Below, piece by piece: positions 1 to 64,000 of a DNA stretch of 64,000 nucleotides; within the stretch, counting starts at the first letter, position 1, and the number at the start of each line of letters is the position of its first letter. The notes beneath the pieces are model-generated. The model saw only the letters and a program-made list of their open reading frames with translations. It was not told the DNA's origin and made no database searches. The DNA is taken from positions 1-64,000 of the forward strand of contig JAPLKG010000018.1 in the NCBI GenBank assembly GCA_026388185.1, given 5' to 3'. The stretch is from Candidatus Eisenbacteria bacterium (GTDB lineage: Bacteria; Eisenbacteria; RBG-16-71-46; JAFGJU01). The position numbers and the translations under genes were made by a program.

Positions 1-139
1 CTCCCTATCGAGACTTTGTCGGACCGCTTAGGCCCAGGTGTTGCCACACTGAACCCGATCCCTCACTACGGGGCTGACAAGCAGTTACCCCGACCGGCTC
101 CTCTCAGCCGGCTAGAACAGCGCGCCCTTTGCTGGGCAC

Positions 140-2722
140 TCACCGCAGGAGCACAATTTTCTGTGCCCTGCCGTCGTCTCCGCAGCGGAGATGACACAAG
201 TAGACTCCGGAGCTCACGGGTCTACCGGCCTCGTCTTTGCCGTCCCAGACCGAGGTCTTCTTCACTCCGACTGCGCCGGTGTGCCCTTGCTCCAAGATCT
301 TCACCATCCTACCAGCAGGGTCAAAGATTGCAAGGACGTAGTGAGTGGGATTCTTCATCGCAGGAAGCGCGAAGGGAATGTGCGTGGAGGGGTTGAACGG
401 ATTCGGGAAGCTCGTACCCAGATAAAGGGCCACCGAAGGCGCCGCTTGATCGGGCAACGAGATGAGCGTAGTGTCGATCTCTGCGAGAGAGGCCAGAGAT
501 GCAACGGCAAGCTTAGTCACGTTGGTCGCGAAAGAAAGATCGAGATTGCCGACCGTGTCGCCAATGCTGTGGTAATAGGGGTTCGAGCTGTAGCCAATCT
601 CAATTCCACAGAGCGCACTGTAGCCTCTGTCCCAGAACGAGGCGTGATCGCTCCATCGCAAGCTCGAGTCTAACAGCTTGGTCAACGACAGTTCCGGGAC
701 AAACTCGTCTCTCACAGCAATGCAGTAGTCGACAAGCCACTCCGACGCGGAATTTGAGACGAGGTAAGCGTTCGGAGTTCCGTAGCCTATCATGTCGAAA
801 TTAAGAACTCCTGCGATATTGTCGCCGCACGAAGCGACCTCACCCGCGTAATAGGCGCTGCCGAGAAGCCCCTGTTCCTCGCCGGAGAAACATACGAATC
901 TTATCGACGAGGAGAAGGCGAAATCCGCAAGCACCTTCGCCGCCTCGAGCACGAGACTTGTGCCCGTGGCGTTATCGTCCGCCCCGGGTGCGTTCGCCAT
1001 CGGGTCCGCCGAGTAGCTGTCGTAGTGGGCGCAGACCACGTACGTCTCCTCGGGATTCGTGCTACCCGGGAGCGTGGCCACGACGTTCCGCCATCTGTCA
1101 GGGAAATTGTCGTTGAGCGACGACCAGTCGAGCCCGCCGTCCGTCGTGCGAACGTTGGAAGCGGTGCCCACGGCCCAGCCGTGAAGAGTGTCCGTGAAGC
1201 ATACGCCATATAGAGTTGATTGCATTCCGCCGTTCTGAATTGCCCAGGTCGTTCCGCCGTCCGACGTGTGGAGCACGACGCCGTAGGTACCCACGGCCCA
1301 ACCCCGCAGACTGTCGGCGAAACACACGCTCTCCAAGATGCTGGTCACACCCGACGATTGAACTTCCCACGTCGTTCCACCGTCGCGAGTTCGAAGTATC
1401 GCACCGCTCGTACCGACCGTCCAGCCTCTCAGACTGTCCACGAAACACACGTCGTAGAGCTTGGATTGCGTGTTGCTTGTCTGACGTAACCAGCTCTCGC
1501 CACCATCGAAACTGCGAAGTATCTCTCCGTTTCCCCCCACAATCCAGCCATTCTGCAAATCTGTGAATTCGACGTCGTCGAGCGTCTGCTGTGATCCGCT
1601 CGTCTTGGGGGTCCACGCAAGACCACCGTCCGTGGTTTTGCGCAGCGTGCCGTTGGCACCGCACACCCAACCCACCATCGAGTTCACAAATTTCACGCCG
1701 TACAGGAAGTTGGTATTTGAATATCCCAGAGAGTCCCACGTCACTCCGCCGTCGAATGTTCTCAGAACGCAGCCTCGTGAACCGCAGATCCAACCGCTGT
1801 CGGCGGCGATGAACGAGGCCTTCCAAAGGGTGGGCCTGCTCCTCCAACTGCGCTTCTCCCAGCTATCGCCTCCGTCCACCGTGTGAAAAATGGCGCCGTC
1901 GCTGCCGGCGGCGTATCCCTCGGAACCCACGAAGGCCACGGCCCTGAGCGGAATTCCGAAGTAGCTGTCGTAGGAAACGTCTATGCCCATGCTGTCGAAC
2001 TGTTCGTATATGTACTCCGCGGCGTTTGCACAATGTGGGCTGTAAGAATACCTTGTTCTTAATGTGTCGGAGCCGGAGGGTATACTTATGGGTTCTTCGC
2101 CGGTAAGCAAGTTCAGGTAGTCAAGAACGTCGGTAGTTGAGACCGACTGAACCATCTGATTGATGAAGTAACTCTCGAGGGGCGAATACGGAGGGCTCAA
2201 TGACGGCAACGCGCGAGACGACAACGCGGAGACCGGCAACGCTGGCGCAATCGAAACAGGATTCCTCTCAAAGGGAACGAGCAACTGGATTTCAAAACCG
2301 AGGGTCTTGAGCCTGTCTCCGATGTTCTCATCGGCATAAACAAGATAGGTGTCCCCCCTACTCCAGAGAACTTTGCCCACGCCGGAAAGAGTTTCTTCAC
2401 TCACAAAGGGCGACCGGCCGGCAAGATAGTAGAAGCCGGGGTCAACATATTCCGCCAGCACGCGGACGGTTGCACCGGCGGACTCAAGAGATCTGAGGAC
2501 GGAACGATCTGCAACAAGAAGACCCGGTGAAAGCGGCTCGTCTGGAGGAAGAAGCCAGGAAACCGATAAGCTCGAGGGTACTCCTCTCGCCTCGACTACC
2601 GAAACATCGTAGGCAGGCATCCGGTGGGGCAGGTCAAGGGCAAGAACACCCCGCGCCAGAAGAAAACCGGACAAAACAATAATGAGGGCGGCCAGCCCTC
2701 TTTTCGAATCACCTGGAATCAC
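140..2722 (-). CDS. Secreted M28-family metallopeptidase with internal seven-repeat propeller and C-terminal sorting domain
   Basis: The 860-residue protein has an N-terminal hydrophobic signal segment (about residues 8-29). The M28 zinc-peptidase core lies at about 545-745 with the expected metal ligands: H566 (CAHYDS), D582/D583 (GADDNA), E615/E616 (SGEEQG), D643 (NFDMIG) and H718 (YYHS). Between residues 258 and 545, before the first catalytic strand, sit seven Ycf48/BNR-like repeats, each with 'GW..G..G...RT.DGG..W' and DGG tripeptides about 40 residues apart. The last 90 residues form a FlgD-like fold that starts with PNPFNPS and ends in KIVLLR, a secretion/anchoring tail. It most likely acts outside the cell or on its surface as an aminopeptidase. 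The GTG start is the furthest upstream and has only a weak Shine-Dalgarno (AGAGAG). The gene follows the degP terminator, so it is probably a separate unit. Confidence 0.85.
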   Translation of the reverse strand: MIPGDSKRGLAALIIVLSGFLLARGVLALDLPHRMPAYDVSVVEARGVPSSLSVSWLLPPDEPLSPGLLVADRSVLRSLESAGATVRVLAEYVDPGFYYLAGRSPFVSEETLSGVGKVLWSRGDTYLVYADENIGDRLKTLGFEIQLLVPFERNPVSIAPALPVSALSSRALPSLSPPYSPLESYFINQMVQSVSTTDVLDYLNLLTGEEPISIPSGSDTLRTRYSYSPHCANAAEYIYEQFDSMGIDVSYDSYFGIPLRAVAFVGSEGYAAGSDGAIFHTVDGGDSWEKRSWRSRPTLWKASFIAADSGWICGSRGCVLRTFDGGVTWDSLGYSNTNFLYGVKFVNSMVGWVCGANGTLRKTTDGGLAWTPKTSGSQQTLDDVEFTDLQNGWIVGGNGEILRSFDGGESWLRQTSNTQSKLYDVCFVDSLRGWTVGTSGAILRTRDGGTTWEVQSSGVTSILESVCFADSLRGWAVGTYGVVLHTSDGGTTWAIQNGGMQSTLYGVCFTDTLHGWAVGTASNVRTTDGGLDWSSLNDNFPDRWRNVVATLPGSTNPEETYVVCAHYDSYSADPMANAPGADDNATGTSLVLEAAKVLADFAFSSSIRFVCFSGEEQGLLGSAYYAGEVASCGDNIAGVLNFDMIGYGTPNAYLVSNSASEWLVDYCIAVRDEFVPELSLTKLLDSSLRWSDHASFWDRGYSALCGIEIGYSSNPYYHSIGDTVGNLDLSFATNVTKLAVASLASLAEIDTTLISLPDQAAPSVALYLGTSFPNPFNPSTHIPFALPAMKNPTHYVLAIFDPAGRMVKILEQGHTGAVGVKKTSVWDGKDEAGRPVSSGVYLCHLRCGDDGRAQKIVLLR

Positions 2723-2849
2723 TTCAGTCTCTCTTTGCCAGTTCGCCAGCCCTACACTCTACTTGGAATCATACCACGTTTCGGCTTTGCCGTCAACATA
2801 ACTTGCGATTACGGCGACAGTTGCGACAACTCCGGTTCCATCCCGCCCC

Positions 2850-2893
2850 AAAAACGTGAGCCGCGTGCGTGGTCACGTTCCACACGCGGCTCA
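2850..2893 (-). terminator. Rho-independent terminator after degP
   Basis: A long GC-rich stem (2857-2872 paired with 2880-2893, one bulge, 7-nt loop) is followed on the minus strand by five T residues (2850-2854). It lies 37 nt past the degP stop and is placed to end the dnaK-degP operon. Confidence 0.85.
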
Positions 2894-2929
2894 ACTATTT
2901 GGGTGGCCTGGAGCGTTCCTGCTCACGAC

Positions 2930-4450
2930 CTACTTCGGCAACCTGACCGCCACGAACAGTGTTGCGTTCGCGCGCCTGATCAGGAACAGAGCGGCCTCGC
3001 CGCGTTTCGACTTGGCGAGGGCCTTCTCGTATTCGGAGGCCGTCTTCACCTTCTCCTTGTTTACCTCCTTGACGAGATCTCCCTGGGCTATCCCTGCAGT
3101 CTGTGCAGGACTTCCTCCCTTCACGCTCGTCACGACAACGCCCTCTTCGCCTTCGTAGCCAAGCCTTGATGCAAGCGCAGAAGTGAGAGTTTCCACTTCG
3201 ATCCCGATCTCGCTCACCGCCTTCTCCCTTGTCTCGGCAGGGGCCGCCTCTTCAACGGGAAGCTCTCCGAGTTCGAGAGTGACTTTCTTCTCGTTGCCGT
3301 CCCTGAGTATGGTTGCTTCAGCTCTGCTACCCGGTTTGGTCTCTACGACCATGTTTCTTAGGGCGACGGTGTCGTCCACCTTCTTGCCGTTGAATTCGAG
3401 AATGACGTCGCCGCGCCTGAGCCCCGCTTTCTCGGCCGGACCGCCCTTGGTGATCTCACTGATTACAATTCCCCTGGGCGCTTCGAGACCCAGAGCTTGG
3501 GCCATGTTCTCGTCGATGTTCTGAATCACGACTCCCATCCATCCCCTGACGACCTTGCCCTGTCTGACGAGATCCTCCATCACTTTCTTCGCCATCTCTA
3601 TCGGAATCGCAAAACCGATGCCCTGGTTGCCTCCGGTTCTGCTGAGTATCGCCGTGTTTATACCGATGACTTCTCCGCGAAGATTCACAAGAGCGCCACC
3701 GCTGTTGCCGGGGTTTATGGCGGCGTCCGTCTGAATGAAATCCTCGTACTCGGCGAGACCGACGTTCGAACGGCCCTTGGCGCTCACAATACCTGCCGTC
3801 ACTGTCTGCTCCAACTGCTCCGAGAACGGACTGCCGACTGCGAGCACCCATTCCCCGACTTCCATTTGTCGCGAATCTCCGAACCTCGCCACGGGAAGAT
3901 CGTCGGCCTCTATCTTTATCACCGCCACGTCCGTCTTGGAGTCGCTTCCCACCACCTTCGCGTCATACTTCTTATCGTTGTAGAGGGTGACTTGGATCTT
4001 GTCGGCGTCGGCAATCACGTGATAGTTGGTCAGAACGTATCCATCCTTGCTGACAATTACTCCGGACCCAATTCCTCTCTGCCGCATTTCACCCTCGGGG
4101 ACGGGCCCGCGGAAAAACTTCCCAAAAAAATCGTCTCCGAAAAACTCATCGAAAGGAGAACCGGGGGTGTTTCTCTGAACGTCTGCACTCTTCACGACCT
4201 TCTCGCTCGAGATGGTGACGACGACCGGCCTCACCATTTTTGCCACCATCACGAAGGCCTTGCTTGTGTTCTGGAGCAGCAGAAGTCCCTCTGGAATCTG
4301 CTCGGACGAGCCGAGCGTAACGGCCTTCCCTTTCTCCGAGCCAAAACCGAATCTGACAAGCCCGACGTCAGAAGCAATGTAAATCCCAAGAGTAAGACCG
4401 ACAAGAATGCAGCAGATTGAGAAGAAAAGGTGTTTGTGCCTGGATCTCAT
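2930..4450 (-). CDS. degP: DegP/HtrA family periplasmic serine protease (Do)
   Basis: This is a 506-residue S1C protease with chaperone and proteolytic roles in envelope quality control. One N-terminal membrane segment (about residues 7-28) exports or anchors it. The catalytic triad is visible as H144 (TNYHVI), D174 (KTDVAVIK) and S250 (GNSGGA). Two PDZ domains follow at about 300-390 and 415-506. I chose the ATG at 4450 because GGAGG lies 7 nt upstream; the longer TTG frame from 4483 lacks such a site and overlaps the dnaJ stop. It is the last gene of the dnaK-DUF1844-grpE-dnaJ-degP operon, which suggests that cytoplasmic and periplasmic folding stress are controlled together. Confidence 0.96.
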   Translation of the reverse strand: MRSRHKHLFFSICCILVGLTLGIYIASDVGLVRFGFGSEKGKAVTLGSSEQIPEGLLLLQNTSKAFVMVAKMVRPVVVTISSEKVVKSADVQRNTPGSPFDEFFGDDFFGKFFRGPVPEGEMRQRGIGSGVIVSKDGYVLTNYHVIADADKIQVTLYNDKKYDAKVVGSDSKTDVAVIKIEADDLPVARFGDSRQMEVGEWVLAVGSPFSEQLEQTVTAGIVSAKGRSNVGLAEYEDFIQTDAAINPGNSGGALVNLRGEVIGINTAILSRTGGNQGIGFAIPIEMAKKVMEDLVRQGKVVRGWMGVVIQNIDENMAQALGLEAPRGIVISEITKGGPAEKAGLRRGDVILEFNGKKVDDTVALRNMVVETKPGSRAEATILRDGNEKKVTLELGELPVEEAAPAETREKAVSEIGIEVETLTSALASRLGYEGEEGVVVTSVKGGSPAQTAGIAQGDLVKEVNKEKVKTASEYEKALAKSKRGEAALFLIRRANATLFVAVRLPK

Positions 4451-4479
4451 GTCTATTCCTCCGAAAGTGTAGCGTGAGT

Positions 4480-5607
4480 TCAATGCTCGAGTCCACCCTC
4501 CCTGGCGAACTCTTCGATGAGCTTCTTCTGCTTTTCAGTGATGTTGGACGGTGTAACCACCTCGATCTTTACGAACTGATCCCCCTGAAACCCGTTTTTC
4601 TTCAGACCCAACCCCTTGAGTCTGAACGTCACACCATTTTGAACACCGGCCGGTATCTTGAGTTCCACCTTACGGCCGTCAACCGTGCTCACTTTTATCT
4701 TGGTGCCAAGAACTGCCTGCGCGATATTGATGGGGACAGTGCAGTGTATACTTGCGCCTTTCCTGGTAAAGAAGCTGTGAGGGCCCACCTTGACCTGGAT
4801 GAAGAGATCGCCATGAGGCCCGCCTGCTACGCCAGGCTCGCCCTGACCTCTGAGGCGTATCTTTTCTCCGGAGGAAATCCCCTTGGGGACAGTGACGACG
4901 TATTTCTTTCTGGCGTTGGCCGTTCCTCTCCCGGCGCAAGCCGAGCAAGGCTCGCCGGGGAGCACGCCTCTTCCCAAACACCTTGGACACGGCCTGCTGA
5001 CGGCAAACGCGCCCTGGGCAAAAGATATGCTGCCACGGCCCCCGCACTCCGGGCAGGTCGTTCTCTTGGAGCCAGGTTTTGCACCGGTCCCGCCACACAC
5101 GGTGCAATTTTCCTCTTTGGGAATGGTTATCGTTGTCTTGCCGCCCTTGACCGCCAGTTCGAAGGGCACCTCGAGCTCCAGGTTTATGTCTTCGCCCTTC
5201 TGGGGACCGTAGCTTTCCGCTCTCACTCTGGAGCCACCAAAGAGACTGCTGAAGATATCTCCAAGCCCGCCAAAACCACCGAGGTCTTCGTACGAGAACG
5301 TGGCGCCCTGTCCGGCGCTCCCCGTGAAGGGACCGCCAAAGTCAGAGCCCCGAAATCCCCCGGACCCCGTGAAGACCCCACTCCCCAGCCTTCTCATCTG
5401 ATCATACTGAGCGCGCTTCTGCGGGTCACTCAAGACGTCGTAGGCCTCCGAGACGTCCTTGAATCTGTTCTCGGCGGCCTTGTTACCGGGGTTGGCATCC
5501 GGGTGGTATTTCTTTGCGAGCTTTCTGTAGGCTTTCTTTATCTCGTCAACACCCGCGGTCTCGCTGACCCCCAGAATCTCGTAGAAGTTTTTTTGGGTCT
5601 GCGGCAT
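4480..5607 (-). CDS. dnaJ: Co-chaperone DnaJ (Hsp40)
   Basis: The 375-residue type I DnaJ stimulates DnaK ATPase activity and delivers unfolded clients. It has a J domain at about residues 7-70 with the HPD motif at 35-37, a Gly/Phe-rich linker (about 75-130), and four zinc-binding CxxCxGxG-type repeats ([32 protein letters not shown]). The C-terminal substrate-binding domains follow. The ATG lies two bases after the grpE stop, so translation is probably coupled. The length is normal for the family. Confidence 0.98.
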
Positions 5608-5609
5608 GC

Positions 5610-6173
5610 TTATTCGTCATCCTGGTCAGATTGTATCTGTGTAACCTCGACCTTGCTGGGTCTCACAAGTTTGCCCTTGAAGGTGTAACCCTTCTGGAAG
5701 TCCTTGACTATCTCGCCGTCGGCTCCTTCCTTCACTTTTGTCACAACTACCGCCTCGTGGAAATTGGGATCGAAGCTCTGCCCTTTGCACACGATGGCCT
5801 CGAGGCCCTCTACTTGAAGCGTGGACTTGAGTTTTCCGTAGATCAGTCTGACTCCCCTCAGAACTTCCTCGCTATCAGAGTTCGAATCCAGGCTCTCGAT
5901 GGCCCGTTCGAGGTCGTCCATCACGGGAAGAAGTTTGCATATCAGCTCGGCCTTTGCGTAGTCGTACGCTTCGACAAGTTCCCGCTGTGTCCGCTTTCGG
6001 TAGTTTGCAAACTCAGCCTGAAGCCTTTGAAGGTGATCGAGATATTCTTGCGCCAGATTCCTCTCTTCTTCTATTTCGCTCTCGATTTCCTTTCCGGTCT
6101 CCTCTTCGGCAACAACCTCTGAATCGGGAGGAGCGGGCTCGTGCCCCGCTCCAACCTTCCTCTTCTTCGCCAT
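5610..6173 (-). CDS. grpE: Nucleotide exchange factor GrpE
   Basis: The 187-residue protein exchanges ADP for ATP on DnaK. It has an acidic disordered N-terminus, a long coiled coil (about 35-95, containing the conserved 'FANYRKR' type sequence), and the C-terminal beta domain ending in the usual '[19 protein letters not shown]'-like block. A GGAG ribosome-binding site sits 8 nt before the ATG. It lies between the DUF1844 gene (12-nt gap) and dnaJ. Confidence 0.97.
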
Positions 6174-6185
6174 CTATCTCACTCC

Positions 6186-6536
6186 TCAGGGTTTCTTGTC
6201 GTCTGTCTCGCCCGCAGTCTTCTGAGCCTTCGTCTCTGGTTGTGGCCCTTTTTCCTGTTCCTGGCGATCTTTTTCGACCTCGTCAAGATAGTTCATTCTT
6301 AGCTCGGTGAGCGCCGTCCTCAGAGTTCTGGTCTCTTCTTCGGTGCGATTGCCGTTAGTCTTGTCTTCCAGCATACCGAGCATGTCGATTGTGAAACGTG
6401 CCTGGTCCAGATTTCTCTCAATCTTCTGAGTCAACGGACTTATCAGTTTGCCCAGGGCAATCATTGCGGTGGACTGAAGATTGATGACGAGGCCCATGAA
6501 AAGTGCCTCGTTCAAGCCGGGCTCTCTTTCGACCAT
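6186..6536 (-). CDS. DUF1844 domain protein
   Basis: The 116-residue protein is recognisable as DUF1844 by its amphipathic first half (GLVINLQSTAMIALGK.. then LDQARFTIDMLGMLEDKT) and its ending in a charged low-complexity tail. It has no signal peptide, and its biochemical function is unknown. It has its own strong GGAGG site 7 nt before the ATG and lies between dnaK and grpE, so it is co-expressed with the Hsp70 system. A role linked to DnaK or to membrane-associated folding is possible but not shown by the sequence. Confidence 0.85.
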   Translation of the reverse strand: MVEREPGLNEALFMGLVINLQSTAMIALGKLISPLTQKIERNLDQARFTIDMLGMLEDKTNGNRTEEETRTLRTALTELRMNYLDEVEKDRQEQEKGPQPETKAQKTAGETDDKKP

Positions 6537-6591
6537 GTAGTCCTCCCCAACCTATTCTACGACTGCTCTACAACACGTGCAGCGACAGTAC

Positions 6592-8526
6592 TTACTCCAC
6601 GACCTCAAAGTCGGCGTCAACGGCGTCTCCCTCTTTGCGTTCCTTGGGACCGGCTTGAGGGCCTGCCTGACCCTGAGACGCACCTCCGGCTGACTCCGAG
6701 CCTGTGTGCTGTGCTCCGGCGCCTGGAGAGGCTTTTGCGTACATCTGCTCGGCGGCATCGTGCCACACTTGCGTCAGCGCTTCGGTGGCGGACCTGATCT
6801 CGTCAACGTTGTCGTTCTTGACCGCCTCCTTGACTCTGGAGACGGCGGCCTCAACCTTGGCTTTCATGTCAGGGTCGAGGTTGGCACCCGCCTGCTTGAG
6901 GTTTTTCTCAGTCTCATAAACCATCTGGTCCGCGCGGTTTCGGGCGTCTATCCCGTCCCTGCGCTTCTTGTCTTCCGAAGTGTGCTCTTCGGCATCCCTC
7001 ACCATTCTCTTGATCTCTTCCTCTTTGAGACCGCTGGAAGCTTCTATGCGGATACTCTGCTCACGCCCCGTGGCCTTGTCCTTTGCCGAGACGTTGAGGA
7101 TTCCGTTCGCGTCTATGTCGAACGTCACCTCAATCTGCGGAATGCCTCTCGGCGCAGGAGGAATGCCCGTCAGTTGAAAGCGGCCTATGGTCCTGTTGTC
7201 AACCGCCATCGGCCGTTCGCCCTGGAGCACGTGAATCTCCACGGTCGTCTGATCGTCGGCCGCCGTGGTGAAAGTCTCGCTTCTTCGTGTCGGGATGGTG
7301 GTGTTTCGTTCGATGAGCTTTGTGCAAACTCCACCCAGCGTCTCGATGCCGAGAGAGAGCGGCGTCACATCGAGCAGGAGAATGTCCTTCACTTCTCCGG
7401 CCAAGACTCCTGCCTGAATCGCGGCACCGACGGCAACCACCTCATCGGGATTCACACCCTTGTGAGGCTCCTTCTCGAAAAGCTCCTTCACGAGCTGTTG
7501 GACTTTAGGCATCCTTGTTTGGCCACCGACCAGGATTACCTCGTCGATTTCACTGGGCTTGAGCCCCGCGTCGGCCATGGCTTTTCTGCACGGCCCGACT
7601 GTGCGCTGGACAAGGTCGTCCACCAGTTGCTCCAGCTTCGCTCTCGTGAGAGTAATGTTGAGATGCTTCGGTCCTGACTGATCTGCGGTAATGAAGGGCA
7701 GATTGACCTCAGTCTGTATCGTGCTCGAAAGCTCACACTTCGCCTTCTCCGCAGCCTCCTTGAGCCTCTGAAGAGCCATCGCATCCTTTCTGAGGTCAAT
7801 CCCCTCTTGCTTCTTGAACTCGTCTGCCAGCCAATCCATGATTCGCTGGTCGAAGTCGTCGCCGCCAAGATGCGTGTCGCCGTTGGTCGCTTTGACTTCG
7901 AACACACCATCGCCGAGCTCAAGTATCGAGATATCAAAGGTGCCGCCTCCAAGGTCGTACACGGCGATCTTTTCATCTTTTTTCTTGTCCAGCCCGTAAG
8001 CCAAAGAGGCAGCAGTAGGTTCATTAATGATCCTCTTGACGTCAAGGCCCGCTATCCTTCCCGCATCCTTTGTCGCCTGCCTCTGACTGTCGTTGAAGTA
8101 TGCGGGCACGGTGATGACGGCTTCTGTGACTTTCTCGCCCAGGTACTCCTCCGCTGTTTGCTTCATCTTCTGGAGAATCATCGCGGAGATCTCGGGCGGC
8201 GTGTAATCCTGGCCTGCAATCTTGACTGTGGCCAGGTCGTTCTTCGCCCTCATCACTTCGTACGGAACCGTGGCGATTTCGGAGGTGACTTCGTCGTACT
8301 TCCGTCCCATGAACCTCTTTATTGAATAGATCGTGTTCCTGGGATTCGTAATCGCCTGGCGCTTGGCCACGAGCCCGACCAGTCTCTCCCCCGTCTTTGT
8401 AAAAGCGACAACTGAAGGCGTAGTTCGTCCGCCCTCAGAGTTCGCGATGACCACGGCTTCTCCGCCCTCCATGACTGCTACACAGGAGTTCGTCGTACCA
8501 AGGTCGATTCCTATTGTCTTTCCCAT
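6592..8526 (-). CDS. dnaK: Molecular chaperone DnaK (Hsp70)
   Basis: This is a 644-residue Hsp70. The ATPase domain starts with [17 protein letters not shown] and contains the phosphate-binding block [12 protein letters not shown] and the hinge [11 protein letters not shown]. The substrate-binding domain and helical lid follow, and the C-terminus ends in an acidic 'DADFEVVE'-type tail. The frame is open to 8712, but the ATG at 8526 begins the conserved N-terminus and has an AGAGAGG site. The extension would also start upstream of the sigma-54 promoter at 8604-8619. It is the first gene of the folding operon. Regulation appears to be by sigma-54 with upstream activator sites rather than by CIRCE/HrcA or sigma-32. 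Confidence 0.98.
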
Positions 8527-8603
8527 GTTCAAAACCTCTCTTTGTGAAGGCAAGTCATCGAAATTTTCTTCGCCGAGACCTCCATTGTTCGGTGTAGAGA
8601 AAG

Positions 8604-8619
8604 AGCAAGTCGTGTGCCA
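8604..8619 (-). promoter_or_regulatory. Sigma-54 (RpoN) promoter of the dnaK operon
   Basis: The minus strand reads TGGCAC-ACGAC-TTGCT, an exact match to the -24/-12 consensus TGGCAC-N5-TTGCW. The predicted start site is near 8593, giving a leader of about 67 nt before the dnaK ATG. Three palindromes 110-230 nt further upstream and the adjacent activator gene fit a sigma-54 enhancer layout. Confidence 0.85.
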
Positions 8620-8725
8620 CGGGCCGAAATAAGAACCTCGTCTCGGTAGTCTCTTGCTTGAGAAGAAGTTATGACGCCGTTGGAGTTCCAGAGTCCGAGG
8701 CGTCCGCCTCATCTGGAAGAGAAAT

Positions 8726-8740
8726 GTTTCAAAATGAAAC
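8726..8740. promoter_or_regulatory. Upstream activator palindrome 1 (GTTTCA-AAA-TGAAAC)
   Basis: A perfect 15-bp inverted repeat with a 3-nt centre, about 140 nt upstream of the predicted dnaK start site. It is the promoter-proximal copy of three and a likely binding site for the Fis-type helix-turn-helix of the adjacent sigma-54 activator. Confidence 0.75.
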
Positions 8741-8748
8741 CACCCACT

Positions 8749-8763
8749 GCTTCATTGTGAAAC
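8749..8763. promoter_or_regulatory. Upstream activator palindrome 2 (GCTTCA-TTG-TGAAAC)
   Basis: The second copy differs from the consensus by one base in the left arm. Its centre is 23 bp from copy 1, close to two helical turns, which would place two dimers on the same DNA face. Confidence 0.7.
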
Positions 8764-8810
8764 AATACTCGGGGTGCGGCACGAACTGAGTCGCATTTGC
8801 ACAGAGAATG

Positions 8811-8825
8811 GTTTCATTATGAAAC
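8811..8825. promoter_or_regulatory. Upstream activator palindrome 3 (GTTTCA-TTA-TGAAAC)
   Basis: The third, perfect copy lies 62 bp from the centre of copy 2 (close to six helical turns), between the stop of the activator gene and dnaK. The arms match copy 1 exactly and the spacer differs, as expected for a protein-binding site. Confidence 0.75.
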
Positions 8826-8888
8826 GACGTCGGGACAAGCTGGCCCTGATGAGCGAAACCGGAGCATGCGTCCAGCGTACTCGCGGCT

Positions 8889-9980
8889 CTATTTTGAGGA
8901 ACTGCCGAGGCCGTACTCCCGCATCTTTCTCCACAAAGTAGAGCGGGAGATTCCCAGAGACAAGGCCGTCTTCGAGACGCTGCCTTCATGCTTCGCGAGC
9001 ACGGTCTTGATATGCTCGCGTTCCAACTGTATGAGCGACCACTCCGTCGAGTAACCAGCCAGGCCTTCTTCCGGAGCGCGCAACATCTTTCTCTGCGTCA
9101 TCTCCGAGGGAAGCTCCTTTTCGGTGACGAGATCCCCTTCGGCCAGGGCGACCGCCCTCTCCACGGCGTTCTCGAGCTCGCGAACGTTACCCGGGTAGTC
9201 GTGGCGGAGCAAGAACAACTGTGCTTCCCGGGAAAAGCCGGTGATCTTCTTGCCCAGCCTTCTCGAATATCGCTCGAGGAAGTAGCGAGCCAGGAGTGGG
9301 ACGTCGTCCCGACGCTCTCTCAAGGGCGGAAGCTCAATCTGAAAAACATTGAGCCTATAGTAGAGATCTTCCCTGAGCTGGCCTGCCTGCAATGCCTTGC
9401 GGACGTCGCGATTGGTAGCAGCTATGAGCCTGACATCTATCCTCAGGGCCGCGGTGTCTCCGATTCTCCTGACTTCTTTTTCCTGCAACGCCCTGAGGAG
9501 TTTAACCTGAATACCCGGAGGCATCTCGGCTATCTCGTCGAGGAAAAGCGTGCCTCCGTCAGCCTGTTCGAAAAGCCCCTTCTTCGTGCCCGTTGCTCCG
9601 GTGAACGCTCCTCTCACGTAACCGAAGAGCTCACTCTCAAAAAGAGTTTCCGGAATGGCTGCGCAGTTGACCGGCAAGAATGGTAGCGACGCCCTCGCGC
9701 TCTCGTAGTGAATGGCCCTGGCCACAAGCTCCTTGCCGGTCCCGCTCTCCCCAGCAATGAGCACGCTGCTATCCGTTGACGCTATCTTGGTTATGAGCTT
9801 GAGAAGCCGCCTCATCTTGGACGAACGGCCGAGGATGCCCTGGAGCATCTCGTATCCGAGAGCCTGTGCCCCTTGCGACGTCTGGCTCTGAGCCCCGTGG
9901 TCGGCTTCGTGCCATCCGTCTTCGGGTCGATGGCGCGTTTTTTCAGGTCTGTTGTTTTCGCCAGTGCCTTCCGGTGTCAT
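8889..9980 (-). CDS. Sigma-54-dependent transcriptional activator without sensory domain (PspF-like architecture)
   Basis: The 363-residue protein has a short, polar N-terminus (about 45 residues) with no receiver, PAS or GAF domain. The AAA+ sigma-54 interaction domain follows: Walker A GESGTGKE (about 77-84), the sigma-54 contact loop GAFTGA (124-129), Walker B GGTLFLDEI, and the arginine-finger region. The C-terminus is a Fis-type helix-turn-helix (TALSLGISRSTLWRKM). I prefer the ATG at 9980, with GAGG 5-6 nt upstream, because the longer frame from 10043 would read through a terminator hairpin. It lies just upstream of dnaK on the same strand, next to three palindromes and a consensus sigma-54 promoter, so it most likely activates the dnaK operon. 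How it senses stress cannot be seen; inhibition by a partner protein, as PspA does to PspF, is an inference. Confidence 0.92.
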   Translation of the reverse strand: MTPEGTGENNRPEKTRHRPEDGWHEADHGAQSQTSQGAQALGYEMLQGILGRSSKMRRLLKLITKIASTDSSVLIAGESGTGKELVARAIHYESARASLPFLPVNCAAIPETLFESELFGYVRGAFTGATGTKKGLFEQADGGTLFLDEIAEMPPGIQVKLLRALQEKEVRRIGDTAALRIDVRLIAATNRDVRKALQAGQLREDLYYRLNVFQIELPPLRERRDDVPLLARYFLERYSRRLGKKITGFSREAQLFLLRHDYPGNVRELENAVERAVALAEGDLVTEKELPSEMTQRKMLRAPEEGLAGYSTEWSLIQLEREHIKTVLAKHEGSVSKTALSLGISRSTLWRKMREYGLGSSSK

Positions 9981-9990
9981 GTTGCCTCGC

Positions 9991-10026
9991 AAAGAGAAGG
10001 GCTCACCCCCCTGAGGAGTGAGCCCT
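9991..10026 (-). terminator. Terminator between the beta-barrel gene and the sigma-54 activator gene
   Basis: A perfect 9-bp stem (9998-10006 with 10018-10026, 11-nt loop) is followed on the minus strand by a T-rich stretch (TTCTCTTT, 9990-9997). It lies 19 nt past the beta-barrel stop and argues against the longer start of the activator. Confidence 0.7.
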
Positions 10027-10045
10027 GGCCATCCGAACGGCAAGT

Positions 10046-10639
10046 TTAGAACATGAAGTCGACGCCGGCACCGATAGTGAAATACTGGGTGCTATTGTCT
10101 TCCGTCATTACGTTGTGGAAGCGCGCACCAAAATCGATTAGGGCCGTCGCAGAGATGGGGAACTTGACACCGCCGCCGATGTTGAAGCCGAAGTCACTCT
10201 CGCTGTCGCTCTCTGTGTCGTCAGCGATTGTGATCTCAGCGGTCTCAAAATACATCCCCAGTCCACCCTTCAGATACGGTGTCACTGACGAGCTCATGGG
10301 GAAATTCGCCACGAAGTCCACCATCACGGGCATGAACTGAAAATTCGCCTCAACGTCTTCGCCGCTCAAGGCCTCCAACACTGCCACAAGGTCATCGTTG
10401 GCAGCGAACTTGCTCCACTCCATGCCCACTTCCAGACCATACTTGCCGGTGAACATATAGCCGACACTTGCGCCTGCAGTAAGCCCGCCGTCGTAGGCGT
10501 CCCCGAAATCACCCATCGGAAGACCGTAGCCGACGTTGAGGCCGAGCACCCACGCCGAGCTGGTGGTTTCCATCTGGGCAAAAGCTGCAGTCGCGCCGAA
10601 AAACAACAGTATCAATGGCAGAACAACAAACTTCTTCAT
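10046..10639 (-). CDS. Outer-membrane beta-barrel protein (OmpW/opacity-like porin family)
   Basis: The 197-residue protein has a classic signal peptide (MKKFVVLPLILLFFGATAAFA). It then alternates hydrophobic/polar strands rich in Gly and aromatic residues, such as 'GLNVGYGLPMGDFG' and 'YLKGGLGMYFE', and ends in phenylalanine, as outer-membrane barrels do. About eight strands fit the length. I chose the ATG at 10639, 8 nt after AGGAG. The substrate or function is unknown. It lies downstream of lolA on the same strand and has its own terminator. Confidence 0.8.
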   Translation of the reverse strand: MKKFVVLPLILLFFGATAAFAQMETTSSAWVLGLNVGYGLPMGDFGDAYDGGLTAGASVGYMFTGKYGLEVGMEWSKFAANDDLVAVLEALSGEDVEANFQFMPVMVDFVANFPMSSSVTPYLKGGLGMYFETAEITIADDTESDSESDFGFNIGGGVKFPISATALIDFGARFHNVMTEDNSTQYFTIGAGVDFMF

Positions 10640-10808
10640 TTCCATTTCTCCTTTTTGGAATAAATCTCGCGCTTTAAGAAAAACGAATACTTGCTGCCCG
10701 GGCCACCTCCTTCCAGCTTTCCAGCTTTTCAGTCCCAAGCATGCCGAATGAAATCAGGCGTCTCTTCTCTCGCCGAGATTGTCAACGGAACTATCACTGA
10801 TGCAGTCA

Positions 10809-11525
10809 TCACTGAAGCGACTTCATAGTTCTTGACGGTGACTCATCGGACTTCTCGGAATAATCTATGATCTCCACTCCCTTGCCGGCGTTTAGCTCAA
10901 ACAAGGACTCGCTGAGCCCGAGATTCACTTTCACGTTGGAAAGCACCATTCTCACCACGTCACCGCCGGCCTCTTCGACTTCTATCAGGCGGGGCAGAAG
11001 GAGATTTGTGTCTATGCCCAGCGTAAGCTTCCGGACACCCATCCCCTCCTCTTTTGGTACAAGTTCCACGTAGCGGAATCTTGAGTCCCTCTGTCTCGCA
11101 GGCGCTATCGTAAACGTCTTCTCCAGATTCCCGAGTGGTTCCCAGAAGACGAACAAGTCCTGCTCTTCCTTGCGGGCGGTGAGGTCAAAACGTTGGATCT
11201 GATTCAAGGAAGGAATATAAACCAACACCACGGAGTCCTTGACGAGTAGCTTCTGGCGTTCGGGCTCGGTGTAATCAAGCAGCATCTCCTTGGGCTTCCG
11301 GAGGTACAGCCTTCCCTTTGCCTGAATCTTCTCGCCGTTGATCTTTATTTCCCGCGTCTGCTCAAAGGAAGCACTGAGTGACTGCAAGGACGAAAGCCTT
11401 GCGTCAACGCGGACTAGCAGGTCCTGCAGATTGCCTTTCTGCGTGAGTCCCACCAACGGGATGGCAAACGCCACCAGGAAGAGAGAAGTCACTATGACAT
11501 AGATGGTCTTCGCCCTGAAACTCAT
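10809..11525 (-). CDS. lolA: Outer-membrane lipoprotein carrier protein LolA
   Basis: The 238-residue periplasmic protein has an N-terminal signal segment (about 7-27) followed by the LolA fold. The opening helix contains 'ARLSSLQSLSASFEQTREI', then come 'AKGRLYLRKPKEMLLDYTEPERQKLLVKD' and 'VYIPSLNQIQRFDL', typical of LolA. It shuttles lipoproteins, or lipids, across the periplasm to the outer membrane. It is on the same strand as and 77 nt after the Tes/Mss-like enzyme, in a cluster with a lipoprotein and a beta-barrel protein, which fits an envelope-biogenesis unit. Confidence 0.88.
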   Translation of the reverse strand: MSFRAKTIYVIVTSLFLVAFAIPLVGLTQKGNLQDLLVRVDARLSSLQSLSASFEQTREIKINGEKIQAKGRLYLRKPKEMLLDYTEPERQKLLVKDSVVLVYIPSLNQIQRFDLTARKEEQDLFVFWEPLGNLEKTFTIAPARQRDSRFRYVELVPKEEGMGVRKLTLGIDTNLLLPRLIEVEEAGGDVVRMVLSNVKVNLGLSESLFELNAGKGVEIIDYSEKSDESPSRTMKSLQ

Positions 11526-11602
11526 TCTCTACCCCAATTTCACTTCCGTGTGAGCCCCCGCTCCACCAAGGGTTCACGCTTTACCCGGAGGCCGCTCAAC
11601 TG

Positions 11603-13261
11603 CTACCCGAAAGCGACGCGAGAACCTCCCGCCTTGCCACCCTTATCCGGACCTTCAAGAGGCTGAGAGAACTCGGCCTCGATCATCCTCCTGAACGTGG
11701 GACCAGAGTTGTATGTACAGAACGGATACAACATTCCGTCCGGTGCTGCATAGTGAACCACGCACCGCCTCACTCTGTCAACGTCATAGTTGTACGCATC
11801 CATGAAGTGCATGCCCGCCACAAGAAGCGTCTTGTAAGTCTTTCCCTTGCCGTCCTTGCTTCGGCCGATCCTCTTGTCCATCAGTCCCTGAAGGGTCGTG
11901 AGAAAAGTGGAGAACGTCAGACCCGCGGGTGCCTCGTCCTCTCTGAAATGCTTCTTTATGGAGTTGAACGCCTTCATGCGGGCAAAAGACTGGAAGCGCG
12001 ACTTCGGTACTGTGCGAGCAAACTTCTCGAGGTCAAGGAACATGGCCTCCACGTCTATGAACTGCGGGGCTGCCACTATGTCCTTCGTGTCGGGCGATAC
12101 AAAGAGATAGGTCGCAAGCGAGCAGTGAGGATGACAGGTGAGATGAACCGTTTCCTCTCCTCGCAAGGCGGAGACAAACCTGGTGAAAGGAGCAATGCAG
12201 GCAGTCGGATACCAGTCTCTCCTCGCCTGTGCCAGCCCCGTCTGCTTTTCCACGGCCCACGCGAGGTCGGTCAGCGTAAACCGCTTCTTCTCTCTCTCCT
12301 TGTAGGAGATCCGTCCGGTGAAAACGACCGGCTGATAGCTTATGCCGCTTACCACGTCAATGTTCTTGATTGCGTATCTCAGGATGTCACCGACCTGATC
12401 GTCGTTGAACCCCTTGACTATTGTAGGAACGAAAACAATATTCATTCCACTTCTTCGAATGCTCTCTATGGCTCTTTCCTTGACCGCAAAGAGATCTCTG
12501 CCGCGAGTCTTCCTGTAAACCTCGTCATCGAGACCGTCAAACTGAAGGTAAATGGTGTGAAGCCCTGCCCTTGCGCATTCCTCTGCAAACTTATGATCGG
12601 TCAGATTGATTCCGTTTGAGGCTATCTGAACGTGTGAGAAACCCATCTTCCTCGACGCTCTCACTACGTCCAGAAAACGCGGGTGGAGAGTAGGCTCGCC
12701 CCCGGAGAACTGTATAATCCTGCCGGCGACCGGTTGTTCAGTTCTGAAGGCCTTGAGCATCTGAACGACTTCTTCGTAGGATGGCTCGTAGACGTAACCG
12801 GCCACGTTGGCATTGGCAAAGCAGATGGGGCAAACCAAGTCGCACCGATTCGTCAGGTCGATGTTTCCGAGGCCTGTGTGGCTCGTGTGTCGGTTGCAGA
12901 GACCGCATTGGCCGGGGCACTCCGAGGCATGACGCACCCTGGGGTTCAAGAGCCCTTGACCGTCATCGAAGGACCACTTTTCAGCCTTGAGATAGAGTTC
13001 CGCGTCAGACCAGTACAGGTCTCTTACGTGGCCGTGCTCCGGACAGGTCTTCTCCATGATGACCTTTCCGTCCTCCTCGAATAGGCGCGCGTCTATCACC
13101 TTCATGCAATCGGGACAGAGGGAACGGATGGCCTTGGGGAGACCCTTGGGCAAGTCGTTGATCGGAGCCCCAAGAAACGTGGTCTGCGGCCCCGTGGATT
13201 TTCGTCCGGATCTTGCGTCTACTTCGGTGCCTGGAGCGTAAGTGGGGGTCGAAGCACTCAT
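11603..13261 (-). CDS. Radical SAM enzyme of the tetraether/membrane-spanning lipid synthase family (Tes/Mss-like)
   Basis: The 552-residue enzyme has the radical SAM motif CDLVCPIC (Cys 140, 144, 147), the SAM-binding GGEP (about 187-190), and additional cysteine groups upstream (LCPDC at 49/52, a CPEHG at 73, CPGQCGLC at 115/119/122). Further cysteines lie near the C-terminus, ending in '..CVVHYAAPDGMLYPFCTYN'. This layout matches the MJ0619/Tes family, which joins lipid tails through carbon-carbon bonds to make membrane-spanning lipids; bacterial homologues (Mss) are linked to diabolic-acid-type lipids. The product here is an inference. The ATG at 13261 has AAAGGAG 8 nt upstream. It sits between a lipoprotein gene and lolA. 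Confidence 0.8.
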   Translation of the reverse strand: MSASTPTYAPGTEVDARSGRKSTGPQTTFLGAPINDLPKGLPKAIRSLCPDCMKVIDARLFEEDGKVIMEKTCPEHGHVRDLYWSDAELYLKAEKWSFDDGQGLLNPRVRHASECPGQCGLCNRHTSHTGLGNIDLTNRCDLVCPICFANANVAGYVYEPSYEEVVQMLKAFRTEQPVAGRIIQFSGGEPTLHPRFLDVVRASRKMGFSHVQIASNGINLTDHKFAEECARAGLHTIYLQFDGLDDEVYRKTRGRDLFAVKERAIESIRRSGMNIVFVPTIVKGFNDDQVGDILRYAIKNIDVVSGISYQPVVFTGRISYKEREKKRFTLTDLAWAVEKQTGLAQARRDWYPTACIAPFTRFVSALRGEETVHLTCHPHCSLATYLFVSPDTKDIVAAPQFIDVEAMFLDLEKFARTVPKSRFQSFARMKAFNSIKKHFREDEAPAGLTFSTFLTTLQGLMDKRIGRSKDGKGKTYKTLLVAGMHFMDAYNYDVDRVRRCVVHYAAPDGMLYPFCTYNSGPTFRRMIEAEFSQPLEGPDKGGKAGGSRVAFG

Positions 13262-13319
13262 CTGACACACTCCTTTCCCTACAAATCCGCCCTAGGGCAA
13301 AGATTGTACTCCGTAGGCC

Positions 13320-14147
13320 TCAGTCCGCAAGGGGAAAAAGGTCCTTGAGCCTGAACACCTTCTCGTCTATATCGTCATTTAGCACTGTTCTATTGAACAC
13401 GAGCCTCGCCCTGACGCCGTCTGAAGGCAGGGAGACCGTTATCTCGTGCGGAAAGAGTACTCCTCCCGACCTCGTGTAGTCACGGTAGTCCACTCCTACG
13501 CGCTCTGCACCGTCCGCATCGACAAATTCCAGTCGAATGAGGTTTCCCGTTTTCGAGTCAACGATGCCTATTCTTTTCCCGTCGTCAGAGTCCTCTTCAA
13601 ACCTGCATCTGCCTTTTTCGATCTCTTCAGACATGCACTCCGTGACACAAAAACGTTTCGGGAAAAGGACGGTTCTGACGGCGTCGAGCAGAAGACCCGT
13701 AGCCTCGGGCAGTAGAGCTTGAGTGACGGCGTCGCCGAGCGAACCTGCCAGCAAGACGGAACTCGAGGGGATGAACGCCCGGATGGAGTCGCCATCGAGC
13801 GCGACGCTCGCGAGGCTCACGAACCCGGCATACACATTCAATCTCATTCTGTCGGGTTCTTGTGCGACGAGCCCGACCTGCAGGCGCTCGCTGCGTCGGG
13901 GTTCCTCAAAACTCAAGTACACATCGAGGGTGGCCTTCACGGAACGAATCTCGGGAGCTTCTTTCTTGAGCAGATTCATTGTCTTCGCGGAACAGGGCCG
14001 CTTTTCTCCCGCAGTCTGCACGGGGGGGCTCACGGCACACGAAGTGCAGAGAGAAGCGACAAGAAAGGCGGCGACCAGAATGGGGAGGATCACGTTGCGG
14101 TCCGCGGGACCACGACTCAACGAAGTACGCCTGGAAAGTGATTGCAA
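13320..14147 (-). CDS. Probable envelope lipoprotein (DUF4292/LolB-like)
   Basis: The 275-residue protein has an N-terminal hydrophobic segment (about 20-36) ending in a cysteine-containing 'SLCTSC' that could be a degenerate lipobox. The body resembles DUF4292/LolB-like proteins: 'IRSVKATLDVYLSFEEPRRSERLQVGL', then 'PDRMRLNVYAGFVSLASVALDGDSIRAFIPSSSVLLAG', a beta-sheet half-barrel pattern. The start is TTG at 14147, supported by GGGGTGA 7 nt upstream and only 14 nt from the preceding stop. Presence beside lolA suggests an outer-membrane partner for lipoprotein or lipid acceptance, but this is not proven. Confidence 0.65.
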   Translation of the reverse strand: MQSLSRRTSLSRGPADRNVILPILVAAFLVASLCTSCAVSPPVQTAGEKRPCSAKTMNLLKKEAPEIRSVKATLDVYLSFEEPRRSERLQVGLVAQEPDRMRLNVYAGFVSLASVALDGDSIRAFIPSSSVLLAGSLGDAVTQALLPEATGLLLDAVRTVLFPKRFCVTECMSEEIEKGRCRFEEDSDDGKRIGIVDSKTGNLIRLEFVDADGAERVGVDYRDYTRSGGVLFPHEITVSLPSDGVRARLVFNRTVLNDDIDEKVFRLKDLFPLAD

Positions 14148-14161
14148 GCTAACTTCACCCC

Positions 14162-15301
14162 CTATCGAAGATGTGTCTTCATGACGCGACAGAGTTTTTC
14201 CATGTCCTGTGCATTGTTGTAAAGATGAGGGCTTACCCTGACGGCCTTCTCTCTTTCTGACACGATAATTCGCTCCATCCTGAACGAGACCTTGAGAGAA
14301 GCGGTGTCATCGCAAGAGAATGACAGAATCCCTGATCTGTGTTCGGAGGCCAGAGGGCTTCGGATGGTAACCGGCAGTTGCTTCAGCTCGTCTATGAGAA
14401 TGTCAAGCAGTTCAAAGATGTGTTGCTGGATTTGCTTCACTCCGACGGACAAGATGAGCTTGAGGGACTCTCTAAACCCGGCAAGATCCTGGTATGAGAG
14501 CGTTCCGATCTCGAAACGCCTGGCGTCCTCGACCAGTTCAAAGGGGAGTCCCACAATGGACTCGAAAGCCGCGCCCATCCCCTTGACGGAGAGCCATCCG
14601 GCAAATTGAGTGGACATGGACTTCATGAGATCCGGAGAGCAGTAGAGAAAACCCGTTCCGAACGGCGCGAGGAGCCATTTCTGCCCGCCCGCGGCAAGAA
14701 CGCCCACGTTGCAGCGCTTTACGTCGATGTCGATCGCTCCGACTCCCTGGATACCGTCAACGACCAGGACGGCGCCCGCGTCCTTGCAGATTTCGCCTAT
14801 CTCTTCCAAGTCGGCTTTGTAGCCGTTGTGAAACGAAACAAAGCTGATCGCAACCGCCCTTGTTCTACCGTCAATGCCGTCTCTTATGTCGTCTGCAGTC
14901 GTAAAGCCTGCGCCTGGAGGCAAGACTGTGACCTCCACGCCCTTTCTTCTCAGATTCTCCCACACGCACACGTTTGCGGGAAACTCGCTCCGTCCGACGA
15001 TGACCCTGTCGCCGGGCTTGAGCGGCAGCCCCTGCGCCGCGATATTGAGGGGAATGCTCGTGTTCCAACTCAGGGCGATCTCATCAGGAGCAGCGTTTAT
15101 GAGTTCTGCAATCTGGGACCGGACCTGCGGAACGATGTTCTCAAAATCGCTGATGTGCTCGAACTCCACCTTGTGACAGGCCCTCATGTAACGTGTCATC
15201 GCCTCGATGCAGGTTACGGGCAAGATAGATCTCGATGCGTTGTTCAGATAGACGTAATTTTCAGCGTCAGGAAACTGGGATCTTATTGCATTAATGTCCA
15301 T
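14162..15301 (-). CDS. Aminotransferase class V (cysteine desulfurase-like fold)
   Basis: The 379-residue PLP enzyme contains 'YVYLNNASRSILP' at the N-terminus, the cofactor-binding aspartate in 'VLVVDGIQGVGAIDID', and the Schiff-base lysine in 'LAAGGQKWLLAPFGTGFLY'. No conserved NifS/SufS active-site cysteine loop is evident, so it is more likely an isopenicillin-N-epimerase-type or other class V enzyme than a true cysteine desulfurase. The substrate is unknown. It is the first gene of the lipoprotein-Tes-LolA run (14-nt gap to the lipoprotein gene). Confidence 0.85.
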   Translation of the reverse strand: MDINAIRSQFPDAENYVYLNNASRSILPVTCIEAMTRYMRACHKVEFEHISDFENIVPQVRSQIAELINAAPDEIALSWNTSIPLNIAAQGLPLKPGDRVIVGRSEFPANVCVWENLRRKGVEVTVLPPGAGFTTADDIRDGIDGRTRAVAISFVSFHNGYKADLEEIGEICKDAGAVLVVDGIQGVGAIDIDVKRCNVGVLAAGGQKWLLAPFGTGFLYCSPDLMKSMSTQFAGWLSVKGMGAAFESIVGLPFELVEDARRFEIGTLSYQDLAGFRESLKLILSVGVKQIQQHIFELLDILIDELKQLPVTIRSPLASEHRSGILSFSCDDTASLKVSFRMERIIVSEREKAVRVSPHLYNNAQDMEKLCRVMKTHLR

Positions 15302-15411
15302 TCAGACGTCCCCTCGCGTCGAGAAGGCGAAAACACGAGTATTCTATCACAGTCCGGCGACCGGCGTACAGGGAGAGGAGGCGCCTCGGAAGGCGTGCAA
15401 TAGCTTTTCGA

Positions 15412-15440
15412 TTGAATTCCCCGCGCGCGGTGAATATACT
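15412..15440 (+). promoter_or_regulatory. Sigma-70-type promoter for the DUF4910 peptidase gene
   Basis: TTGAAT (15412-15417), a 17-bp spacer, then TATACT (15435-15440). The start site would be near 15447, about 65 nt before the GTG. Confidence 0.6.
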
Positions 15441-15511
15441 TTTTAGGAGGCACAATCATGGCCGATTGAGGCGATCCCGATAGATTCCTTCCATGAACAA
15501 GCAGGTCACTC

Positions 15512-17611
15512 GTGATTGAGTCACTTCTGAGAACCATCCAGAACGAAATCTCCGGCGAGCGCGCGAAGGGACTTCTAGACAAGCTCGCCTCGTGCCACCG
15601 AATTCAGTCGAGTCCCGGCTTCAGAGAAGCCGCACACATCTGTGCTGAAGCTGCAAGGAGCTGGGGGCTCGAGACCGAGATTCTCACTTTCAGCGCGGAC
15701 GGAAACACTTCCTACTGGGGATGCCCCATTCCGAAGGAGTGGGCGGCTTCAAGCGCGAAGCTAGAGTTGCTCGAACCGCAACGAGCAAAGCTTGCAGACT
15801 TTTCGGAATGCAAGATCTCGCTAATCCAAAGAAGTGCTCCGACTCAGGTGGATTCGGTTGAGATTGTGATTCTTGATGACGGTCTCGAAAGAGAAGAGTA
15901 CGAGAAACTGGACGTCGCCGGTAAGCTCGTCTTGACCAGAGGAAGCGTCGAAAGGGTGCACGAACTCGCCGTTCAGGAGTTCGGCGCTCTCGGAATTATC
16001 TACGACGGCATGCGAGAAGTAAAACCTGTGCGCAACCGGTTCGACCTACCCGACGCGCGCGAATACACCTCGTTTTGGTGGAGACCCGGCGAGAAACAAT
16101 GCTTCGGCTTCGTGCTCACCCCGCGTCAGGGCGAATGGCTGAGGAACCTCGCTTTTTCCGGCGGTGACGAGGCGCACAATAGTGCGGCAGCCGGAGTGTC
16201 CGTGCCCCGCCCGCCAGTGAGGCTCGTGGCAAGGGCGAGCGTGGACTCGACGTTCCGCGACGGCGCCATGGAAGTAGTCTCCTGTTTCATACCCGGAAAC
16301 AGTCTCGCGGAGGTCGTGCTCGTAGCACATCTCTGCCATCCTCAGCCTTCTGCGAACGACAACGCATCAGGGTGCGTCGCGGTCCTAGAAGCCATGAGGA
16401 CTCTCAAGTTCCTTATCGCGGCGGGAAAGATCCCTCCTCCAAGGAGAGGAATCAGGGCGCTCCTGCTTGCAGAGATAACGGGTTCCATGTCGTATCTGGC
16501 CAACCACGAGGAGCGACTCCGGGACTTCGTCTGTGCGCTGAACGTAGACATGGCCGGCGAAAACCAAACACTGTGCGGCAGCACCTTCATGTTGGAAGTT
16601 CCACCCGACGCCTGCAGGGGTTTCTCGGTGGAGCTCGGCTCGGCGATACTGGAACAAGTATTCAGGAAAGACGGTCTTCCAGGCAAGGCCGGCAGCCTCA
16701 TGCAAGAAAGAATCGCCGTCGTGCCGTTCGCCGGAGGAAGCGATCACGTCACCTTCTCCGACCCCGACGTCGGTGTGCCCTGCCCCTCGCTCTGCCAGTG
16801 GCCGGACAGGTTCTATCACACAAGTATGGACACGCCGGACAAAGTGGATCCCGCAATGCTCTCGGCAGCGGCGGCACTCGCGGCCTGTTACGCCGCCTTC
16901 GTCGCGCGCGCGGGCGAGAAGGAAGCGAAATGGCTTGGCCTCGAGATGCTCGCGAGCCTGAAGCAATTCGTGATGAGAGAGGCAAACCGGAGGCTTACTT
17001 CGGCGCTCGAGAGCGACTCCGGCCACGCAGAGGAGTTGTCTCGCCTGAGGAAGAAGCTCTCGTATCGCCTCGAGATAGCGAAGGACTCTTTTGAACACTT
17101 GGGTCGGCTCGGCATGCAGGCGCCTGACGTGAAGGAACTCAAAGAGGAGGCCAACGAATGGGTCAGAAGAGAGTTTGCAGATGCCGAGAGAGACTATCTT
17201 GCTCTCCTCGGTCGCTCGAAGGGTCCCTCGGAACGGAATAGAGCGGAAGACGTCCCGAACGCGGGCGGCGGAGCGGACGGCCAAAAAGACCATGATCTCG
17301 ACGGCGTTGTTCCGGCAAGAGTGCTTCGCGGCCCCACGGGGTTCGGTATGGTCGCGAGGACTTCCTGGAGCAGACTGAGCAAGAATGACCGAGAGGGACT
17401 CTGGCGGCTTCTGAGACTCCACGATAAGGTGCCGCGCGCATTCGCACCGCTTTCCTGGTATTGGGTCGACGGAGAGCGTTCCCTGGCCGAGATTGCGGAC
17501 TTGGTCGAGATGGAATGCGGCGTGAGGGACGACACATTTCTCGGAAGCTACTATTCGCTTCTTGAAAAGGTCGGTCTTGTCAAGATGCAGAAAGCGAGAC
17601 TGGGCAAATGA
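15512..17611 (+). CDS. DUF4910/M28-fold aminopeptidase-like protein
   Basis: The 699-residue protein has no signal peptide, so it is probably cytoplasmic. The core resembles DUF4910 aminopeptidase-like proteins with M28-type ligands: H and C in 'VAHLCHPQPSANDNASG' (the bridging Asp in NDNASG), E in 'LLLAEITGS', D in 'NVDMAGEN', and H in 'DRFYHTSMDTPDKVDP'. A PA-like insert is likely between about 110 and 250. The last 100 residues look like a small winged-helix domain ('WYWVDGERSLAEIADLVEMECG'), perhaps for dimerisation. Start GTG at 15512. It overlaps the thioesterase gene by ATGA. Confidence 0.8.
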   Translation: MIESLLRTIQNEISGERAKGLLDKLASCHRIQSSPGFREAAHICAEAARSWGLETEILTFSADGNTSYWGCPIPKEWAASSAKLELLEPQRAKLADFSECKISLIQRSAPTQVDSVEIVILDDGLEREEYEKLDVAGKLVLTRGSVERVHELAVQEFGALGIIYDGMREVKPVRNRFDLPDAREYTSFWWRPGEKQCFGFVLTPRQGEWLRNLAFSGGDEAHNSAAAGVSVPRPPVRLVARASVDSTFRDGAMEVVSCFIPGNSLAEVVLVAHLCHPQPSANDNASGCVAVLEAMRTLKFLIAAGKIPPPRRGIRALLLAEITGSMSYLANHEERLRDFVCALNVDMAGENQTLCGSTFMLEVPPDACRGFSVELGSAILEQVFRKDGLPGKAGSLMQERIAVVPFAGGSDHVTFSDPDVGVPCPSLCQWPDRFYHTSMDTPDKVDPAMLSAAAALAACYAAFVARAGEKEAKWLGLEMLASLKQFVMREANRRLTSALESDSGHAEELSRLRKKLSYRLEIAKDSFEHLGRLGMQAPDVKELKEEANEWVRREFADAERDYLALLGRSKGPSERNRAEDVPNAGGGADGQKDHDLDGVVPARVLRGPTGFGMVARTSWSRLSKNDREGLWRLLRLHDKVPRAFAPLSWYWVDGERSLAEIADLVEMECGVRDDTFLGSYYSLLEKVGLVKMQKARLGK

Positions 17612-18012
17612 GTTTTTCGGTGACGGTCAGAGTTCGCTACGCGGAGAGCGATCAGATGGGCGTGGCCTACTATTCAAACTATTTCATTTGGTTTGAAGTC
17701 GCGCGGACCGAGCTTATGAGAAAGCACGGAGTACCTTACAGCGAATGGGAAAGGACGGGGTTGTTCCTTCCCGTGTCGGAATGTTACTGCAAATATATGA
17801 CGCCTGCACACTACGATGAGACTCTGGACATCCGTTGCTGGATTGCCGAGGTGAGAACAAGAGCAGTCAGATTTGAATACGAGATTGTGCGGGACGCCTC
17901 GGTGCTTGCCAGAGGTCACACGGTCCACGTGTGCACGGACAAGAACGCCAAGCCTTCCACCATGCCCGCGTCTCTGAGGGACGCGCTCCTCGAGGCTGGA
18001 AAAGACTGTTAG
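17608..18012 (+). CDS. Acyl-CoA thioesterase, YbgC/4HBT family
   Basis: The 134-residue single hot-dog domain has the YbgC signature 'RVRYAESDQMGVAYYSNYFIWFEVARTELMR', in which the Asp of 'ESDQMG' is the catalytic residue. The family hydrolyses short or aromatic acyl-CoA esters. Its ATG overlaps the upstream stop (ATGA), so it is translationally coupled to the peptidase gene, although their functions have no obvious link. Confidence 0.9.
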   Translation: MSFSVTVRVRYAESDQMGVAYYSNYFIWFEVARTELMRKHGVPYSEWERTGLFLPVSECYCKYMTPAHYDETLDIRCWIAEVRTRAVRFEYEIVRDASVLARGHTVHVCTDKNAKPSTMPASLRDALLEAGKDC

Positions 18013-18083
18013 GCCCGCGCGGACGGCCTCACGTTCCGGGTCTCCATACGTCGCGGCTCGCATGAATTGTATCGCTCGGTTCG

Positions 18084-19214
18084 TCAGATCCTTACGGGAC
18101 ACTTATTGCTTCGTATGTATCGATAGACCTGCCCGCGGTCCGCAGAGATGGAGAGTCCAAACGCAGGATTCGCCATCGCCTTACGAATCTCCGCAAGAAG
18201 CTTCTTTGTGATGTAACCGGGCCTGCCGTCTCCGACGGAGTTGCCGCACACTTTTACGATCGGCATTATCCCCGCGCCGGTTCCCGTCATGAAGCACTCT
18301 CTGTTGGCCCCCAACAGATCAATGGGCATCAGATCGGCGGCCTCTTCCACCTTGTAGCCGAACTTCCTCGCGAAGTTCATGATGCAGGCCCTCGTGATAC
18401 CCTGGAGGCAGTATTCTGCCACCGGCGTGAGAACCCTCACCCTGGACGGGTTCGTGCGATAGCCGCTTTCCTTGATCACAGAAAAGACGTTGTCCACGGT
18501 GGCCTCCGCGATGCTCCCGTCCGCGGTCAACATCAGAGATTCCAACAGCTCGAGGTTCCTCGTCCCCTCTATGAGCCCGAGCACGTTGTTAAGATAGTTA
18601 TTGCTCTTGATGGTCGGATCGAGGATCGTTGCGCCCGGCCTTCTGATCTTCTTGGAGACTCCTACCTCAATGCCGATATCGTAGGCCTCCTTCGGATAGA
18701 GGCTTATCGTCGAGACGACGGCATACACGGTGGCGCCGACACATTTCTTTGGGTTGAGTCCCAGGTCTCCTATGCCTCGCGTCACGATAAGTCTTATGTA
18801 TCCACTTTCGTTCTTCTTGAGGCCGACGGCCTGTATGGTCCTCATGACCTGCCAGCTCATCTCCTCCTTAGAGTAGGGAATCTCGATTCTGAGGCCCGCC
18901 GCTGAATTCCAGAACCTGTCCATGTGTTCTCGATAGAGAAAAACCATTCCATTCCTGATGAGAATCCCTTCGAAACATGCATCGCCATAGAGGGCGGCGT
19001 GGTCGAGGAAAGAAAGACCGGCTTCGTCCAAAGCGAATATACCGTGAAGGCGAGTGAAGGGTTCCCGTGTCTGCGCCGTCTCTGAGGCAGAAGAGTCCAC
19101 GAACACCCTGGGGGTGATTCCTTTCACGATCGGCATGCTGACGAAAACCCTGGCCGATGCTCCGACTTCCTCCAGCGCACGAATGGCTTTGGTCACGATT
19201 CTCTTGTCCGGCAT
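18084..19214 (-). CDS. ilvE: Branched-chain amino acid aminotransferase (class IV PLP enzyme)
   Basis: The 376-residue class IV PLP enzyme has the expected blocks: 'LSFLDHAALYGDACFEGILIRNG', 'GYIRLIVTRGIGDLGLNP', the cofactor lysine in 'LDPTIKSNNYLNNVLG', and 'ECFMTGTGAGIMPIVKVCG'. It has an N-terminal extension of about 60 residues compared with compact family members. Transamination of Leu/Ile/Val with 2-oxoglutarate is most likely, though a D-amino acid or aminodeoxychorismate-like activity cannot be excluded. A strong AGGAGG site sits 7 nt before the ATG. It is divergent from the M29 aminopeptidase, and a weak minus-strand promoter (TTCTAA-17-TATAAT) lies at 19349-19377. Confidence 0.85.
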   Translation of the reverse strand: MPDKRIVTKAIRALEEVGASARVFVSMPIVKGITPRVFVDSSASETAQTREPFTRLHGIFALDEAGLSFLDHAALYGDACFEGILIRNGMVFLYREHMDRFWNSAAGLRIEIPYSKEEMSWQVMRTIQAVGLKKNESGYIRLIVTRGIGDLGLNPKKCVGATVYAVVSTISLYPKEAYDIGIEVGVSKKIRRPGATILDPTIKSNNYLNNVLGLIEGTRNLELLESLMLTADGSIAEATVDNVFSVIKESGYRTNPSRVRVLTPVAEYCLQGITRACIMNFARKFGYKVEEAADLMPIDLLGANRECFMTGTGAGIMPIVKVCGNSVGDGRPGYITKKLLAEIRKAMANPAFGLSISADRGQVYRYIRSNKCPVRI

Positions 19215-19429
19215 GAGTTACCTCCTGAGGGAGATGAAAAACGGGTTCTGGGCCGACGGTAGACGCGCCCAACGCTCACTGTTAGTTGCTGTTCTGAGAG
19301 CCTTGGTAGAAACACGCTGGCTCGAATTACCCGAGCCAAAACCAAGGAATTATACAGGGAAGACGGGGCTTTTAGAAGGAGTTTTTGAGAGCCCGCATCG
19401 ACGTTCGCGGCCCGTGTCGACAACCCCGA

Positions 19430-19458
19430 TTGACAATTCACGGCGATGCCGATATACT
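19430..19458 (+). promoter_or_regulatory. Near-consensus sigma-70 promoter for the M29 aminopeptidase
   Basis: TTGACA (19430-19435), an exact 17-bp spacer and TATACT (19453-19458). The predicted start is near 19465, giving a leader of about 105 nt. Together with a weaker minus-strand promoter for ilvE, it accounts for the 355-nt intergenic stretch 19215-19569. Confidence 0.8.
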
Positions 19459-19569
19459 GCGGCGAAACGGAAAGAAGAACGGCGAAGCACGGACGGCTTG
19501 AGTGGACGTTCTGCTCGACCGATTGGAACACTCTTTGTGACGCACACGGACATCCTACGGAGAGGAACA

Positions 19570-20529
19570 ATGGACGCGAGACTCCTGAGAGCGGCAAGAA
19601 CTGCCCTCGTAGACTGCATGGGAATTTCCAAGAAGGAAGTGCTTCTCGTAATAATGGACGAACCCCTGAGAGAAATCGGCTACGTATTCTGGGAAGCCGG
19701 TAGACGACTCGGCATCGAGTCCATATTGGTCGAGATGATCGAGAGAGAAATGCACGGGAGCGAGCCGCCGGACGCCATAGCGAAGCTCATGGCCGGCGTG
19801 GACGTCGTGATGGCTCCGACCAACAAGTCCCTCTCCCACACAAATGCGAGACGCGCCGCCTGCGACAAAGGAGTGCGCATAGCCACGCTTCCCGGAATAA
19901 CAGTCGATTCTATGAGAAGAACCCTCGCGGTCGACTACAAGAACAAGGTCAAAGGCCCGACCGAGAGGCTCGCAAAATTGCTCTCCGCCGCGTCCCAGGC
20001 GCGCGTTGTAACACCAGCGGGTACTGACATTACAATGTCGCTCAAGGGTAGGGACGGTGAGGCGGACACGGGAATAGCTCACACAGGCGGAGACTTCACA
20101 AATCTCCCCGCGGGAGAGGCGTACATAGCTCCGATGGAAGGTACGGCCAACGGCAAGATAGTCGCGGACGGCTCGATGGCGGGTGTGGGACTCTTGAGAA
20201 AACCTCTCACGATACACGTAAAAAACGGCTACGCCGTCAAGTTCGAGGGTGGCAAGGACGCCGACACGATTCGCCGGCTCGTGAACAAGGTAGGAAAGCT
20301 CGGCTGCAACATCGCCGAACTCGGAATAGGCACCAACGTCAAGGCTCACATCGTCGGGAACGTACTCGAAGACGAGAAAGCGATCGGCACCGTACATATT
20401 GCCATCGGTGACAATCGCTCCATGGGCGGCAAGGTCTCCGTCCCCCTGCACCTAGATGCTATCCTGCGCAAACCCACACTTTCTCTCGACGGGAAAGTGA
20501 TAATGAAAGACGGAAGGATGATGAAATAG
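19570..20529 (+). CDS. Aminopeptidase, M29/leucyl aminopeptidase (aminopeptidase T) family
   Basis: The 319-residue protein shares the C-terminal M29 pattern: 'TDITMSLKGR', 'NLPAGEAYIAPMEGTANGKIV', 'IAELGIGTNVKA', 'GNVLEDEKAIGTVHIAIGDNRSMGGKVSVPLHLD'. It includes the Glu and His residues that bind the metal pair in this family. It is shorter than the classic 400-residue AmpS/PepS enzymes. I chose the ATG at 19570 (AGAGGA upstream), since an open frame extends back through the promoter without conserved sequence. It is probably a cytoplasmic peptidase acting on oligopeptides. Confidence 0.87.
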   Translation: MDARLLRAARTALVDCMGISKKEVLLVIMDEPLREIGYVFWEAGRRLGIESILVEMIEREMHGSEPPDAIAKLMAGVDVVMAPTNKSLSHTNARRAACDKGVRIATLPGITVDSMRRTLAVDYKNKVKGPTERLAKLLSAASQARVVTPAGTDITMSLKGRDGEADTGIAHTGGDFTNLPAGEAYIAPMEGTANGKIVADGSMAGVGLLRKPLTIHVKNGYAVKFEGGKDADTIRRLVNKVGKLGCNIAELGIGTNVKAHIVGNVLEDEKAIGTVHIAIGDNRSMGGKVSVPLHLDAILRKPTLSLDGKVIMKDGRMMK

Positions 20530-20604
20530 GCGACTTGATGATACGGCGCTCTTATCCGTTGACGGAAAGCATCTGACTGCCGGCCAATCAATCTCGCCAT
20601 CATT

Positions 20605-21555
20605 ATGGACTTTTCAGTAGTAACAAGGAATCTTTCAAAGGGCTACGACAAGTGGACCCTCGCCGTAGATTCTCTCAACATCTGGATAAAGGGCGGAGAG
20701 ATTTTTGGTCTTTTGGGACCGAACGGTGCGGGGAAGACTACCACAATAAGGATGATTCTCGGACTCCTTAAGCCAACCTCTGGACAGGTCTTCATCCACG
20801 GCGAACAGATCACAACTGGCAGACAGAAGATAAAGGCCAGACTGGGGGTTTGCCCTCAGGAAACCGTGCTGTGGCCGGAGTTGACCGTGTCCGAGCACCT
20901 CAGCTTTCTGGGAAAGATGTACGACGGGCACTCACGAACCGTCCGAAGCAACACGGATCGTCTGATAAAGGACCTCGGCCTGGAAGAAAAGCGAAATGAA
21001 CAGGCAAAGAAGCTCTCGGGAGGACTCAAGCGAAGACTCAACCTTGCCCTGGCTCTCGTCCACGACCCCGACGTGGTGCTTCTTGATGAGCCATCCGCAG
21101 GTCTTGACCCGCAATCAAGGGCGCTCCTCTGGGAACGCATTGCCGAACTGTCCAAGGACAAGCAGAAAACGATAATCCTCACGACTCACTCCATGGAAGA
21201 AGCCGACCGACTAAGTGATCGCGTGGGAATCCTGGATCACGGCAAGATGCTCATCCTCGACACGCCGGAGAATCTCAAGAAGAACATCGGCGAAGGGGAC
21301 GCTCTCGATATCGAAATGGAGAGCCGTCCCTCGGAAACGCTCGTAGCATCCATAAAACAGTCCACCGGTGCAACTGAAGTGACCGTGTACGAGAACACCC
21401 TCACCATACGGGTTCTCAATGTAATGGAGAAGTTTCCAAGAATGATCGAGATCTTCTCATCGCATGGAGTGGCTCTGAAAAGCACCAGAATTAGGCCCAA
21501 CACGCTTGAGGACGTATTCTTGAAGCTCACGGGCAGATCGCTGAGAGACACATGA
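20605..21555 (+). CDS. ABC transporter ATP-binding protein (ABC-2 type exporter)
   Basis: The 316-residue nucleotide-binding subunit has Walker A GPNGAGKTTT, signature LSGGLKRRLNLA, Walker B VVLLDEPSAGLD and the switch His in TTHSMEEA. The C-terminal extension is of the DrrA/CcmA-like type (about 230-316, 'LEDVFLKLTGRSLRD'). It overlaps the permease gene by ATGA. The exported substrate is not evident. Confidence 0.96.
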   Translation: MDFSVVTRNLSKGYDKWTLAVDSLNIWIKGGEIFGLLGPNGAGKTTTIRMILGLLKPTSGQVFIHGEQITTGRQKIKARLGVCPQETVLWPELTVSEHLSFLGKMYDGHSRTVRSNTDRLIKDLGLEEKRNEQAKKLSGGLKRRLNLALALVHDPDVVLLDEPSAGLDPQSRALLWERIAELSKDKQKTIILTTHSMEEADRLSDRVGILDHGKMLILDTPENLKKNIGEGDALDIEMESRPSETLVASIKQSTGATEVTVYENTLTIRVLNVMEKFPRMIEIFSSHGVALKSTRIRPNTLEDVFLKLTGRSLRDT

Positions 21556-23066
21556 GAGCCCTGTCAATTGCACTGACAATCGTAAAGAGGATGAAGAGGG
21601 ACTTCTTCACACCCTTCTTTGCGATAATCTTCCCTGCCTTTTTCCTTTTCGTGTTTGCCATGGCCTTTGGAAGGAGCGGCCCCCTCGGGAATCAAAGATT
21701 CGACATCGCCGTCATAAACAGAGACGAAGGAGTCACCGCGAATTTCGGAGCCGGCCTCGACACTCTGCGTCTCGGCGCCATACTGCTTGATGTTCTGGAA
21801 TCCCTGTCTTATTCCCCTTCTTCCAACTGGATTCGCTCCGACTCGACGCTGGCACCTCTCCTCGACGCCGATTCGCTCCGCGCTCGGGAACGGACCCCGA
21901 GCTCCAAGAGAAGCACGGAAAACGCCGTCTTCAACGTCGCCGACACTCTGACGGAGGAGACTGCGGTGAAGAAAGTCTCGTCGGGCGATTTGGATGCCGT
22001 GCTCATCATTCCTCTGGGCTTTTCCAAAGCCGCAATGGCAACGGCAATGGAAAACGTGATGGAGAAGATGTTCTCCGGCGCCGTGGACAAGCTATCAAGC
22101 GCCGACTCGGGACTTTTCAGACAGAAACCCACCGCGTCGGACATCCAGGAAATGATAGACGGCATCTCGAGAAAAATTGCAGAGAAACAAAAGAAGGGGG
22201 GCGTGTCCCTGAGCTCGGTGTCCCTTCCCTCGAGAAAGGCGCCGCCGGTGGCTCTCATACTCGCGGGCGATCCTTCGAGATTGAGTTTTTCGATGGCCTC
22301 CGTGGTTGTAAACGGCGTGGTCGACGAATTCCTGAAGAAAATTTCCCAAACAAGCCTGGAAAGAGCGATGGACTTCTCTCCGATCGAGATCACTCCTCCG
22401 CGGGAGCTCGTCTCGCTCAAGAGCTCCAACATAGCCGTCGAAGGCAGGACGTTTTTCGACTATCAGGTTCCCGGCGTGATAGTGTTCGCGCTGTTGATGC
22501 TGGTGTCGCTGATGGCAGTCAATTTCTCCTCGGATGCAGCGCACGGTCACCTCGAAAGACTGCGGCTCACAAGAATGAGCGCGTTCGACTACTTCCTGGG
22601 CAACATGATGCCCTGGGCGATACTTGCAATTGTCCAGCTGTTTCTTCTCTTCGGGGCGGGAAGACTGCTCGGATATCACGGCAGGGGAAACATTCTGAGC
22701 GCAATTGGAATCGTGGTGCTCACGAGCCTTTCGTCAATCTCTCTGGCTCTCATCATCGCCAGCGTCGCAAAAAACGAAAAACAGGCGTCTGCGGTGTCAA
22801 CGTTGATAGCCGTGCCGCTGAGCTTCTTGAGCGGAGCCTTCTTCCCGATTGGCGACGTCGTGATCGCGAAAAATGTGTTCGGGAAGCCCTTCGGAATCAT
22901 GGAGCTCTCGCCGTGGACTCACGGAACGAAGGCACTCGTGGGCGTACTGACATTCGGCAAGAGTGCGCACGAGGTGCTCTGGCACGTGGCCTGGCAGGTA
23001 GCGCTCACGTTTGTGCTATTCCTGATCGGTATCTCTCTCTTCTCGAAACGCCGGCTTGAGGCGTAG
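21552..23066 (+). CDS. ABC-2 type transporter permease
   Basis: The 504-residue membrane subunit has one N-terminal membrane helix (about 15-40) and a large extracytoplasmic region of about 270 residues. Five helices follow in the last 200 residues, containing 'FFDYQVPGVIVFALLMLVSLMAVNFSSDAA' and 'LSFLSGAFFPIGDVV', the ABC2_membrane_3 layout. With its ATP-binding partner it forms an exporter of the drug/lipid/polysaccharide class; the substrate is unknown. Confidence 0.92.
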   Translation: MRALSIALTIVKRMKRDFFTPFFAIIFPAFFLFVFAMAFGRSGPLGNQRFDIAVINRDEGVTANFGAGLDTLRLGAILLDVLESLSYSPSSNWIRSDSTLAPLLDADSLRARERTPSSKRSTENAVFNVADTLTEETAVKKVSSGDLDAVLIIPLGFSKAAMATAMENVMEKMFSGAVDKLSSADSGLFRQKPTASDIQEMIDGISRKIAEKQKKGGVSLSSVSLPSRKAPPVALILAGDPSRLSFSMASVVVNGVVDEFLKKISQTSLERAMDFSPIEITPPRELVSLKSSNIAVEGRTFFDYQVPGVIVFALLMLVSLMAVNFSSDAAHGHLERLRLTRMSAFDYFLGNMMPWAILAIVQLFLLFGAGRLLGYHGRGNILSAIGIVVLTSLSSISLALIIASVAKNEKQASAVSTLIAVPLSFLSGAFFPIGDVVIAKNVFGKPFGIMELSPWTHGTKALVGVLTFGKSAHEVLWHVAWQVALTFVLFLIGISLFSKRRLEA

Positions 23067-23116
23067 TGTTCCCGGCGACACCTTCAATAACACTTGCCCC
23101 CGGCGTCACATTCACT

Positions 23117-23971
23117 CTAGTAGCACTTCTTCGGGCACGTCTTCGAGCAATCCGCGGTTCGGTCTTTCTTCTTGCCTGTACTCTCTGGCGCCTTGCCTGA
23201 GCCTTTGTCTTTGGCCTTTTCGCCCGAATAACCAGCCGGAGGCTTTCCCAATTTGCCCGGAGGCATCTTGACCTTCTCGGCCACGATCCTCCATCTCGCG
23301 CCTGTCGCACGAGTCGCAATCACGTCCCGAAGCGGAGCGCCCGAATTAGCGCAGACATTGACCCCGATCGCTATCTCGCCAAAACCGTAACCCTTTTCGT
23401 TAAGCAGTGCCAGACCTTCGCTGTCGCGGATCCCGTAGTAATCGGCCAGACATTGTGCGAGCACGTATCTCTTGAAAAGCAGGTCCTTGCCCTTTGCTTT
23501 TTCCATTGCGGCAGGACGAACCCCGAGCTTCCGGGCAATCCCGTTCCAGTCCAATCCCTTTCTCCTCAGAATCACGATTTCAGAAGGATCCTTCTTTGAG
23601 GCCTTGGCCATCTCCAACATCGGGACGATCTCGTCAAAACTGTATCCTCTATCGTACAGGGAATTGACGAAGTCGCCACCAACGTGATAGTGGCCGGAAA
23701 TGATTGCCACCCAGAGATCATTCACGCTTCCCCTTTCGAGCGGAGAGAGCTCCACCCGCGAAGGCTTCCTGGCCACCTTGTCGCCGAGGGACCAGTCAAT
23801 ATCACCCGCGCTCATGCCGGGAAGAACGACGAGAAACACCAACGCAAAGAGAAGCGGCGACACGACGGAGAGCAGGAACCGTGATGCACGCGGAGCACTC
23901 GCGGTTCCGAACGTACTTGTCGGGAACTGTGCAGCCGGACGCTGCTCAACAGAAATTCCTGAGGTTCTCAT
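23117..23971 (-). CDS. Uncharacterised membrane-anchored or secreted helical protein with Cys-rich tail
   Basis: The 284-residue protein was not recognised. After a 30-residue polar N-terminus comes one hydrophobic segment (about 33-56, probably a signal anchor), then three short alpha-helical units with 'YDRGYSFDEIVPMLEMAKASKKDPSEIVILRRKGLDWNGIARKLGV' and 'LLNEKGYGFGEIAIGVNVCANSGAPLRDV'. These recall tandem helical repeats (G-[YL]-x-[FW]-x-[ED]-I). A Lys/Gly-rich linker leads to a C-terminus ending CSKTCPKKCY. A GGAGGTGA site supports the ATG at 23971. It converges on the ABC permease gene. Confidence 0.7.
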   Translation of the reverse strand: MRTSGISVEQRPAAQFPTSTFGTASAPRASRFLLSVVSPLLFALVFLVVLPGMSAGDIDWSLGDKVARKPSRVELSPLERGSVNDLWVAIISGHYHVGGDFVNSLYDRGYSFDEIVPMLEMAKASKKDPSEIVILRRKGLDWNGIARKLGVRPAAMEKAKGKDLLFKRYVLAQCLADYYGIRDSEGLALLNEKGYGFGEIAIGVNVCANSGAPLRDVIATRATGARWRIVAEKVKMPPGKLGKPPAGYSGEKAKDKGSGKAPESTGKKKDRTADCSKTCPKKCY

Positions 23972-24022
23972 CTGGCTCACCTCCATGATTACCTTGCCGG
24001 CAAAGACAAATTCACAATGCGA

Positions 24023-24937
24023 CTATACGATTCTAGCAAGTATGAAGCCGACTGCAACCAATATTCCGGTGAACGCGTGGATCAGAATCGTGGCGGCGTT
24101 GGCCGGGGCCAACTTCTTGGAGTCGGAATAGTTGAGGATGGCCACATTCATGGCTCTCATGGCCAGAGGAAGAGTGACAAGACCCAGCAGGCAGTAAGCA
24201 GGGACGGCGTGTGCGATCACCGGAATCAAGATGGAAAGATAAGCAGCGAGTGTCAGTGTGAGATAACCCCAGACCGCCTTTTCTTTTCCGAGCCTCGCGA
24301 CCACGTGATTTTTCCCCACCGCCCTATCTGCGGCAAGGTCGGGAAATTCGTTTATGTAAAGGACGTCCGCGATGAGTATCGCGACCGGCAAAGAGGCCAA
24401 GAAGGCGCCCTGAGAGAACTGGCGCACCTGAACGTAATAGGAGCCAAGAGTCATGAGAATTCCAAAATTGATCCCAACCACAAGCTCCCCGATCCCGCGC
24501 GCCGCCAGGTTAACGGGGGGCGCGGTGTAGAAGAAACCGCAGAAGGCACCGATCATGCCGAGGACCAGAATGGCGGGTCCCCTCGTCACGGTAAGGTAGA
24601 GCCCAATCAGGCCGCCGATGGCAAAAAGGACGATGGCTTCCGTGAGAACCGTTCTCGGATTCAGAAGTCCCTTCTGAATGAGACGACTTCCTCCAGTAAA
24701 CGGTCTTACGAAGTCCACGTTTATTTCGTCATTGCCACTTTTGTGATCGAAGTAGTCGTTCGCCACATTAGTGCCGGCGTGAAGACAGACGCCGGCAACG
24801 AGCGTGAGCAAGAAGGGAAAGAGCTCGAAATGACCCGTGTACGACCAGGCCACCGCAGCGCCAAGGATCACGGGCACCATCGAGGCCGTAAAGAAAGGAG
24901 CCCTGAGTTCTTCCAGGAGCAAAAGGAACTTCTTCAA
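24023..24937 (-). CDS. menA: UbiA-family prenyltransferase, MenA-like
   Basis: The 304-residue integral membrane enzyme with about eight helices has both aspartate-rich motifs of the UbiA family: 'NVANDYFDHKSGND' and 'YINEFPDLAADRAVGK'. The pattern (NDYFDHK..GND) is closest to 1,4-dihydroxy-2-naphthoate polyprenyltransferase, so a role in menaquinone synthesis is likely; a menaquinone-linked Sdh/Frd operon lies in the same window. I chose TTG at 24937 (GGAGGA 6 nt upstream, family-typical N-terminus) rather than the upstream GTG at 24991, which has no ribosome-binding site. Confidence 0.8.
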   Translation of the reverse strand: MKKFLLLLEELRAPFFTASMVPVILGAAVAWSYTGHFELFPFLLTLVAGVCLHAGTNVANDYFDHKSGNDEINVDFVRPFTGGSRLIQKGLLNPRTVLTEAIVLFAIGGLIGLYLTVTRGPAILVLGMIGAFCGFFYTAPPVNLAARGIGELVVGINFGILMTLGSYYVQVRQFSQGAFLASLPVAILIADVLYINEFPDLAADRAVGKNHVVARLGKEKAVWGYLTLTLAAYLSILIPVIAHAVPAYCLLGLVTLPLAMRAMNVAILNYSDSKKLAPANAATILIHAFTGILVAVGFILARIV

Positions 24938-25153
24938 AGTGATCCTCCGGGAAAACGGGAGTTCTCGGGCGACGAGGGCAGATTGTCTCACAATAAACGG
25001 AGCCGGGGAAGGGTAACCTTCAGAAACGGCGACGATGGAGGTCGAACTGAAGCCTCGCCTGCGTTCCTTTGCCGCAGCTCGTCCCTGCGGGGCTACCCTT
25101 TCAAACCCCGGCCTCTGAGCTCGAGTTTGACACAGTTTTGTACCCCGGCGGCA

Positions 25154-25181
25154 ATCTTATTACTAAGCACAAATTTGTCAA
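25154..25181 (-). promoter_or_regulatory. Sigma-70 promoter of the UbiA-family gene
   Basis: On the minus strand, TTGACA (25176-25181), 16 bp, then TAAGAT (25154-25159). The start would be near 25147 with a leader of about 210 nt to the TTG codon. It lies in the 340-nt gap between the OPT transporter and the prenyltransferase; I saw nothing else there. Confidence 0.65.
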
Positions 25182-25277
25182 TAATCAAAATCTGGCGGGC
25201 CGCGACGGACTGAGGGCCGTCAACACGAAGTGGGGACGAGGTCGCACTTGCGCCGCGGAAAGGAGCCGTCCGCGATC

Positions 25278-27263
25278 TTACCTGCGTGATCCGTGAGTCT
25301 TCTCTCGCGTCCTGAATATCGTCACTGACAGGAGAACGCACAGGAGAGCAAAGATGACGACCGAAAGGACGTCCTCCCCTACCCCGCCTGACTCGGGCCT
25401 CCTGAGCGCAAGCCTTGAGATGAGAGGGATTGTCTCTCCGCTTGCAAGTGTCACAGGAATCACTGTCAGGGCCGCGATCACGATTCCCATCAGCGCGTCA
25501 CCTGCAATCAAACCCGAGCTGTAGAGCATCCCCGTCTCTTGCCGGAGCTTGAGAAGCTCTCCCTTGCTAAACCTGGAGACTGCCAGGGCGATGATGCCTC
25601 CAAAGATGATGGGCGAGGACGTCGAAATAGGCAGATACAGGCCTATCGCAAACGGCAGGGCAGGCACCCCCAAGAGCTCCACCACCACACCTATCGCCGC
25701 TCCCATCGTCAAGAGCCCCCAGGGCAACTGTCCCCCCATGACGCCCCGCACGAGATCTGCCATGAGCCGAGCCTGAGGAGCGGACAGCTCCTTCGAACCC
25801 AACCCGTAGGCCTTGTGCAAGAGTGCAAGAACCCAGCCCGTGCAGATGGCCGTGGGCAGCATTCCGATTATCTCCGCCCACTGCTGTTTCTTCGGAGTTG
25901 CGCCGACCAGAGCCCCCGTCTTGAGGTCCTGCGCCATATCACCGGAAAGACATATGGCTATGCAGACAATCGCACCGACCGTCACCGCGGCCGCCATCCC
26001 CGATGCACCGGTCCTGCCCATGGCGACGAACACCAGACTTGTGAAGAGTAGCGCGGTAATGGTCATCCCCGAAACCGGCTGGGAGGTCGAGCCTATGAGC
26101 CCGACCATCCGTGCGGAAACCGTCACGAAGAAGAAAGACATGACCACTGCGATGATCGTTCCCACTCCGCCTATGCCGAATTGGGGCAGAAAGAAGATGA
26201 GGGCGACGGTAATCACGGACAGCACCGCCACGATGGGCAGGGGCATGTCCTGTTCGGTTCTGAGAGCCCTCCCTTTGAGACCGGTCTCGGAAAGACCGGA
26301 CAGACTGTGACGCGCCGACGAAACCACGGTCGGAATTGCCGTCACCAGACTTATCAGACCCCCTATCGCAACTCCACCCGCGCCGATGTACCTGACGTAG
26401 TTGTTCCAGATGTCGTCCGAACTCATGAGCCCGATCGGAATCGTACCGGGATAGAGGATGGAGCCGGACTTGCCACCGACGAGGTCAAACAGAGGAATGA
26501 GGACCAGCCAGCCGAGGAGGCCGCCCGACAGCATGGTGGCGGCTATCCTTGGGCCGATCAGATATCCGACGGCGAGAAGTATAGGAGAGAGCTCGAACGA
26601 TATCGCAGCTTTGTGAAGCCTGGCGGAGCTCCAGCCGGGTGTGTCTCGCCAGAGCTTCAGTCCAGCCATTGCCAACCTGTAAGCTCCACCAACGACAATC
26701 CCGTAGAACACGTGCCGCGCTTTCACGCCACCCTCTTCTCCGACGATGAGAACGTTTGCGCACGCCGTTCCTTCTGGAAAAGGAAGGGTCTTGTGTTCTC
26801 TCACCATCAGGTACTGCCTGAGAGGAATCATGAGGAGGATGCCGAGCAGGCTTCCCATCACGCCCATCAGGAAGATGTCGAGGTTCGAGAGCTCCATTCC
26901 CAAGAAAACCAGAGCAGGGATCGTGAATATCACCCCTGCTGCAAGAGACTCACCCGTCGAACCCAAAGTCTGGACTATGTTGTTTTCGAGTATCGTCCCC
27001 CTCTTGAAGATCCCGCGCAGTATCGCCATCGACATCACTGCCGCCGGAATGGAAGCGCTCACCGTGAGACCGGTCTTGAGTCCGAGAAAGGAATTCGCCG
27101 CCCCGAACACGATGCCGAGGATCGTGCCGAGAACCATCGCCCTCAACGTGAATTCGGGAACGCTACTTGAGGCGGGCACGTAGGGGATCAGATCCTCGGA
27201 CCGGGTCGACAACGTCGCGGGAGACCCTCTTGATCCTTCTGGTTGCCCATCATCTTTCTGCAC
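25278..27263 (-). CDS. OPT-family oligopeptide transporter
   Basis: The 661-residue membrane protein has about 14-16 helices and family blocks such as 'LGTILGIVFGAANSFLGLKTGLTVSASIPAAV', 'LENNIVQTLGSTGESLAAGVIFTIPAL' and 'PFPEGTACANVLIVGEEGG'. These importers take up small peptides, or metal-chelate complexes, using the proton gradient. The open frame reaches 27356, but a TTGACA-17-TAGAAT promoter at 27319-27347 puts the transcript start near 27312. The GTG at 27263, with GGAGA upstream, is therefore the better start. Several peptidase genes nearby could process imported peptides. Confidence 0.92.
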   Translation of the reverse strand: MQKDDGQPEGSRGSPATLSTRSEDLIPYVPASSSVPEFTLRAMVLGTILGIVFGAANSFLGLKTGLTVSASIPAAVMSMAILRGIFKRGTILENNIVQTLGSTGESLAAGVIFTIPALVFLGMELSNLDIFLMGVMGSLLGILLMIPLRQYLMVREHKTLPFPEGTACANVLIVGEEGGVKARHVFYGIVVGGAYRLAMAGLKLWRDTPGWSSARLHKAAISFELSPILLAVGYLIGPRIAATMLSGGLLGWLVLIPLFDLVGGKSGSILYPGTIPIGLMSSDDIWNNYVRYIGAGGVAIGGLISLVTAIPTVVSSARHSLSGLSETGLKGRALRTEQDMPLPIVAVLSVITVALIFFLPQFGIGGVGTIIAVVMSFFFVTVSARMVGLIGSTSQPVSGMTITALLFTSLVFVAMGRTGASGMAAAVTVGAIVCIAICLSGDMAQDLKTGALVGATPKKQQWAEIIGMLPTAICTGWVLALLHKAYGLGSKELSAPQARLMADLVRGVMGGQLPWGLLTMGAAIGVVVELLGVPALPFAIGLYLPISTSSPIIFGGIIALAVSRFSKGELLKLRQETGMLYSSGLIAGDALMGIVIAALTVIPVTLASGETIPLISRLALRRPESGGVGEDVLSVVIFALLCVLLSVTIFRTREKTHGSRR

Positions 27264-27318
27264 GTTCTTTCTCTCCGTAACTTCTCTTGTTCCAAGCGCG
27301 GTCGCGACCCAAACGGCG

Positions 27319-27347
27319 ATTCTATTGCACCCAACGCGAGCTGTCAA
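27319..27347 (-). promoter_or_regulatory. Sigma-70 promoter of the OPT transporter gene
   Basis: On the minus strand, TTGACA (27342-27347), a 17-bp spacer and TAGAAT (27319-27324). The start would be near 27312, about 49 nt before the chosen GTG start. Confidence 0.75.
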
Positions 27348-27427
27348 ACAATGCATAATGTCTGCAAATAATGTACAATCGCTGGAAATTCGAATTCATC
27401 CGGCACAGATCCGTTGGGAGGGAAAAC

Positions 27428-29362
27428 ATGAAAAACCGACTGAGAGCAGCAGCGCACAGGGACCGTTTTTTCGCTCACAAATTGGCTGCGTTCAGTTTCG
27501 CGCTGGTTGTCATGTCTTCGATTTTCTGGCTGGCACAAGCCTATGGTTGCGATACCCCGACCGCAAGAAGCGAGCGCGTATCGCGAAAACAGTCTCATTC
27601 GCGGCCGGATACTTCGGAGATCCTGTCGGACATCAAGTCTCTCGCGAGCGACAAACTGGAGGGCAGAGGGACGGGGCAGAGGGGAGGAGAGCTGGCGGCA
27701 AGTTTCATAGCGGACGAGTTCAAGAAGACGGGGCTTAGGCCCGCGGGTGGCCCGAAGAGCTATTTCCAATTCTTTGACGCCACCGTCGGCGTGCACATGG
27801 GAAAAGACAACTCGCTCAAGGTGGCCTTTCCTCAAGGAGAGAGCACTTATGTCGCCGACAGAGACTTCATTCCCTTCAGCTTTTCGAGCGTGGGAATCGC
27901 GTCCGGCCCCGTGACTCTTGCCGGATACGGTATAAGCTCGGAACACTATGGCTACGACGACTACTCGAAGGAAAGCCCGCAGGGGAAAATCGTCCTTGTG
28001 ATGAGACACGAGCCGCAGGAACAGGACGAGAAGAGCGTTTTTGCCGGAAAAGAGCTCACCCATTACTCTGATCTCCGCTACAAGGCTACAAACGCCAGAG
28101 AGCACGGTGCGTCCGCAATAATCATCACGGCAGACCCGCTGAATCATCCGGACGAAGAGGACGAACTGTTACCTCTTCAATCACTCGAGGGACTCGGAGA
28201 CTGCGGAATCCCGGCGATCCAGGTCAAAGAGAGAGTCGCCGAGGCAATACTGCGCGCGGGAGATTTCAACTTGGAAGATCTCCAACGCAGGATCGACAGC
28301 CTGCTTGTGCCCGTCACCATTCAAGTACCTTCGGCGGACGTCTCTCTGCGTGTAGATCTCGTGAAGGAAAAGAAGAAGGTGGCCAATGTTGTCGGCGTCA
28401 TCGAGCCATCTCGCGGCAACCCGACCGAATACGTGGTCGTCGGTGCGCACTATGATCACCTGGGAACATCAAGTCAGTTTTCTCTCTCGGGAACGAAAGG
28501 CGTCCACAATGGTGCCGACGACAACGCTTCCGGGGTCGCGGCGATGCTTGAGCTCGCCAGGATATTTTCAGCCAAGAGGGACTCTCTCAAGCGAGGAATA
28601 GTCTTCGTGGGATTCGTCGGAGAGGAGATCGGCGTCCTGGGTTCGACGTTCTACGCAAGCAACCCCGTTGTGCCTCTAGACAAGACGGCGCTGATGCTCA
28701 ATCTCGATATGGTCGGAAGGATGAGAGACCACAAACTCTACGCGGCCGGCACTGGAAGCTCCCCCATCCTCAAGGGACTTCTCGCGAGGGCCAACGAAAA
28801 GCTGAATCTACAGATCGCAAGCACGGAAAGCGGGTTCGGTGGAAGCGACCACTTCACATTTTACGCTCACAATGTGCCCGTCCTTTTCTTCTTCACCGGG
28901 GCTCACGAGGACTATCACAAAGTCACCGACGATTGGGGCAAGATAAACGTCGACGGCATCGCTTCCGTCGTCAGACTGTCGGCACACGTGCTCTCAGAGA
29001 TTGTTTTTTCCGAAACGCCGGTGCCTTTCACGCGAGCGGCTGCCGATACTGCAGGCCCTCCCGGTGGAGAGGGCTACGGGGCCGGCCGCGGAGCCTACTT
29101 CGGGATCGTGCCGGATTTCGGAGGAGAGCCCGACAAGGGCGCAAAGATTTCCGGAGTGAGCGAAGGAAGCCCTGCTGAAGAAGCGGGACTCAAAGCGGGT
29201 GACGTTATCGTGCAGTTCGCCGGAAAAACGATCACAGGTCTATACGACCTCAGCTTCGCGCTCAAGGAAGAGAAACCTGGAGACGAAGTGGAAGTGATCG
29301 TCGTAAGGGACGGTGCGAGGATTACGTTCAAGGCTCGACTCGGGAAGAGAGGAGCAAAATAG
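27428..29362 (+). CDS. Exported M28 aminopeptidase with PA and PDZ domains
   Basis: The 644-residue protein starts at an ATG with GGGAGGG 5 nt upstream. An N-terminal hydrophobic segment (about 18-38) ends near a cysteine, so it may be a lipoprotein. A PA-like domain (about 110-270) is followed by the M28 core: 'VVVGAHYDHLG', 'GADDNASGVAAMLELA', 'GFVGEEIGVLGS', 'LNLDMVGRM' and 'HEDYHKVTDD' supply the two-zinc ligands. A C-terminal PDZ domain (about 555-640, 'SEGSPAEEAGLKAGDVIVQFAG') likely guides substrate or partner binding. It probably cleaves N-terminal residues from peptides in the periplasm and diverges from the OPT transporter gene. Confidence 0.93.
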   Translation: MKNRLRAAAHRDRFFAHKLAAFSFALVVMSSIFWLAQAYGCDTPTARSERVSRKQSHSRPDTSEILSDIKSLASDKLEGRGTGQRGGELAASFIADEFKKTGLRPAGGPKSYFQFFDATVGVHMGKDNSLKVAFPQGESTYVADRDFIPFSFSSVGIASGPVTLAGYGISSEHYGYDDYSKESPQGKIVLVMRHEPQEQDEKSVFAGKELTHYSDLRYKATNAREHGASAIIITADPLNHPDEEDELLPLQSLEGLGDCGIPAIQVKERVAEAILRAGDFNLEDLQRRIDSLLVPVTIQVPSADVSLRVDLVKEKKKVANVVGVIEPSRGNPTEYVVVGAHYDHLGTSSQFSLSGTKGVHNGADDNASGVAAMLELARIFSAKRDSLKRGIVFVGFVGEEIGVLGSTFYASNPVVPLDKTALMLNLDMVGRMRDHKLYAAGTGSSPILKGLLARANEKLNLQIASTESGFGGSDHFTFYAHNVPVLFFFTGAHEDYHKVTDDWGKINVDGIASVVRLSAHVLSEIVFSETPVPFTRAAADTAGPPGGEGYGAGRGAYFGIVPDFGGEPDKGAKISGVSEGSPAEEAGLKAGDVIVQFAGKTITGLYDLSFALKEEKPGDEVEVIVVRDGARITFKARLGKRGAK

Positions 29363-29432
29363 AGAGCCGGCAGGGTTCGCTCACCCGCGAGCGACTCCCC
29401 ACACCGAGCCCTCCGTGAGTGCTAGAGTCGAC

Positions 29433-30320
29433 CTACTGAACAAACAGGCTGTGAGGAATGGCGTGAGCCACGATTGTCAGGAAGATTCCGATCAAGCTGA
29501 GACCCACAAAGACGCTTCCTGAGACTTTGCCTGTGCGCGGGGCGTACTCCCCTCTCTGCGGTTTCCAGCCGATCGACAGAAGAATCAACCAGTAGAGAAC
29601 AATGACAAGGGACTTGTTATCAGTGATGTCGGTCCCTATCGGAAAGCCGGTCCAGCCGACTCCAAACGTGGTCTTGGCAATAGAAATTCCCAGCGGAAGC
29701 ACCGTGATCGTGAAGAGGAGCCAGCCGGCGAAAAAGCTCCGGTAAGCCGACGAGAGCCCGCGACCCGAGAATATGTACGATAGAGAAAAGCGCAGGCCAT
29801 GAATCATGAGAATCATCGCACCGATTATGAGGCCGACGTGGAGAAGCAAGAGTGGTCGAAAAGGCCTGCCTTCGTACGTTACGTAGAATAGCTTTTCTCT
29901 GCCGTGGGCAAAGACTCTGTCCAAGGAAGAGGGCCTGGGCTTGATGTCCACCTTGTTGCCCTGCGAATCTTCGACTCTAAGAAAGTAGAAGGATCTCTCT
30001 CCCCTTTCCAGAGACGGCAGGGGAAATGAGAACTTGTTGCTCCCCGTGATCTGCTGAAGTTTTCCTGCGACGTAGCCCTTGCCCGACCTCCTGTAGAACA
30101 CGGTCACGTCGACGGAACCCCCACGCGTACTCCAGAAACTCCCTTCCACGTAGTGCTTCTGGCCACTGGGTTCGTCGTAATCGGGAACGAAGACATAGTT
30201 GACGGGCTTTGAGGGCCCAACGGCCCTGTACATTTCCGGAGTCATCACACCGTTGAGCATCAGGAAGAGTCCTAGGCCAACGAGGGCTATCGTTGCAATG
30301 GTGGGAACTCGTTCTCTCAT
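29433..30320 (-). CDS. Uncharacterised integral membrane protein
   Basis: The 295-residue protein was not recognised. It has one N-terminal helix (about 7-27), an extracytoplasmic beta-rich domain (about 35-150) with a 'GSFWSTRGGSVDVTVFYRR' segment, then four membrane helices (about 157-180, 195-215, 235-255, 268-288). A site AAAGGTGA precedes the ATG by 9 nt. It is separated by 84 nt from metH and on the same strand, so it could be the last gene of that unit. I see no catalytic motif. Confidence 0.7.
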   Translation of the reverse strand: MRERVPTIATIALVGLGLFLMLNGVMTPEMYRAVGPSKPVNYVFVPDYDEPSGQKHYVEGSFWSTRGGSVDVTVFYRRSGKGYVAGKLQQITGSNKFSFPLPSLERGERSFYFLRVEDSQGNKVDIKPRPSSLDRVFAHGREKLFYVTYEGRPFRPLLLLHVGLIIGAMILMIHGLRFSLSYIFSGRGLSSAYRSFFAGWLLFTITVLPLGISIAKTTFGVGWTGFPIGTDITDNKSLVIVLYWLILLSIGWKPQRGEYAPRTGKVSGSVFVGLSLIGIFLTIVAHAIPHSLFVQ

Positions 30321-30404
30321 TTGTGTTCACCTTTGCGAATTGGGCCAAGTGGCAAAGCGCGCAAGAACGAAGGGTTGCGTGCACTCCCGCACAAACTCAC
30401 GAGC

Positions 30405-32915
30405 TCACAAACCCATAAGCTCGTCGGCCTTTCTAACGGCCTCGACTGCGTTCGGAGCGTAGCGTGCGCCTATTGATCTTGCAAAGGCCTCGTTGACGGG
30501 TGCTCCGCCGACGAGTGCGTTTGCCTTGATTCCCCTCTGGACGAGAAGCTGGGCAACTTCTCCCATCCTGGGCATGGTTGTGGTGAGAAGTGCGCTCATC
30601 GCCACGATGTCGGCCTTCAGCTCCTGAGTCTTGGCCACAACTTCTTCACAGGGCACGCTCTTTCCGAGGTCGACGACCTCGTATCCGCGTGTTGCCAGCA
30701 TCATCGAGACAAGATTCTTCCCGATGTCGTGGACGTCCCCCTCCACCGTCGCGATCACTATCTTTCCGCGAAACCTCCGCGAAACCTCCTGACGAGAACT
30801 CAGAAAGGCGAATATGCCTTGCGCCGCTTCGCCCGCGAGAACGACGTGGGGAAGGAAGAGCTCACCTTTCTCGAATCTCTCCCCGATCTCTCGCATCGCG
30901 GGGACGAGAACATCCTCGATAAGCTCGGTCACGCTCCTGCCTCCGGCGAGGATGCGCTCTGCGGCGTCTATCGCCTCCTCTTTCTCGCCTTCCAGAAGAC
31001 TCCGCTTGAGAGCTTCCTCGGCGGTCCTCTTCTCTCTCAAGCTGCCATCTTCACGGCCGGTCCCGAGCACATCCCCCACGAGATCCCCCTCGCCTCCGCC
31101 GACGGCTCGATCGTCCTGTCTGCGCGCTCGCCTATGACCCTGCATTCTCACCTGCGAGAGACCGAGCGACCCGCCCGAACTCACACTCTCCGTGCGACGA
31201 GCAAGACTCGTGGCATATCTTCTTCCCAATTTGTCGTCACGCACGAGGGCCGATGAAGCCAGGATCGTTTCTCGAATGTTCTCATCCAGCGGATTCAGGA
31301 ACGCGGCATCAAGGCCTGCCTCCATGGCCATCGCAAGAAAAGACGCATTGAGGAGACTCCTCTCAGGCATGCCGTGTGAGACATTGCTCACGCCAAGCAC
31401 GCTGGTCCAGCCTCTCTCGTGGATAATCCTCACGGCATCGAGAGTCTCTCGGATGTCTTTCCCTCCCGTCGCGAGAGTCACAACTGCGGGGTCGAAAAAT
31501 ATGTCCTCTTCTGTGAGGCCGTGCTTCTCGGCCTCCCGCAGTATGAGTTCCAAAATCTCGATTTTGCTCCGGCAGTCCTCGGCCACACCCTTCTCCCCCA
31601 CGGCCAGCGCCACAATCGCACAACCGTAGCGTCCGGCCATGCGAAGAAGGACGTCCAGCTTCCTCTCGTCTTTCGGAACGGAATTGATGACGCATCGACC
31701 GGGAAGCCTCTTCAAGGCTTCTTCGATGGCCTCCGGGTTCGAGCTGTCCACAAAGACGGGAAGTTCCGTCGTCTTTTCGAGAGCTTCGGCGACCTTTGCC
31801 ATGAGCACAACTTCATCGGTCTGCGCGATCGACACATTGACGTCAAGGCACTGGGCACCTCCGTCTGCCTGGTGCACCGCCTCGTCGCGAAGGAGTCTCG
31901 TGACGCCCTGCTTAAGCTCGCTCGAGAGTTCCGGTCTCCGGCTCGGGTTGATGCGCTCTCCGATCATCACAAACGGTCTGGATGGACCCGCGATGACCCA
32001 GTTCGTCCTCGAGCAAACCTTGACGCCCTTCTCGACACTTCTAGTCCGAGGTTTCATGCCGGAGACGGCGTCGGAGATCGCCCGTGTGTGGTCCGGAGTA
32101 GAACCACAACAGCTACCGACTACGGACGCCCCGGCTTCGACCAGCCTGACCGCGCATTCAGCCATGCGCTGAGGAGGGGCAGAGTAGATGGCCCGCCCGT
32201 CCTTGAGTTCGGGCAGTCCGGCGTTGGGTTGAGCAACGAGTGGAAGAGACGTGAACGGCGCAAGTTTTTCGATCACCGGCACCATGTCTTCGGGCCCCGT
32301 GCCGCAATTGGCGCCTATCGCGTCTGCACGCAGGGCGGAGATGCAAACGGCGGCCGCCTCGGGGGAGGTTCCCGCAACCGTCCTCCCGTCGGAGCCGAAG
32401 GACATCTGCGCAATGACGGGTAAATCACATACTTCGCGCACGACGGTGAGTAGTGCTTTCAATTCCTTGACGTCCGAGAAGGTTTCGAGAACGAGCCCGT
32501 GGACACCTGCCTCGACAAGGCAGACCACTTGCTCTCTGTATATCTCTTGTGCCTCCTCGAAGCTCAGCTTCCCGAGAGGCGCGATGAATTCTCCGAGAGG
32601 ACCGATGGAACCGAAGATCCACGCCTTTCCCTCGGAGGCCTTGAGAGCAAGCTCCACAGCTTTCCGGTTCACTCTCTGCAGATCCAGCTTCCATTGAGCG
32701 AGTCTCGCCCGATTAGCGTTGAAGGAATTCGTCGTGAGGATTCTCGCGCCGGCCTTACGGTAGAGTCGATGCATCTCTTCCACTTTTTCCGGATGCGAGA
32801 GATTCCACTCCTCGGAGGGGGTGCCGCGCGAAAGGCCCTGCGCCATGAGGAAACTGCCTACGGCACCGTCGCAAACAACAATCTCGCTCTTCAGGGTTTC
32901 TAAGAATGGTTTCAT
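30405..32915 (-). CDS. metH: Cobalamin-dependent methionine synthase, MetH type lacking the reactivation domain
   Basis: The 836-residue protein has an N-terminal homocysteine methyltransferase barrel (about 1-290) with zinc ligands in 'GANCGTG' and 'GSCCGSTPDHT'. A pterin-binding methyltetrahydrofolate barrel (about 310-560) opens with 'FVMIGERINPS'. The B12 cap and cobalamin-binding domain (about 630-836) carry the ligand motif 'GDVHDIGKN'. The AdoMet reactivation domain of E. coli MetH is missing, as in many anaerobes and Thermotoga-type enzymes. A low-complexity Arg/Gly-rich linker of about 70 residues precedes the cap. I prefer the ATG at 32915 to the GTG 12 nt upstream. It transfers methyl groups from methyl-THF to homocysteine. 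Confidence 0.92.
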   Translation of the reverse strand: MKPFLETLKSEIVVCDGAVGSFLMAQGLSRGTPSEEWNLSHPEKVEEMHRLYRKAGARILTTNSFNANRARLAQWKLDLQRVNRKAVELALKASEGKAWIFGSIGPLGEFIAPLGKLSFEEAQEIYREQVVCLVEAGVHGLVLETFSDVKELKALLTVVREVCDLPVIAQMSFGSDGRTVAGTSPEAAAVCISALRADAIGANCGTGPEDMVPVIEKLAPFTSLPLVAQPNAGLPELKDGRAIYSAPPQRMAECAVRLVEAGASVVGSCCGSTPDHTRAISDAVSGMKPRTRSVEKGVKVCSRTNWVIAGPSRPFVMIGERINPSRRPELSSELKQGVTRLLRDEAVHQADGGAQCLDVNVSIAQTDEVVLMAKVAEALEKTTELPVFVDSSNPEAIEEALKRLPGRCVINSVPKDERKLDVLLRMAGRYGCAIVALAVGEKGVAEDCRSKIEILELILREAEKHGLTEEDIFFDPAVVTLATGGKDIRETLDAVRIIHERGWTSVLGVSNVSHGMPERSLLNASFLAMAMEAGLDAAFLNPLDENIRETILASSALVRDDKLGRRYATSLARRTESVSSGGSLGLSQVRMQGHRRARRQDDRAVGGGEGDLVGDVLGTGREDGSLREKRTAEEALKRSLLEGEKEEAIDAAERILAGGRSVTELIEDVLVPAMREIGERFEKGELFLPHVVLAGEAAQGIFAFLSSRQEVSRRFRGKIVIATVEGDVHDIGKNLVSMMLATRGYEVVDLGKSVPCEEVVAKTQELKADIVAMSALLTTTMPRMGEVAQLLVQRGIKANALVGGAPVNEAFARSIGARYAPNAVEAVRKADELMGL

Positions 32916-32961
32916 CGGGTTACCCACATCGTTTGGTCTCGCGTACGTTCCGCGCCGTCAC

Positions 32962-34806
32962 TCATTGCGCCTTCGTCCTCGAGAGTTTGGCCCTATCGAT
33001 CACTTCGCCCACAACATCATATCTTCTGAGCGGCGCCATTATGCAGACGCCCGAGGCAACCTCGGAGAGTTCCTCCAGGAGTCGAGCCGCGATGGAAATC
33101 CCAACACTCCTCGATTCCCCTTCCCCCGCGCTCTTCATGCTCAGTCTCATTGACTCAGGGATTGTGATTCCGGGCACCTCGTAATGGAGAAACTCCGCCT
33201 GTCTTGAACTGACGAGGGGAAGAAGCCCCGCGAAGACCGGAACTGTTCCAAGGTCGGCCTTCTTGAGAAAGCGGCGAAACTTGTCCACGTCATAGACCGG
33301 CTGAGTCACAACGAAATTCGCGCCGGATCTGATCTTCTCTCTCAGTCTCTTGAGCTCCCCCTCGACGTCTTCGCTCCAAGGGCTTGCCGCGACCCCTATC
33401 CAGAAGCCGGTAGAGGAAGAGAGCTTGTTGCCGAGGTAGTCGACGCCGCCGTTCAGTTTGTTGATGATTTCGACAAGCCCGCGCGAGTTCACTTCGTACA
33501 CGCCGGTGGCGAAGGGGTAATCGCCGACACTCGGGGGGTCACCCGTGAGCGCGAGTATATTGACAAGGCCGAGGGCATACACGCTGAGAAGATCTGCCTG
33601 AAGGCCGAGGATGTTCCTGTCTCTACAAGTGAAGTGGAGAATCACGTCCATCCCGAGCTCCGACTTGATCCTGTACCCCAATGCCACGGGACTCATCCGT
33701 ACCCTTGCCATCGGACTTTCTGAAATCGAGACGGCATCCACTCCGGCCTGCTTGAGCGCCTTCGCGGAAGAAATGTCGCCGGAAAGCTCCGTGCCCTTTG
33801 GCGGAGACAGTTCGACAACGATTGTGAACTTGTGTGAGACCAGCTCCTTGAGCGGCGTCGTGATAGAAGGCGGCGAGGCAGTCCGAGCGGCCTTTTCCAG
33901 CTTGACCCCTTCCCGCCTGTGCGCAGTTATCTTTTTCCCCGCAATGCGCGACGAGAGCGCCGCTATGTGTTCCGGGGTTGTGCCGCAGCAGCCACCGACG
34001 ATTCCCACACCGAGATTGAGCAGTTCCTCGGCGCAACCGGCAAAATAGTCGGGGTTGTGCGGGTAAGCAAACTTTCCGCGAGTGTATCTTGCGAGACCGG
34101 CGTTGGGCATCGCAGAAATGAAGACGTCTCTCCTGCCGGCCATCCTCCGGACGACTTCAATCGTCGCCTGGGGCCCCTGGCCGCAATTTACACCTACAAC
34201 GGGAGCTCCCGCGTCCGCCAGTTCGACTACGGCCTGCGCGACCGAGGTGCCGGTTATCGTTCTGTCCTCTTCCACAAACGACATCTGGACGACGACGGGG
34301 ACTTTGCCGATCTTCAATGCCTGCTCAAGTGCAATCTTCGCTTCTTCCAGGTCAGACATCGTCTCGAGAACAACGACGTCCACGCCTCCTTCGACCAGGG
34401 CGCTGATTTGCTCTCCGTAGATTGCCGCGAGCTCTTCTCTGGACAGAGCCTCGGCCGTGTCGAGGGGGCGCGAGACCGGCCCGACGGAGCCGGCGACAAA
34501 GCACTGCGGGCATGCTTCTCGAGCGATTCGAGCACCAGCCAAGTTTATCTCGAACGCCCTCGCCCCCAGGTCGTAGTACTTTGAGAGAACAAACCTGTTT
34601 GCGCCGAACGTGTTTGTCTCGATAAGCTCAGCGCCTGCGTCGGCATACTCCCGATGGATCGCCTTTATCATGGCTGGACTCGACAGATTCAACTCGTCGT
34701 AGCAATGCCCCCTGGGCACTCCCCGAGCGTAGAGCAACGTCCCCATCGCGCCGTCCGCGATGACTACGGTGCCGCTCCTGAGCCTCTCCAGCAAATCCCT
34801 CTTCAC
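32962..34806 (-). CDS. Bifunctional homocysteine S-methyltransferase / methylenetetrahydrofolate reductase
   Basis: The 614-residue fusion has an N-terminal homocysteine methyltransferase barrel (about 1-300; zinc Cys in 'GVNCGQGP' and 'GGCCGTTPEHI'). The C-terminal MTHFR barrel (about 320-610) carries 'FTIVVELSPPKGTE', 'LGMDVILHFTCRDRN' and 'LALTGDPP'. The same fusion is known from Bacillus YitJ. It reduces methylene-THF to methyl-THF and may methylate homocysteine itself. GTG start with GAGAGG 5 nt upstream. Being 34-47 nt from metH, it would supply the methyl-THF that MetH consumes. Confidence 0.94.
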   Translation of the reverse strand: MKRDLLERLRSGTVVIADGAMGTLLYARGVPRGHCYDELNLSSPAMIKAIHREYADAGAELIETNTFGANRFVLSKYYDLGARAFEINLAGARIAREACPQCFVAGSVGPVSRPLDTAEALSREELAAIYGEQISALVEGGVDVVVLETMSDLEEAKIALEQALKIGKVPVVVQMSFVEEDRTITGTSVAQAVVELADAGAPVVGVNCGQGPQATIEVVRRMAGRRDVFISAMPNAGLARYTRGKFAYPHNPDYFAGCAEELLNLGVGIVGGCCGTTPEHIAALSSRIAGKKITAHRREGVKLEKAARTASPPSITTPLKELVSHKFTIVVELSPPKGTELSGDISSAKALKQAGVDAVSISESPMARVRMSPVALGYRIKSELGMDVILHFTCRDRNILGLQADLLSVYALGLVNILALTGDPPSVGDYPFATGVYEVNSRGLVEIINKLNGGVDYLGNKLSSSTGFWIGVAASPWSEDVEGELKRLREKIRSGANFVVTQPVYDVDKFRRFLKKADLGTVPVFAGLLPLVSSRQAEFLHYEVPGITIPESMRLSMKSAGEGESRSVGISIAARLLEELSEVASGVCIMAPLRRYDVVGEVIDRAKLSRTKAQ

Positions 34807-34872
34807 GCATGCCTCTCACGATGCAGACTGTTCATCACGCATCGAGACGTTATTGTTCGATTTGGCGACACA

Positions 34873-36324
34873 TCACAGGCCGAGAACCGCGGAGTAGCCT
34901 TCCATGTCCATAAAGCCGTGCCCGCTGATGTTGAAGGCTATGACCTTTTCCTCCCCGGTCTTCTTGCACTCGAGGGCCTCATCAATGGCGCACGCGATGC
35001 TGTAGGCGGACTCGGGAGCGGGCAAGAAGCCCTCGTTCCTGACGAAGGTCCTCGCCCTCTCAAAAACGTGTTGCTCGTCGGCAGGATACGCAACCGTGTC
35101 TATGTAGCCTTTGTTTCGAAGATAGCTGATTATCGGCGAGCAACCATGATAGCGAAGCCCGTCGCCCCTTATGGGTTGCATCCGGACCTGGTGCCCGAGA
35201 GTATACATTTTTAGAAGCGGCGTCATCTCGGCGTGATCTGCAAAGTCGTACCTGTACTCGCCTTGAAGGTTGGGCGCTGCCTTGCTCTGGGCCGCGATGA
35301 AGCGGATCTTCTTTCCTTTTGTGAGAACGTCTCCGGCAAACGGAAGCGCAAATCCTCCGAAATTGCTCCCCCCACCGAGACAGGATATGACGATGTCGGG
35401 ATAATCGTTGGCCATCGCGAACTGCTTCTGCGTCTCGAGGCCGATCACGGTCTGATGAAGCAGAACGTGATTCAGCACCGAGCCCAGGCAGTATATGGCC
35501 TTCTTGTCTCGCCTGGCGTCCTCGAGCCCCTCCGATATGGCTATCCCAAGGGATCCCGGGTGGTTGGCATCTTGTCCGAAAAGCTTCCTACCGAAATCGG
35601 TCTTGTCGCTTGGAGAAGCGTAGACTTCCGCGCCCAGGAGATGTATGAGGCTCTTCCTGGCACTCTTCCAGTTGTAGACTGCTCTGACCCAATAGACGGT
35701 GCACCGCAGACCCGCGAGGCTCGCCGCGTACGCCAGCGCTGTTCCCCACTGGCCGGCGCCCGTCTCGGTGGTCAACCGCTCGTAGCCTGCCTCTCTCGCA
35801 TAGAAAGCCTGTGCCAGTGCGGTGTTGACCTTGTGACTCCCCGTCGGGCTGTAGAACTCGGCTTTGTAGTAGAGACGAGCAGGCGTGCCGAGGTGCTTCT
35901 CGAGGGAAAGCGCCCTGAAGAGCTGTCTCGGCCTGCCAGCCTGCGCATACAAAGAAAGGAGTTCGTGCGGGATGTCTATCCAGCGCTCCGTGGACATCTC
36001 CTGCTTCAAGCACTCTGCGAGAAGCATCTCCGGAAGCGCGCGGAGTCTTGATTCGCCGCTTTCAGGATCCTTTGGTGGCGGAAAGTCACCCGGCAGGTCG
36101 GCCAAGATGTTGTACCACTTGGTTGGCATGTCTTCGACCGGAAGTGCGTACTGTCTCACAATGTTCTTCGCGACTTTTACGGGACGAGCCGGCTTCGTCA
36201 TCGTTTTCCTTGTGACCTTGCCTTTCTTCGTCTTCTTCTTGTCGGTCTTCTTGCCTCTCACAGCTTTCTTGGCTCTCGTGGTCCTGCCCTTATTCACACT
36301 GCGCGCACGTTTCTTTGCAGCCAT
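34873..36324 (-). CDS. trpB2: Tryptophan synthase beta chain, TrpB2 type, with lysine-rich N-terminal extension
   Basis: The 483-residue protein contains a TrpB2 core beginning near residue 48 ('KNIVRQYALPVEDMPTKWYNILADLPG'), with the PLP lysine in 'SPTGSHKVNTALAQAFYA', the substrate block 'TTETGAGQWGTALAYAASLAGL', and the phosphate-binding glycines of 'SCLGGGSNFGGFALPF'. TrpB2 makes tryptophan from indole and serine, but some members may act on other substrates. Residues 2-46 are almost all Lys, Arg, Thr and Ala. They are truly encoded: AGGAGG lies 7 nt before the ATG at 36324. No trpA is nearby. It precedes the methyl-transfer genes by 66 nt. Confidence 0.93.
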   Translation of the reverse strand: MAAKKRARSVNKGRTTRAKKAVRGKKTDKKKTKKGKVTRKTMTKPARPVKVAKNIVRQYALPVEDMPTKWYNILADLPGDFPPPKDPESGESRLRALPEMLLAECLKQEMSTERWIDIPHELLSLYAQAGRPRQLFRALSLEKHLGTPARLYYKAEFYSPTGSHKVNTALAQAFYAREAGYERLTTETGAGQWGTALAYAASLAGLRCTVYWVRAVYNWKSARKSLIHLLGAEVYASPSDKTDFGRKLFGQDANHPGSLGIAISEGLEDARRDKKAIYCLGSVLNHVLLHQTVIGLETQKQFAMANDYPDIVISCLGGGSNFGGFALPFAGDVLTKGKKIRFIAAQSKAAPNLQGEYRYDFADHAEMTPLLKMYTLGHQVRMQPIRGDGLRYHGCSPIISYLRNKGYIDTVAYPADEQHVFERARTFVRNEGFLPAPESAYSIACAIDEALECKKTGEEKVIAFNISGHGFMDMEGYSAVLGL

Positions 36325-36430
36325 TTGGTTTCCTCCTGGGATGGCCGGATAGTCTACTCGACGGCTCTATCTCACTGTTCAAACAGCCTCCGCGTATTCA
36401 CACAGTTTCTATCACACGACCTCTGGATAA

Positions 36431-37231
36431 TCAAGGCTCTCGTCTTCTCCGTCCCGCTCTTCTTAGAAAATCTCTTTCTTCGTTAGTGAGACTGTCGATT
36501 CCGTCCCTGCTTATCTTGTCAAGTATGGCGTCAACTCTCTCTCTTTCCTTTGCCTCCTCTTCGTCGCGAAACTTCAGTACCTTCAACTTCCTTTGCCGGG
36601 TGCTCCTCGCCAACACGCGGCGGATTCCGTGTCCGAACGTTTCCTTCTTGAGATAGACGTAGCCGAACAACAACCCCCCCAGATGAGCGAATCTCGCGAT
36701 TCCGTCGGCCCCGGGAGTCGCGACGGCCAACAGTTCGATCGCTCCGAGTATCAGAACAAGGTACTTCGCCTTTATGGGAAACAGAAAGTACAGATATATG
36801 TACCTGTCCGGGTACGTCATGCCGTACGCGAGGAGAAGTCCGAATATCGCACCCGACGCGCCGATCGTCGGCACGGACGAAGGAAACATGAAAACACAGT
36901 TTGTGATTCCTGCGCCGATCCCCGTCACGAAATAGTACTTCAAGAACTCGGAAGAGCCCCAGTAGTTCTCTATCTCGCGGCCGAACATCCAGAGGACAAG
37001 CATGTTGAAAAACAGGTGGAAAAAGCCGCCGTGAAGGAACATGTAGGTCACAAACTGCCAAAGCCAGAATTTTCCTACCGCGAGCGACGGCACAAGACCG
37101 AGATAGCCGAGAAAGCGATTGAGGAAGAGAATCTGAAGGACAAACACCACAACGTTGATGATCACCAGCTTCGTGGTCACCGAGGCGGTTCGACCGCCAA
37201 AGAGGACGGATCTTGTGGAATAGTATGACAA
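36431..37231 (-). CDS. Rhomboid-family intramembrane serine protease
   Basis: The 266-residue protein has six membrane helices. It contains the family's 'HGGFFHLFFNMLVLWMFG' segment, the catalytic serine in 'GASGAIFGLLLAYG' and the catalytic histidine in 'FAHLGGLLFGYVYL'. A charged cytoplasmic tail of about 70 residues follows. It cleaves membrane helices of client proteins. I chose TTG at 37231 because the upstream 59 codons lack conserved sequence. Confidence 0.92.
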   Translation of the reverse strand: MSYYSTRSVLFGGRTASVTTKLVIINVVVFVLQILFLNRFLGYLGLVPSLAVGKFWLWQFVTYMFLHGGFFHLFFNMLVLWMFGREIENYWGSSEFLKYYFVTGIGAGITNCVFMFPSSVPTIGASGAIFGLLLAYGMTYPDRYIYLYFLFPIKAKYLVLILGAIELLAVATPGADGIARFAHLGGLLFGYVYLKKETFGHGIRRVLARSTRQRKLKVLKFRDEEEAKERERVDAILDKISRDGIDSLTNEERDFLRRAGRRRREP

Positions 37232-37401
37232 CGCGCTACCACCCTTCTCAAAAGGACGTAATCGAAAGACTAAGTCTAACCGATTCGGCAGAAGGGTACA
37301 ACGCGATTTGCGGGAGGAAACTGCCGCTTGTTCGCGGCGCGGTCCCGGGACACAGGAATTAGGGCGTTCCCATGTCCCCGGTACGTGGGAAAAAATGATG
37401 G

Positions 37402-37430
37402 TTGACAATTATGTTAGGCCGGGGTAGTAT
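37402..37430 (+). promoter_or_regulatory. Sigma-70 promoter upstream of the RRM gene
   Basis: TTGACA (37402-37407), a 17-bp spacer and TAGTAT (37425-37430). The start near 37437 leaves a leader of about 280 nt before the RRM start codon. The 486-nt gap 37232-37717 holds this promoter and the AT-rich leader; I see no open reading frame worth calling. Confidence 0.65.
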
Positions 37431-37717
37431 CGTTCCGATAACTGTAGTCAGGGGTTGCTCGCAGCCGCGAGAGCTTTTCCGGACCCAAAGACTACGTGCG
37501 TCTCAAGAGATTTTTTCACACGAAATGGCTAGTAACTATTGGAGGTGGCAAGGAAAATCGATCGATTCATCTGAAACACGTTTCTGAACACAGTTCTGAA
37601 TGCAATTCTCTGGAGAGTAGTAATGTTGCCATTTGATCGGTTCAAATTGCTATTTTGCTTCTCCCTCCGAGACATACATTATTGAACTGAAGAGACACTC
37701 AAGAACAGGAGACTAGA

Positions 37718-37984
37718 ATGCAAGGTAGCAAACTTTATGTAGGGAATCTCGGTTACACCGTAACCAATAGTGAACTTGAACAGCTGTTTGCCACTTACGG
37801 TACAGTGAAGCAAGTCAACGTCATCGAAGGCAAGGGATTTGGATTCGTCGAGATGTCCAGCGTCGCCGACGCCGAGAAGGCGAAGGAAGCTCTGGATTCC
37901 ACCGAGTTCAAGGGCCGCAATCTGAAGGTTGACGAGGCGAAGCCGCCGAAGCCTAGGGAGTCGAGAGGCTATTCGCGATACTAG
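37718..37984 (+). CDS. Small RRM-domain RNA-binding protein (Rbp family)
   Basis: The 88-residue protein is a single RNA-recognition motif: RNP2 'KLYVGNLGYTV' (residues 5-15) and RNP1 'GKGFGFVEM' (about 39-47) with the conserved aromatics, then a short Lys/Arg/Pro/Ser tail ending GYSRY. Such bacterial proteins bind single-stranded RNA and are often cold- or stress-induced. A clear AGGAGA site precedes the ATG. It has a promoter with a long leader and a terminator after the stop, so it is monocistronic. Confidence 0.95.
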   Translation: MQGSKLYVGNLGYTVTNSELEQLFATYGTVKQVNVIEGKGFGFVEMSSVADAEKAKEALDSTEFKGRNLKVDEAKPPKPRESRGYSRY

Positions 37985-38040
37985 AGTCGATTGGAGATAA
38001 TTCCTAGCCAGCACCAGTAGGCTAGCCATTTTCGTGTGAT

Positions 38041-38082
38041 AATCGATGAGGGGGAGATCAAGAGATTTCCCCCGATTCGTTT
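38041..38082 (+). terminator. Terminator of the RRM gene
   Basis: The stem GGGGGA (38050-38055) pairs with TCCCCC (38068-38073), extended by AATC/GATT (38041-38044 with 38074-38077), and a TTTT run follows. It lies 57 nt after the RRM stop. Confidence 0.65.
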
Positions 38083-38284
38083 TCAGGCCCGGCTTAGCTA
38101 ACCATAAGGTGCACAAGGCCGTATGCAGTAACAATCAAGCAAAGCAGAATTCGTTCAAAGCGCGTAGGTCTCGTCGTGCCACCGTACAGAGAAATCAGAT
38201 TGATGTGTCCTCGTTCTTCGTATAGCATAGCTCCATCAGACATGGAGAAATCGCGAAATCGCTCAGACTCGAGTGGAGATGGAC

Positions 38285-39364
38285 ATGGCTAGCAGCAATT
38301 ATTCCGTCGTGGTTGGAACTGGCAGTTACATCCCTCCAAGAAGGGTGCTCAACAACGATTTTCTGCAGCATCAATTTTGTGACTCGCAAGGGATATTGCT
38401 CGACCGACCCAACGAGGAGATTGTAAGAAAGTTTGAACAGATCACCGGTATCACCGAGCGAAGGTACGCTACGGACGACCTGGTCACTTCCGACATTGCT
38501 CTGTATGCAGCGGTGGACGCCCTCGGATCATCAGGAATCGACAAGGAAACCCTGGACTACATTATTCTGGCTCACAATTTCGGGGATGTGAGGGCGAACA
38601 ACAGAAGAACCGATCTCGTCCCAAGTCTTGCCGCACGTGTGAAGCAGAAACTGGAAATCCGAAACCCCAAGACGGTGGCTTACGATCTGCCTTTTGGCTG
38701 CCCCGGCTGGCTCCAGGGGATGATTCAGTCCGATTATTATCTGAAGTCCGGTGATGCAAAGAGAATTCTCGTGATAGGAGCGGAGATTCTTTCGAGGGTC
38801 TCGGACCCTCACGACATAGATAGCATGATATACGCTGACGGAGCGGGAGCAACAATCCTGGAGGCAACGCAGAGTAGCGAACCCGTTGGAATACTCTCTC
38901 ATGCTGCGAGATCCGATACCCATCACGCGTATCTGCTTTACATGGGCGGGTCAAACAAGCGCGACGGTGGAGGTAACGAGTTGTTCTTGAAGATGCATGG
39001 TCACAAGCTGTACGAGTACGCTCTGGGAACGGTGCCCGGAGTCGTGAAGGAGAGCCTCGACAAAGCAGGGTTATCGTTGAGCAACGTAAGTAAGGTTCTG
39101 TTACACCAGGCGAATGCGAAGATGGATGAAGCGATCTTGAAGCGTCTGTTCAGATTGTATGGAGAGGAGAGGGTCGCGCATCATATTATGCCCATGACAA
39201 TATCCTGGCTTGGAAACAGCTCTGTGGCCACCATGCCCACGTTGCTCGATCTACTGCTCAAGGGAAGGATTGAAGACCATGGATTGGCAAGGGGAGACAA
39301 CGTCGTCTTTGCGGCCGTCGGAGCAGGTATGAACATAAACTCGCTTGTGTACAGAATGCCATGA
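38285..39364 (+). CDS. 3-oxoacyl-ACP synthase III (FabH/KAS III)-family protein
   Basis: The 359-residue thiolase-fold enzyme has the catalytic triad of KAS III: Cys in 'LPFGCPGWLQG', His in 'LLHQANAKMDEA' and Asn in 'SWLGNSSVATMPTLL'. It condenses an acyl-CoA or acyl-ACP starter with malonyl-ACP, or a related acyl transfer. The sequence is of the Bacteroidetes-type 'family' form rather than a housekeeping FabH, and no fab genes flank it. The ATG at 38285 has GGAG 6 nt upstream. A weak promoter (TTGATG-17-TAGCAT) lies at 38200-38228. The gene and the preceding RRM region are somewhat AT-richer than their neighbours. Confidence 0.88.
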   Translation: MASSNYSVVVGTGSYIPPRRVLNNDFLQHQFCDSQGILLDRPNEEIVRKFEQITGITERRYATDDLVTSDIALYAAVDALGSSGIDKETLDYIILAHNFGDVRANNRRTDLVPSLAARVKQKLEIRNPKTVAYDLPFGCPGWLQGMIQSDYYLKSGDAKRILVIGAEILSRVSDPHDIDSMIYADGAGATILEATQSSEPVGILSHAARSDTHHAYLLYMGGSNKRDGGGNELFLKMHGHKLYEYALGTVPGVVKESLDKAGLSLSNVSKVLLHQANAKMDEAILKRLFRLYGEERVAHHIMPMTISWLGNSSVATMPTLLDLLLKGRIEDHGLARGDNVVFAAVGAGMNINSLVYRMP

Positions 39365-39380
39365 TGCCAGTCGATAAGAT

Positions 39381-39400
39381 CGGGTAGGTGCGCCTACCCG
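39381..39400. terminator. Hairpin between convergent genes
   Basis: A perfect 8-bp stem CGGGTAGG / CCTACCCG with a 4-nt loop, between the KAS III stop and the TauE stop, which it overlaps (39394-39396). It lacks a T run, so it may act weakly on both strands. Confidence 0.5.
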
Positions 39401-40209
39401 ACTGCGAGCCCGATTCCCACAACCAGCAGCGCCGCCGCGAAAAGCCTTATGATGAGCGCGCTCTTGAGCCTCCGCGACAAAGCCGCGCCCACTTGCGCGC
39501 CGACAATCGCACCCACGCCAATGAAAACACCCGCGGAGTAGACGGTGTGCTGATAAAATCCGTGGAAAGCCACTCCTGCCAGCGACGAGATCAGTAGCAC
39601 AAAAAAGGAAGTGGCCGTGGCCACGTGTGCCGGAAAGCCGAAGAGGTAGACAAGGACTGGCACGTATACGATTCCCCCACCCACGCCAAACAGGGCGGAC
39701 ACGATGCCCGCGAAGAAACTCAGCAACAAACCGGTCTTCATGCTGAAGGCATATTCGTGCACCTTGCCGGACGAATCGACCAGTCGACGTCGCGTCCTAC
39801 CTGTTCTGTGAGAATCATCCGAACGGGAAGGTCCGGAAGTGCGATCGGGTCTTATCATCAGAAATACGGACGAAGCGACGAGGATGAGGCCGAAGACAAT
39901 TTTGAAAGGGTCGTTAGTCAAGACTCGCGAGATCTCAACCCCGACCAGAGAACCAGGGACGCTGGCAAGCCCAAAACGCCAGCCCGTGGCTACGTCAATT
40001 CGTTTCTGCCTGTAATAGGAAATGTTGCCCGAAGCCGCATTTGCGAAAACCACGACGAGAGAGGTGGCAGCGGCCTGCTGTGGCGAGAATCTCGCTGCGA
40101 GCACAAGAGCCGGCACGACAAGAAACCCCCCACCCAGGCCGACTATGGTGCCGTAGCATCCGACCAGAAGCCCAAAGGTAGCGTATTGCCAAAATTGAAA
40201 CTCAATCAT
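39394..40209 (-). CDS. TauE/SafE-family sulfite/anion exporter
   Basis: The 271-residue membrane protein has two repeated helix bundles: 'GLGGGFLVVPALVLAARFSPQQAAATSLVVVFANAASGN' and 'FGVGGGIVYVPVLVYLFGFPAHVATATSFFVLLISS'. These are the paired TSUP domains of the family, separated by a charged loop (about 120-150). The family moves sulfite, sulfonates or other organic anions, and substrates cannot be told from sequence. The start at 40209 has a weak ribosome site. Confidence 0.93.
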   Translation of the reverse strand: MIEFQFWQYATFGLLVGCYGTIVGLGGGFLVVPALVLAARFSPQQAAATSLVVVFANAASGNISYYRQKRIDVATGWRFGLASVPGSLVGVEISRVLTNDPFKIVFGLILVASSVFLMIRPDRTSGPSRSDDSHRTGRTRRRLVDSSGKVHEYAFSMKTGLLLSFFAGIVSALFGVGGGIVYVPVLVYLFGFPAHVATATSFFVLLISSLAGVAFHGFYQHTVYSAGVFIGVGAIVGAQVGAALSRRLKSALIIRLFAAALLVVGIGLAVG

Positions 40210-40397
40210 GTTCAGTCAATCTATCAGAAAAACTTTCTTGCACAAGGCATTTGTCGTGAATTATGGTGTGGTGCGGCGTGGGGCGGACCGAGTGCAGGGG
40301 CGTCACAGGCAGAGAGCTGGACCGCCATACCGTACAAACGGTTCATCAAGCTGATCGAAGAGTTGTGATTTCTGCGACAACAGAACCGCGACGCGGA

Positions 40398-41606
40398 CTA
40401 GCCTGACGTCACGAGGATTTTCTCTATCTTCTCGAGTGCCCAGTCGAGCTCGTCTCTAGTGATTACGAGTGGCGGGGCAAACCTGATCACCTGCCCGTGA
40501 GTCTCCTTTGCAAGGATGCCCTCCTGCATGAGAGCCTCGCAGAAACGCCGCGCCGACCCGCTGGACTCCTGCACGTACACCCCTATCAGGAGCCCCCTGC
40601 CCCTGATCTCTTTCACGTGGCGTGACTTCATCGCCGCGAGCCTGTCCTTGAAGTACGCACCCAGTTCAGCCGCGTTCTCGGAAAGCCTCTCGTTCAGAAT
40701 CACATTGATGGAGGCGACTCCCACCGCACAGGCCAGAGGGTTTCCTCCGAAAGTGCTCCCGTGGTCTCCCGGAGTGAACACCCCCATTATTCTGTCCGAC
40801 GCCAGGATGGCCGAGACAGGATAGCATCCGCCACCCAATGCCTTGCCCACTATCAAGATGTCGGGTTTGACGTTTTCGTATTCGTGACAGAAAAGCCTGC
40901 CCGTCCTACCGAGGCCGGTCTGAATCTCGTCGAGCATGAGGAGCACGTTGTGCTTGCGGCAAATCTCCCGCATCCTGGCAAGATAGCCTTCTCTCGGAAC
41001 GATTATCCCCGCTTCTCCCTGGATGGGCTCGACCAGAAAACCGACGGTGTTGGGGGTAATCGCTTTCTCCAAGGCCTCCGGATCGTCATACGGAATCAAC
41101 TTGAAACCTGGAGTGAACGGACCGAACCCATCTCGATACTGGGCTTCGGAGGAGAAGCCTATGACCGTGGTCGTCCTTCCGTGAAAATTATTCTCACAAA
41201 CGACGATCTCGGCTTTCTCCTCAGGAACCCGCTTCACTTTGTAGCCCCACTTCCTCGCCGCCTTGATGGCGGTCTCGACTGCCTCAGCGCCGGTGTTCAT
41301 TAGGAGTACTTTCTCCTGACCGGAGATTCTGCAGACCAGTTCACAGAAGAGCCCGAACAGATCGTTGTGAAAGGCGCGGGAAGTCAGCGTAAGCTTCCCG
41401 GCCTGGTCAACCAGCGCCCCGACTATTCTTGGGTGCCGATGCCCTTGGTTTAGGGCGGAATAAGAACTCAGCATGTCGAGGTACTTCTTACCGTCCGTGT
41501 CCCATACCCAGACTCCCTCGGCCCTCGATATCACGACAGGCAGCGGATGATAGTTGTGAGCTGAAAACTTGTTCGCAAGATCAATCAGACGCGAAGTGTC
41601 GGTCAT
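40398..41606 (-). CDS. rocD: Ornithine aminotransferase
   Basis: The 402-residue class III aminotransferase begins with 'KFSAHNYHPLPVVISRAEGVWVWDTDGKKYLDMLSSYSALNQGH', strongly typical of ornithine aminotransferase. The PLP lysine is in 'ILIVGKALGGGCYPVSAIL', with the cofactor Asp in 'LMLDEIQTGLGRTG'. It converts ornithine and 2-oxoglutarate to glutamate semialdehyde and glutamate, linking arginine and proline metabolism. I chose the ATG at 41606 (AGAGGAG 10 nt upstream); the frame extends further without conserved sequence. Confidence 0.93.
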   Translation of the reverse strand: MTDTSRLIDLANKFSAHNYHPLPVVISRAEGVWVWDTDGKKYLDMLSSYSALNQGHRHPRIVGALVDQAGKLTLTSRAFHNDLFGLFCELVCRISGQEKVLLMNTGAEAVETAIKAARKWGYKVKRVPEEKAEIVVCENNFHGRTTTVIGFSSEAQYRDGFGPFTPGFKLIPYDDPEALEKAITPNTVGFLVEPIQGEAGIIVPREGYLARMREICRKHNVLLMLDEIQTGLGRTGRLFCHEYENVKPDILIVGKALGGGCYPVSAILASDRIMGVFTPGDHGSTFGGNPLACAVGVASINVILNERLSENAAELGAYFKDRLAAMKSRHVKEIRGRGLLIGVYVQESSGSARRFCEALMQEGILAKETHGQVIRFAPPLVITRDELDWALEKIEKILVTSG

Positions 41607-41838
41607 CGTCAGAATTCTCCTCTTTTCAGGAACGACACAACCGCACGGAATCCCGATCGATACGGGAAGCAGGTGCGGACTCATCCCGTATATGGTCGCA
41701 ATTTTCCTCAACGGAGTCAAGCCACTCGGCAAGTTGCGAACGTAACCGCCCACGCCTGGCCCGTGGCAGGCCGGCCGCCCCCGCGATCGCGCCAGGACGC
41801 GGCGCAAGACACGACACACGCTTCTCGGCGCTTAGTCC

Positions 41839-41867
41839 TTGACCGGAGGCCCCAGAAATGGCATAAT
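41839..41867 (+). promoter_or_regulatory. Sigma-70 promoter of the secreted subtilisin gene
   Basis: TTGACC (41839-41844), a 17-bp spacer and CATAAT (41862-41867), with a start near 41874, about 30 nt before the ATG. Confidence 0.6.
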
Positions 41868-41904
41868 TACTTAGTACAGGACAAGGTTTTGCGGCGGAGC
41901 GTGT

Positions 41905-43833
41905 ATGAAATTTGAACTCAAACTTGGACTGAGATTCACACCCATCGTCTGTGCTTGCATTCTGCTTGTTCTCGGAGCCGCGGAGTCTTTCGCAGCAGGA
42001 TCTTCCTCGCGGGACGAATCCTCCTTTCCGTCTCAGACGGAGTCTTTCCCTCCTTCACTGGGTGTCTCACCGGACGGTACAGTCACCCTCTGGGTGTTCT
42101 TGAAGGACAAGGGCCCATCCAGCGGCACGGCACAGGCGGTGAGCGAACTCGCAAAGCGTTTTTCTCCCAGGGCTCTCGCCCGAAGAGCGAAGGTGCGAAG
42201 CGGCCTCCTCGTCGACTCGCGAGATCTTCCGGTCTCCGCCGGATACGTTCAATCTCTTCGAGACCTGGGCTTTCAGGTCAGAGCCACCTCTAAATGGCTC
42301 AACGCAGTGAGCGTCAAATGCAAGACCGGCGATCGAGGCTTTCTCTTGGGCCTTCCTTTCGTGAAAAAAGTCCAGCGCGTTGCGTCATTCCCGAAGAGGG
42401 AGATTCCGTTTGAACCAATCCCGGCAATGCCGACCGGCACCGATCTCTCCGGGAGATCGACCACCGGCGGTCCCATCCAGTCCAGCACGGCGCCCGGCGA
42501 CACATCTTTCTACGGACCGACGTGGAAACAGCTCGATCTCATCCAGGTTCCCGCCCTGCACCAAGAGGGTTTCACCGGCGAGGGCATGTTCATCGGCGTG
42601 CTCGACACGGGTTTCAATCTTCTCCATCAGGCTCTCAAAAATGCGACGGTTGTCGCGCAGTGGGATTTCATCAACTGGGACAGCGTCACCGCCAATGAAC
42701 CAGGGCAGGACTCGTCCGACCAGCACAATCACGGTACGATGATCCTCGGCATAATCGGAGGCAACAAACCTGGGGTTTACATGGGAGCGGCCTACGGCGC
42801 GGAATTCGCGCTCGCCAAGACGGAGTACGAGCCTTCCGAGACTCCCGTCGAGGAAGATTACTGGGTCGCGGGGTTGGAATGGCTGGACAGCCTCGGCGTT
42901 GATCTTGTCACGAGTTCTCTAGGCTACATAGACTGGTACGCGTACAGCGACATGGACGGCAACACGGCGGTCACTACTGTCGCTGCGGACATGGCGGTGG
43001 CAAACGGCTTGAGCATTTTCAGCGCAAACGGCAACGGAGGGTTGACTTCTTATCCTTACATGATCGCCCCCGCGGACGGAGACAGCGTCATGTCAATAGG
43101 CGCGGTTGACTCCCTCGGTGTGCTGTGGCCGCAGAGCTCGCGAGGCCCTACGTATGATGGACGCATAAAGCCCGAAATCGTTACCCAGGGTAAGTCGGTG
43201 TGGTGCGTCAATCCGAACGACAGCACGGGCTACGGCAGGGCGAACGGAACCTCATGCGCGACACCTCTCGCCGCCGGCGCGTGCGCATTGGTCCTCGAGA
43301 AAAACCCGACATGGGATCCGATCACGCTTCGAGAGGCCGTTCGTTCTACGGCGACAAACGCGAGCTCGCCCGACACGGCAATCGGCTGGGGAATCCTCCA
43401 GGCTCAGTATGCCTCTGACTATGAAATCATTTCCGTGGCCGATGATCGAACCGTCCAGGCCGGAGCCGCGGGCGTCGCGATAAACGTTAAGAGCGTGCCC
43501 AATCCGTTTAATCCAATCACTGCCATCGAGGTCGAGCTTCAGACTCCCGAACGTGATGATGCGGGCTCGAAGAAGACCTCTCAGGAAACCTCTGAAGCGT
43601 CCACTGATGCCACCGGCGTCGCGGTGGGATCCCTTGACGTCACAGCGAGCATCTTTGACGTCGCGGGCAGATGCCTGAGAGATTTCGGCAAGTTAAGATT
43701 CGAGGGCAACGTCTGTACGGTCATGTGGAACGGAACTGACGGCTCAGGGAAATCGTTGCCGTCCGGGGTCTATTTCTTCGCGGTGTCGGCGGGCGAGGTT
43801 TCGGAGACGAGAAAACTCGTTCTTCTACGCTAG
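41905..43833 (+). CDS. Secreted subtilisin-like (S8) serine protease with C-terminal sorting domain
   Basis: The 642-residue protein has a signal peptide (about 1-32), a propeptide region (about 40-175), and the S8 catalytic domain with the triad D234 (GVLDTGFN), H276 (HNHGTM) and S450 (NGTSCATP). The C-terminal 90 residues start with 'VPNPFNPITAIEVEL' and end 'SGVYFFAVSAGEVSETRKLVLLR', the same sorting module as in two other proteins here. GGAG precedes the ATG. Its stop shares a CTAG with the convergent DUF6125 gene. Confidence 0.94.
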   Translation: MKFELKLGLRFTPIVCACILLVLGAAESFAAGSSSRDESSFPSQTESFPPSLGVSPDGTVTLWVFLKDKGPSSGTAQAVSELAKRFSPRALARRAKVRSGLLVDSRDLPVSAGYVQSLRDLGFQVRATSKWLNAVSVKCKTGDRGFLLGLPFVKKVQRVASFPKREIPFEPIPAMPTGTDLSGRSTTGGPIQSSTAPGDTSFYGPTWKQLDLIQVPALHQEGFTGEGMFIGVLDTGFNLLHQALKNATVVAQWDFINWDSVTANEPGQDSSDQHNHGTMILGIIGGNKPGVYMGAAYGAEFALAKTEYEPSETPVEEDYWVAGLEWLDSLGVDLVTSSLGYIDWYAYSDMDGNTAVTTVAADMAVANGLSIFSANGNGGLTSYPYMIAPADGDSVMSIGAVDSLGVLWPQSSRGPTYDGRIKPEIVTQGKSVWCVNPNDSTGYGRANGTSCATPLAAGACALVLEKNPTWDPITLREAVRSTATNASSPDTAIGWGILQAQYASDYEIISVADDRTVQAGAAGVAINVKSVPNPFNPITAIEVELQTPERDDAGSKKTSQETSEASTDATGVAVGSLDVTASIFDVAGRCLRDFGKLRFEGNVCTVMWNGTDGSGKSLPSGVYFFAVSAGEVSETRKLVLLR

Positions 43834-44384
43834 TCGTCAATAGAAAATCGCCAGGCGCACCACGTGTGGGGAGGATGCTCGTCCGGAGGACAAACCACAC
43901 ATTCGGTCTTGATTCTGGGGTCTATCGTAGAAGCGAATTCGGAATACTCGACGATTCCGATCCCCTTGCACGGAAAATCCGGCAGCCCCTTCCTCTTTCT
44001 CGCCTCCTGGACCCTGCAACTCTTCATCCTGAAGACGCAATCTCTTTCTGTGAGGTCAACGATTTCCTGTTCGTTCACGAAGGCGTAAAGACGAAAACCG
44101 AGCGCTTCTACGAGGGCCCTGATCCCGCCGCCGGATTCGATGCCAAGCAATTGCATGATACGCTTTGCCTCGATTACAGTGAATTTCTCCCAGGCCCGTC
44201 TGTCGAGCCTCATCGCGACTGTCAGACCATGTTCTCTCTCCACTTCCTGAAACCAGAGCCCGTCGTGCGCAAGCCAGTTCTTGGCGGCGTCCGAGACAAA
44301 ATCAAGTAGTTCCCGTTTCGTGAGGTCGGCGGGCTTCCTCAGAACGCCTGAAGCGCGTTTACCGGATCTGGATTGTTTTCTCAT
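43830..44384 (-). CDS. DUF6125 family protein (ATC-hydrolase-like)
   Basis: The 184-residue protein opens with 'LLDFVSDAAKNWLAHDGLWFQEVEREHGLTVAMRLDRRAWEKFTVIEAKRIM', typical of DUF6125. It ends in a cysteine-bearing motif 'IDPRIKTECVVCPP..' then 'TWCAWRFSI'. The closing pattern (DPR, then spaced cysteines, then F) also occurs in the ATC-hydrolase-like gene at 58970, so both appear to be members of one superfamily. The function is unknown; a hydrolase or metal/ligand-binding role is possible. It has a basic N-terminus and no signal peptide. Confidence 0.75.
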   Translation of the reverse strand: MRKQSRSGKRASGVLRKPADLTKRELLDFVSDAAKNWLAHDGLWFQEVEREHGLTVAMRLDRRAWEKFTVIEAKRIMQLLGIESGGGIRALVEALGFRLYAFVNEQEIVDLTERDCVFRMKSCRVQEARKRKGLPDFPCKGIGIVEYSEFASTIDPRIKTECVVCPPDEHPPHTWCAWRFSIDD

Positions 44385-44434
44385 AGGTGAACCTTGTGAT
44401 TCTGCCGGCCGGGAGCATTACACGATCGATCCCC

Positions 44435-45439
44435 TCACGTACTGATTTCGAGCACTCCGGCCCCGTTTATCTTGCTCTCCTTGAGCATTCTCAGAGCCGT
44501 GTTTGCGTCTCTCAATGCAAAAACCTGAGTCTGGGTGCTAACGCGAGCACCGTGAGCCTCACCGAGAAGCTCTCTCCCGTCCGCCCTCGTGGAGGCGGTC
44601 ACACTGCTGAGTTTCTTTTCATAATACAGATGCTTTTCGTAATCGAGCTCGGGAACGGGGCTCATGTGAATGGAGGCGAGCGTCACGGTCCCCCCCTTCT
44701 CCACGTGCTCGAGGGCGCGTCTGACGAGGCCGCCTGAGGGGGCGAATATGATGGCGCGCTCCGGCTTCACGGGGGAGACCTCTTCGGCCGTGCCCGACCA
44801 AGAAGCCCCCAACTTTCTGGCCAACTCTCTGTGCTCGGCGCTCCTCGAGAAAACGATGACCCTGCAACCGCGTCTCAGAGCCATCTGTATCGTAACGTGA
44901 GCCGAGGCACCGAAACCATAGAGAGCAAGGGTCTCGCCCTCTTTCGCCTCGCTCAGCCTGAGAGCCCTGAAGCCAATGATACCCGCGCATAAGAGAGGGG
45001 CGACTTCAACGTGAGAATAGCCTGAAGGCAATGCGTAAGAAAACGCTGCCGGCGCAATTGTGAACTCTGCGTAACCGCCGTCTACATCGTAGCCCGTGAA
45101 CCTGGCATTTTCGCAGAGATTCTCATCGCCTCTCAGGCAGAATCTGCACTTCCCGCAAGTCCAATGAAGCCACGCGATGCCGATCCTGTCGCCGACCTTT
45201 GGATTCTCCACGCCCGGACCGCACTTCTGCACGATGCCGACGATCTGATGACCGGGAATGACCGGGCACTTCTTGAGCGGGATGTCTCCTTCTACGGTAT
45301 GTAAATCTGTGTGACAAATGCCGCAGGCCAGAACCCTGACGAGGACTTCCCCCTCACGGGGTTCCGGGGTCTCCAGCTCCACTTCCTCGAGAGGGTCTTC
45401 CTCGATCGGCGCCTGTCTCTTTAGGTGCATGGCTCTCAT
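44435..45439 (-). CDS. Zinc-dependent alcohol dehydrogenase
   Basis: This is a 334-residue medium-chain dehydrogenase. The catalytic zinc region is 'CGICHTDLHTVEGDIPLKKCPVIPGHQIVG', the structural zinc cysteines are in 'CGKCRFCLRGDENLC', and the Rossmann glycines are in 'LALYGFGASAHVTIQ' (GFGASA in place of GxGxxG). It contains 'LLCAGIIGFRALRLS' as in the YogA/AdhA-like group. It oxidises primary alcohols or reduces aldehydes; the coenzyme and substrate are not evident. Its start overlaps the sdhB stop (ATGA), so it may be co-translated with the Sdh operon. A second ATG lies 9 nt in. Confidence 0.9.
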   Translation of the reverse strand: MRAMHLKRQAPIEEDPLEEVELETPEPREGEVLVRVLACGICHTDLHTVEGDIPLKKCPVIPGHQIVGIVQKCGPGVENPKVGDRIGIAWLHWTCGKCRFCLRGDENLCENARFTGYDVDGGYAEFTIAPAAFSYALPSGYSHVEVAPLLCAGIIGFRALRLSEAKEGETLALYGFGASAHVTIQMALRRGCRVIVFSRSAEHRELARKLGASWSGTAEEVSPVKPERAIIFAPSGGLVRRALEHVEKGGTVTLASIHMSPVPELDYEKHLYYEKKLSSVTASTRADGRELLGEAHGARVSTQTQVFALRDANTALRMLKESKINGAGVLEIST

Positions 45440-46299
45440 GGAAGAGTTTTCTTCGGCGCCTCGGGTACGCCATCTAGTCTTTTCGCCGAGCTCACGACCG
45501 GAGCAACCGGTGAGGCCTTCCTCCTGCGCAGAAGCCCTAGAGCTCCTGCAAAAGCCTGGCGCTTCAGGAGCTGAATTCCGAAAGCGGGATCCACGCCTTT
45601 GGGGCAGGCCTCGGAACAGGCTCCGGCAAAGTGGCAGCGGAAGGCGCCGTGGGGGCTGAACACCACGTCCTTGCGCTCCGCCAAGCCTTCGTCTCTTGAG
45701 TCAGCGCTATAGCGGTAAGCCTGGGCCAGCGGTTGCGGGCCAAGATACTTTCTATCCGTGGCGACTGTCGGGCAGGCGGCCATGCAGAGACCGCACTTGA
45801 TGCAGTACGCGAACTGCAGATAGCGGTCGAGCTCTTCCGCGGACTGGAAAAACTCACCAGTTGGATTATCAAGCTCGGCCAGGTCTTTCCTCAGGGTGTA
45901 AGGCTTTACCTCACGATGCTTTTCGAAAAGCACAGAAAGATCAGGCACAAGATCCCTTATGATATCGAAGTTGGGAAGCGGCTTCAGATGTATCACGTCA
46001 GACTCGAGTTCCGTGATCTGAGTGTTACAGGCGAGCCGTGGAAAGCTGTTGATGAACATGCCGCACGAACCGCACACACCCATGCGGCACGAGTATCTCC
46101 AGGCAAGCGTGCTGTCGAGGGTCTCCTTTATGTAATGAAGCCCGTCGAGCACGGTCGTTCCCTTCTTTACGGAAACCTCGAAGCTATCCACCCTGGGGTG
46201 CTTCATGTTCCCGCTATCGTAACGGAGCACCTTGAATTCCACCGTCTTGATAATGTCTTCGGTCCGTTCGGTCTGCTTTGCGCTGACAGCCTCTATCAT
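45436..46299 (-). CDS. sdhB: Succinate dehydrogenase/fumarate reductase iron-sulfur subunit
   Basis: The 287-residue protein carries the three cluster-binding sets: [2Fe-2S] 'CRMGVCGSCGMFINSFPRLAC', [4Fe-4S] 'CIKCGLCMAACPT' and [3Fe-4S] 'CHFAGACSEACPKGVDP'. It moves electrons from the SdhA flavin to the quinone site. A C-terminal Ala/Pro/Lys-rich tail of about 40 residues is extra. GAGGAGGG lies 4-8 nt before the ATG. It is the fourth gene of sdhA-sdhC-sdhD-sdhB. Confidence 0.96.
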   Translation of the reverse strand: MIEAVSAKQTERTEDIIKTVEFKVLRYDSGNMKHPRVDSFEVSVKKGTTVLDGLHYIKETLDSTLAWRYSCRMGVCGSCGMFINSFPRLACNTQITELESDVIHLKPLPNFDIIRDLVPDLSVLFEKHREVKPYTLRKDLAELDNPTGEFFQSAEELDRYLQFAYCIKCGLCMAACPTVATDRKYLGPQPLAQAYRYSADSRDEGLAERKDVVFSPHGAFRCHFAGACSEACPKGVDPAFGIQLLKRQAFAGALGLLRRRKASPVAPVVSSAKRLDGVPEAPKKTLP

Positions 46300-46381
46300 T
46301 TATCCCTCCTCGAAGGTAGCGCCAGGATAGCCCGCCACTCGGATCGGCGCTCGGGCCCGCCGGGCGCAGAGATCGCGCGCT

Positions 46382-46759
46382 CTATGCGCTCCCTCTCAAC
46401 AACAAGTAGAATGCAATCGTACCGTAGCTACCCGCGACGAAAAGCACAACGCCAACGAGCACTATCAAGGTCGAAATGATTTTCTCCGCCCTCTCAGACA
46501 AAGAAAGCTCAAAGATGATGGTCCTCAGCCCGTACAGCCCGTGATAGAGAGCAGCTCCGAGGAGCACGACGTACATCACGGCGAAGGCAACGCTCGTGCT
46601 TCTCCCCGCCACCGAGGACCATGCGAGCACTCCCCCATCACCACCGATCCCCAGAAGTCTGCTCAGATGCATCACAAACATGTGGATACCGAGCGCCACG
46701 AGTATGACGAGTCCGGCCAAGAGGTGCCAAGTCCAGAAAGTTGACTCACGCGTTCTCAT
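46382..46759 (-). CDS. sdhD: Succinate dehydrogenase/fumarate reductase membrane subunit (SdhD-like)
   Basis: The 125-residue protein has three membrane helices and histidines suited to bind heme b: 'WHLLAGLVILVALGIHMFVMH' and 'ALYHGLYGLRTII'. It sits between the sdhC-like gene (12-nt gap) and sdhB. It anchors SdhAB to the membrane and forms part of the quinone site. Confidence 0.88.
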   Translation of the reverse strand: MRTRESTFWTWHLLAGLVILVALGIHMFVMHLSRLLGIGGDGGVLAWSSVAGRSTSVAFAVMYVVLLGAALYHGLYGLRTIIFELSLSERAEKIISTLIVLVGVVLFVAGSYGTIAFYLLLRGSA

Positions 46760-46771
46760 GTCTTCCCCCGT

Positions 46772-47218
46772 TCATCTAACCGGGAAACCAAAAAACTCAT
46801 ATCCGCCAAGCAGGACGATGACTGCCGCCACAACCATGACAAGGACAAGAACCGGCCGCTGCCTGCGGACCGAATTCGTGTAAGGATATACTGGTTGGCG
46901 CGGGACCCCCAGGAAGAACCCCAATTCAACCAGCACGAGCCTGAGACCGTTCAGGGCGTGGTAGGCAAAAGCCAGATATACAAGAAACTCACCGTACCTG
47001 AACACGGGAGACTCAAGAAAACCCATGACCGTCTGCCACGCCTGCTCGCCAAACAACCTGGAAGTGGTAACCAGTATGTGCAGGACAAAGTAAGCCAGAA
47101 TCCCGAGGCCCGTCAGCCGATGCAGTGTGTAGGCGTACCTTTCGATCCCGTATCTGCCGCCCGAGATCCAGCCCATGAGACCGAGCTTGTTTTGCAGAAA
47201 CTTGTTCTCTGGCATCAT
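46772..47218 (-). CDS. sdhC: Succinate dehydrogenase cytochrome b subunit (SdhC-like)
   Basis: The 148-residue protein has three helices and the cytochrome b556 signature 'ERYAYTLHRLTGLGILAYFVLHI' with 'YHALNGLRLVLVELG'. His residues in these segments are likely heme ligands. A GGAGG-type site precedes the tandem ATG codons. It follows sdhA by 34 nt. Confidence 0.9.
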   Translation of the reverse strand: MMPENKFLQNKLGLMGWISGGRYGIERYAYTLHRLTGLGILAYFVLHILVTTSRLFGEQAWQTVMGFLESPVFRYGEFLVYLAFAYHALNGLRLVLVELGFFLGVPRQPVYPYTNSVRRQRPVLVLVMVVAAVIVLLGGYEFFGFPVR

Positions 47219-47252
47219 TGCCCTCCGCGTCCATCAACAGTTTACGAGCGCA

Positions 47253-48971
47253 TCAATATTTCCGTTCAACCGGCTTCCAAGTAGTGATCTTCACCTTCTT
47301 GTACTCCAACCTTGGTCCCTCCGGCGACCAGAAGGCGAGCGTGTGTTTGAGCCAGACGTCGTCATTTCGCGTCTTGAAGTCGCGCCTGGCATGTGCCCCC
47401 CTGGATTCCTCTCTGGTCAGCCCGCCTGTCACCATCACTTCTGCGAGGTCAAGAAGATTCTCCAGCTCGAGCACGTGCACGAGGTTGCTGTTGTAGCTGT
47501 GGCTCTTGTCCTTGACGTAGATCCGTTTGAATCTCTCCTTCAGCTCCACGATCTTGGACAGAGCCGTCTTGAGCTCTTCACCTGTTCTGAAGACCCCAAC
47601 ATATTTGTCCATCACCTCACGCAGCTCTCTCTTTATCAAATAGGGATTCTCTCGACCGTCCTTCTTGAGAACTTCTTCGAAAATCCTGCGCTGTTCGACG
47701 TCGACGGCAGCCTTGGGTATTGCGGCAGCCGGGCCGCTTTTCATAACGTAGTCTGCGCACTCTTTGCCTGTTATCTTTCCCCACACAAGACACTCGGCAG
47801 TTGAGTTGGCCCCCAGTCGGTTCGCGCCGTGCAGACTCACACAGGCGGCTTCTCCGCTGGCCCAGATCCCCTTTACCCTGGTGGCGCCGTTTATGTCCGT
47901 TTCGATTCCTCCCATCGAGTAGTGGGCGACCGGCCGAACCGGAATCGGCACGCGCACGGGATCTATGTCGACGAAATCCATGCACACTTCCCTTATCAAG
48001 GGCAACCTCTCGTTGATTTTCTCGGCGCCAAGATGTGTGAGGTCGAGATGCAAGTACTCCATGCCTCCCGGCCCCTTGAAGCTTCTTCCAGCTTCGATTT
48101 CCGTCATCATCGAACGTGAGATGACGTCCCTCGGAGCGAGTTCCATCTTTTCGGCGGCGTACTTGTCCATGAACCTTTCGCCCTTATTGTTGAGCAGGTA
48201 GCCGCCCTCGCCTCTGCACGCTTCTGTAATCAGAATTCCTGTCGGAACAAGGCCCGTCGGATGAAATTGCAGGAACTCCAGGTCTTCAAGGGGAATCCCC
48301 GCCCTGTAGACCATGGCCAGGCCGTCGCCCGTCACGGTCTGAGAATATGTCGTGAAACCGAACAGGGTCCCTGCCCCGCCGCTCGCGATGTTGAGCGCCT
48401 TGGCCCTGAGCGCACAGAACTTACCCGTGCCCATGTCAAAACCGGTTATGCATCTGAACTCGTTGCCTTCCACGAGGATTGACGTCACAAAGAATTCGTC
48501 GTAACGCGTGAAATTCCCGTACTTGAGGAGCGTGTCGTAAAGGGTCTGCATCTCAAAGAAGCCGGTCTTGTCGGAAGCAAGGACCGCCCTCGGAAAACTG
48601 TGACCCCCGAAGGGTCTCTGAGCGATCCTGCCGTCCCCTCGTCTCGTCCAGGGAATGCCCCAGTGGTCGAGCTGGAGTATCTCGTTGGGCATCTCATGCA
48701 CGAAGCGATCTACCACGTCCTGGTCGGCCAGAAAATCACTGCCCTTGACTGTGTCCCAGGCGTGGAGCTCAAAGCTGTCGCCCTCCTCCGGACGGAGCAT
48801 CGCGGCCGTGCCGCCTTCGGCGCATACGGAGTGGGAGCGCATGAGCTGAACCTTCGAGACAAGACCGATGTTCACCCTTCCACCGCTTACGCGGGATACC
48901 TCGACCGCCGCCCTAAGACCGGCCAATCCAGAACCCATGATAAGCAAATCGTGTGTGATGACGTCCGCCAT
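47253..48971 (-). CDS. sdhA: Succinate dehydrogenase/fumarate reductase flavoprotein subunit
   Basis: The 572-residue flavoprotein has an N-terminal FAD fold ('DLLIMGSGLAGLRAAVEVSR'), the FAD-attachment region 'SHSVCAEGGTAAM', the substrate block 'FLQFHPTG' and 'ITEACRGEGGYLLNNKGERFM', and the capping domain near 'ARRDFKTRND'. It oxidises succinate or reduces fumarate; direction is not decided by sequence. The ATG has GGAGG 7 nt upstream, and a TTGAGT-17-TATGAT promoter lies about 90 nt upstream. Confidence 0.97.
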   Translation of the reverse strand: MADVITHDLLIMGSGLAGLRAAVEVSRVSGGRVNIGLVSKVQLMRSHSVCAEGGTAAMLRPEEGDSFELHAWDTVKGSDFLADQDVVDRFVHEMPNEILQLDHWGIPWTRRGDGRIAQRPFGGHSFPRAVLASDKTGFFEMQTLYDTLLKYGNFTRYDEFFVTSILVEGNEFRCITGFDMGTGKFCALRAKALNIASGGAGTLFGFTTYSQTVTGDGLAMVYRAGIPLEDLEFLQFHPTGLVPTGILITEACRGEGGYLLNNKGERFMDKYAAEKMELAPRDVISRSMMTEIEAGRSFKGPGGMEYLHLDLTHLGAEKINERLPLIREVCMDFVDIDPVRVPIPVRPVAHYSMGGIETDINGATRVKGIWASGEAACVSLHGANRLGANSTAECLVWGKITGKECADYVMKSGPAAAIPKAAVDVEQRRIFEEVLKKDGRENPYLIKRELREVMDKYVGVFRTGEELKTALSKIVELKERFKRIYVKDKSHSYNSNLVHVLELENLLDLAEVMVTGGLTREESRGAHARRDFKTRNDDVWLKHTLAFWSPEGPRLEYKKVKITTWKPVERKY

Positions 48972-49057
48972 CTATCGCCTCCGTAGGAGTCAGGTTCTCC
49001 CGTTGCGGGAAAGCTCTCCGCCAGTGAAAGTCACTCGCGGGACAAAGCGAATGTACA

Positions 49058-49086
49058 ATCATACGATAACTCGGGCAGCCACTCAA
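49058..49086 (-). promoter_or_regulatory. Sigma-70 promoter of the sdh operon
   Basis: On the minus strand, TTGAGT (49081-49086), a 17-bp spacer and TATGAT (49058-49063). The start near 49051 gives a leader of about 80 nt before sdhA. With the promoter below, it accounts for the 449-nt gap 48972-49420. Confidence 0.6.
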
Positions 49087-49270
49087 GGGCAAAAGCTCCG
49101 AGAAATCACGAGCGTCGGCCGTGGTCTGCGGCCCGATTCTTGCGCGGGGGCGACGCCAGGCCGCCGCGAAGTCCCTACCTGGTGGTTGGCCTGCGCTCCG
49201 CCTATCGGCAACTCGTGATGCTCTAACTTGTTTGCGTTCTTACAATAAACCGACGGGCCAGAAGTTTCTC

Positions 49271-49299
49271 TTCGCATAACTGCAATAGTATGCTATAAT
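49271..49299 (+). promoter_or_regulatory. Sigma-70 promoter of the secreted PLD-family gene
   Basis: TTCGCA (49271-49276), 17 bp, then a perfect TATAAT (49294-49299). The start near 49306 leaves about 115 nt of leader to the ATG at 49421. Confidence 0.6.
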
Positions 49300-49420
49300 T
49301 ACCCTCGTAGAGCAATCGACTCGGCTCTTTTTGAAGAGACGGAAGACCCCCAGGCGGCGACATGTTCAGTCCGCCCACGCTTGGTTGATTTTCTCACCTG
49401 TCAGGACGGAGGAATTCGAG

Positions 49421-51838
49421 ATGAAGAAAGTGCTAGCGTTGGTCAGCGTCGGTCTATTCTTAGTCCTAGCGGCGGGCGCCGCACTTGCGCTCGACAACAT
49501 CGTCAATATTCACGTGAACGACGTGAACGGCAACCCGGTTGCTCCTTATGCCGTTGGCACGACGATAAACATCGACGGCATAATCACGGCGGAGTTTACG
49601 AAGCCGGGTGTCGCTTACTCGAGAGCGTTCATCCAGGACGAAACCGGCGGCATCAATCTCTACTCTGCCAGTACACATACCTGCTTCGTGGTTGGAGATG
49701 ATGTATCAATCACCGCGACCGTCGGCGTGTACAACGGTATGATCGAGGCGGTCTACTCGTCATACACCATCAACAGCTCGGGGAATGCTCTTCCCGCTCC
49801 TCTTGTGATCACCATTCCTGAGCTCAAGGGCACGTTCCAACCTGACTACAAGGAACCCAATGAGGGCAGGCTCGTCAGGATAAACAACGTGACAATTGTT
49901 GGGGCCGCCGGCAACTGGGCCAGCACGAATTACACCATATCAGACGGGGTGAACACTGACACTCTGTACATCTACAACGGATCCGGCTGCCTCGCCCACC
50001 CACTCATTGGGCAGCCCATCCCGACGGGGGCGTTCGACGTCGTCGGCATTCTGACCCAGTTCGATGGCGCCTCGCCGTACACGGCCGGGTATCAGATTTC
50101 GCCGCGCTACGTTTGGGACATAATACCGGTGGACCCCGGTCCCATCATTACAAGTGGTCCTAACGAGGACAGTCTCACGACCACTTCTGCCATGATTTTC
50201 TGGACAACCAACACCGCCTCCACAAGCGTGGTCGACTACGGTCCTACCACGTCTTACGGAAGCACCACACTGGACACCCTCAATCTCGTGACAAACCATG
50301 CCGTCCAGTTGACGGGCTTGAGCCCGAACACCGTCTATCACTACAAAGTGTCCTCAAAGGACGCGCTGGGCACGAGGTCGAGCAACGATCACGTCCTCGT
50401 CACAGTATCGGACGTCGCTGGAGAGTTCCACATTTATTTCAACAGGAGCGTCGACACTTCTTACCAGACAGGCACGCCGGCCATCGGAAGCCAGAACTTC
50501 CAGCAATTACTCATAGACAGAATAAACGCCGCGGCCTATTCGATCGACTGTTGCTTCTATAGCTTCAGCCTTTCTGACGTGGCAAACGCACTAATCGCTG
50601 CAAAGAACAGAGGGGTCCAGGTGCGCTTCATCGTCGAGCAGGACAACTCGGGAAGTACTCAGATATCCAACCTCATGAGCGCCGGGATACCAGTGATCAC
50701 CAGCACCTACGGCGGCAACCATGGCTCGGCCCAAGGATGGGGGATCAATCACAACAAGTTCGCCGTCTTCGATTGCCTGAACACTGCCTCAAAGACCGAC
50801 GACTGGGTGTGGACCGGTTCGTGGAACTGTTCCATCTCGGGCAACGATGACGCAAATAGTGCCCTCACAATCCAGGATTACGGTATCGCCTCCGCATACA
50901 CGATCGAGTTTAACGAAATGTGGGGTTCCGAAACCGTCACGCCCAATGCCAGCAACTCAAGACAGGGCAACAGGAAGCTCAACAACACGCCACACAAGTT
51001 CACACTTAGCGGAATACCGGCACAGCAATACATGAGCCCTTCTGATGGAACGGAAGGCAAGATAATTCAGGCGATAGGCGCCGCCGATTCGAGCCTTTAC
51101 TTCTGCATCTTGAGCTACACGAGCAATGACATTTCCGCCGCAATGAAGCAGAAGTGGGACGGCGTTCCAGGATTCCAGGTGAGGGGCGTCTTCGATGGAG
51201 GTTCCATAGGACCGATTACGAATGGAAGTGAGTGGTATGCCCTGTCCGGCGATCCGACGGCTTACTATTATTGGACGCCTGCGGCAGACGTCTGGCAGGA
51301 CGCTCTTCCGTCTTCCGTTCTGTTGCATCACAAATACCTGATCATTGACTCGAGCTGGCCGCAGAGGGATCCGACCGTCATCACAGGCTCTCACAACTGG
51401 AGCAACGCAGCCAACACCGTCAACGATGAGAACACCTTTGTCATTCACGACGCGACCGTGGCGAACCTGTACGTTCAGGAATTCGCGGCCAGATATCATG
51501 AGGCCGGAGGAACGGGTTCAATACTCGTCTCGGTTGACAACGTCGCAGGAGTACCGAAGCCCAACATAACTCTCGAAGCCTTCCCGAATCCTTTCAATCC
51601 AAGCGTTAACGTGAGATATCTACTCAGTTCGCCCGCGATGGTTTCGCTCAGGGTCTATGACGTTTCTGGACGCCTCGTGAGGACGCTGCAGGAGAATCAC
51701 AGCGAACTACCAGGCTTCCACAGCATACCGTGGGACGGAAAGGACACGTCGGGCGGAAATCTTGGAAGCGGCGTCTACGTTGTACGCCTGGAGGCAGGAA
51801 AAACCGCAAGGAACGAGAAGGTAGTCCTTTTGAAGTAG
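49421..51838 (+). CDS. Secreted phospholipase D-family protein with OB-like, fibronectin III and C-terminal sorting domains
   Basis: The 805-residue exported protein has, in order: a signal peptide (about 1-24); an OB-fold-like region (about 25-225, 'NIDGIITAEF..', 'YSRAFIQDETGGINLY'); a fibronectin type III domain (about 235-335); and a two-copy PLD catalytic domain with HKD motifs near 444 ('HNKFAVFD') and 636 ('HHKYLIID'). Each HKD motif is followed by a GS-x-N motif. A PNPFNPS-type sorting domain completes it (about 710-805). Activity on phospholipid or nucleic acid phosphodiesters is likely; an OB-fold favours a nuclease role. GGAGGA sits 7 nt before the ATG. Confidence 0.9.
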   Translation: MKKVLALVSVGLFLVLAAGAALALDNIVNIHVNDVNGNPVAPYAVGTTINIDGIITAEFTKPGVAYSRAFIQDETGGINLYSASTHTCFVVGDDVSITATVGVYNGMIEAVYSSYTINSSGNALPAPLVITIPELKGTFQPDYKEPNEGRLVRINNVTIVGAAGNWASTNYTISDGVNTDTLYIYNGSGCLAHPLIGQPIPTGAFDVVGILTQFDGASPYTAGYQISPRYVWDIIPVDPGPIITSGPNEDSLTTTSAMIFWTTNTASTSVVDYGPTTSYGSTTLDTLNLVTNHAVQLTGLSPNTVYHYKVSSKDALGTRSSNDHVLVTVSDVAGEFHIYFNRSVDTSYQTGTPAIGSQNFQQLLIDRINAAAYSIDCCFYSFSLSDVANALIAAKNRGVQVRFIVEQDNSGSTQISNLMSAGIPVITSTYGGNHGSAQGWGINHNKFAVFDCLNTASKTDDWVWTGSWNCSISGNDDANSALTIQDYGIASAYTIEFNEMWGSETVTPNASNSRQGNRKLNNTPHKFTLSGIPAQQYMSPSDGTEGKIIQAIGAADSSLYFCILSYTSNDISAAMKQKWDGVPGFQVRGVFDGGSIGPITNGSEWYALSGDPTAYYYWTPAADVWQDALPSSVLLHHKYLIIDSSWPQRDPTVITGSHNWSNAANTVNDENTFVIHDATVANLYVQEFAARYHEAGGTGSILVSVDNVAGVPKPNITLEAFPNPFNPSVNVRYLLSSPAMVSLRVYDVSGRLVRTLQENHSELPGFHSIPWDGKDTSGGNLGSGVYVVRLEAGKTARNEKVVLLK

Positions 51839-51872
51839 GACAATCCACTTTTCTCTCGAGTGAACGAATGGA

Positions 51873-51910
51873 GCCCGATTGCCGAGATCTCCGACACTCA
51901 GCAATCGGGC
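51873..51910 (+). terminator. Terminator-like hairpin after the PLD-family gene
   Basis: A perfect 10-bp stem GCCCGATTGC / GCAATCGGGC with an 18-nt loop, 35 nt after the stop. Only a short T-containing tail follows, so termination may be partial. Confidence 0.6.
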
Positions 51911-52097
51911 TTCCTAGTACCTGACGGTCATCGGAGGGTGGCGGTCGAGACGCATCGAGACTCCCTTCGGGACCGGCGGCCGGTCCGGGGATCGGCGACG
52001 GCGCCGCTTGAAAGACCCAAGTCAAGAAGTGTAAGATGACAGGCACGACGCTATACATTTCGGCAACGCGGTGTTCTTATCGCAAAGGTGGGTACAC

Positions 52098-52994
52098 ATG
52101 AGGAAGACAATACTGCTCGCTTGTCTCTTCTTGATTCTCTCGAGCGCCTCGAGAACCAATGCCGGCTCGGCAGCCGGCACTCCCTCTAAGGCCGAACCAC
52201 CCGCCCCGGCCCCAATGGCGACGCCGTCTCAACACCCCGGTGCGGCGCTGGAGATACTCAAGGCCGCGATAGGAGAGATGCAACTACAGGATTCCCTGCT
52301 GGCAGGCTACCGTTATCTCAAGACGGCCGTCGTTGAATTCCTGGACGATGATCTTGTGACGAAGAAATCCGAGGAGAGGCTCCTCGAAGTGACCTCGATT
52401 CCCCACGGACCGGACGCCGAAGTCCTGATCGCAGTGAACGGCAAGCGTATTTCCGAAAAGGAACGGCAGAAGAGCGAGGCAGAACAGAAACGCCGGGCTC
52501 AAGACGGTGGAGCGCAACTGAACCTCAGCTCGGAGGACCTTGTCGCGCAATTCGATTGGTCGTTCGCCGGAACGGAGCGAGTCAACGGTCGACCTGCCAC
52601 GATCCTGAGCTTCCGGCCAAAACCTGGAGCAATCTACAAGGGCGGCGACCCGAGAGCCGAGAAATTCATAAGAAAGGTCACCGGACGCGTGTGGGTGGAC
52701 GACGCAGAACGTGCGATGTCTCGGATCGAGTTTAGTTCTACGGAGCCCGTCAAGTCCTTCGGAGGTCTTTTTTGGACGCTGGATTCACTGTTCGTCAGAG
52801 AAGAACGACAACGGCTGCCTGAGGGCGTGTGGATAGACTCGACCGGAGAGTATTTCGTAGATGCCACCGCGTTGGTTGTCAAGAGAATCGTGAGACGCTC
52901 AACGTCGCACACTCACAACTATAAAAGAGGTCCGGACGGTGAACCCGCCTCAGGTTCCGGCACAAAATCGACCTCGCGCTCCGGCCAGGGATAA
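52098..52994 (+). CDS. Exported protein of unknown function (outer-membrane lipoprotein-sorting-like)
   Basis: The 298-residue protein has a signal peptide (about 1-22) and a Pro/Ala-rich linker (about 28-52). A domain follows with beta-rich segments ('FDWSFAGTERVNGRPATILSFRPKPGAIYKGGDPR', 'VTGRVWVDDAERAMSRIEFS', 'VWIDSTGEYFVDATALVVKRIVRR') reminiscent of LolA/LppX-like folds. It ends in a Ser/Gly-rich tail. AAAGGTGG lies before the ATG. No specific function can be assigned. Confidence 0.7.
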   Translation: MRKTILLACLFLILSSASRTNAGSAAGTPSKAEPPAPAPMATPSQHPGAALEILKAAIGEMQLQDSLLAGYRYLKTAVVEFLDDDLVTKKSEERLLEVTSIPHGPDAEVLIAVNGKRISEKERQKSEAEQKRRAQDGGAQLNLSSEDLVAQFDWSFAGTERVNGRPATILSFRPKPGAIYKGGDPRAEKFIRKVTGRVWVDDAERAMSRIEFSSTEPVKSFGGLFWTLDSLFVREERQRLPEGVWIDSTGEYFVDATALVVKRIVRRSTSHTHNYKRGPDGEPASGSGTKSTSRSGQG

Positions 52995-53066
52995 TAACAC
53001 GGCAGAGGACCCCTCTCTTCTTCGGGCGTCACCCCTACAAATTGCGCAAAAACGCGCAAAAAATGT

Positions 53067-53096
53067 TTGACACCACAACTTATTGTGTGCGATAAT
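53067..53096 (+). promoter_or_regulatory. Sigma-70 promoter of the 53237 gene
   Basis: TTGACA (53067-53072), an 18-bp spacer and GATAAT (53091-53096). The spacer also holds the small inverted repeat CACAA...TTGTG (53075-53086), a possible regulator site. Confidence 0.65.
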
Positions 53097-53236
53097 CTTT
53101 CATTGCAGTCTCAGAATACATCGTCTCAGAGTTCCCCGATCCTGAGGGAGCTCACGGGCTCACTCTCAGGACGGGGTTCTGAGTCGAGATTGTGGCAAGT
53201 TCCAAACAGGTTCTCTTCGAGGAGGGTGACTTCGAG

Positions 53237-53749
53237 ATGAGGAAGGCACAAGCGAAGTTAGAGACGGTCCAGTTGATGGACGTCTGGCCGCCGGTTGAAC
53301 TCTCTGCTGAACAGCTCCCTGCGGAGCAAACTCTCCAGTGGGCCTCGCAGAGAATCGTTGAATTGAAGGCGTGCAACCTGCGTTTCGTCAGGGCCATGGA
53401 CGACGCCGACGTGAATCTCGATAAGCTGTCCAAAGAGTTCCTGAGGAACCTCGAGTTCTTTGGGAACGCCGATGGCTACCTGACCGTTGCACTCGAGATG
53501 TTGAGACAGGGCAATTGCAGCGCCCAGCAGGTGTCGGCACTTTTCAAGGCCATCAGTTTGTTGGCTGACTCGTTGGGAGAGGCACGAAGAGAAATGCTCT
53601 CTACGATGGCGGAGACTCTCAAGACAGTCGTCCTGGAATCCGAATCGCGGGTATCTCTGGAACCCAAGGATGTAGAGGAGGAGCTGGCTGAAATGAGACA
53701 GATCCGCTTTCGACCAAGGAAGGCACGGTCCACCGTTTCCGCCCACTAG
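53237..53749 (+). CDS. Uncharacterised helical protein
   Basis: The 170-residue, mostly alpha-helical acidic protein was not recognised. It has long heptad-like stretches ('ASQRIVELKACNLRFVRAMDDADVNLDKLSKEFLRNL', 'ARREMLSTMAETLKTVVLESE') and a basic tail. It has no signal peptide. A start at ATG 53237 has GGAGG 11 nt upstream; GTG at 53192 (15 residues longer) is possible. It has its own promoter and converges on the AraC-type regulator gene. Confidence 0.6.
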   Translation: MRKAQAKLETVQLMDVWPPVELSAEQLPAEQTLQWASQRIVELKACNLRFVRAMDDADVNLDKLSKEFLRNLEFFGNADGYLTVALEMLRQGNCSAQQVSALFKAISLLADSLGEARREMLSTMAETLKTVVLESESRVSLEPKDVEEELAEMRQIRFRPRKARSTVSAH

Positions 53750-53801
53750 GCATCGTCTGTCAGTAGCCAACGTCCGTCATTCGGTGACGAACATTGTGCC
53801 G

Positions 53802-54872
53802 TCACTGTCTGCCGGACGAGCCCCTGCTCGATTCGCCTGCCAGCCTTGCCCGTCTTCTCGCGAGCATAGCGTCCTTGTAAACGCTGGGCGCGATCCCCGT
53901 GTGTTTCAGAAAGGCTTTGAAGAAGCTCGAACTGCACCTGAAGCCCACCTGAGAAAACACCTGCTTAACTAACACGCCCTCCAAGAGGAGTTCCTTGGCC
54001 CTCTCGATCCGGAAGATGTTCACGAATTCCGACAGTCTGTGGCCGGCATATCGCGTGAATTGTCGGGACAGATGCTCGCGTGACACACCAACGTGATTGC
54101 TGATGTCCTCGACCTTTCTTATGGTCCGATAATTGGCCTCAATGAATTCGAGGGCCCTGGAGACTATTGTATCCTTCGGGTGTCGGAGCAAAGGCGTGAC
54201 CCGGCGATTCGTGAGCTCGACCACGATCGTCTCCGCCATCCTGCAGATATCGGAAGGATTCTTGAAGTAGTGGATGAGCTCCGGACCGGCGTTCGCCCGG
54301 ATTGGGCCGATATCCTGGACCGAGCCGTAGAAGAAAAGCGGTAGCTCGGGCCTGTGCTTTCTGACCAGCGCCGTGAAGGACGGCGCGTCGAATTCGGAGA
54401 GTCCCGGGTCAATTACAATCCCGCCAATCCCATCGTCGCTGCGCAGCCGTCGAACGCACTCGTTAGCGTCTGCAACCTTCTCCACATAGAAATACTTGCC
54501 GACCAACCTGCCAAGGGCTCTAATTGCCGGTGAGCTCAGTCCCGCGACGAGAATCACCTTAACGCCCCGCCCTCGAGCCGGCCCTATCGTCCTGCCAACA
54601 TCTTCCCTCGCACCACTCTTGCTCGCTCCGTTGAGTCGCATCGCCATCGCCTTGGCCATCCTGGTATCCCCGCTTTCTCGTTGTGCCTCTTCTCCACCGA
54701 GGCGCCCCGCACGGCTCCACTTTCGCGTTACGTGTCTGCCCAGATTTCGCATCCCAATCTTGCCGTAGGCCTGCGCCAAATCCGTTGTCGACTCGCAGGT
54801 TGAAAACACAGTTTGACGCAGGCCAATAATGACGCCTATGCCACTTTCGTGCCAAAAACGACGACACGTCAC
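53802..54872 (-). CDS. AraC-family regulator with pseudo-receiver domain
   Basis: The 356-residue frame has a two-part AraC/XylS DNA-binding domain at the C-terminus (about 240-345; 'VEDISNHVGVSREHLSRQFTRYAGHRLSEFVNIFRIERAKELL' then 'VKQVFSQVGFRCSSSFFKAFLKHTGIAPSVYK'). Before it lies a receiver-like fold (about 104-215). The expected acidic pair after strand 1 is replaced ('ILVAGLSS'), although a central Asp ('IVIDPGLSEFD') and a late 'FKNP' remain. It is therefore probably not phosphorylated in the normal way. The start is uncertain: GTG at 54872 lacks a clear ribosome site, and ATG at 54659 is an alternative. Confidence 0.8.
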   Translation of the reverse strand: MTCRRFWHESGIGVIIGLRQTVFSTCESTTDLAQAYGKIGMRNLGRHVTRKWSRAGRLGGEEAQRESGDTRMAKAMAMRLNGASKSGAREDVGRTIGPARGRGVKVILVAGLSSPAIRALGRLVGKYFYVEKVADANECVRRLRSDDGIGGIVIDPGLSEFDAPSFTALVRKHRPELPLFFYGSVQDIGPIRANAGPELIHYFKNPSDICRMAETIVVELTNRRVTPLLRHPKDTIVSRALEFIEANYRTIRKVEDISNHVGVSREHLSRQFTRYAGHRLSEFVNIFRIERAKELLLEGVLVKQVFSQVGFRCSSSFFKAFLKHTGIAPSVYKDAMLARRRARLAGESSRGSSGRQ

Positions 54873-55055
54873 AAAGTCACTGCAATTTGGCTGGCAATCA
54901 AAAGTTACAGGGTGGGATAAGGACTCTTGCCGGGGCCCTTGGTGAGAGCGGGATTCTCATTTGTTAGAACTTCACGTCATACGGTTTCTTAACTGTCAGT
55001 GTCACTTGGTGATACCACGTTCTCAGAATCGCGACAGAATTGCGACGACTGGGAC

Positions 55056-56393
55056 TCATTGGGACCGATCTATCCCGAACTTCTTGAGCTTCCTGTACAG
55101 AGTACTTACTGCAAGCCCCAGCGTCTCGGCGGCCTTGTGCTTATCTCCGGCAGCACTGGAGAGAGCGCTGAGGATGGCTTCCCTTTCGGCCTCTTCAAGA
55201 CTCTTGACTCTTTCCTCTCGTCCCCCCCTCATCCCTTTCGCTCCCGCCAGAAGCTGCTCCACCCTCTCTTTCGTAATCACGGGCGCAACGACCACGGTCA
55301 GAACCATGCGCACGAAACTCTCCAGTTCCCTCACGTTGCCTGGCCAGTCGAGGGACGCGAGGACCTGCATTGCCTCGCCTTCAAACTTTTGCGGTGGCAT
55401 GTTGGGGCGCGAGTATTTCCCAACAAAATGATCGAGCAAGAGCGGGATATCTTCTCTCCTGGCCCTGAGTGGCGGCACATGGATTGGAACCACGTGCAGA
55501 CGATAGAAGAGGTCCTCTCTGAAACGACCGGCGCGCACGGCTTCAGCCAGGTCTGCATTGCTCGCAGCAAGGACTCGCGCCTCGAGCTGATGGGCCTCCG
55601 TACTCCCGATGGGTCTTATTTCCTTCTCTTGAAGCGCGCGCAGGAGCTTCGCCTGTACGTGCAGCGGAATGTTTGTGATCTCGTCCAGAAACACGATGCC
55701 TTTTCCTGCTGCCTCAAGAAGCCCTATCTTGTCGCTGTGTGCGTCGGTAAACGAGCCTTTTTTGTGACCGAAGAGCTCGCTCTCGGCTATGCGTTCGCCT
55801 ATCACGCTACAATCAATCGGAACGAACGGCTCGCTCGCCCGCGGACTAAGCTTATGAATCGCCCTGGCAACAAGCTCCTTGCCCGTGCCGGTCTCCCCGA
55901 TTATCAATGCCGTGGCGTCGCTCGAGCTTACCAGCTCTATCATTCTCCTGAGTTCCAGCATGGGGGGCGACTTGCCGACCAGGCCCATGAATTCATATTC
56001 CTTGCCAACGAGATCGACGACTCCGGAGTGCCCGATGAACGCTCGGCGAACCGATTTCTCGAGATCCTTTATGGAGAAAGGCTTCAGCAGATAATCCGAA
56101 GCGCCAAATCTCATGGCCTCAACAACGGATTGAACGGAGCTGAAACCTGTGATCATTATTACCCTGGCGTCGGGCCTCAGCTTCTTTAGCTCACTGAGGG
56201 TCTCGAGCCCGTTCAGTTCCGGCATTTTTATGTCGAGCACGGCAAGACCGATACCGTGCTCTCTGGCGATGTTGATTGCCTGAGTGCCGGAAGAAGCGGA
56301 AAACGTGGCGAAGCCGAGCCTCTTGAGCACCCGCGTGCAGGTGTCCCTGATCGTGGGTTCGTCATCTGCGACCAGAACCTTAAGCTGTTCCAT
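55056..56393 (-). CDS. NtrC-family sigma-54-dependent response regulator
   Basis: The 445-residue protein has a receiver domain (about 1-120, 'VLVADDEPTIRD', phospho-Asp in 'AVLDIKMPELNG'), the AAA+ domain with Walker A 'GETGTGKE' and Walker B 'GKGIVFLDEIT', and a Fis-type HTH ('AAETLGLAVSTLYRKLKKFGI'). The sigma-54 contact loop reads GSFTDA instead of GAFTGA, which may weaken or change its use of sigma-54. The ATG at 56393 with GGAG 8 nt upstream overlaps the kinase stop by 14 nt, so it pairs with the adjacent kinase. Confidence 0.93.
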   Translation of the reverse strand: MEQLKVLVADDEPTIRDTCTRVLKRLGFATFSASSGTQAINIAREHGIGLAVLDIKMPELNGLETLSELKKLRPDARVIMITGFSSVQSVVEAMRFGASDYLLKPFSIKDLEKSVRRAFIGHSGVVDLVGKEYEFMGLVGKSPPMLELRRMIELVSSSDATALIIGETGTGKELVARAIHKLSPRASEPFVPIDCSVIGERIAESELFGHKKGSFTDAHSDKIGLLEAAGKGIVFLDEITNIPLHVQAKLLRALQEKEIRPIGSTEAHQLEARVLAASNADLAEAVRAGRFREDLFYRLHVVPIHVPPLRARREDIPLLLDHFVGKYSRPNMPPQKFEGEAMQVLASLDWPGNVRELESFVRMVLTVVVAPVITKERVEQLLAGAKGMRGGREERVKSLEEAEREAILSALSSAAGDKHKAAETLGLAVSTLYRKLKKFGIDRSQ

Positions 56394-58908
56394 CTCTGCC
56401 ACTCCGGCGTTCATCCGCGGCTGGACCCTCGGGAGGATTGGCCTCCGCCGGGAGCCAGACAGTAAAGGTCGTGCCAACTCCTTGTGTGCTGGAAACCCCT
56501 ATCTCTCCCCCGTGCTCTCGCACGATAGTCTTGCACACCGCAAGTCCCAGCCCGAGACCGTGCGCACTTGTTCCGTCAACGTTGCGTTTTGTGGTGAAGA
56601 CGGGTTCGAATATGTGTTCTATGTGTTCGCCGGCGATTCCGACGCCCGTATCGCTGACCTTGACGAACACCCGTCCTCCTTGAAATCCCGTTTCGACCCG
56701 GAGGATTTTCGGTGCTCTACCACGCATGGCGTCCCTGGCGTTGATGAAGAGATTCAGCAACACTTGCCCTATTTGAGCGCTGTCCATCACCAACTCAGGA
56801 ATTCCCCGGCCGTTTTGTAAGTCTATCTTTATTCCCTCGTTTTCGTACTCTCTGGACAGAAGATCGAGAGTATCACCAATGACCTCCGAAAGACTGGAGG
56901 GTTCCTTGTTAGGTGGAATTCGACGCGCAAATTTGTCCAGCTGCTTCGTTATGCCGCTCGCCCTGCGAAGGGTCTTGAGTATGACTTGAAGATCCTTGCG
57001 CACCTGGCTGGGAAGCGCCTCGTCCTCCAAGATCAATTCTACGTGGTTCTGGATGCCTCCGTGCAGGTTGTTGAACTCGTGCGCGATACCGACGGCGAGA
57101 AACGAGGCCACATCCATTCTCTGGGCGTGAATGACCTGCCGCTGAAGCTCTTTCCAGGCGGTGACGTCCTCTATTATCCCGATGAGTCCGACTTGCTCTC
57201 CAGTGTGATCCGTGATGGAAGAAGGATGAATTCTCACGGGGAAAACTTCACCATTCTTCCGCCGAAACACGGTCTCAATAACGTCCGTCCGTCCTGCGAG
57301 TGCGCGGCCGACCTGACTGAGATGCTCCAAGACATACCCGTTGGGCGAGTAGGGCCGTGGCGTTCCAGCCCCCATCAGTTCTTCCCTGGAATAACCGGTC
57401 ATCTCGCACAAGGCGTCGTTGGCGTCCAAGTAGTCGCCTTGAGCATTGAAGTAGACTATCCCCAATCCCGCCTGTCTCACCAAACTCCTGAACATCTCCT
57501 CGGACGCTTTGAGTTTCGCTTCGGCCATCTTGCGCTCGCTCACGTCACGACTGACGAAGAGAACGTGGTCCTCGTCCAGCATGACTGCACTCACTTCCAG
57601 CGGCACACTAACTCCGTCCTTTGAGACGAAGGTATACTCGGTCCTGACAGACCACGGGTGCGAGCCTCCCTCGAAAATACTCAAGAAGCGATCTCTGTCG
57701 AAATGTTCGACCAAATCCGCGCATTTCACGTCGAGAAGTTCTTCGCGTGAATATCCGGTGAGCTTGCAGCACGCAGGATTGACGTCCACAAGCCGCCCCT
57801 CTCTGTCGACTACCGACATGATATCCACGGCGCTGTTGAAAAGACCCTTGTACTTCCGTTCAGACTTGCTCAGCTGTTCTGCGAGTCTCCTCTGTTCGGC
57901 CTCGGACTTCTCGAGAAGCTTCTCGCGTCTCGTCAGTTCTGTCACGTTTGTAGACGTTCCCAAGAAGCCGTACGGCCGGTTTTCCCTGTCGTGGAGTGGA
58001 ATGATATTGTGTACGAAGTACTCTTCGTTCCCGGTTTTTCTGTCAATGCTTCGCGTTTCTATCCCGGTGACTGCTTTGCGAGTTCTCAGGGCCTCTGCCA
58101 TTCCGGAGACGATCGGCGCACTGGCGGCCGAAGAGTTCGACTCCCCAAGGAGCGCGGGCGCATTCAGCATCAATTCGTCTCGCGAAAAACCGAGTGTGCC
58201 GCGGCTAACGTATGCCAGCTCCCTATTGAGACCCAGTAACCAGACAACATTCTGATCTTGCTCGACGATACTCCTGAAATCGGAAAGCGAGGGATCACCG
58301 GGCTGGATCGCCACCAGCTCTTCACCCTCCAAGGCATAGACGACCTGGGTGTCCACCAGCGGCCTACCGGGTGCCTTCAGTATGCGCAGAGTAGTAGTGC
58401 CTCCCCTCGCGTTGGATTGAACGAGGATCCGAGGTATGTCGCGCAATATTGTGAGTCTATCGTCGGCGAACTGACCTTCCAGGTAGCCGAAGTAGGAAGT
58501 AGAGTCAAGCCAGAAAAGCTGCGAGAATGCCTTGCCCAGGAGCCTGATCAGCGTGAGCTCTGCATGGCTTTGATGCTCTTTCAAAGGTGGTATGCCGACG
58601 ACGAAACAATCACTCCCGTGCGCTGAAGCAAATTCAAGAAAGGCATCAAGCTGTTTCTCGGTGTTTCCCGCAAGATCAAAGCAGAAGCTGGAATCACGCT
58701 CCACCAGCTCGGCGTACTGGCCGTCCTCCGGACGCCAGGTTATGCAAGCCACCGCGCGCCCGCTCTGTCTGGAGGCGCAGGCAAAACGCTCCGCAAGCTT
58801 CCAATAACGTGATGCCTCGTCCACGCACCAGAAGATACAGTCTCCCCGGCGCAGGCCACCGGTCAGCCTGTCGAGACCGGAAATACCCGTCGTGAGGTTG
58901 GAGCTCAT
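56380..58908 (-). CDS. PAS-domain sensor histidine kinase with N-terminal degenerate KaiC-like domain
   Basis: The 842-residue kinase opens with a KaiC/RecA-like segment (residues 1-230, 'LTTGISGLDRLTGGLRRGDCIFWCVDEASRYWKLAERFA') in which no Walker A GxxGxGKT is present, so ATP hydrolysis there is unlikely. Three PAS domains follow (about 230-345, 355-475, 480-600). The kinase core has the H-box 'VGIAHEFNNLHGGIQNHVE', N-box 'LLNLFINARDAM', and G-boxes 'KVSDTGVGI' and 'HGLGLGLAVCKTIV'. No membrane helix is seen, so it senses a cytoplasmic signal. It overlaps the NtrC-type regulator gene. GGAGGG lies 6 nt before the ATG. Confidence 0.93.
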   Translation of the reverse strand: MSSNLTTGISGLDRLTGGLRRGDCIFWCVDEASRYWKLAERFACASRQSGRAVACITWRPEDGQYAELVERDSSFCFDLAGNTEKQLDAFLEFASAHGSDCFVVGIPPLKEHQSHAELTLIRLLGKAFSQLFWLDSTSYFGYLEGQFADDRLTILRDIPRILVQSNARGGTTTLRILKAPGRPLVDTQVVYALEGEELVAIQPGDPSLSDFRSIVEQDQNVVWLLGLNRELAYVSRGTLGFSRDELMLNAPALLGESNSSAASAPIVSGMAEALRTRKAVTGIETRSIDRKTGNEEYFVHNIIPLHDRENRPYGFLGTSTNVTELTRREKLLEKSEAEQRRLAEQLSKSERKYKGLFNSAVDIMSVVDREGRLVDVNPACCKLTGYSREELLDVKCADLVEHFDRDRFLSIFEGGSHPWSVRTEYTFVSKDGVSVPLEVSAVMLDEDHVLFVSRDVSERKMAEAKLKASEEMFRSLVRQAGLGIVYFNAQGDYLDANDALCEMTGYSREELMGAGTPRPYSPNGYVLEHLSQVGRALAGRTDVIETVFRRKNGEVFPVRIHPSSITDHTGEQVGLIGIIEDVTAWKELQRQVIHAQRMDVASFLAVGIAHEFNNLHGGIQNHVELILEDEALPSQVRKDLQVILKTLRRASGITKQLDKFARRIPPNKEPSSLSEVIGDTLDLLSREYENEGIKIDLQNGRGIPELVMDSAQIGQVLLNLFINARDAMRGRAPKILRVETGFQGGRVFVKVSDTGVGIAGEHIEHIFEPVFTTKRNVDGTSAHGLGLGLAVCKTIVREHGGEIGVSSTQGVGTTFTVWLPAEANPPEGPAADERRSGRDGTA

Positions 58909-58969
58909 GGCTACCCTCCGCAGCCCAAGCGACACTCAGCGATCGCCGACTACCCGACTAGCGCGGCGG

Positions 58970-59473
58970 CTACTTCATCTCAAACACCATCTCGCAGCAA
59001 TCCTCGCCGCGCCCCATGCATTTCTTTATCGTGCAGGTGAGCCGAGGGTCGACTATCTTCACGGCCTCCATCTCGAACTCGTCGTACGCTCTACAGAGCT
59101 CGGGAGTAGATTCTTTCGGCGGATCATCGTACAGAGGGCACTTTAGCCAGCGAAACACGGCTTTCTTTTCCGTGGCGCCCGGCTCCATCTCGACCAGCAT
59201 TCCGAGTGTTTGTTCGGCAAGAAGAAGATACTCGGCCATACCCTTTGCGTTGCGCGGAAAACGGCCCGAGTCGAAGGCCTTGGGAACCTGCATCCTTGCC
59301 ACGCGGCGCTGGCCTTCCTTGACTGCCTCGATTCCCTTCTCACCGAGGAGATCGACGACTGCGCGACCCATCTGTCCCCAGATGATTCCGTAGCTTCGGC
59401 AGGCCGCCGTCCAAGTCTTCTCGGCTGGCTTGTCTTTGAGAGACTGCGGTAGTTCCTTCAAGACTGTGCCCAT
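58970..59473 (-). CDS. L-2-amino-thiazoline-4-carboxylic acid hydrolase-like protein
   Basis: The 167-residue protein resembles ATC-hydrolase-family sequences: 'AACRSYGIIWGQMGRAVVDLLGEKGIEAVKEGQR' and the C-terminal 'RLTCTIKKCMGRGEDCCEMVFEM' with its cysteines. The family hydrolyses thiazoline derivatives in L-cysteine formation, but most members are untested. It ends in the same DPR-...-C-...-C-...-F pattern as the DUF6125 gene at 43830. GGAGG lies 7 nt before the ATG. It lies on the same strand as, and 61 nt before, the kinase gene. Confidence 0.75.
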   Translation of the reverse strand: MGTVLKELPQSLKDKPAEKTWTAACRSYGIIWGQMGRAVVDLLGEKGIEAVKEGQRRVARMQVPKAFDSGRFPRNAKGMAEYLLLAEQTLGMLVEMEPGATEKKAVFRWLKCPLYDDPPKESTPELCRAYDEFEMEAVKIVDPRLTCTIKKCMGRGEDCCEMVFEMK

Positions 59474-59667
59474 GAAATGACCTCCTTCCAGAAAAGCGGC
59501 AAGAGCGACCGATTATCACCAGGGTGCCCGGTTGAGCACTCTCCAGCATACCACGTGGTGAGGCTCCGCGCCACTGCCGAGCCTCCAATCCAAATCGGCG
59601 GGCACAGGGGGAAAGTCGGCGTCTGAGCGGGGCGAGCGGCGCTGAAAGTGCTCTGAGCGGGGATTCG

Positions 59668-59696
59668 TTGACTTGAGGCGTGCCGAACGGTATAAT
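59668..59696 (+). promoter_or_regulatory. Sigma-70 promoter of tRNA-Asn
   Basis: TTGACT (59668-59673), a 17-bp spacer and TATAAT (59691-59696), with a start near 59703, about 90 nt before the tRNA. Nothing else was seen in the 321-nt stretch 59474-59794. Confidence 0.75.
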
Positions 59697-59794
59697 AACG
59701 TGCGTGCAAAAGGTGCCCCAGAATGGTGTGGTGCACGGGTGAGGGCAGTTATCTGGGGACAGACACAACAAAAACGGTCAACAACGTAGTTGGT

Positions 59795-59869
59795 TCCTCA
59801 GTAGCTCAATGGTAGAGCATCCGGCTGTTAACCGGAGGGTTGTAGGTTCAAATCCTACCTGAGGAGCCA
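59795..59869 (+). tRNA. tRNA-Asn (anticodon GTT)
   Basis: A 75-nt cloverleaf with 7-bp acceptor stem (TCCTCAG/CTGAGGA), D-arm GCTC...GAGC, anticodon stem TCCGG/CCGGA around CTGTTAA (anticodon GTT at 59827-59829), T-arm GTAGG-TTCAAAT-CCTAC and an encoded CCA. Its 3' end overlaps the C-terminal codons of a recombinase remnant on the other strand. Confidence 0.97.
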
Positions 59870-60199
59870 CTCTTGTATCCCAATGCGTGCTCCCTCACTG
59901 ACCGGCCCTGGCGCGGCAACACGCCCGTACAGGGCCAATTTCATTGAGTCCGACGCCAATTCCACCCGGTTCACCACCAGTTTCACGAGGTCTTTCTGCT
60001 GATACGGTGGTATCTGCCCAAAGACGTCGCCGAACTCGCCGAGAGCCCGCATCACGTCCCGATGACTCACCGACTCGCGCTCTATCTCCCTGATAGCCTG
60101 TTCCACTTCTTGAATCCCGGTCTCAACCCCCTCTCGTCTATCGCCTAACTCTTCTAGTGTCTCTCGTACGAAAACCTCGCCTGACCTTACCCCGTTGTT
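59855..60199 (-). pseudogene. Truncated serine recombinase (C-terminal remnant), likely island integrase
   Basis: An open frame of about 115 codons ends in the tRNA-Asn 3' end (stop at 59855-59857). The sequence is a charged coiled coil (VFVRETLEELGDRREG..) leading to 'ALGEFGDVFGQIPPYQQKDLVKLVVNRVEL', the typical C-terminal part of large serine recombinases that follows the zinc ribbon. The catalytic N-terminal domain is absent. Reading back, a TAG at 60200-60202 closes the frame close to the IS left end at 60233. It most likely broke when the IS inserted or by a later deletion. Confidence 0.7.
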
Positions 60200-60238
60200 C
60201 TATCCAATCCCAGAGCTAGTCCTGGACGTCTTTGACCC

Positions 60239-61084
60239 CTACCCAGAAACTGATCCAGCCAAAATTGGAGTTTTCTGGCCCTGCGAGCTCATAGCGAACT
60301 GCTCGGCGAACTGCCGTGGCGTCAAATCACCGAGCGAGCTATGAGGCCGAAACACATTGTACTCCTCGCGCCACTTCTCTATTTTCTCCCTGGCATCCTC
60401 CATCGACAAGAACCAATTCACGTTCAGGCATTCATCCCGAAACGTTCCATTGAATGACTCGATCATCGCGTTGTCACCGGGCTTGCCGGGCCTCGAGAAA
60501 TCCAGCGTGACCGCATGTTCGTAGGCCCACTTGTCCAAAACCTTAGAAATGAACTCGCTCCCGTTGTCGCATTGTATGCGATCAGGAACACCCCGCTCCT
60601 TCACGAGCCGCCGCACGACGGCGACGACTTCCGCTCCCGTGATGCCCTGACCGGCCTCGATCGCCAGGCACTCACGACTATAATTATCCACTACCGTTAA
60701 CACCCGAAACCGCCGACCATTGAAAAGACTGTCCACGACAAAATCCATGCTCCAACACGCGTTTGGATACTCCACCACCGGCCGATCCATCCGACGGCTG
60801 CCCGTCACATGTCGACGAGGACGTCTGCGGCGCAAGTTCAGACTCTCCTCGCAGTAGATCCGATACACCCGCTTGTGATTGACGCACCAGCCCTCGCGTC
60901 GAAGCAGGATATGAATCCGAAGGTATCCGTACCGAACCCGCGTCTCCGCTATCTCACGAATCCGCATCCGCAAAGCCACATCGTCTCTCCTGTGCGATCT
61001 GTACCGATGTGACGCCCGCCATATCTCCACCACCTCGCATGCCCGCCGTTCGCTCACCCGATACGCCTCCTGCAGATGCTCCAC
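60239..61084 (-). CDS. IS3-family transposase OrfB (DDE)
   Basis: The 281-residue catalytic protein has the DDE triad: D in '[17 protein letters not shown]', D in '[12 protein letters not shown]' and E in '[16 protein letters not shown]'. Upstream of its GTG, the frame continues ('[13 protein letters not shown]') into the OrfA region, so the usual product is an OrfAB fusion made by -1 frameshifting. It has an apparently intact sequence. Confidence 0.93.
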
Positions 61085-61107
61085 GCGCTCTCGCTTCTGG
61101 GCTGGCC

Positions 61108-61380
61108 TTAGAGCTTTTTTGACAGCACGTCCTGCAGCATCTGCTTATCCAGACTCAGGTCCGCCACCATACGCTTCAGCCGACGGTTCTCCTCCTCCAA
61201 CTGCCTCAGACGTCTGAGCTCCGAAATCCCCAACCCCCCGTACTTCCTCTTCCACCGAAAGAACGTCTGCTCACTGATCCCCACCTTCCGGCAGACCTCC
61301 ACCACCCGCGTGCCCGTCTCAGCCTGGCGCAAAACAAACGCAATCTGCTCCTCCGTGAACTTCGACTTCCTCATGGACAA
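61108..61380 (-). CDS. IS3-family transposase OrfA
   Basis: The 90-residue protein has a helix-turn-helix ('[25 protein letters not shown]') and a leucine zipper ('[25 protein letters not shown]') for DNA binding and dimerisation. It ends at the frameshift site, and upstream of it lies the right end of the element. Confidence 0.93.
61114..61120 (-). other. Programmed -1 frameshift slippery site of the IS
   Basis: On the minus strand, A-AAA-AAG near the end of OrfA. In the 0 frame OrfA ends 'LSKKL'; the -1 frame runs on into OrfB without a stop. Confidence 0.7.
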
Positions 61381-61553
61381 AACCCCCTTCCAGAGACAGA
61401 GATTTTGCCAGAAAACTCACATTATGAGTGGATCATTTTTGCGGGGGGAGGTCCAGGATAGCCCTCTACACAGGAGATGTGATACCACACCAAGAAGCGA
61501 ACTATCGATCTAAGAAGGAACTCAAAGCCAGCCCATCTGCGCCGGTCAAGGGC

Positions 61554-62156
61554 TCATTTTGCCTCGTGACGCCGGGAGGCCTCATACGTGCTGGGCGGTA
61601 TCCTCCTCGGAGGGGGAGGAAAGGCCACCTGTACCCGGTGCAGGTGGAGGTTCTCCTCCGCCCAGGGTGAGAACTCTACATCAGGGTCGGCACCTACACG
61701 GGTGAAGATTCTGACGATCTCTGTGGCGGACACAAAGTAGAGTCTTGAACCGCGTTCTCGATCGGACGAGAAGTATACTCCGTGGAACCCACCGTCATAG
61801 CCGACAGCTACGCCAAAGACGTAGCTGTGCACAATCTGACTACAGACGAACGCAAGACCCCGCTGGTGGCGCTGCGGTTTGGTGAGATTATAGTAGAACT
61901 CGAGAATCGGAGCGTATTCCTCGCGCATGCGCGAGAGCCCGCGTCCGAAAAGCAGGAGACGGACCTGGAGACTTCGTGCCCTGAGGGACATCTTGCCCGC
62001 TTCGAAGATCTTGCGCACAGAATAGAACCCCAACATGATGTCTTGTTCGGTTCGCGTGAACGAGACATGTGTCCACCGAAGCTGGGACTGGCGCGCCTCT
62101 AGCCGGCGCGCGCGCCGTAGAAGGTCGCGACGCCAAATGTCCGGATCCTTAATCAT
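61554..62156 (-). CDS. Uncharacterised island protein
   Basis: The 200-residue protein was not recognised. It starts with a basic helical region ('WRRDLLRRARRLEARQSQLRW'), then 'TRTEQDIMLGFYSVRKIFEAGKMSLRAR', a central 'LAFVCSQIVHSYVFGVAVGYDGGFHGVYFSSDRERG', and a Pro-rich C-terminus. It has no signal peptide. Its 200 open codons and protein-like composition support coding. It lies just beyond the IS, in a segment probably carried by the tRNA-associated island. Confidence 0.65.
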   Translation of the reverse strand: MIKDPDIWRRDLLRRARRLEARQSQLRWTHVSFTRTEQDIMLGFYSVRKIFEAGKMSLRARSLQVRLLLFGRGLSRMREEYAPILEFYYNLTKPQRHQRGLAFVCSQIVHSYVFGVAVGYDGGFHGVYFSSDRERGSRLYFVSATEIVRIFTRVGADPDVEFSPWAEENLHLHRVQVAFPPPPRRIPPSTYEASRRHEAK

Positions 62157-62510
62157 GCTGGTCCCGTGCTATTCCAAGGCCTCCGACTACGCCTCGTGCC
62201 CTTTCCAGATAAGCACCCTTAGAGTGTGTTCCTCTCCGCCCAACACTCTCTGCTTAATCAGCCACAGCCAGCGTAGCCGTGAATCATCTGCCTGTCAATC
62301 CCTGAATGCGCACAAAACACGAAAGAGCAAGGCCGCCCATTAGGACGGTCCTCGCTCAGCTCGCTACTTCTTCCCCGCCATCACAGCTCTCAGCTTATTT
62401 CCAAGCGTCCCACCCTTGTTGCCGACGCGCTCACGTGGCCCGACGTGTTTATCGGCTTAGGGATAGGCTGAACGACACGCATGAGGGGCAAGAAATCGTC
62501 GCTCTGCGCG

Positions 62511-63695
62511 CTATTCCTTGTCGCCCTCCATGCGTTTGTTGGTCCTTCCGTCGTTCCGTTGTGGCTCGTTCAGGCGATCAGGTCGATAACTATGCATCTC
62601 GACCACGATCTTGGCCTCGCCTCTCCCCTTCGCATCTTGCTCCTTGGCGATCTTGTCCAATCTATCAGCGATCTTTCGCGCCGCTTGCGACATGGTCTTG
62701 TCCTCCCGGGAGGTGGTGAAGACATGTGGTCCCTTCCTGACGATCCCCACGAGGCGTCTTCCCTTCTCCAAGTTCAATGTCAAACGAGGCTTCTTGAGAT
62801 GGCCCTCCGAAAAAGCGAGTTTGTCCGCATGAAACAGGAAGATGACGAGGTCTCTCTCCTCGGCCGACTGTGCAAGACGTTTGGCGAGCCAGAGGACGGA
62901 GCAGTTGTGGCACCGTGTGACCATCTCTAATGCTTGTAGGTACAGCCGAATTGCACTCTCGCCGTTGAAATACAGACGCTGCCGGAAGATGAAGCCGATG
63001 CTCGCAGTGTAGTAGTAAGTGATCTGGTGACGGGCATCGTCGCGATGCCATGTCGCAACATCCTCGATTCCGGTCGGCTCGTGGGACAATAGGTGCTCGG
63101 TTTCTTCGAAGTTGGGCATGGTCTCCCGGTTAAGAACTGGGTAGAGCCCCACACTGAACACCCCCCTTCTTCCCAGCATCACGTTCAAAGCATGCAACAG
63201 GTCGGGTGCGTAGATGGGTTGCTTGATTCCAAAGCAACCAAGCATGCCGTCGAAGTCAAGACACCAATGGTGCTTGAGCGCGGTATTTACATTGCGCAGT
63301 CCTCTCTCAAGGGTCTTCGTGCCAGCGAATCCGCAACCTAGCACGTACTCCTCATGGGCAGGGTTGGCCACCTTCCGCGCGACAATGTCTAGTGCGTCAG
63401 CAGGGAATGCGACATCGAGTTCGGCGTCGATAGCCTCCTTAAGGTCGGTAAGTGCAACGAGCGGCTTCTGGTGCACGAGGGCTTTCATGCAATCGTGCAC
63501 GACAGTTCTGAATTCGGCAATCCCGCGGACCAGCGCCATACATTTCTCACGATTATCTATTTCGGACTCATCCTCAAGGATGACACGCTTGAGTTGGTCT
63601 ACAAAGGGCAGTTGTCGGGCTGAATCGGGTGCAGTCCTCAGAAGCTCGAACGTCCCGTCCCGATTGACCTCAACTATGTAGTGCGATTTGTTCAT
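62511..63695 (-). CDS. Uncharacterised island protein, 394 residues
   Basis: The protein is not recognised and has no signal peptide or membrane helix. The N-terminus is 'MNKSHYIVEVNRDGTFELLR', the middle has 'YVLGCGFAGTKTLERGLRNVNTALKHHWCLDFDGMLGCFG', and a later segment 'DARHQITYYYTASIGFIFRQRLYFNGES' suggests a mixed alpha/beta fold. It ends in a charged linker. Its ATG overlaps the previous stop by one base (TAATG), so it is translated together with the upstream gene. The 354-nt gap before the 61554 gene (62157-62510) shows no gene that I would support. Confidence 0.7.
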   Translation of the reverse strand: MNKSHYIVEVNRDGTFELLRTAPDSARQLPFVDQLKRVILEDESEIDNREKCMALVRGIAEFRTVVHDCMKALVHQKPLVALTDLKEAIDAELDVAFPADALDIVARKVANPAHEEYVLGCGFAGTKTLERGLRNVNTALKHHWCLDFDGMLGCFGIKQPIYAPDLLHALNVMLGRRGVFSVGLYPVLNRETMPNFEETEHLLSHEPTGIEDVATWHRDDARHQITYYYTASIGFIFRQRLYFNGESAIRLYLQALEMVTRCHNCSVLWLAKRLAQSAEERDLVIFLFHADKLAFSEGHLKKPRLTLNLEKGRRLVGIVRKGPHVFTTSREDKTMSQAARKIADRLDKIAKEQDAKGRGEAKIVVEMHSYRPDRLNEPQRNDGRTNKRMEGDKE

Positions 63696-64000
63696 TACTT
63701 GATGTCTTCCATCAACTCGAGTATCGACTTCTGCTGACGTGAATACCGTTTGTATAGAAGCACTCGCCCGTCGGTTGAGACCTCGTAATAGTGCTTTCTT
63801 CCTTGCGGGTCCCGATAGAGGAAAAGATAGCCCTTTTCGGGAGAGTGAAATCTTGCTTTGACGTCTTTAGGGGGGTGCCTCTGACTCTCCATATCCAGCG
63901 CACGAATTCGGTCCATTTGTCTGATGCCGAGCGATTTCGCGAGGTCATCTCGTGCAACAGCGTCGGCAAGTTGCAGAGACACCCAGAGATGCCCCTTCTT
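63695..64000 (-). CDS. Uncharacterised protein, partial at window edge
   Basis: The frame stays open to the window end, so the N-terminus is outside; the visible part is about 101 codons. The segment contains 'KARFHSPEKGYLFLYRDPQGRKHYYEVSTDGRVLLYKRYSRQQKSI', with a beta-rich stretch, and ends LELMEDIK. It is coupled to the 62511 gene (TAATG). No family is recognised. Confidence 0.65.
   Translation of the reverse strand, partial: KKGHLWVSLQLADAVARDDLAKSLGIRQMDRIRALDMESQRHPPKDVKARFHSPEKGYLFLYRDPQGRKHYYEVSTDGRVLLYKRYSRQQKSILELMEDIK

Follow-up and report, generated by a model that had tools for sequence, protein, structure and literature searches.

The window analysed here, a stretch of 64,000 nucleotides from a Candidatus Eisenbacteria genome (2.62 Mb, 98% complete), carries a dnaK locus whose genes all lie on the minus strand. 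The Hsp70 gene dnaK itself (6592–8526, PF00012 E=3e-274) is followed by grpE (5610–6173, PF01025 E=2e-43), dnaJ (4480–5607, PF00226, PF00684 and PF01556) and a gene for an htrA/degP-type protease (2930–4483, TIGR02037 507.8 bits against a cut-off of 416.2), which shares 4 nt with the end of dnaJ. A gene for a DUF1844 protein (6186–6536, PF08899 E=2e-24) sits within the dnaK–grpE–dnaJ operon. Upstream of dnaK, across a gap of 362 nt, lies a gene (8889–9980) for an enhancer-binding protein (EBP) that combines a sigma-54 activator AAA+ domain (PF00158 E=2e-72, AAA_lid_14) with a C-terminal Fis-type helix–turn–helix (HTH_8); its true start is uncertain, with ATG codons at 9980 and at 9848. A strong terminator-like hairpin (9998–10026) separates this gene from one for an outer-membrane protein, which suggests either a separate promoter for the EBP gene or a gene start that lies further 3′.

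In transcription order the gap contains GTTTCATAATGAAAC, GTTTCACAATGAAGC and GTTTCATTTTGAAAC, and then TGGCACACGACTTGCT. The last of these (8604–8619, read from 8619 to 8604 on the minus strand) matches the sigma-54 −24/−12 promoter TGGCAC-N5-TTGCT exactly, as the original prediction held, with its GG-N10-GC element (TGGCAC-N5-TTGCW) intact, and it is the sole exact match within the window. Transcription from it would start near 8593 and give a predicted dnaK mRNA leader of ~67 nt ending in a good, probable ribosome-binding site (AAAGAGAGG, 8535–8543, minus strand, by direct reading of the sequence). The other three elements are putative enhancer palindromes, predicted originally to be three copies of GTTTCA-N3-TGAAAC; the proximal (GTTTCAAAATGAAAC, 8726–8740) and distal (GTTTCATTATGAAAC, 8811–8825) sites are indeed exact but the middle one (GCTTCATTGTGAAAC, 8749–8763) carries one mismatch. 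As claimed, 23 and 62 bp separate their centres, which lie 127 bp (proximal), 150 bp (middle) and 212 bp (distal) from the C of the −12 element, or at about −140, −163 and −225 relative to the predicted start, distances in line with the ~100–200 bp upstream expected of enhancer sites in a sigma-54-dependent promoter unit. No HSP20 match was found anywhere in this genome and dnaK stands directly 3′ of the promoter; in two genomes of the same family (G001 and G002) an hsp20 gene lies between promoter and dnaK, so hsp20 has probably been lost here, leaving dnaK directly behind the promoter.

The 8889–9980 protein had been put forward as the candidate to bind these palindromes, and its features would make it the obvious activator. 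Direct reading of the sequence places the GAFTGA loop, the sigma-54 contact, at 9594–9611 (minus strand), and the HTH_8 match (residues 318–356) places the HTH region at 8913–9029 (minus strand); by alignment, its recognition helix, LGISR(S/T)TLWRK, is near-invariant among orthologues. Neither a domain search nor inspection of orthologue N-termini revealed a receiver, GAF, PAS or other sensor domain; these N-termini are 6 to ~60 residues long or unresolved, and are unconserved, which speaks against a hidden sensor domain. The architecture (AAA+ with GAFTGA, Fis-type HTH, no N-terminal regulatory domain) is that of the group 4, PspF-type EBPs. The protein is not PspF itself, as it scores 272.5 bits against a cut-off of 443.55 for TIGR02974 and also fails PRK11608 (227 against 529). 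When orthologue neighbourhoods were compared, no candidate emerged for a conserved kinase or inhibitor gene 5′ of the EBP gene, the upstream neighbour being lysS-like in four of the families numbered below (f5, f7, f9 and f10) and unrelated in the others.

Chance occurrence was assessed within this genome by shuffling and by genome-wide search. Of 500 shuffles of the leader that preserved its dinucleotides, none equalled its best promoter match and one equalled its best palindrome. The promoter motif by itself is common: with one mismatch allowed, the genome holds 98 matches to it and 103 to the reversed control, and nine of the ten exact matches fall outside the dnaK leader, several of them preceding plausible genes (response regulators and exopolysaccharide-type genes); its weight therefore rests on position and conservation. 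The exact palindrome, by contrast with the exact promoter motif, is found in the dnaK leader and nowhere else in a whole-genome search. None of the nine other exact sigma-54 sites has dnaK-type palindromes 5′ of it, and in the groEL leaders of this genome that were inspected neither such sites nor CIRCE were found. A wider regulon in this genome is not indicated, the five single-mismatch palindromes outside the locus equalling the control count. The original prediction depended on the presence of rpoN, and the genome has one complete copy with all three sigma-54 domains (AID, CBD and DBD, that is, activator-interacting, core-binding and DNA-binding).

The usual account of bacterial heat-shock control invokes sigma-32 or HrcA/CIRCE. 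The earlier observation that CIRCE and HrcA are not seen here holds genome-wide: HrcA was not found in this genome (G000), G001 or G002, nor was CIRCE at up to three mismatches, absences that rest on draft genomes, and the combination expected of HrcA/CIRCE control (an HrcA gene with CIRCE near dnaK) is accordingly missing. Nor is sigma-32 control indicated, since the best match to RpoH scored 142 bits against a curated cut-off of 323 and no genome in the comparison set passes, although a divergent heat-shock sigma factor may be present despite this failure. Across the phylum (47 genomes, in families numbered f1–f11) HrcA is present in f3, f4 and f8; it is gone from f1 and is also missing from f2, f5, f6, f7, f9, f10 and f11. 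In f4, CIRCE-like elements precede groEL, which together with the retention of HrcA in three families suggests a division of labour, with HrcA serving groEL and sigma-54 serving hsp20–dnaK.

Orthologues of the EBP were found in 31 of the 47 genomes (E ≤ 1e-96); those placed in a tree (28 rows, ten families) form a single clade (99/99 support), and the closest proteins from other phyla fall outside it. The gene lies directly 5′ of dnaK, or of a ~450-nt gene and then dnaK, in 20 of the 47 (families f1, f2, f3, f4, f5, f7, f9 and f10), the ~450-nt gene encoding HSP20 in the cases tested. The motif itself recurs in dnaK leaders of relatives both near and remote, as the original prediction would require. 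Leaders were scanned for GTTYC-N5-GRAAC together with TGGCAY-N5-YTGCW at an allowed spacing of 100–155 bp, and a joint match was obtained in 31 of 34 (11 families). With at most two mismatches in all, 25 of the 34 leaders matched against 0 of 6,800 shuffled leaders, a contrast that overstates the number of independent observations because some of the scored leaders went into the relaxed UAS consensus and because leaders from related genomes are not independent; the agreement nevertheless spans eleven families. The distance from palindrome to −12 element in the relatives is 105–142 bp (nearest scored site), with clusters near 108 and 130, and paired sites are usually 21–23 bp, about two helical turns, apart. 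The exceptions are G014, with its site at 96 bp, one leader (L032, from G009) without the GG-N10-GC element and G027 with a poor promoter. In EBP-adjacent relatives an AT-rich tract (~60% against a baseline of ~42%) lies 20–60 bp 5′ of −26, between enhancer and promoter, as would be expected for a bend or an IHF site; it was not seen in f8, and no consistent match to the IHF consensus was found between enhancer and promoter in the leaders scanned.

The families in which the EBP gene does not sit beside dnaK (f6, f8 and f11) are informative, since hsp20–dnaK there keeps its sigma-54 promoter and GTTYC-N5-GRAAC palindromes at unchanged spacing, so that the sites can be separated from mere linkage. 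The f8 gene precedes an alanyl-tRNA-editing-like gene and its product has an unchanged recognition helix; the retention of the sites without their EBP neighbour in this family implies that the EBP would act in trans. An alignment-independent test was provided by searching all 47 genomes for a strict form of the palindrome, GTTYCAWWWTGRAAC, which gave eight sites against none for the reversed control. Six of the eight lie in the EBP–dnaK gaps of five genomes and seven precede dnaK or hsp20, bearing out the expectation that the palindromes are specific to such leaders. The seventh (L203, G031:C415) belongs to a stand-alone hsp20 gene preceded by GTTTCATATTGAAAC and by its own sigma-54 promoter, TGGCACGCCACCTGCT, and this gene is a predicted second target of the regulator in G031. 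At the eighth (L204, G006:C42:11238), GTTCCATTATGGAAC and AGGCATGGGGATTGCT precede a gene for a HAMP/HisKA sensor kinase, with the C-terminus of clpB encoded on the other side of the enhancer site; this kinase offers an alternative lead, as a candidate through which the missing signal could reach the EBP.

Taken with its conservation, the leader is very probably a sigma-54-dependent promoter–enhancer unit for the dnaK operon, activated by the adjacent EBP, and comparative genomics strongly backs the sigma-54 interpretation. EBP dimers would bind the GTTYC-N5-GRAAC palindromes ~105–150 bp, and here also 212 bp, 5′ of −12 and assemble into an AAA+ hexamer; the intervening DNA would loop, and ATP hydrolysis by the EBP would open the sigma-54 polymerase complex at TGGCAC-N5-TTGCT, yielding a dnaK–DUF1844–grpE–dnaJ–htrA transcript (hsp20–dnaK in most relatives) that would presumably be induced by stress. 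It is distinctly possible, if not what we would favour, that control is in tandem, with a housekeeping promoter supplying the bulk of dnaK transcripts and the sigma-54 promoter serving as an auxiliary input under some specific stress or growth condition, as at hrcA–grpE–dnaK of Chlamydia, where tandem sigma-66 and sigma-54 promoters are found (PMC7482065, PMC8762339). Basal DnaK is normally required, and a non-consensus housekeeping promoter may be present, for which the AT-rich tract of the relatives could be taken as a sign; however, that tract fits a bend or IHF site equally well, no sigma-70-like site was found in 8480–10100 at the consensus threshold, and the best −35/−10 matches that the leaders offer are for the most part poor and have no fixed position. 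That the palindromes are instead operators of a separate repressor or other regulator, with another EBP serving the promoter, is very improbable. The neighbouring EBP is a putative binder and one of ~16 EBP-like proteins encoded by this genome, but the sites stand 105–142 bp 5′ of −12, a distance usual for EBPs and seldom seen for repressors, never overlap the promoter and track the EBP clade, whose recognition helix hardly varies, and linkage to a further conserved regulator gene was not seen. A chance or relic origin of promoter match and palindromes in a transcribed spacer, with dnaK read through from the EBP gene, can draw on the frequency of the promoter motif alone but is of negligible likelihood given the joint conservation over 34 leaders and 11 families, unequalled in shuffles, the site specificity in 47 genomes and the persistence of the elements in f8 with no EBP gene 5′ of them.

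If the EBP is the activator of this sigma-54 unit, some external factor must govern its activity, since it has no sensor domain. Group 4 EBPs such as PspF lack a regulatory domain, and a protein that binds them in trans controls their activity (PMC7175178, Table 1). The resemblance to PspF extends to an architecture of AAA+ and HTH only, a stress operon as target and palindromic sites 5′ of a sigma-54 promoter; unlike PspF, the EBP is predicted to target hsp20–dnaK instead of pspA, and its gene has no linked inhibitor gene. By analogy, the EBP may be controlled by a protein partner in trans, and our guess is that this partner is a chaperone or some other stress-titrated inhibitor, the chaperone-titrated form being economical as the product of the operon is DnaK. 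A bolder version, which we offer tentatively and consider rather unlikely, is that in this phylum sigma-32/HrcA logic has given way to a separate and complete heat-shock circuit, in which a sensorless sigma-54 activator is kept inactive by free DnaK or Hsp20 and is freed when unfolded proteins titrate the chaperone. Were this true, the chaperone operon would feed back on the activator bound at its own enhancer.

Sigma-54 control of the dnaK operon, as originally proposed, is thus supported by the comparative data, but its rarity was overstated, since sigma-54 input to chaperone genes is already known from Flavobacterium and Chlamydia and has been predicted elsewhere, if only in a few other bacterial groups. 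In Flavobacterium psychrophilum (the SM4 regulon) mapped starts with sigma-54 motifs precede groESL, dnaK, grpE–dnaJ, lon, htpG and clpB, which resembles the present case in the −24/−12 motifs before chaperone genes including dnaK; in the portion of that report drawn on here the activator is not identified and enhancer sites are not described (PMC9723704), whereas here a single sensorless EBP lies beside dnaK with conserved palindromes, and the groEL leaders of this genome lack such sites. The hrcA operon of Chlamydia likewise provides sigma-54 input to an Hsp70 operon, but in that case it operates alongside HrcA/CIRCE and a housekeeping promoter, and the activator is the response regulator AtoC (PMC7482065, PMC8762339), whereas no HrcA/CIRCE is found here. 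A 2025 survey reported enrichment of chaperones among predicted sigma-54 targets in Bacteroidota and Planctomycetota (PMC12316311), a similarly computational link, to DnaK, GrpE, DnaJ, GroEL and IbpA; as far as the part of it considered here goes, it rests on enrichment of predicted promoters by COG and singles out neither an enhancer nor a dedicated activator, and Eisenbacteria, Krumholzibacteria and Gemmatimonadota go unmentioned in its main text. Outside the phylum, in the Deltaproteobacteria MAG CSMAG_819 (L111, 4001–7402), an NtrC-type EBP with a receiver domain lies 5′ of a small response-regulator gene and dnaK, and between them are palindromes resembling ATGTCATTATGGCAC as well as TGGCACGGTTGTTGTT, a sigma-54-like site. 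This is possibly a second, phosphorelay-type version of the EBP–dnaK design, and related designs may therefore be more widespread.

What appears to be new is the dedicated sensorless activator with its putative sites, their fixed geometry and their conservation throughout the phylum; no description of a phylum-conserved, sensorless EBP linked to dnaK with enhancers was found in the literature searched. Sigma-54 promoters remain closed until an ATPase opens them, and the chaperone operon should therefore be tightly off and strongly inducible. A dedicated sigma-54 activator is tied to hsp20–dnaK through all of the sampled families, several of which lack HrcA. The locus would thereby put a name to both the activator and the DNA site of sigma-54 chaperone control, two points left open by the Flavobacterium work, and how a sensorless activator senses stress becomes a directly testable question.

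Follow-up and report, generated by a model that had tools for sequence, protein, structure and literature searches.

The window, a stretch of 64,000 nucleotides from a Candidatus Eisenbacteria genome, carries a gene for a full-length member of the tetraether lipid synthase (Tes) family, an identification to which profile, cluster ligands, predicted fold and tree all lend full support. The enzyme probably (we put it at roughly 0.68) joins the tails of bacterial glycerolipids made by Ger, giving membrane-spanning lipids that resemble branched GDGTs (brGDGTs). Observed directly are the protein's family, ligands, fold and branch, the presence in the same genome of PlsY and of a Ger-like protein with two BadF domains, and the adjacency of tes and ger in other bacteria. 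For archaea, Tes activity is established (PMC8941075, PMC9433317); lists of bacterial homologues appeared in 2022 and 2025 and described their activity as unconfirmed.

Results

Identity and fold of the protein

The gene and the metal sites of its product are given below; residues are numbered throughout on the 555-residue frame that begins at GTG.

11603..13261, minus strand: tes, which encodes a homologue of tetraether lipid synthase with 552 aa when started at ATG (NF045702 581.6 bits, 7TOL E 7.8e-132)
13034..13117, minus strand: rubredoxin-type iron site CX2CX20CX2H (C52, C55, C76, H79), aligned with MJ0619 C9/C12/C33/H36, invariant in 41 sequences
12887..12919, minus strand: N-terminal auxiliary [4Fe-4S] site (C118, C122, C125, H128), aligned with MJ0619 C73/C77/C80
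12821..12844, minus strand: radical SAM motif CX3CX2C (C143, C147, C150), PF04055 89 bits, invariant in 41 sequences
12122..12124, minus strand: C383, probable C-terminal [4Fe-4S] cluster ligand, invariant in 41 sequences
11717..11812, minus strand: C-terminal cluster region (M487, C503, Y507, C518), mapped onto MJ0619

The sequence-only reading had placed the gene at 11603-13261, and that frame was borne out on the minus strand: its ATG at 13261, the likely start, is preceded by GGAAAGGAG (GGAG ribosome-binding site). An alternative start, GTG at 13270, extends the intact frame to 11603-13270 and 555 residues. In the NCBIfam search the protein scored 581.6 bits (E = 1.1e-174) on the Tes equivalog NF045702, above the cut-off of 450; an intein-bearing Tes model ranked next, below its own cut-off. 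The nearest sister profile, that of the TrsS radical SAM (seleno)proteins (NF045646), gave 339.8 bits against a cut-off of 490, and a TrsS identity was rejected. Zn_ribbon_HMPTM and Radical_SAM were the only Pfam domains found; GMGT synthase (Gms), a SPASM protein (PMC11186832), was rejected because the C-terminal SPASM domain was absent in this search. The sole close solved structure in the PDB is that of the M. jannaschii enzyme MJ0619, or GDGT-MAS (7TOL, 7TOM), with which the protein shares 42% identity, and the E-values for 7TOL and for the Tes profile exclude a chance match.

Every ligand of the MJ0619 structure paper that could be mapped by alignment is retained. The radical SAM motif and three extra cysteine sets picked out from the sequence are all present, the latter being C52/C55/C76/H79, C118/C122/C125/H128 and C383/C503/C518 with M487, as is the C-terminus described there, with HYAAPDG at residue 506 and PFCTYN at residue 516. 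Rubredoxin, radical SAM and C-cluster residues, M487, C503 and C518 included, are invariant across the 41 homologues, and Y507 is found in 39 of them; M487 aligns with the labile Met439 and Y507 with Tyr459 of MJ0619. Judging from conservation and from MJ0619, C383 is a probable ligand of the C-terminal cluster, presumably together with C503 and C518, and H128 would be the "conserved histidine" ligand of the N-terminal cluster. The predicted model (pLDDT 86.7) matched 7TOM with a Z of 54.4 and an rmsd of 2.2 over 479 residues, the top match from another family being MoaA (Z 21.8). The protein therefore resembles archaeal Tes in domain order, in its four metal sites, in its Met439/Tyr459 equivalents and in its full-length fold, but it differs in its bacterial host and in its place on a bacterial branch of the tree. 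Bacterial Tes also share two features that the archaeal sequences compared lack: an extension at the N-terminus that bears a conserved T..G motif, and a Gly-Arg loop (R470) present as an insertion.

The sequence-only reading had labelled the gene Tes/Mss-like, and while the Tes assignment stands, the lumping is not supported. Mss of Bacillota and Thermotogota is alike in that the same tail-to-tail coupling has been proposed for it and its modelled catalytic architecture is Tes-like (PMC13274423), but the literature treats it as an enzyme of its own, and recent surveys count Mss and Tes homologues apart (PMC11868695, PMC13274423).

Distribution and phylogeny

The window lies on contig C18 of a genome of 2.62 Mb in 20 contigs (97.9% complete), the nearest named relatives of which are Candidatus Eisenbacteria MAGs. 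Among 47 genomes of the phylum, Tes exceeded its cut-off in all three members of this Eisenbacterial family and in none of the other 44. A fourth phylum genome (G045, L012 3-1238) has a partial TrsS-like relative that lies below both the TrsS and the Tes cut-offs and for which no closer family is named.

Homologues and loci were gathered by a scan with two peptide patterns, for which 80 matches were listed; Chloroflexota and Halobacteria Tes lie outside the sample, sampling is biased toward close relatives, the loci are not independent and the genomes are MAG-derived. In a tree of 82 rows, including 56 bacterial Tes and one partial, distant outgroup row, all 56 sampled bacterial sequences grouped on a single branch, separate from archaeal Tes (support 97/100). 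Within it the three Eisenbacterial proteins formed a clade (support 100/100) whose nearest bacterial relatives the tree does not resolve. The tree nests the bacterial branch among the archaeal sequences, a position compatible with a single archaeal-to-bacterial transfer, although the root is weak because the outgroup is one partial, distant row. With that same root, the phylogeny against archaeal Tes, which the sequence-only reading had proposed as a check, places the protein in Tes and outside the TrsS-like sister.

Tes of Acidobacteriota (Solibacteraceae, Bryobacteraceae), groups that include a brGDGT producer (PMC10087280), are 55-60% identical to the Eisenbacterial protein, fall on the same branch and come from genomes that also encode a Ger/PlsA homologue. 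Unlike the Eisenbacterial genomes, those tested had no GGGP synthase over the cut-off, and their tes genes lack LolB/LolA flanks.

Gene neighborhood

In the window, tes lies within a co-directional run that includes the following genes.

14162..15301, minus strand: aminotransferase-like gene (class V) at the head of the run (PF00266 176 bits)
13320..14147, minus strand: gene for a LolB/DUF4292-like lipoprotein, immediately upstream of tes (PF14125 24 bits; the NCBIfam model LolB1 falls short of its cut-off, E 4.8e-7)
10809..11525, minus strand: lolA, directly downstream of tes (PF03548 62 bits)
10046..10738, minus strand: outer-membrane beta-barrel gene, next in the run (PF13505), kept in relatives

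The order LolB-like gene, tes, lolA (window 10809-14147) is common to all three family genomes. In both relatives (G013 and G014) the LolB-like gene is in the same place, as are lolA (55-61% identity) and the aminotransferase-like gene (58-66% identity), and the rest of the run, from the aminotransferase to dnaK, is conserved in G013, a complete genome on a single contig (CP070702.1). That tes might be a relic, mis-binned or non-functional is suggested by the 20-contig assembly and by the fact that the named relatives are known from metagenomes only, yet we consider this highly improbable: the frame is intact, all ligands are kept, and GC and GC3 are similar to those of the neighboring genes. 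Because all three family genomes carry tes, one of them on a single complete contig, and gene order is conserved, the gene represents neither contamination nor decay.

Here genes for lipoprotein sorting flank that of a putative membrane-spanning-lipid enzyme, and they do so in an outer-membrane bacterium. Elsewhere in the window are a FabH-like gene for an atypical ketoacyl-ACP synthase III (38273-39364), which could bear on branched fatty acid starter units, and three large M28-family peptidase genes (140-2722, 15512-17611 and 27371-29362), which suggest a peptide-degrading lifestyle.

The conserved Lol flanks, found in 3/3 family genomes, favor a different reading, in which a Tes-fold enzyme acts on another substrate, such as a lipid of the envelope or the acyl chain of a lipoprotein, tied to the Lol genes, or gives macrocyclic (intramolecular) products only; with the archaeal Tes homologue MA_1114, no GDGT formed and macrocyclic archaeol appeared only in traces (PMC8941075). 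We regard this as quite unlikely, since none of the Tes loci compared from outside the family showed the LolB-tes-LolA arrangement, whereas adjacency to ger recurs in several phyla, and since the active-site residues match those of a lipid-coupling enzyme.

Linkage of tes and ger in other bacteria

A Ger/PlsA-type gene adjoins tes on the same strand in 11 of the 56 bacterial loci sampled (L049, L053, L052, L054, L056, L086, L087, L092, L093, L096 and L099), from Acidobacteriota, Glassbacteria, Planctomycetota and one further lineage (L056). The distance is 0.1-1.5 kb, except for 4.4 kb in L056, and among the 41 bacterial loci that extend 1.5 kb or more to either side of tes, ger lies no more than 1.5 kb from tes in nine. 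In a second sample, of Planctomycetota, three genomes of which overlap the first set, 14 of 30 tes genes were immediately preceded by the part of ger that encodes its C-terminal half. Two BadF domains, the architecture of the validated glycerol ester reductase Ger (PMC13274423), were present in all five tes-linked proteins tested (domain copies counted by BLAST). Sequence alone does not separate Ger from the plasmalogen enzyme PlsA (PMC13274423), nor an alkyl from a vinyl ether product.

Archaeal loci show a different partner: geranylgeranyl reductase is encoded 186-254 bases downstream of tes in seven loci of Methanomassiliicoccales type (L072, L084, L088, L090, L094, L098 and L101). Among the loci sampled, geranylgeranyl reductase stood beside tes in no bacterium and ger beside tes in no archaeon. 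The difference in ger linkage between bacteria and archaea is weakly significant by itself (Fisher p 0.03, with non-independent loci); the stronger argument is the rarity with which two given genes would fall within 1.5 kb of each other by chance. We found no prior report of the linkage in the literature searched, the founding Mss/Ger paper lying outside that search. Because the gene is often beside that of an ether-lipid enzyme in related bacteria, Tes is a good candidate maker of bacterial membrane-spanning lipids.

Lipid genes of the Eisenbacterial family

The Eisenbacterial Ger-like protein (G000:C5:98073-102395, 1441 aa) has two PF01869 (BadF) domains and a DUF2229 domain, as validated Ger does (PMC13274423), and is 81% identical across the family, which also has PlsY. 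Ger homologues were found in nearly all Tes-bearing bacterial genomes tested, and Ger-like proteins are also encoded by two Eisenbacteria that have no Tes. Unlike at the linked loci, the Eisenbacterial tes and ger are apart, on different contigs or separated by about 600 kb, and this distance, with the Lol-type neighbors of tes, counts against our main reading, as do the Ger-like proteins of Eisenbacteria without Tes and the likeness in sequence of Ger and PlsA.

Archaeal-type genes accompany these. GGGP synthase is present in all three family genomes (in the window's genome TIGR01769 208 bits, cut-off 161.6; best PDB match 4JEJ), and so is a UbiA protein whose best PDB match is the DGGGP synthase 6M31 (E 2.8e-24). 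Isoprenoid tails are possible because the genomes encode these two proteins, and the Eisenbacterial Tes could then couple tails from its own GGGP and DGGGP synthases into isoprenoid or mixed tetraethers. In keeping with this, archaeal ether lipids have been predicted for FCB-group bacteria with such genes, and activity has been shown for the enzymes from Cloacimonetes (PMC7852524); a Poribacteria bin and a KSB1 bin, both with tes, likewise have GGGP synthase and geranylgeranyl reductase. We nevertheless hold the isoprenoid reading to be unlikely. No geranylgeranyl reductase exceeded its cut-off in the family genomes (97 bits against 158.8 in G013, E 1.8e-7 in G000), whereas Tes has been shown to act on fully saturated chains (PMC9433317), and no G1P dehydrogenase exceeded its cut-off in the family genomes searched; because of these two results, fatty-acid-derived tails are likelier than isoprenoid ones. 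The UbiA protein scores below the DGGGP-synthase cut-offs. Moreover, among the Tes genomes tested, those of Acidobacteriota, Glassbacteria, Planctomycetota and Myxococcota had no GGGP synthase over the cut-off, and this enzyme is therefore not a general requirement of Tes in bacteria.

A UbiA gene in the window (24023-24991), considered as a possible DGGGP synthase, is MenA, and a UbiA near the GGGP synthase resembles decaprenyl-phosphate phosphoribosyltransferase. The radical SAM genes that lie next to each other on contig C2 encode MiaB/MtaB.

GGGP synthase directly follows alaS in the Eisenbacterial genome (L130 6535-10121) and in the KSB1 bin (L174 310-3741), the latter combining tes, geranylgeranyl reductase and GGGP synthase. 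The Poribacteria bin with tes (L063) encodes at L172 (G068:C281) a DGGGP-synthase-like protein (1-456, cut by the contig end), a geranylgeranyl reductase (2793-3998) and a GGGP synthase (4133-4885), followed by a bacterial-type PpiD/SurA-type gene; as read from these genes, it would hold an archaeal ether-lipid gene set together with Tes in a bacterium.

Discussion

The Eisenbacterial protein is probably a catalytically competent Tes. If it works like the M. jannaschii enzyme, SAM bound at the CX3CX2C cluster would be cleaved to a 5'-deoxyadenosyl radical, and this radical would abstract a hydrogen where the tail of one lipid chain ends. The resulting carbon radical would be parked on the C-terminal [4Fe-4S] cluster until a second round joined it to the end of a second tail, so that the finished lipid spans the membrane. 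As tails, alkyl or acyl chains derived from fatty acids and belonging to ordinary glycerol-3-phosphate lipids are the most likely. Their ether bonds would presumably come from the co-encoded Ger/PlsA-like enzyme, the putative partner of Tes in the Eisenbacterial species, and the product may be a brGDGT-like or a mixed ether/ester membrane-spanning lipid. Two published observations count in favor of this coupling of bacterial glycerolipids: MJ0619 made in E. coli binds bacterial phosphatidic acid (PMC9433317), and Solibacter usitatus, a brGDGT producer, has Tes and PlsAR homologues (PMC10087280).

The sequence-only reading had proposed that a homologue in this lineage would bear on the source of branched GDGT-type bacterial lipids. 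That link is strengthened by the tes-ger linkage in related bacteria and is plausible, but the literature searched demonstrates no lipid product for any bacterial Tes. New here are the occurrence of Tes in Eisenbacteria, its linkage to ger, and the finding that a few lineages of bacteria combine Tes with ether-lipid genes of archaeal type.

It is conceivable, though distinctly unlikely, that Tes, the Ger-like enzyme, GGGP synthase and the DGGGP-synthase-like enzyme together yield isoprenoid-tailed or isoprenoid/fatty-acid hybrid spanning lipids on bacterial membranes; if true, such lipids would bridge the archaeal-bacterial lipid divide within one living cell. The recurrence of tes with ger in bacteria, as opposed to tes with geranylgeranyl reductase in archaea, offers a concrete, testable two-enzyme hypothesis. 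How well branched tetraethers can serve as climate proxies is limited by the question of which organisms make them and with which enzymes, and our findings widen the candidate producers to Candidatus Eisenbacteria.
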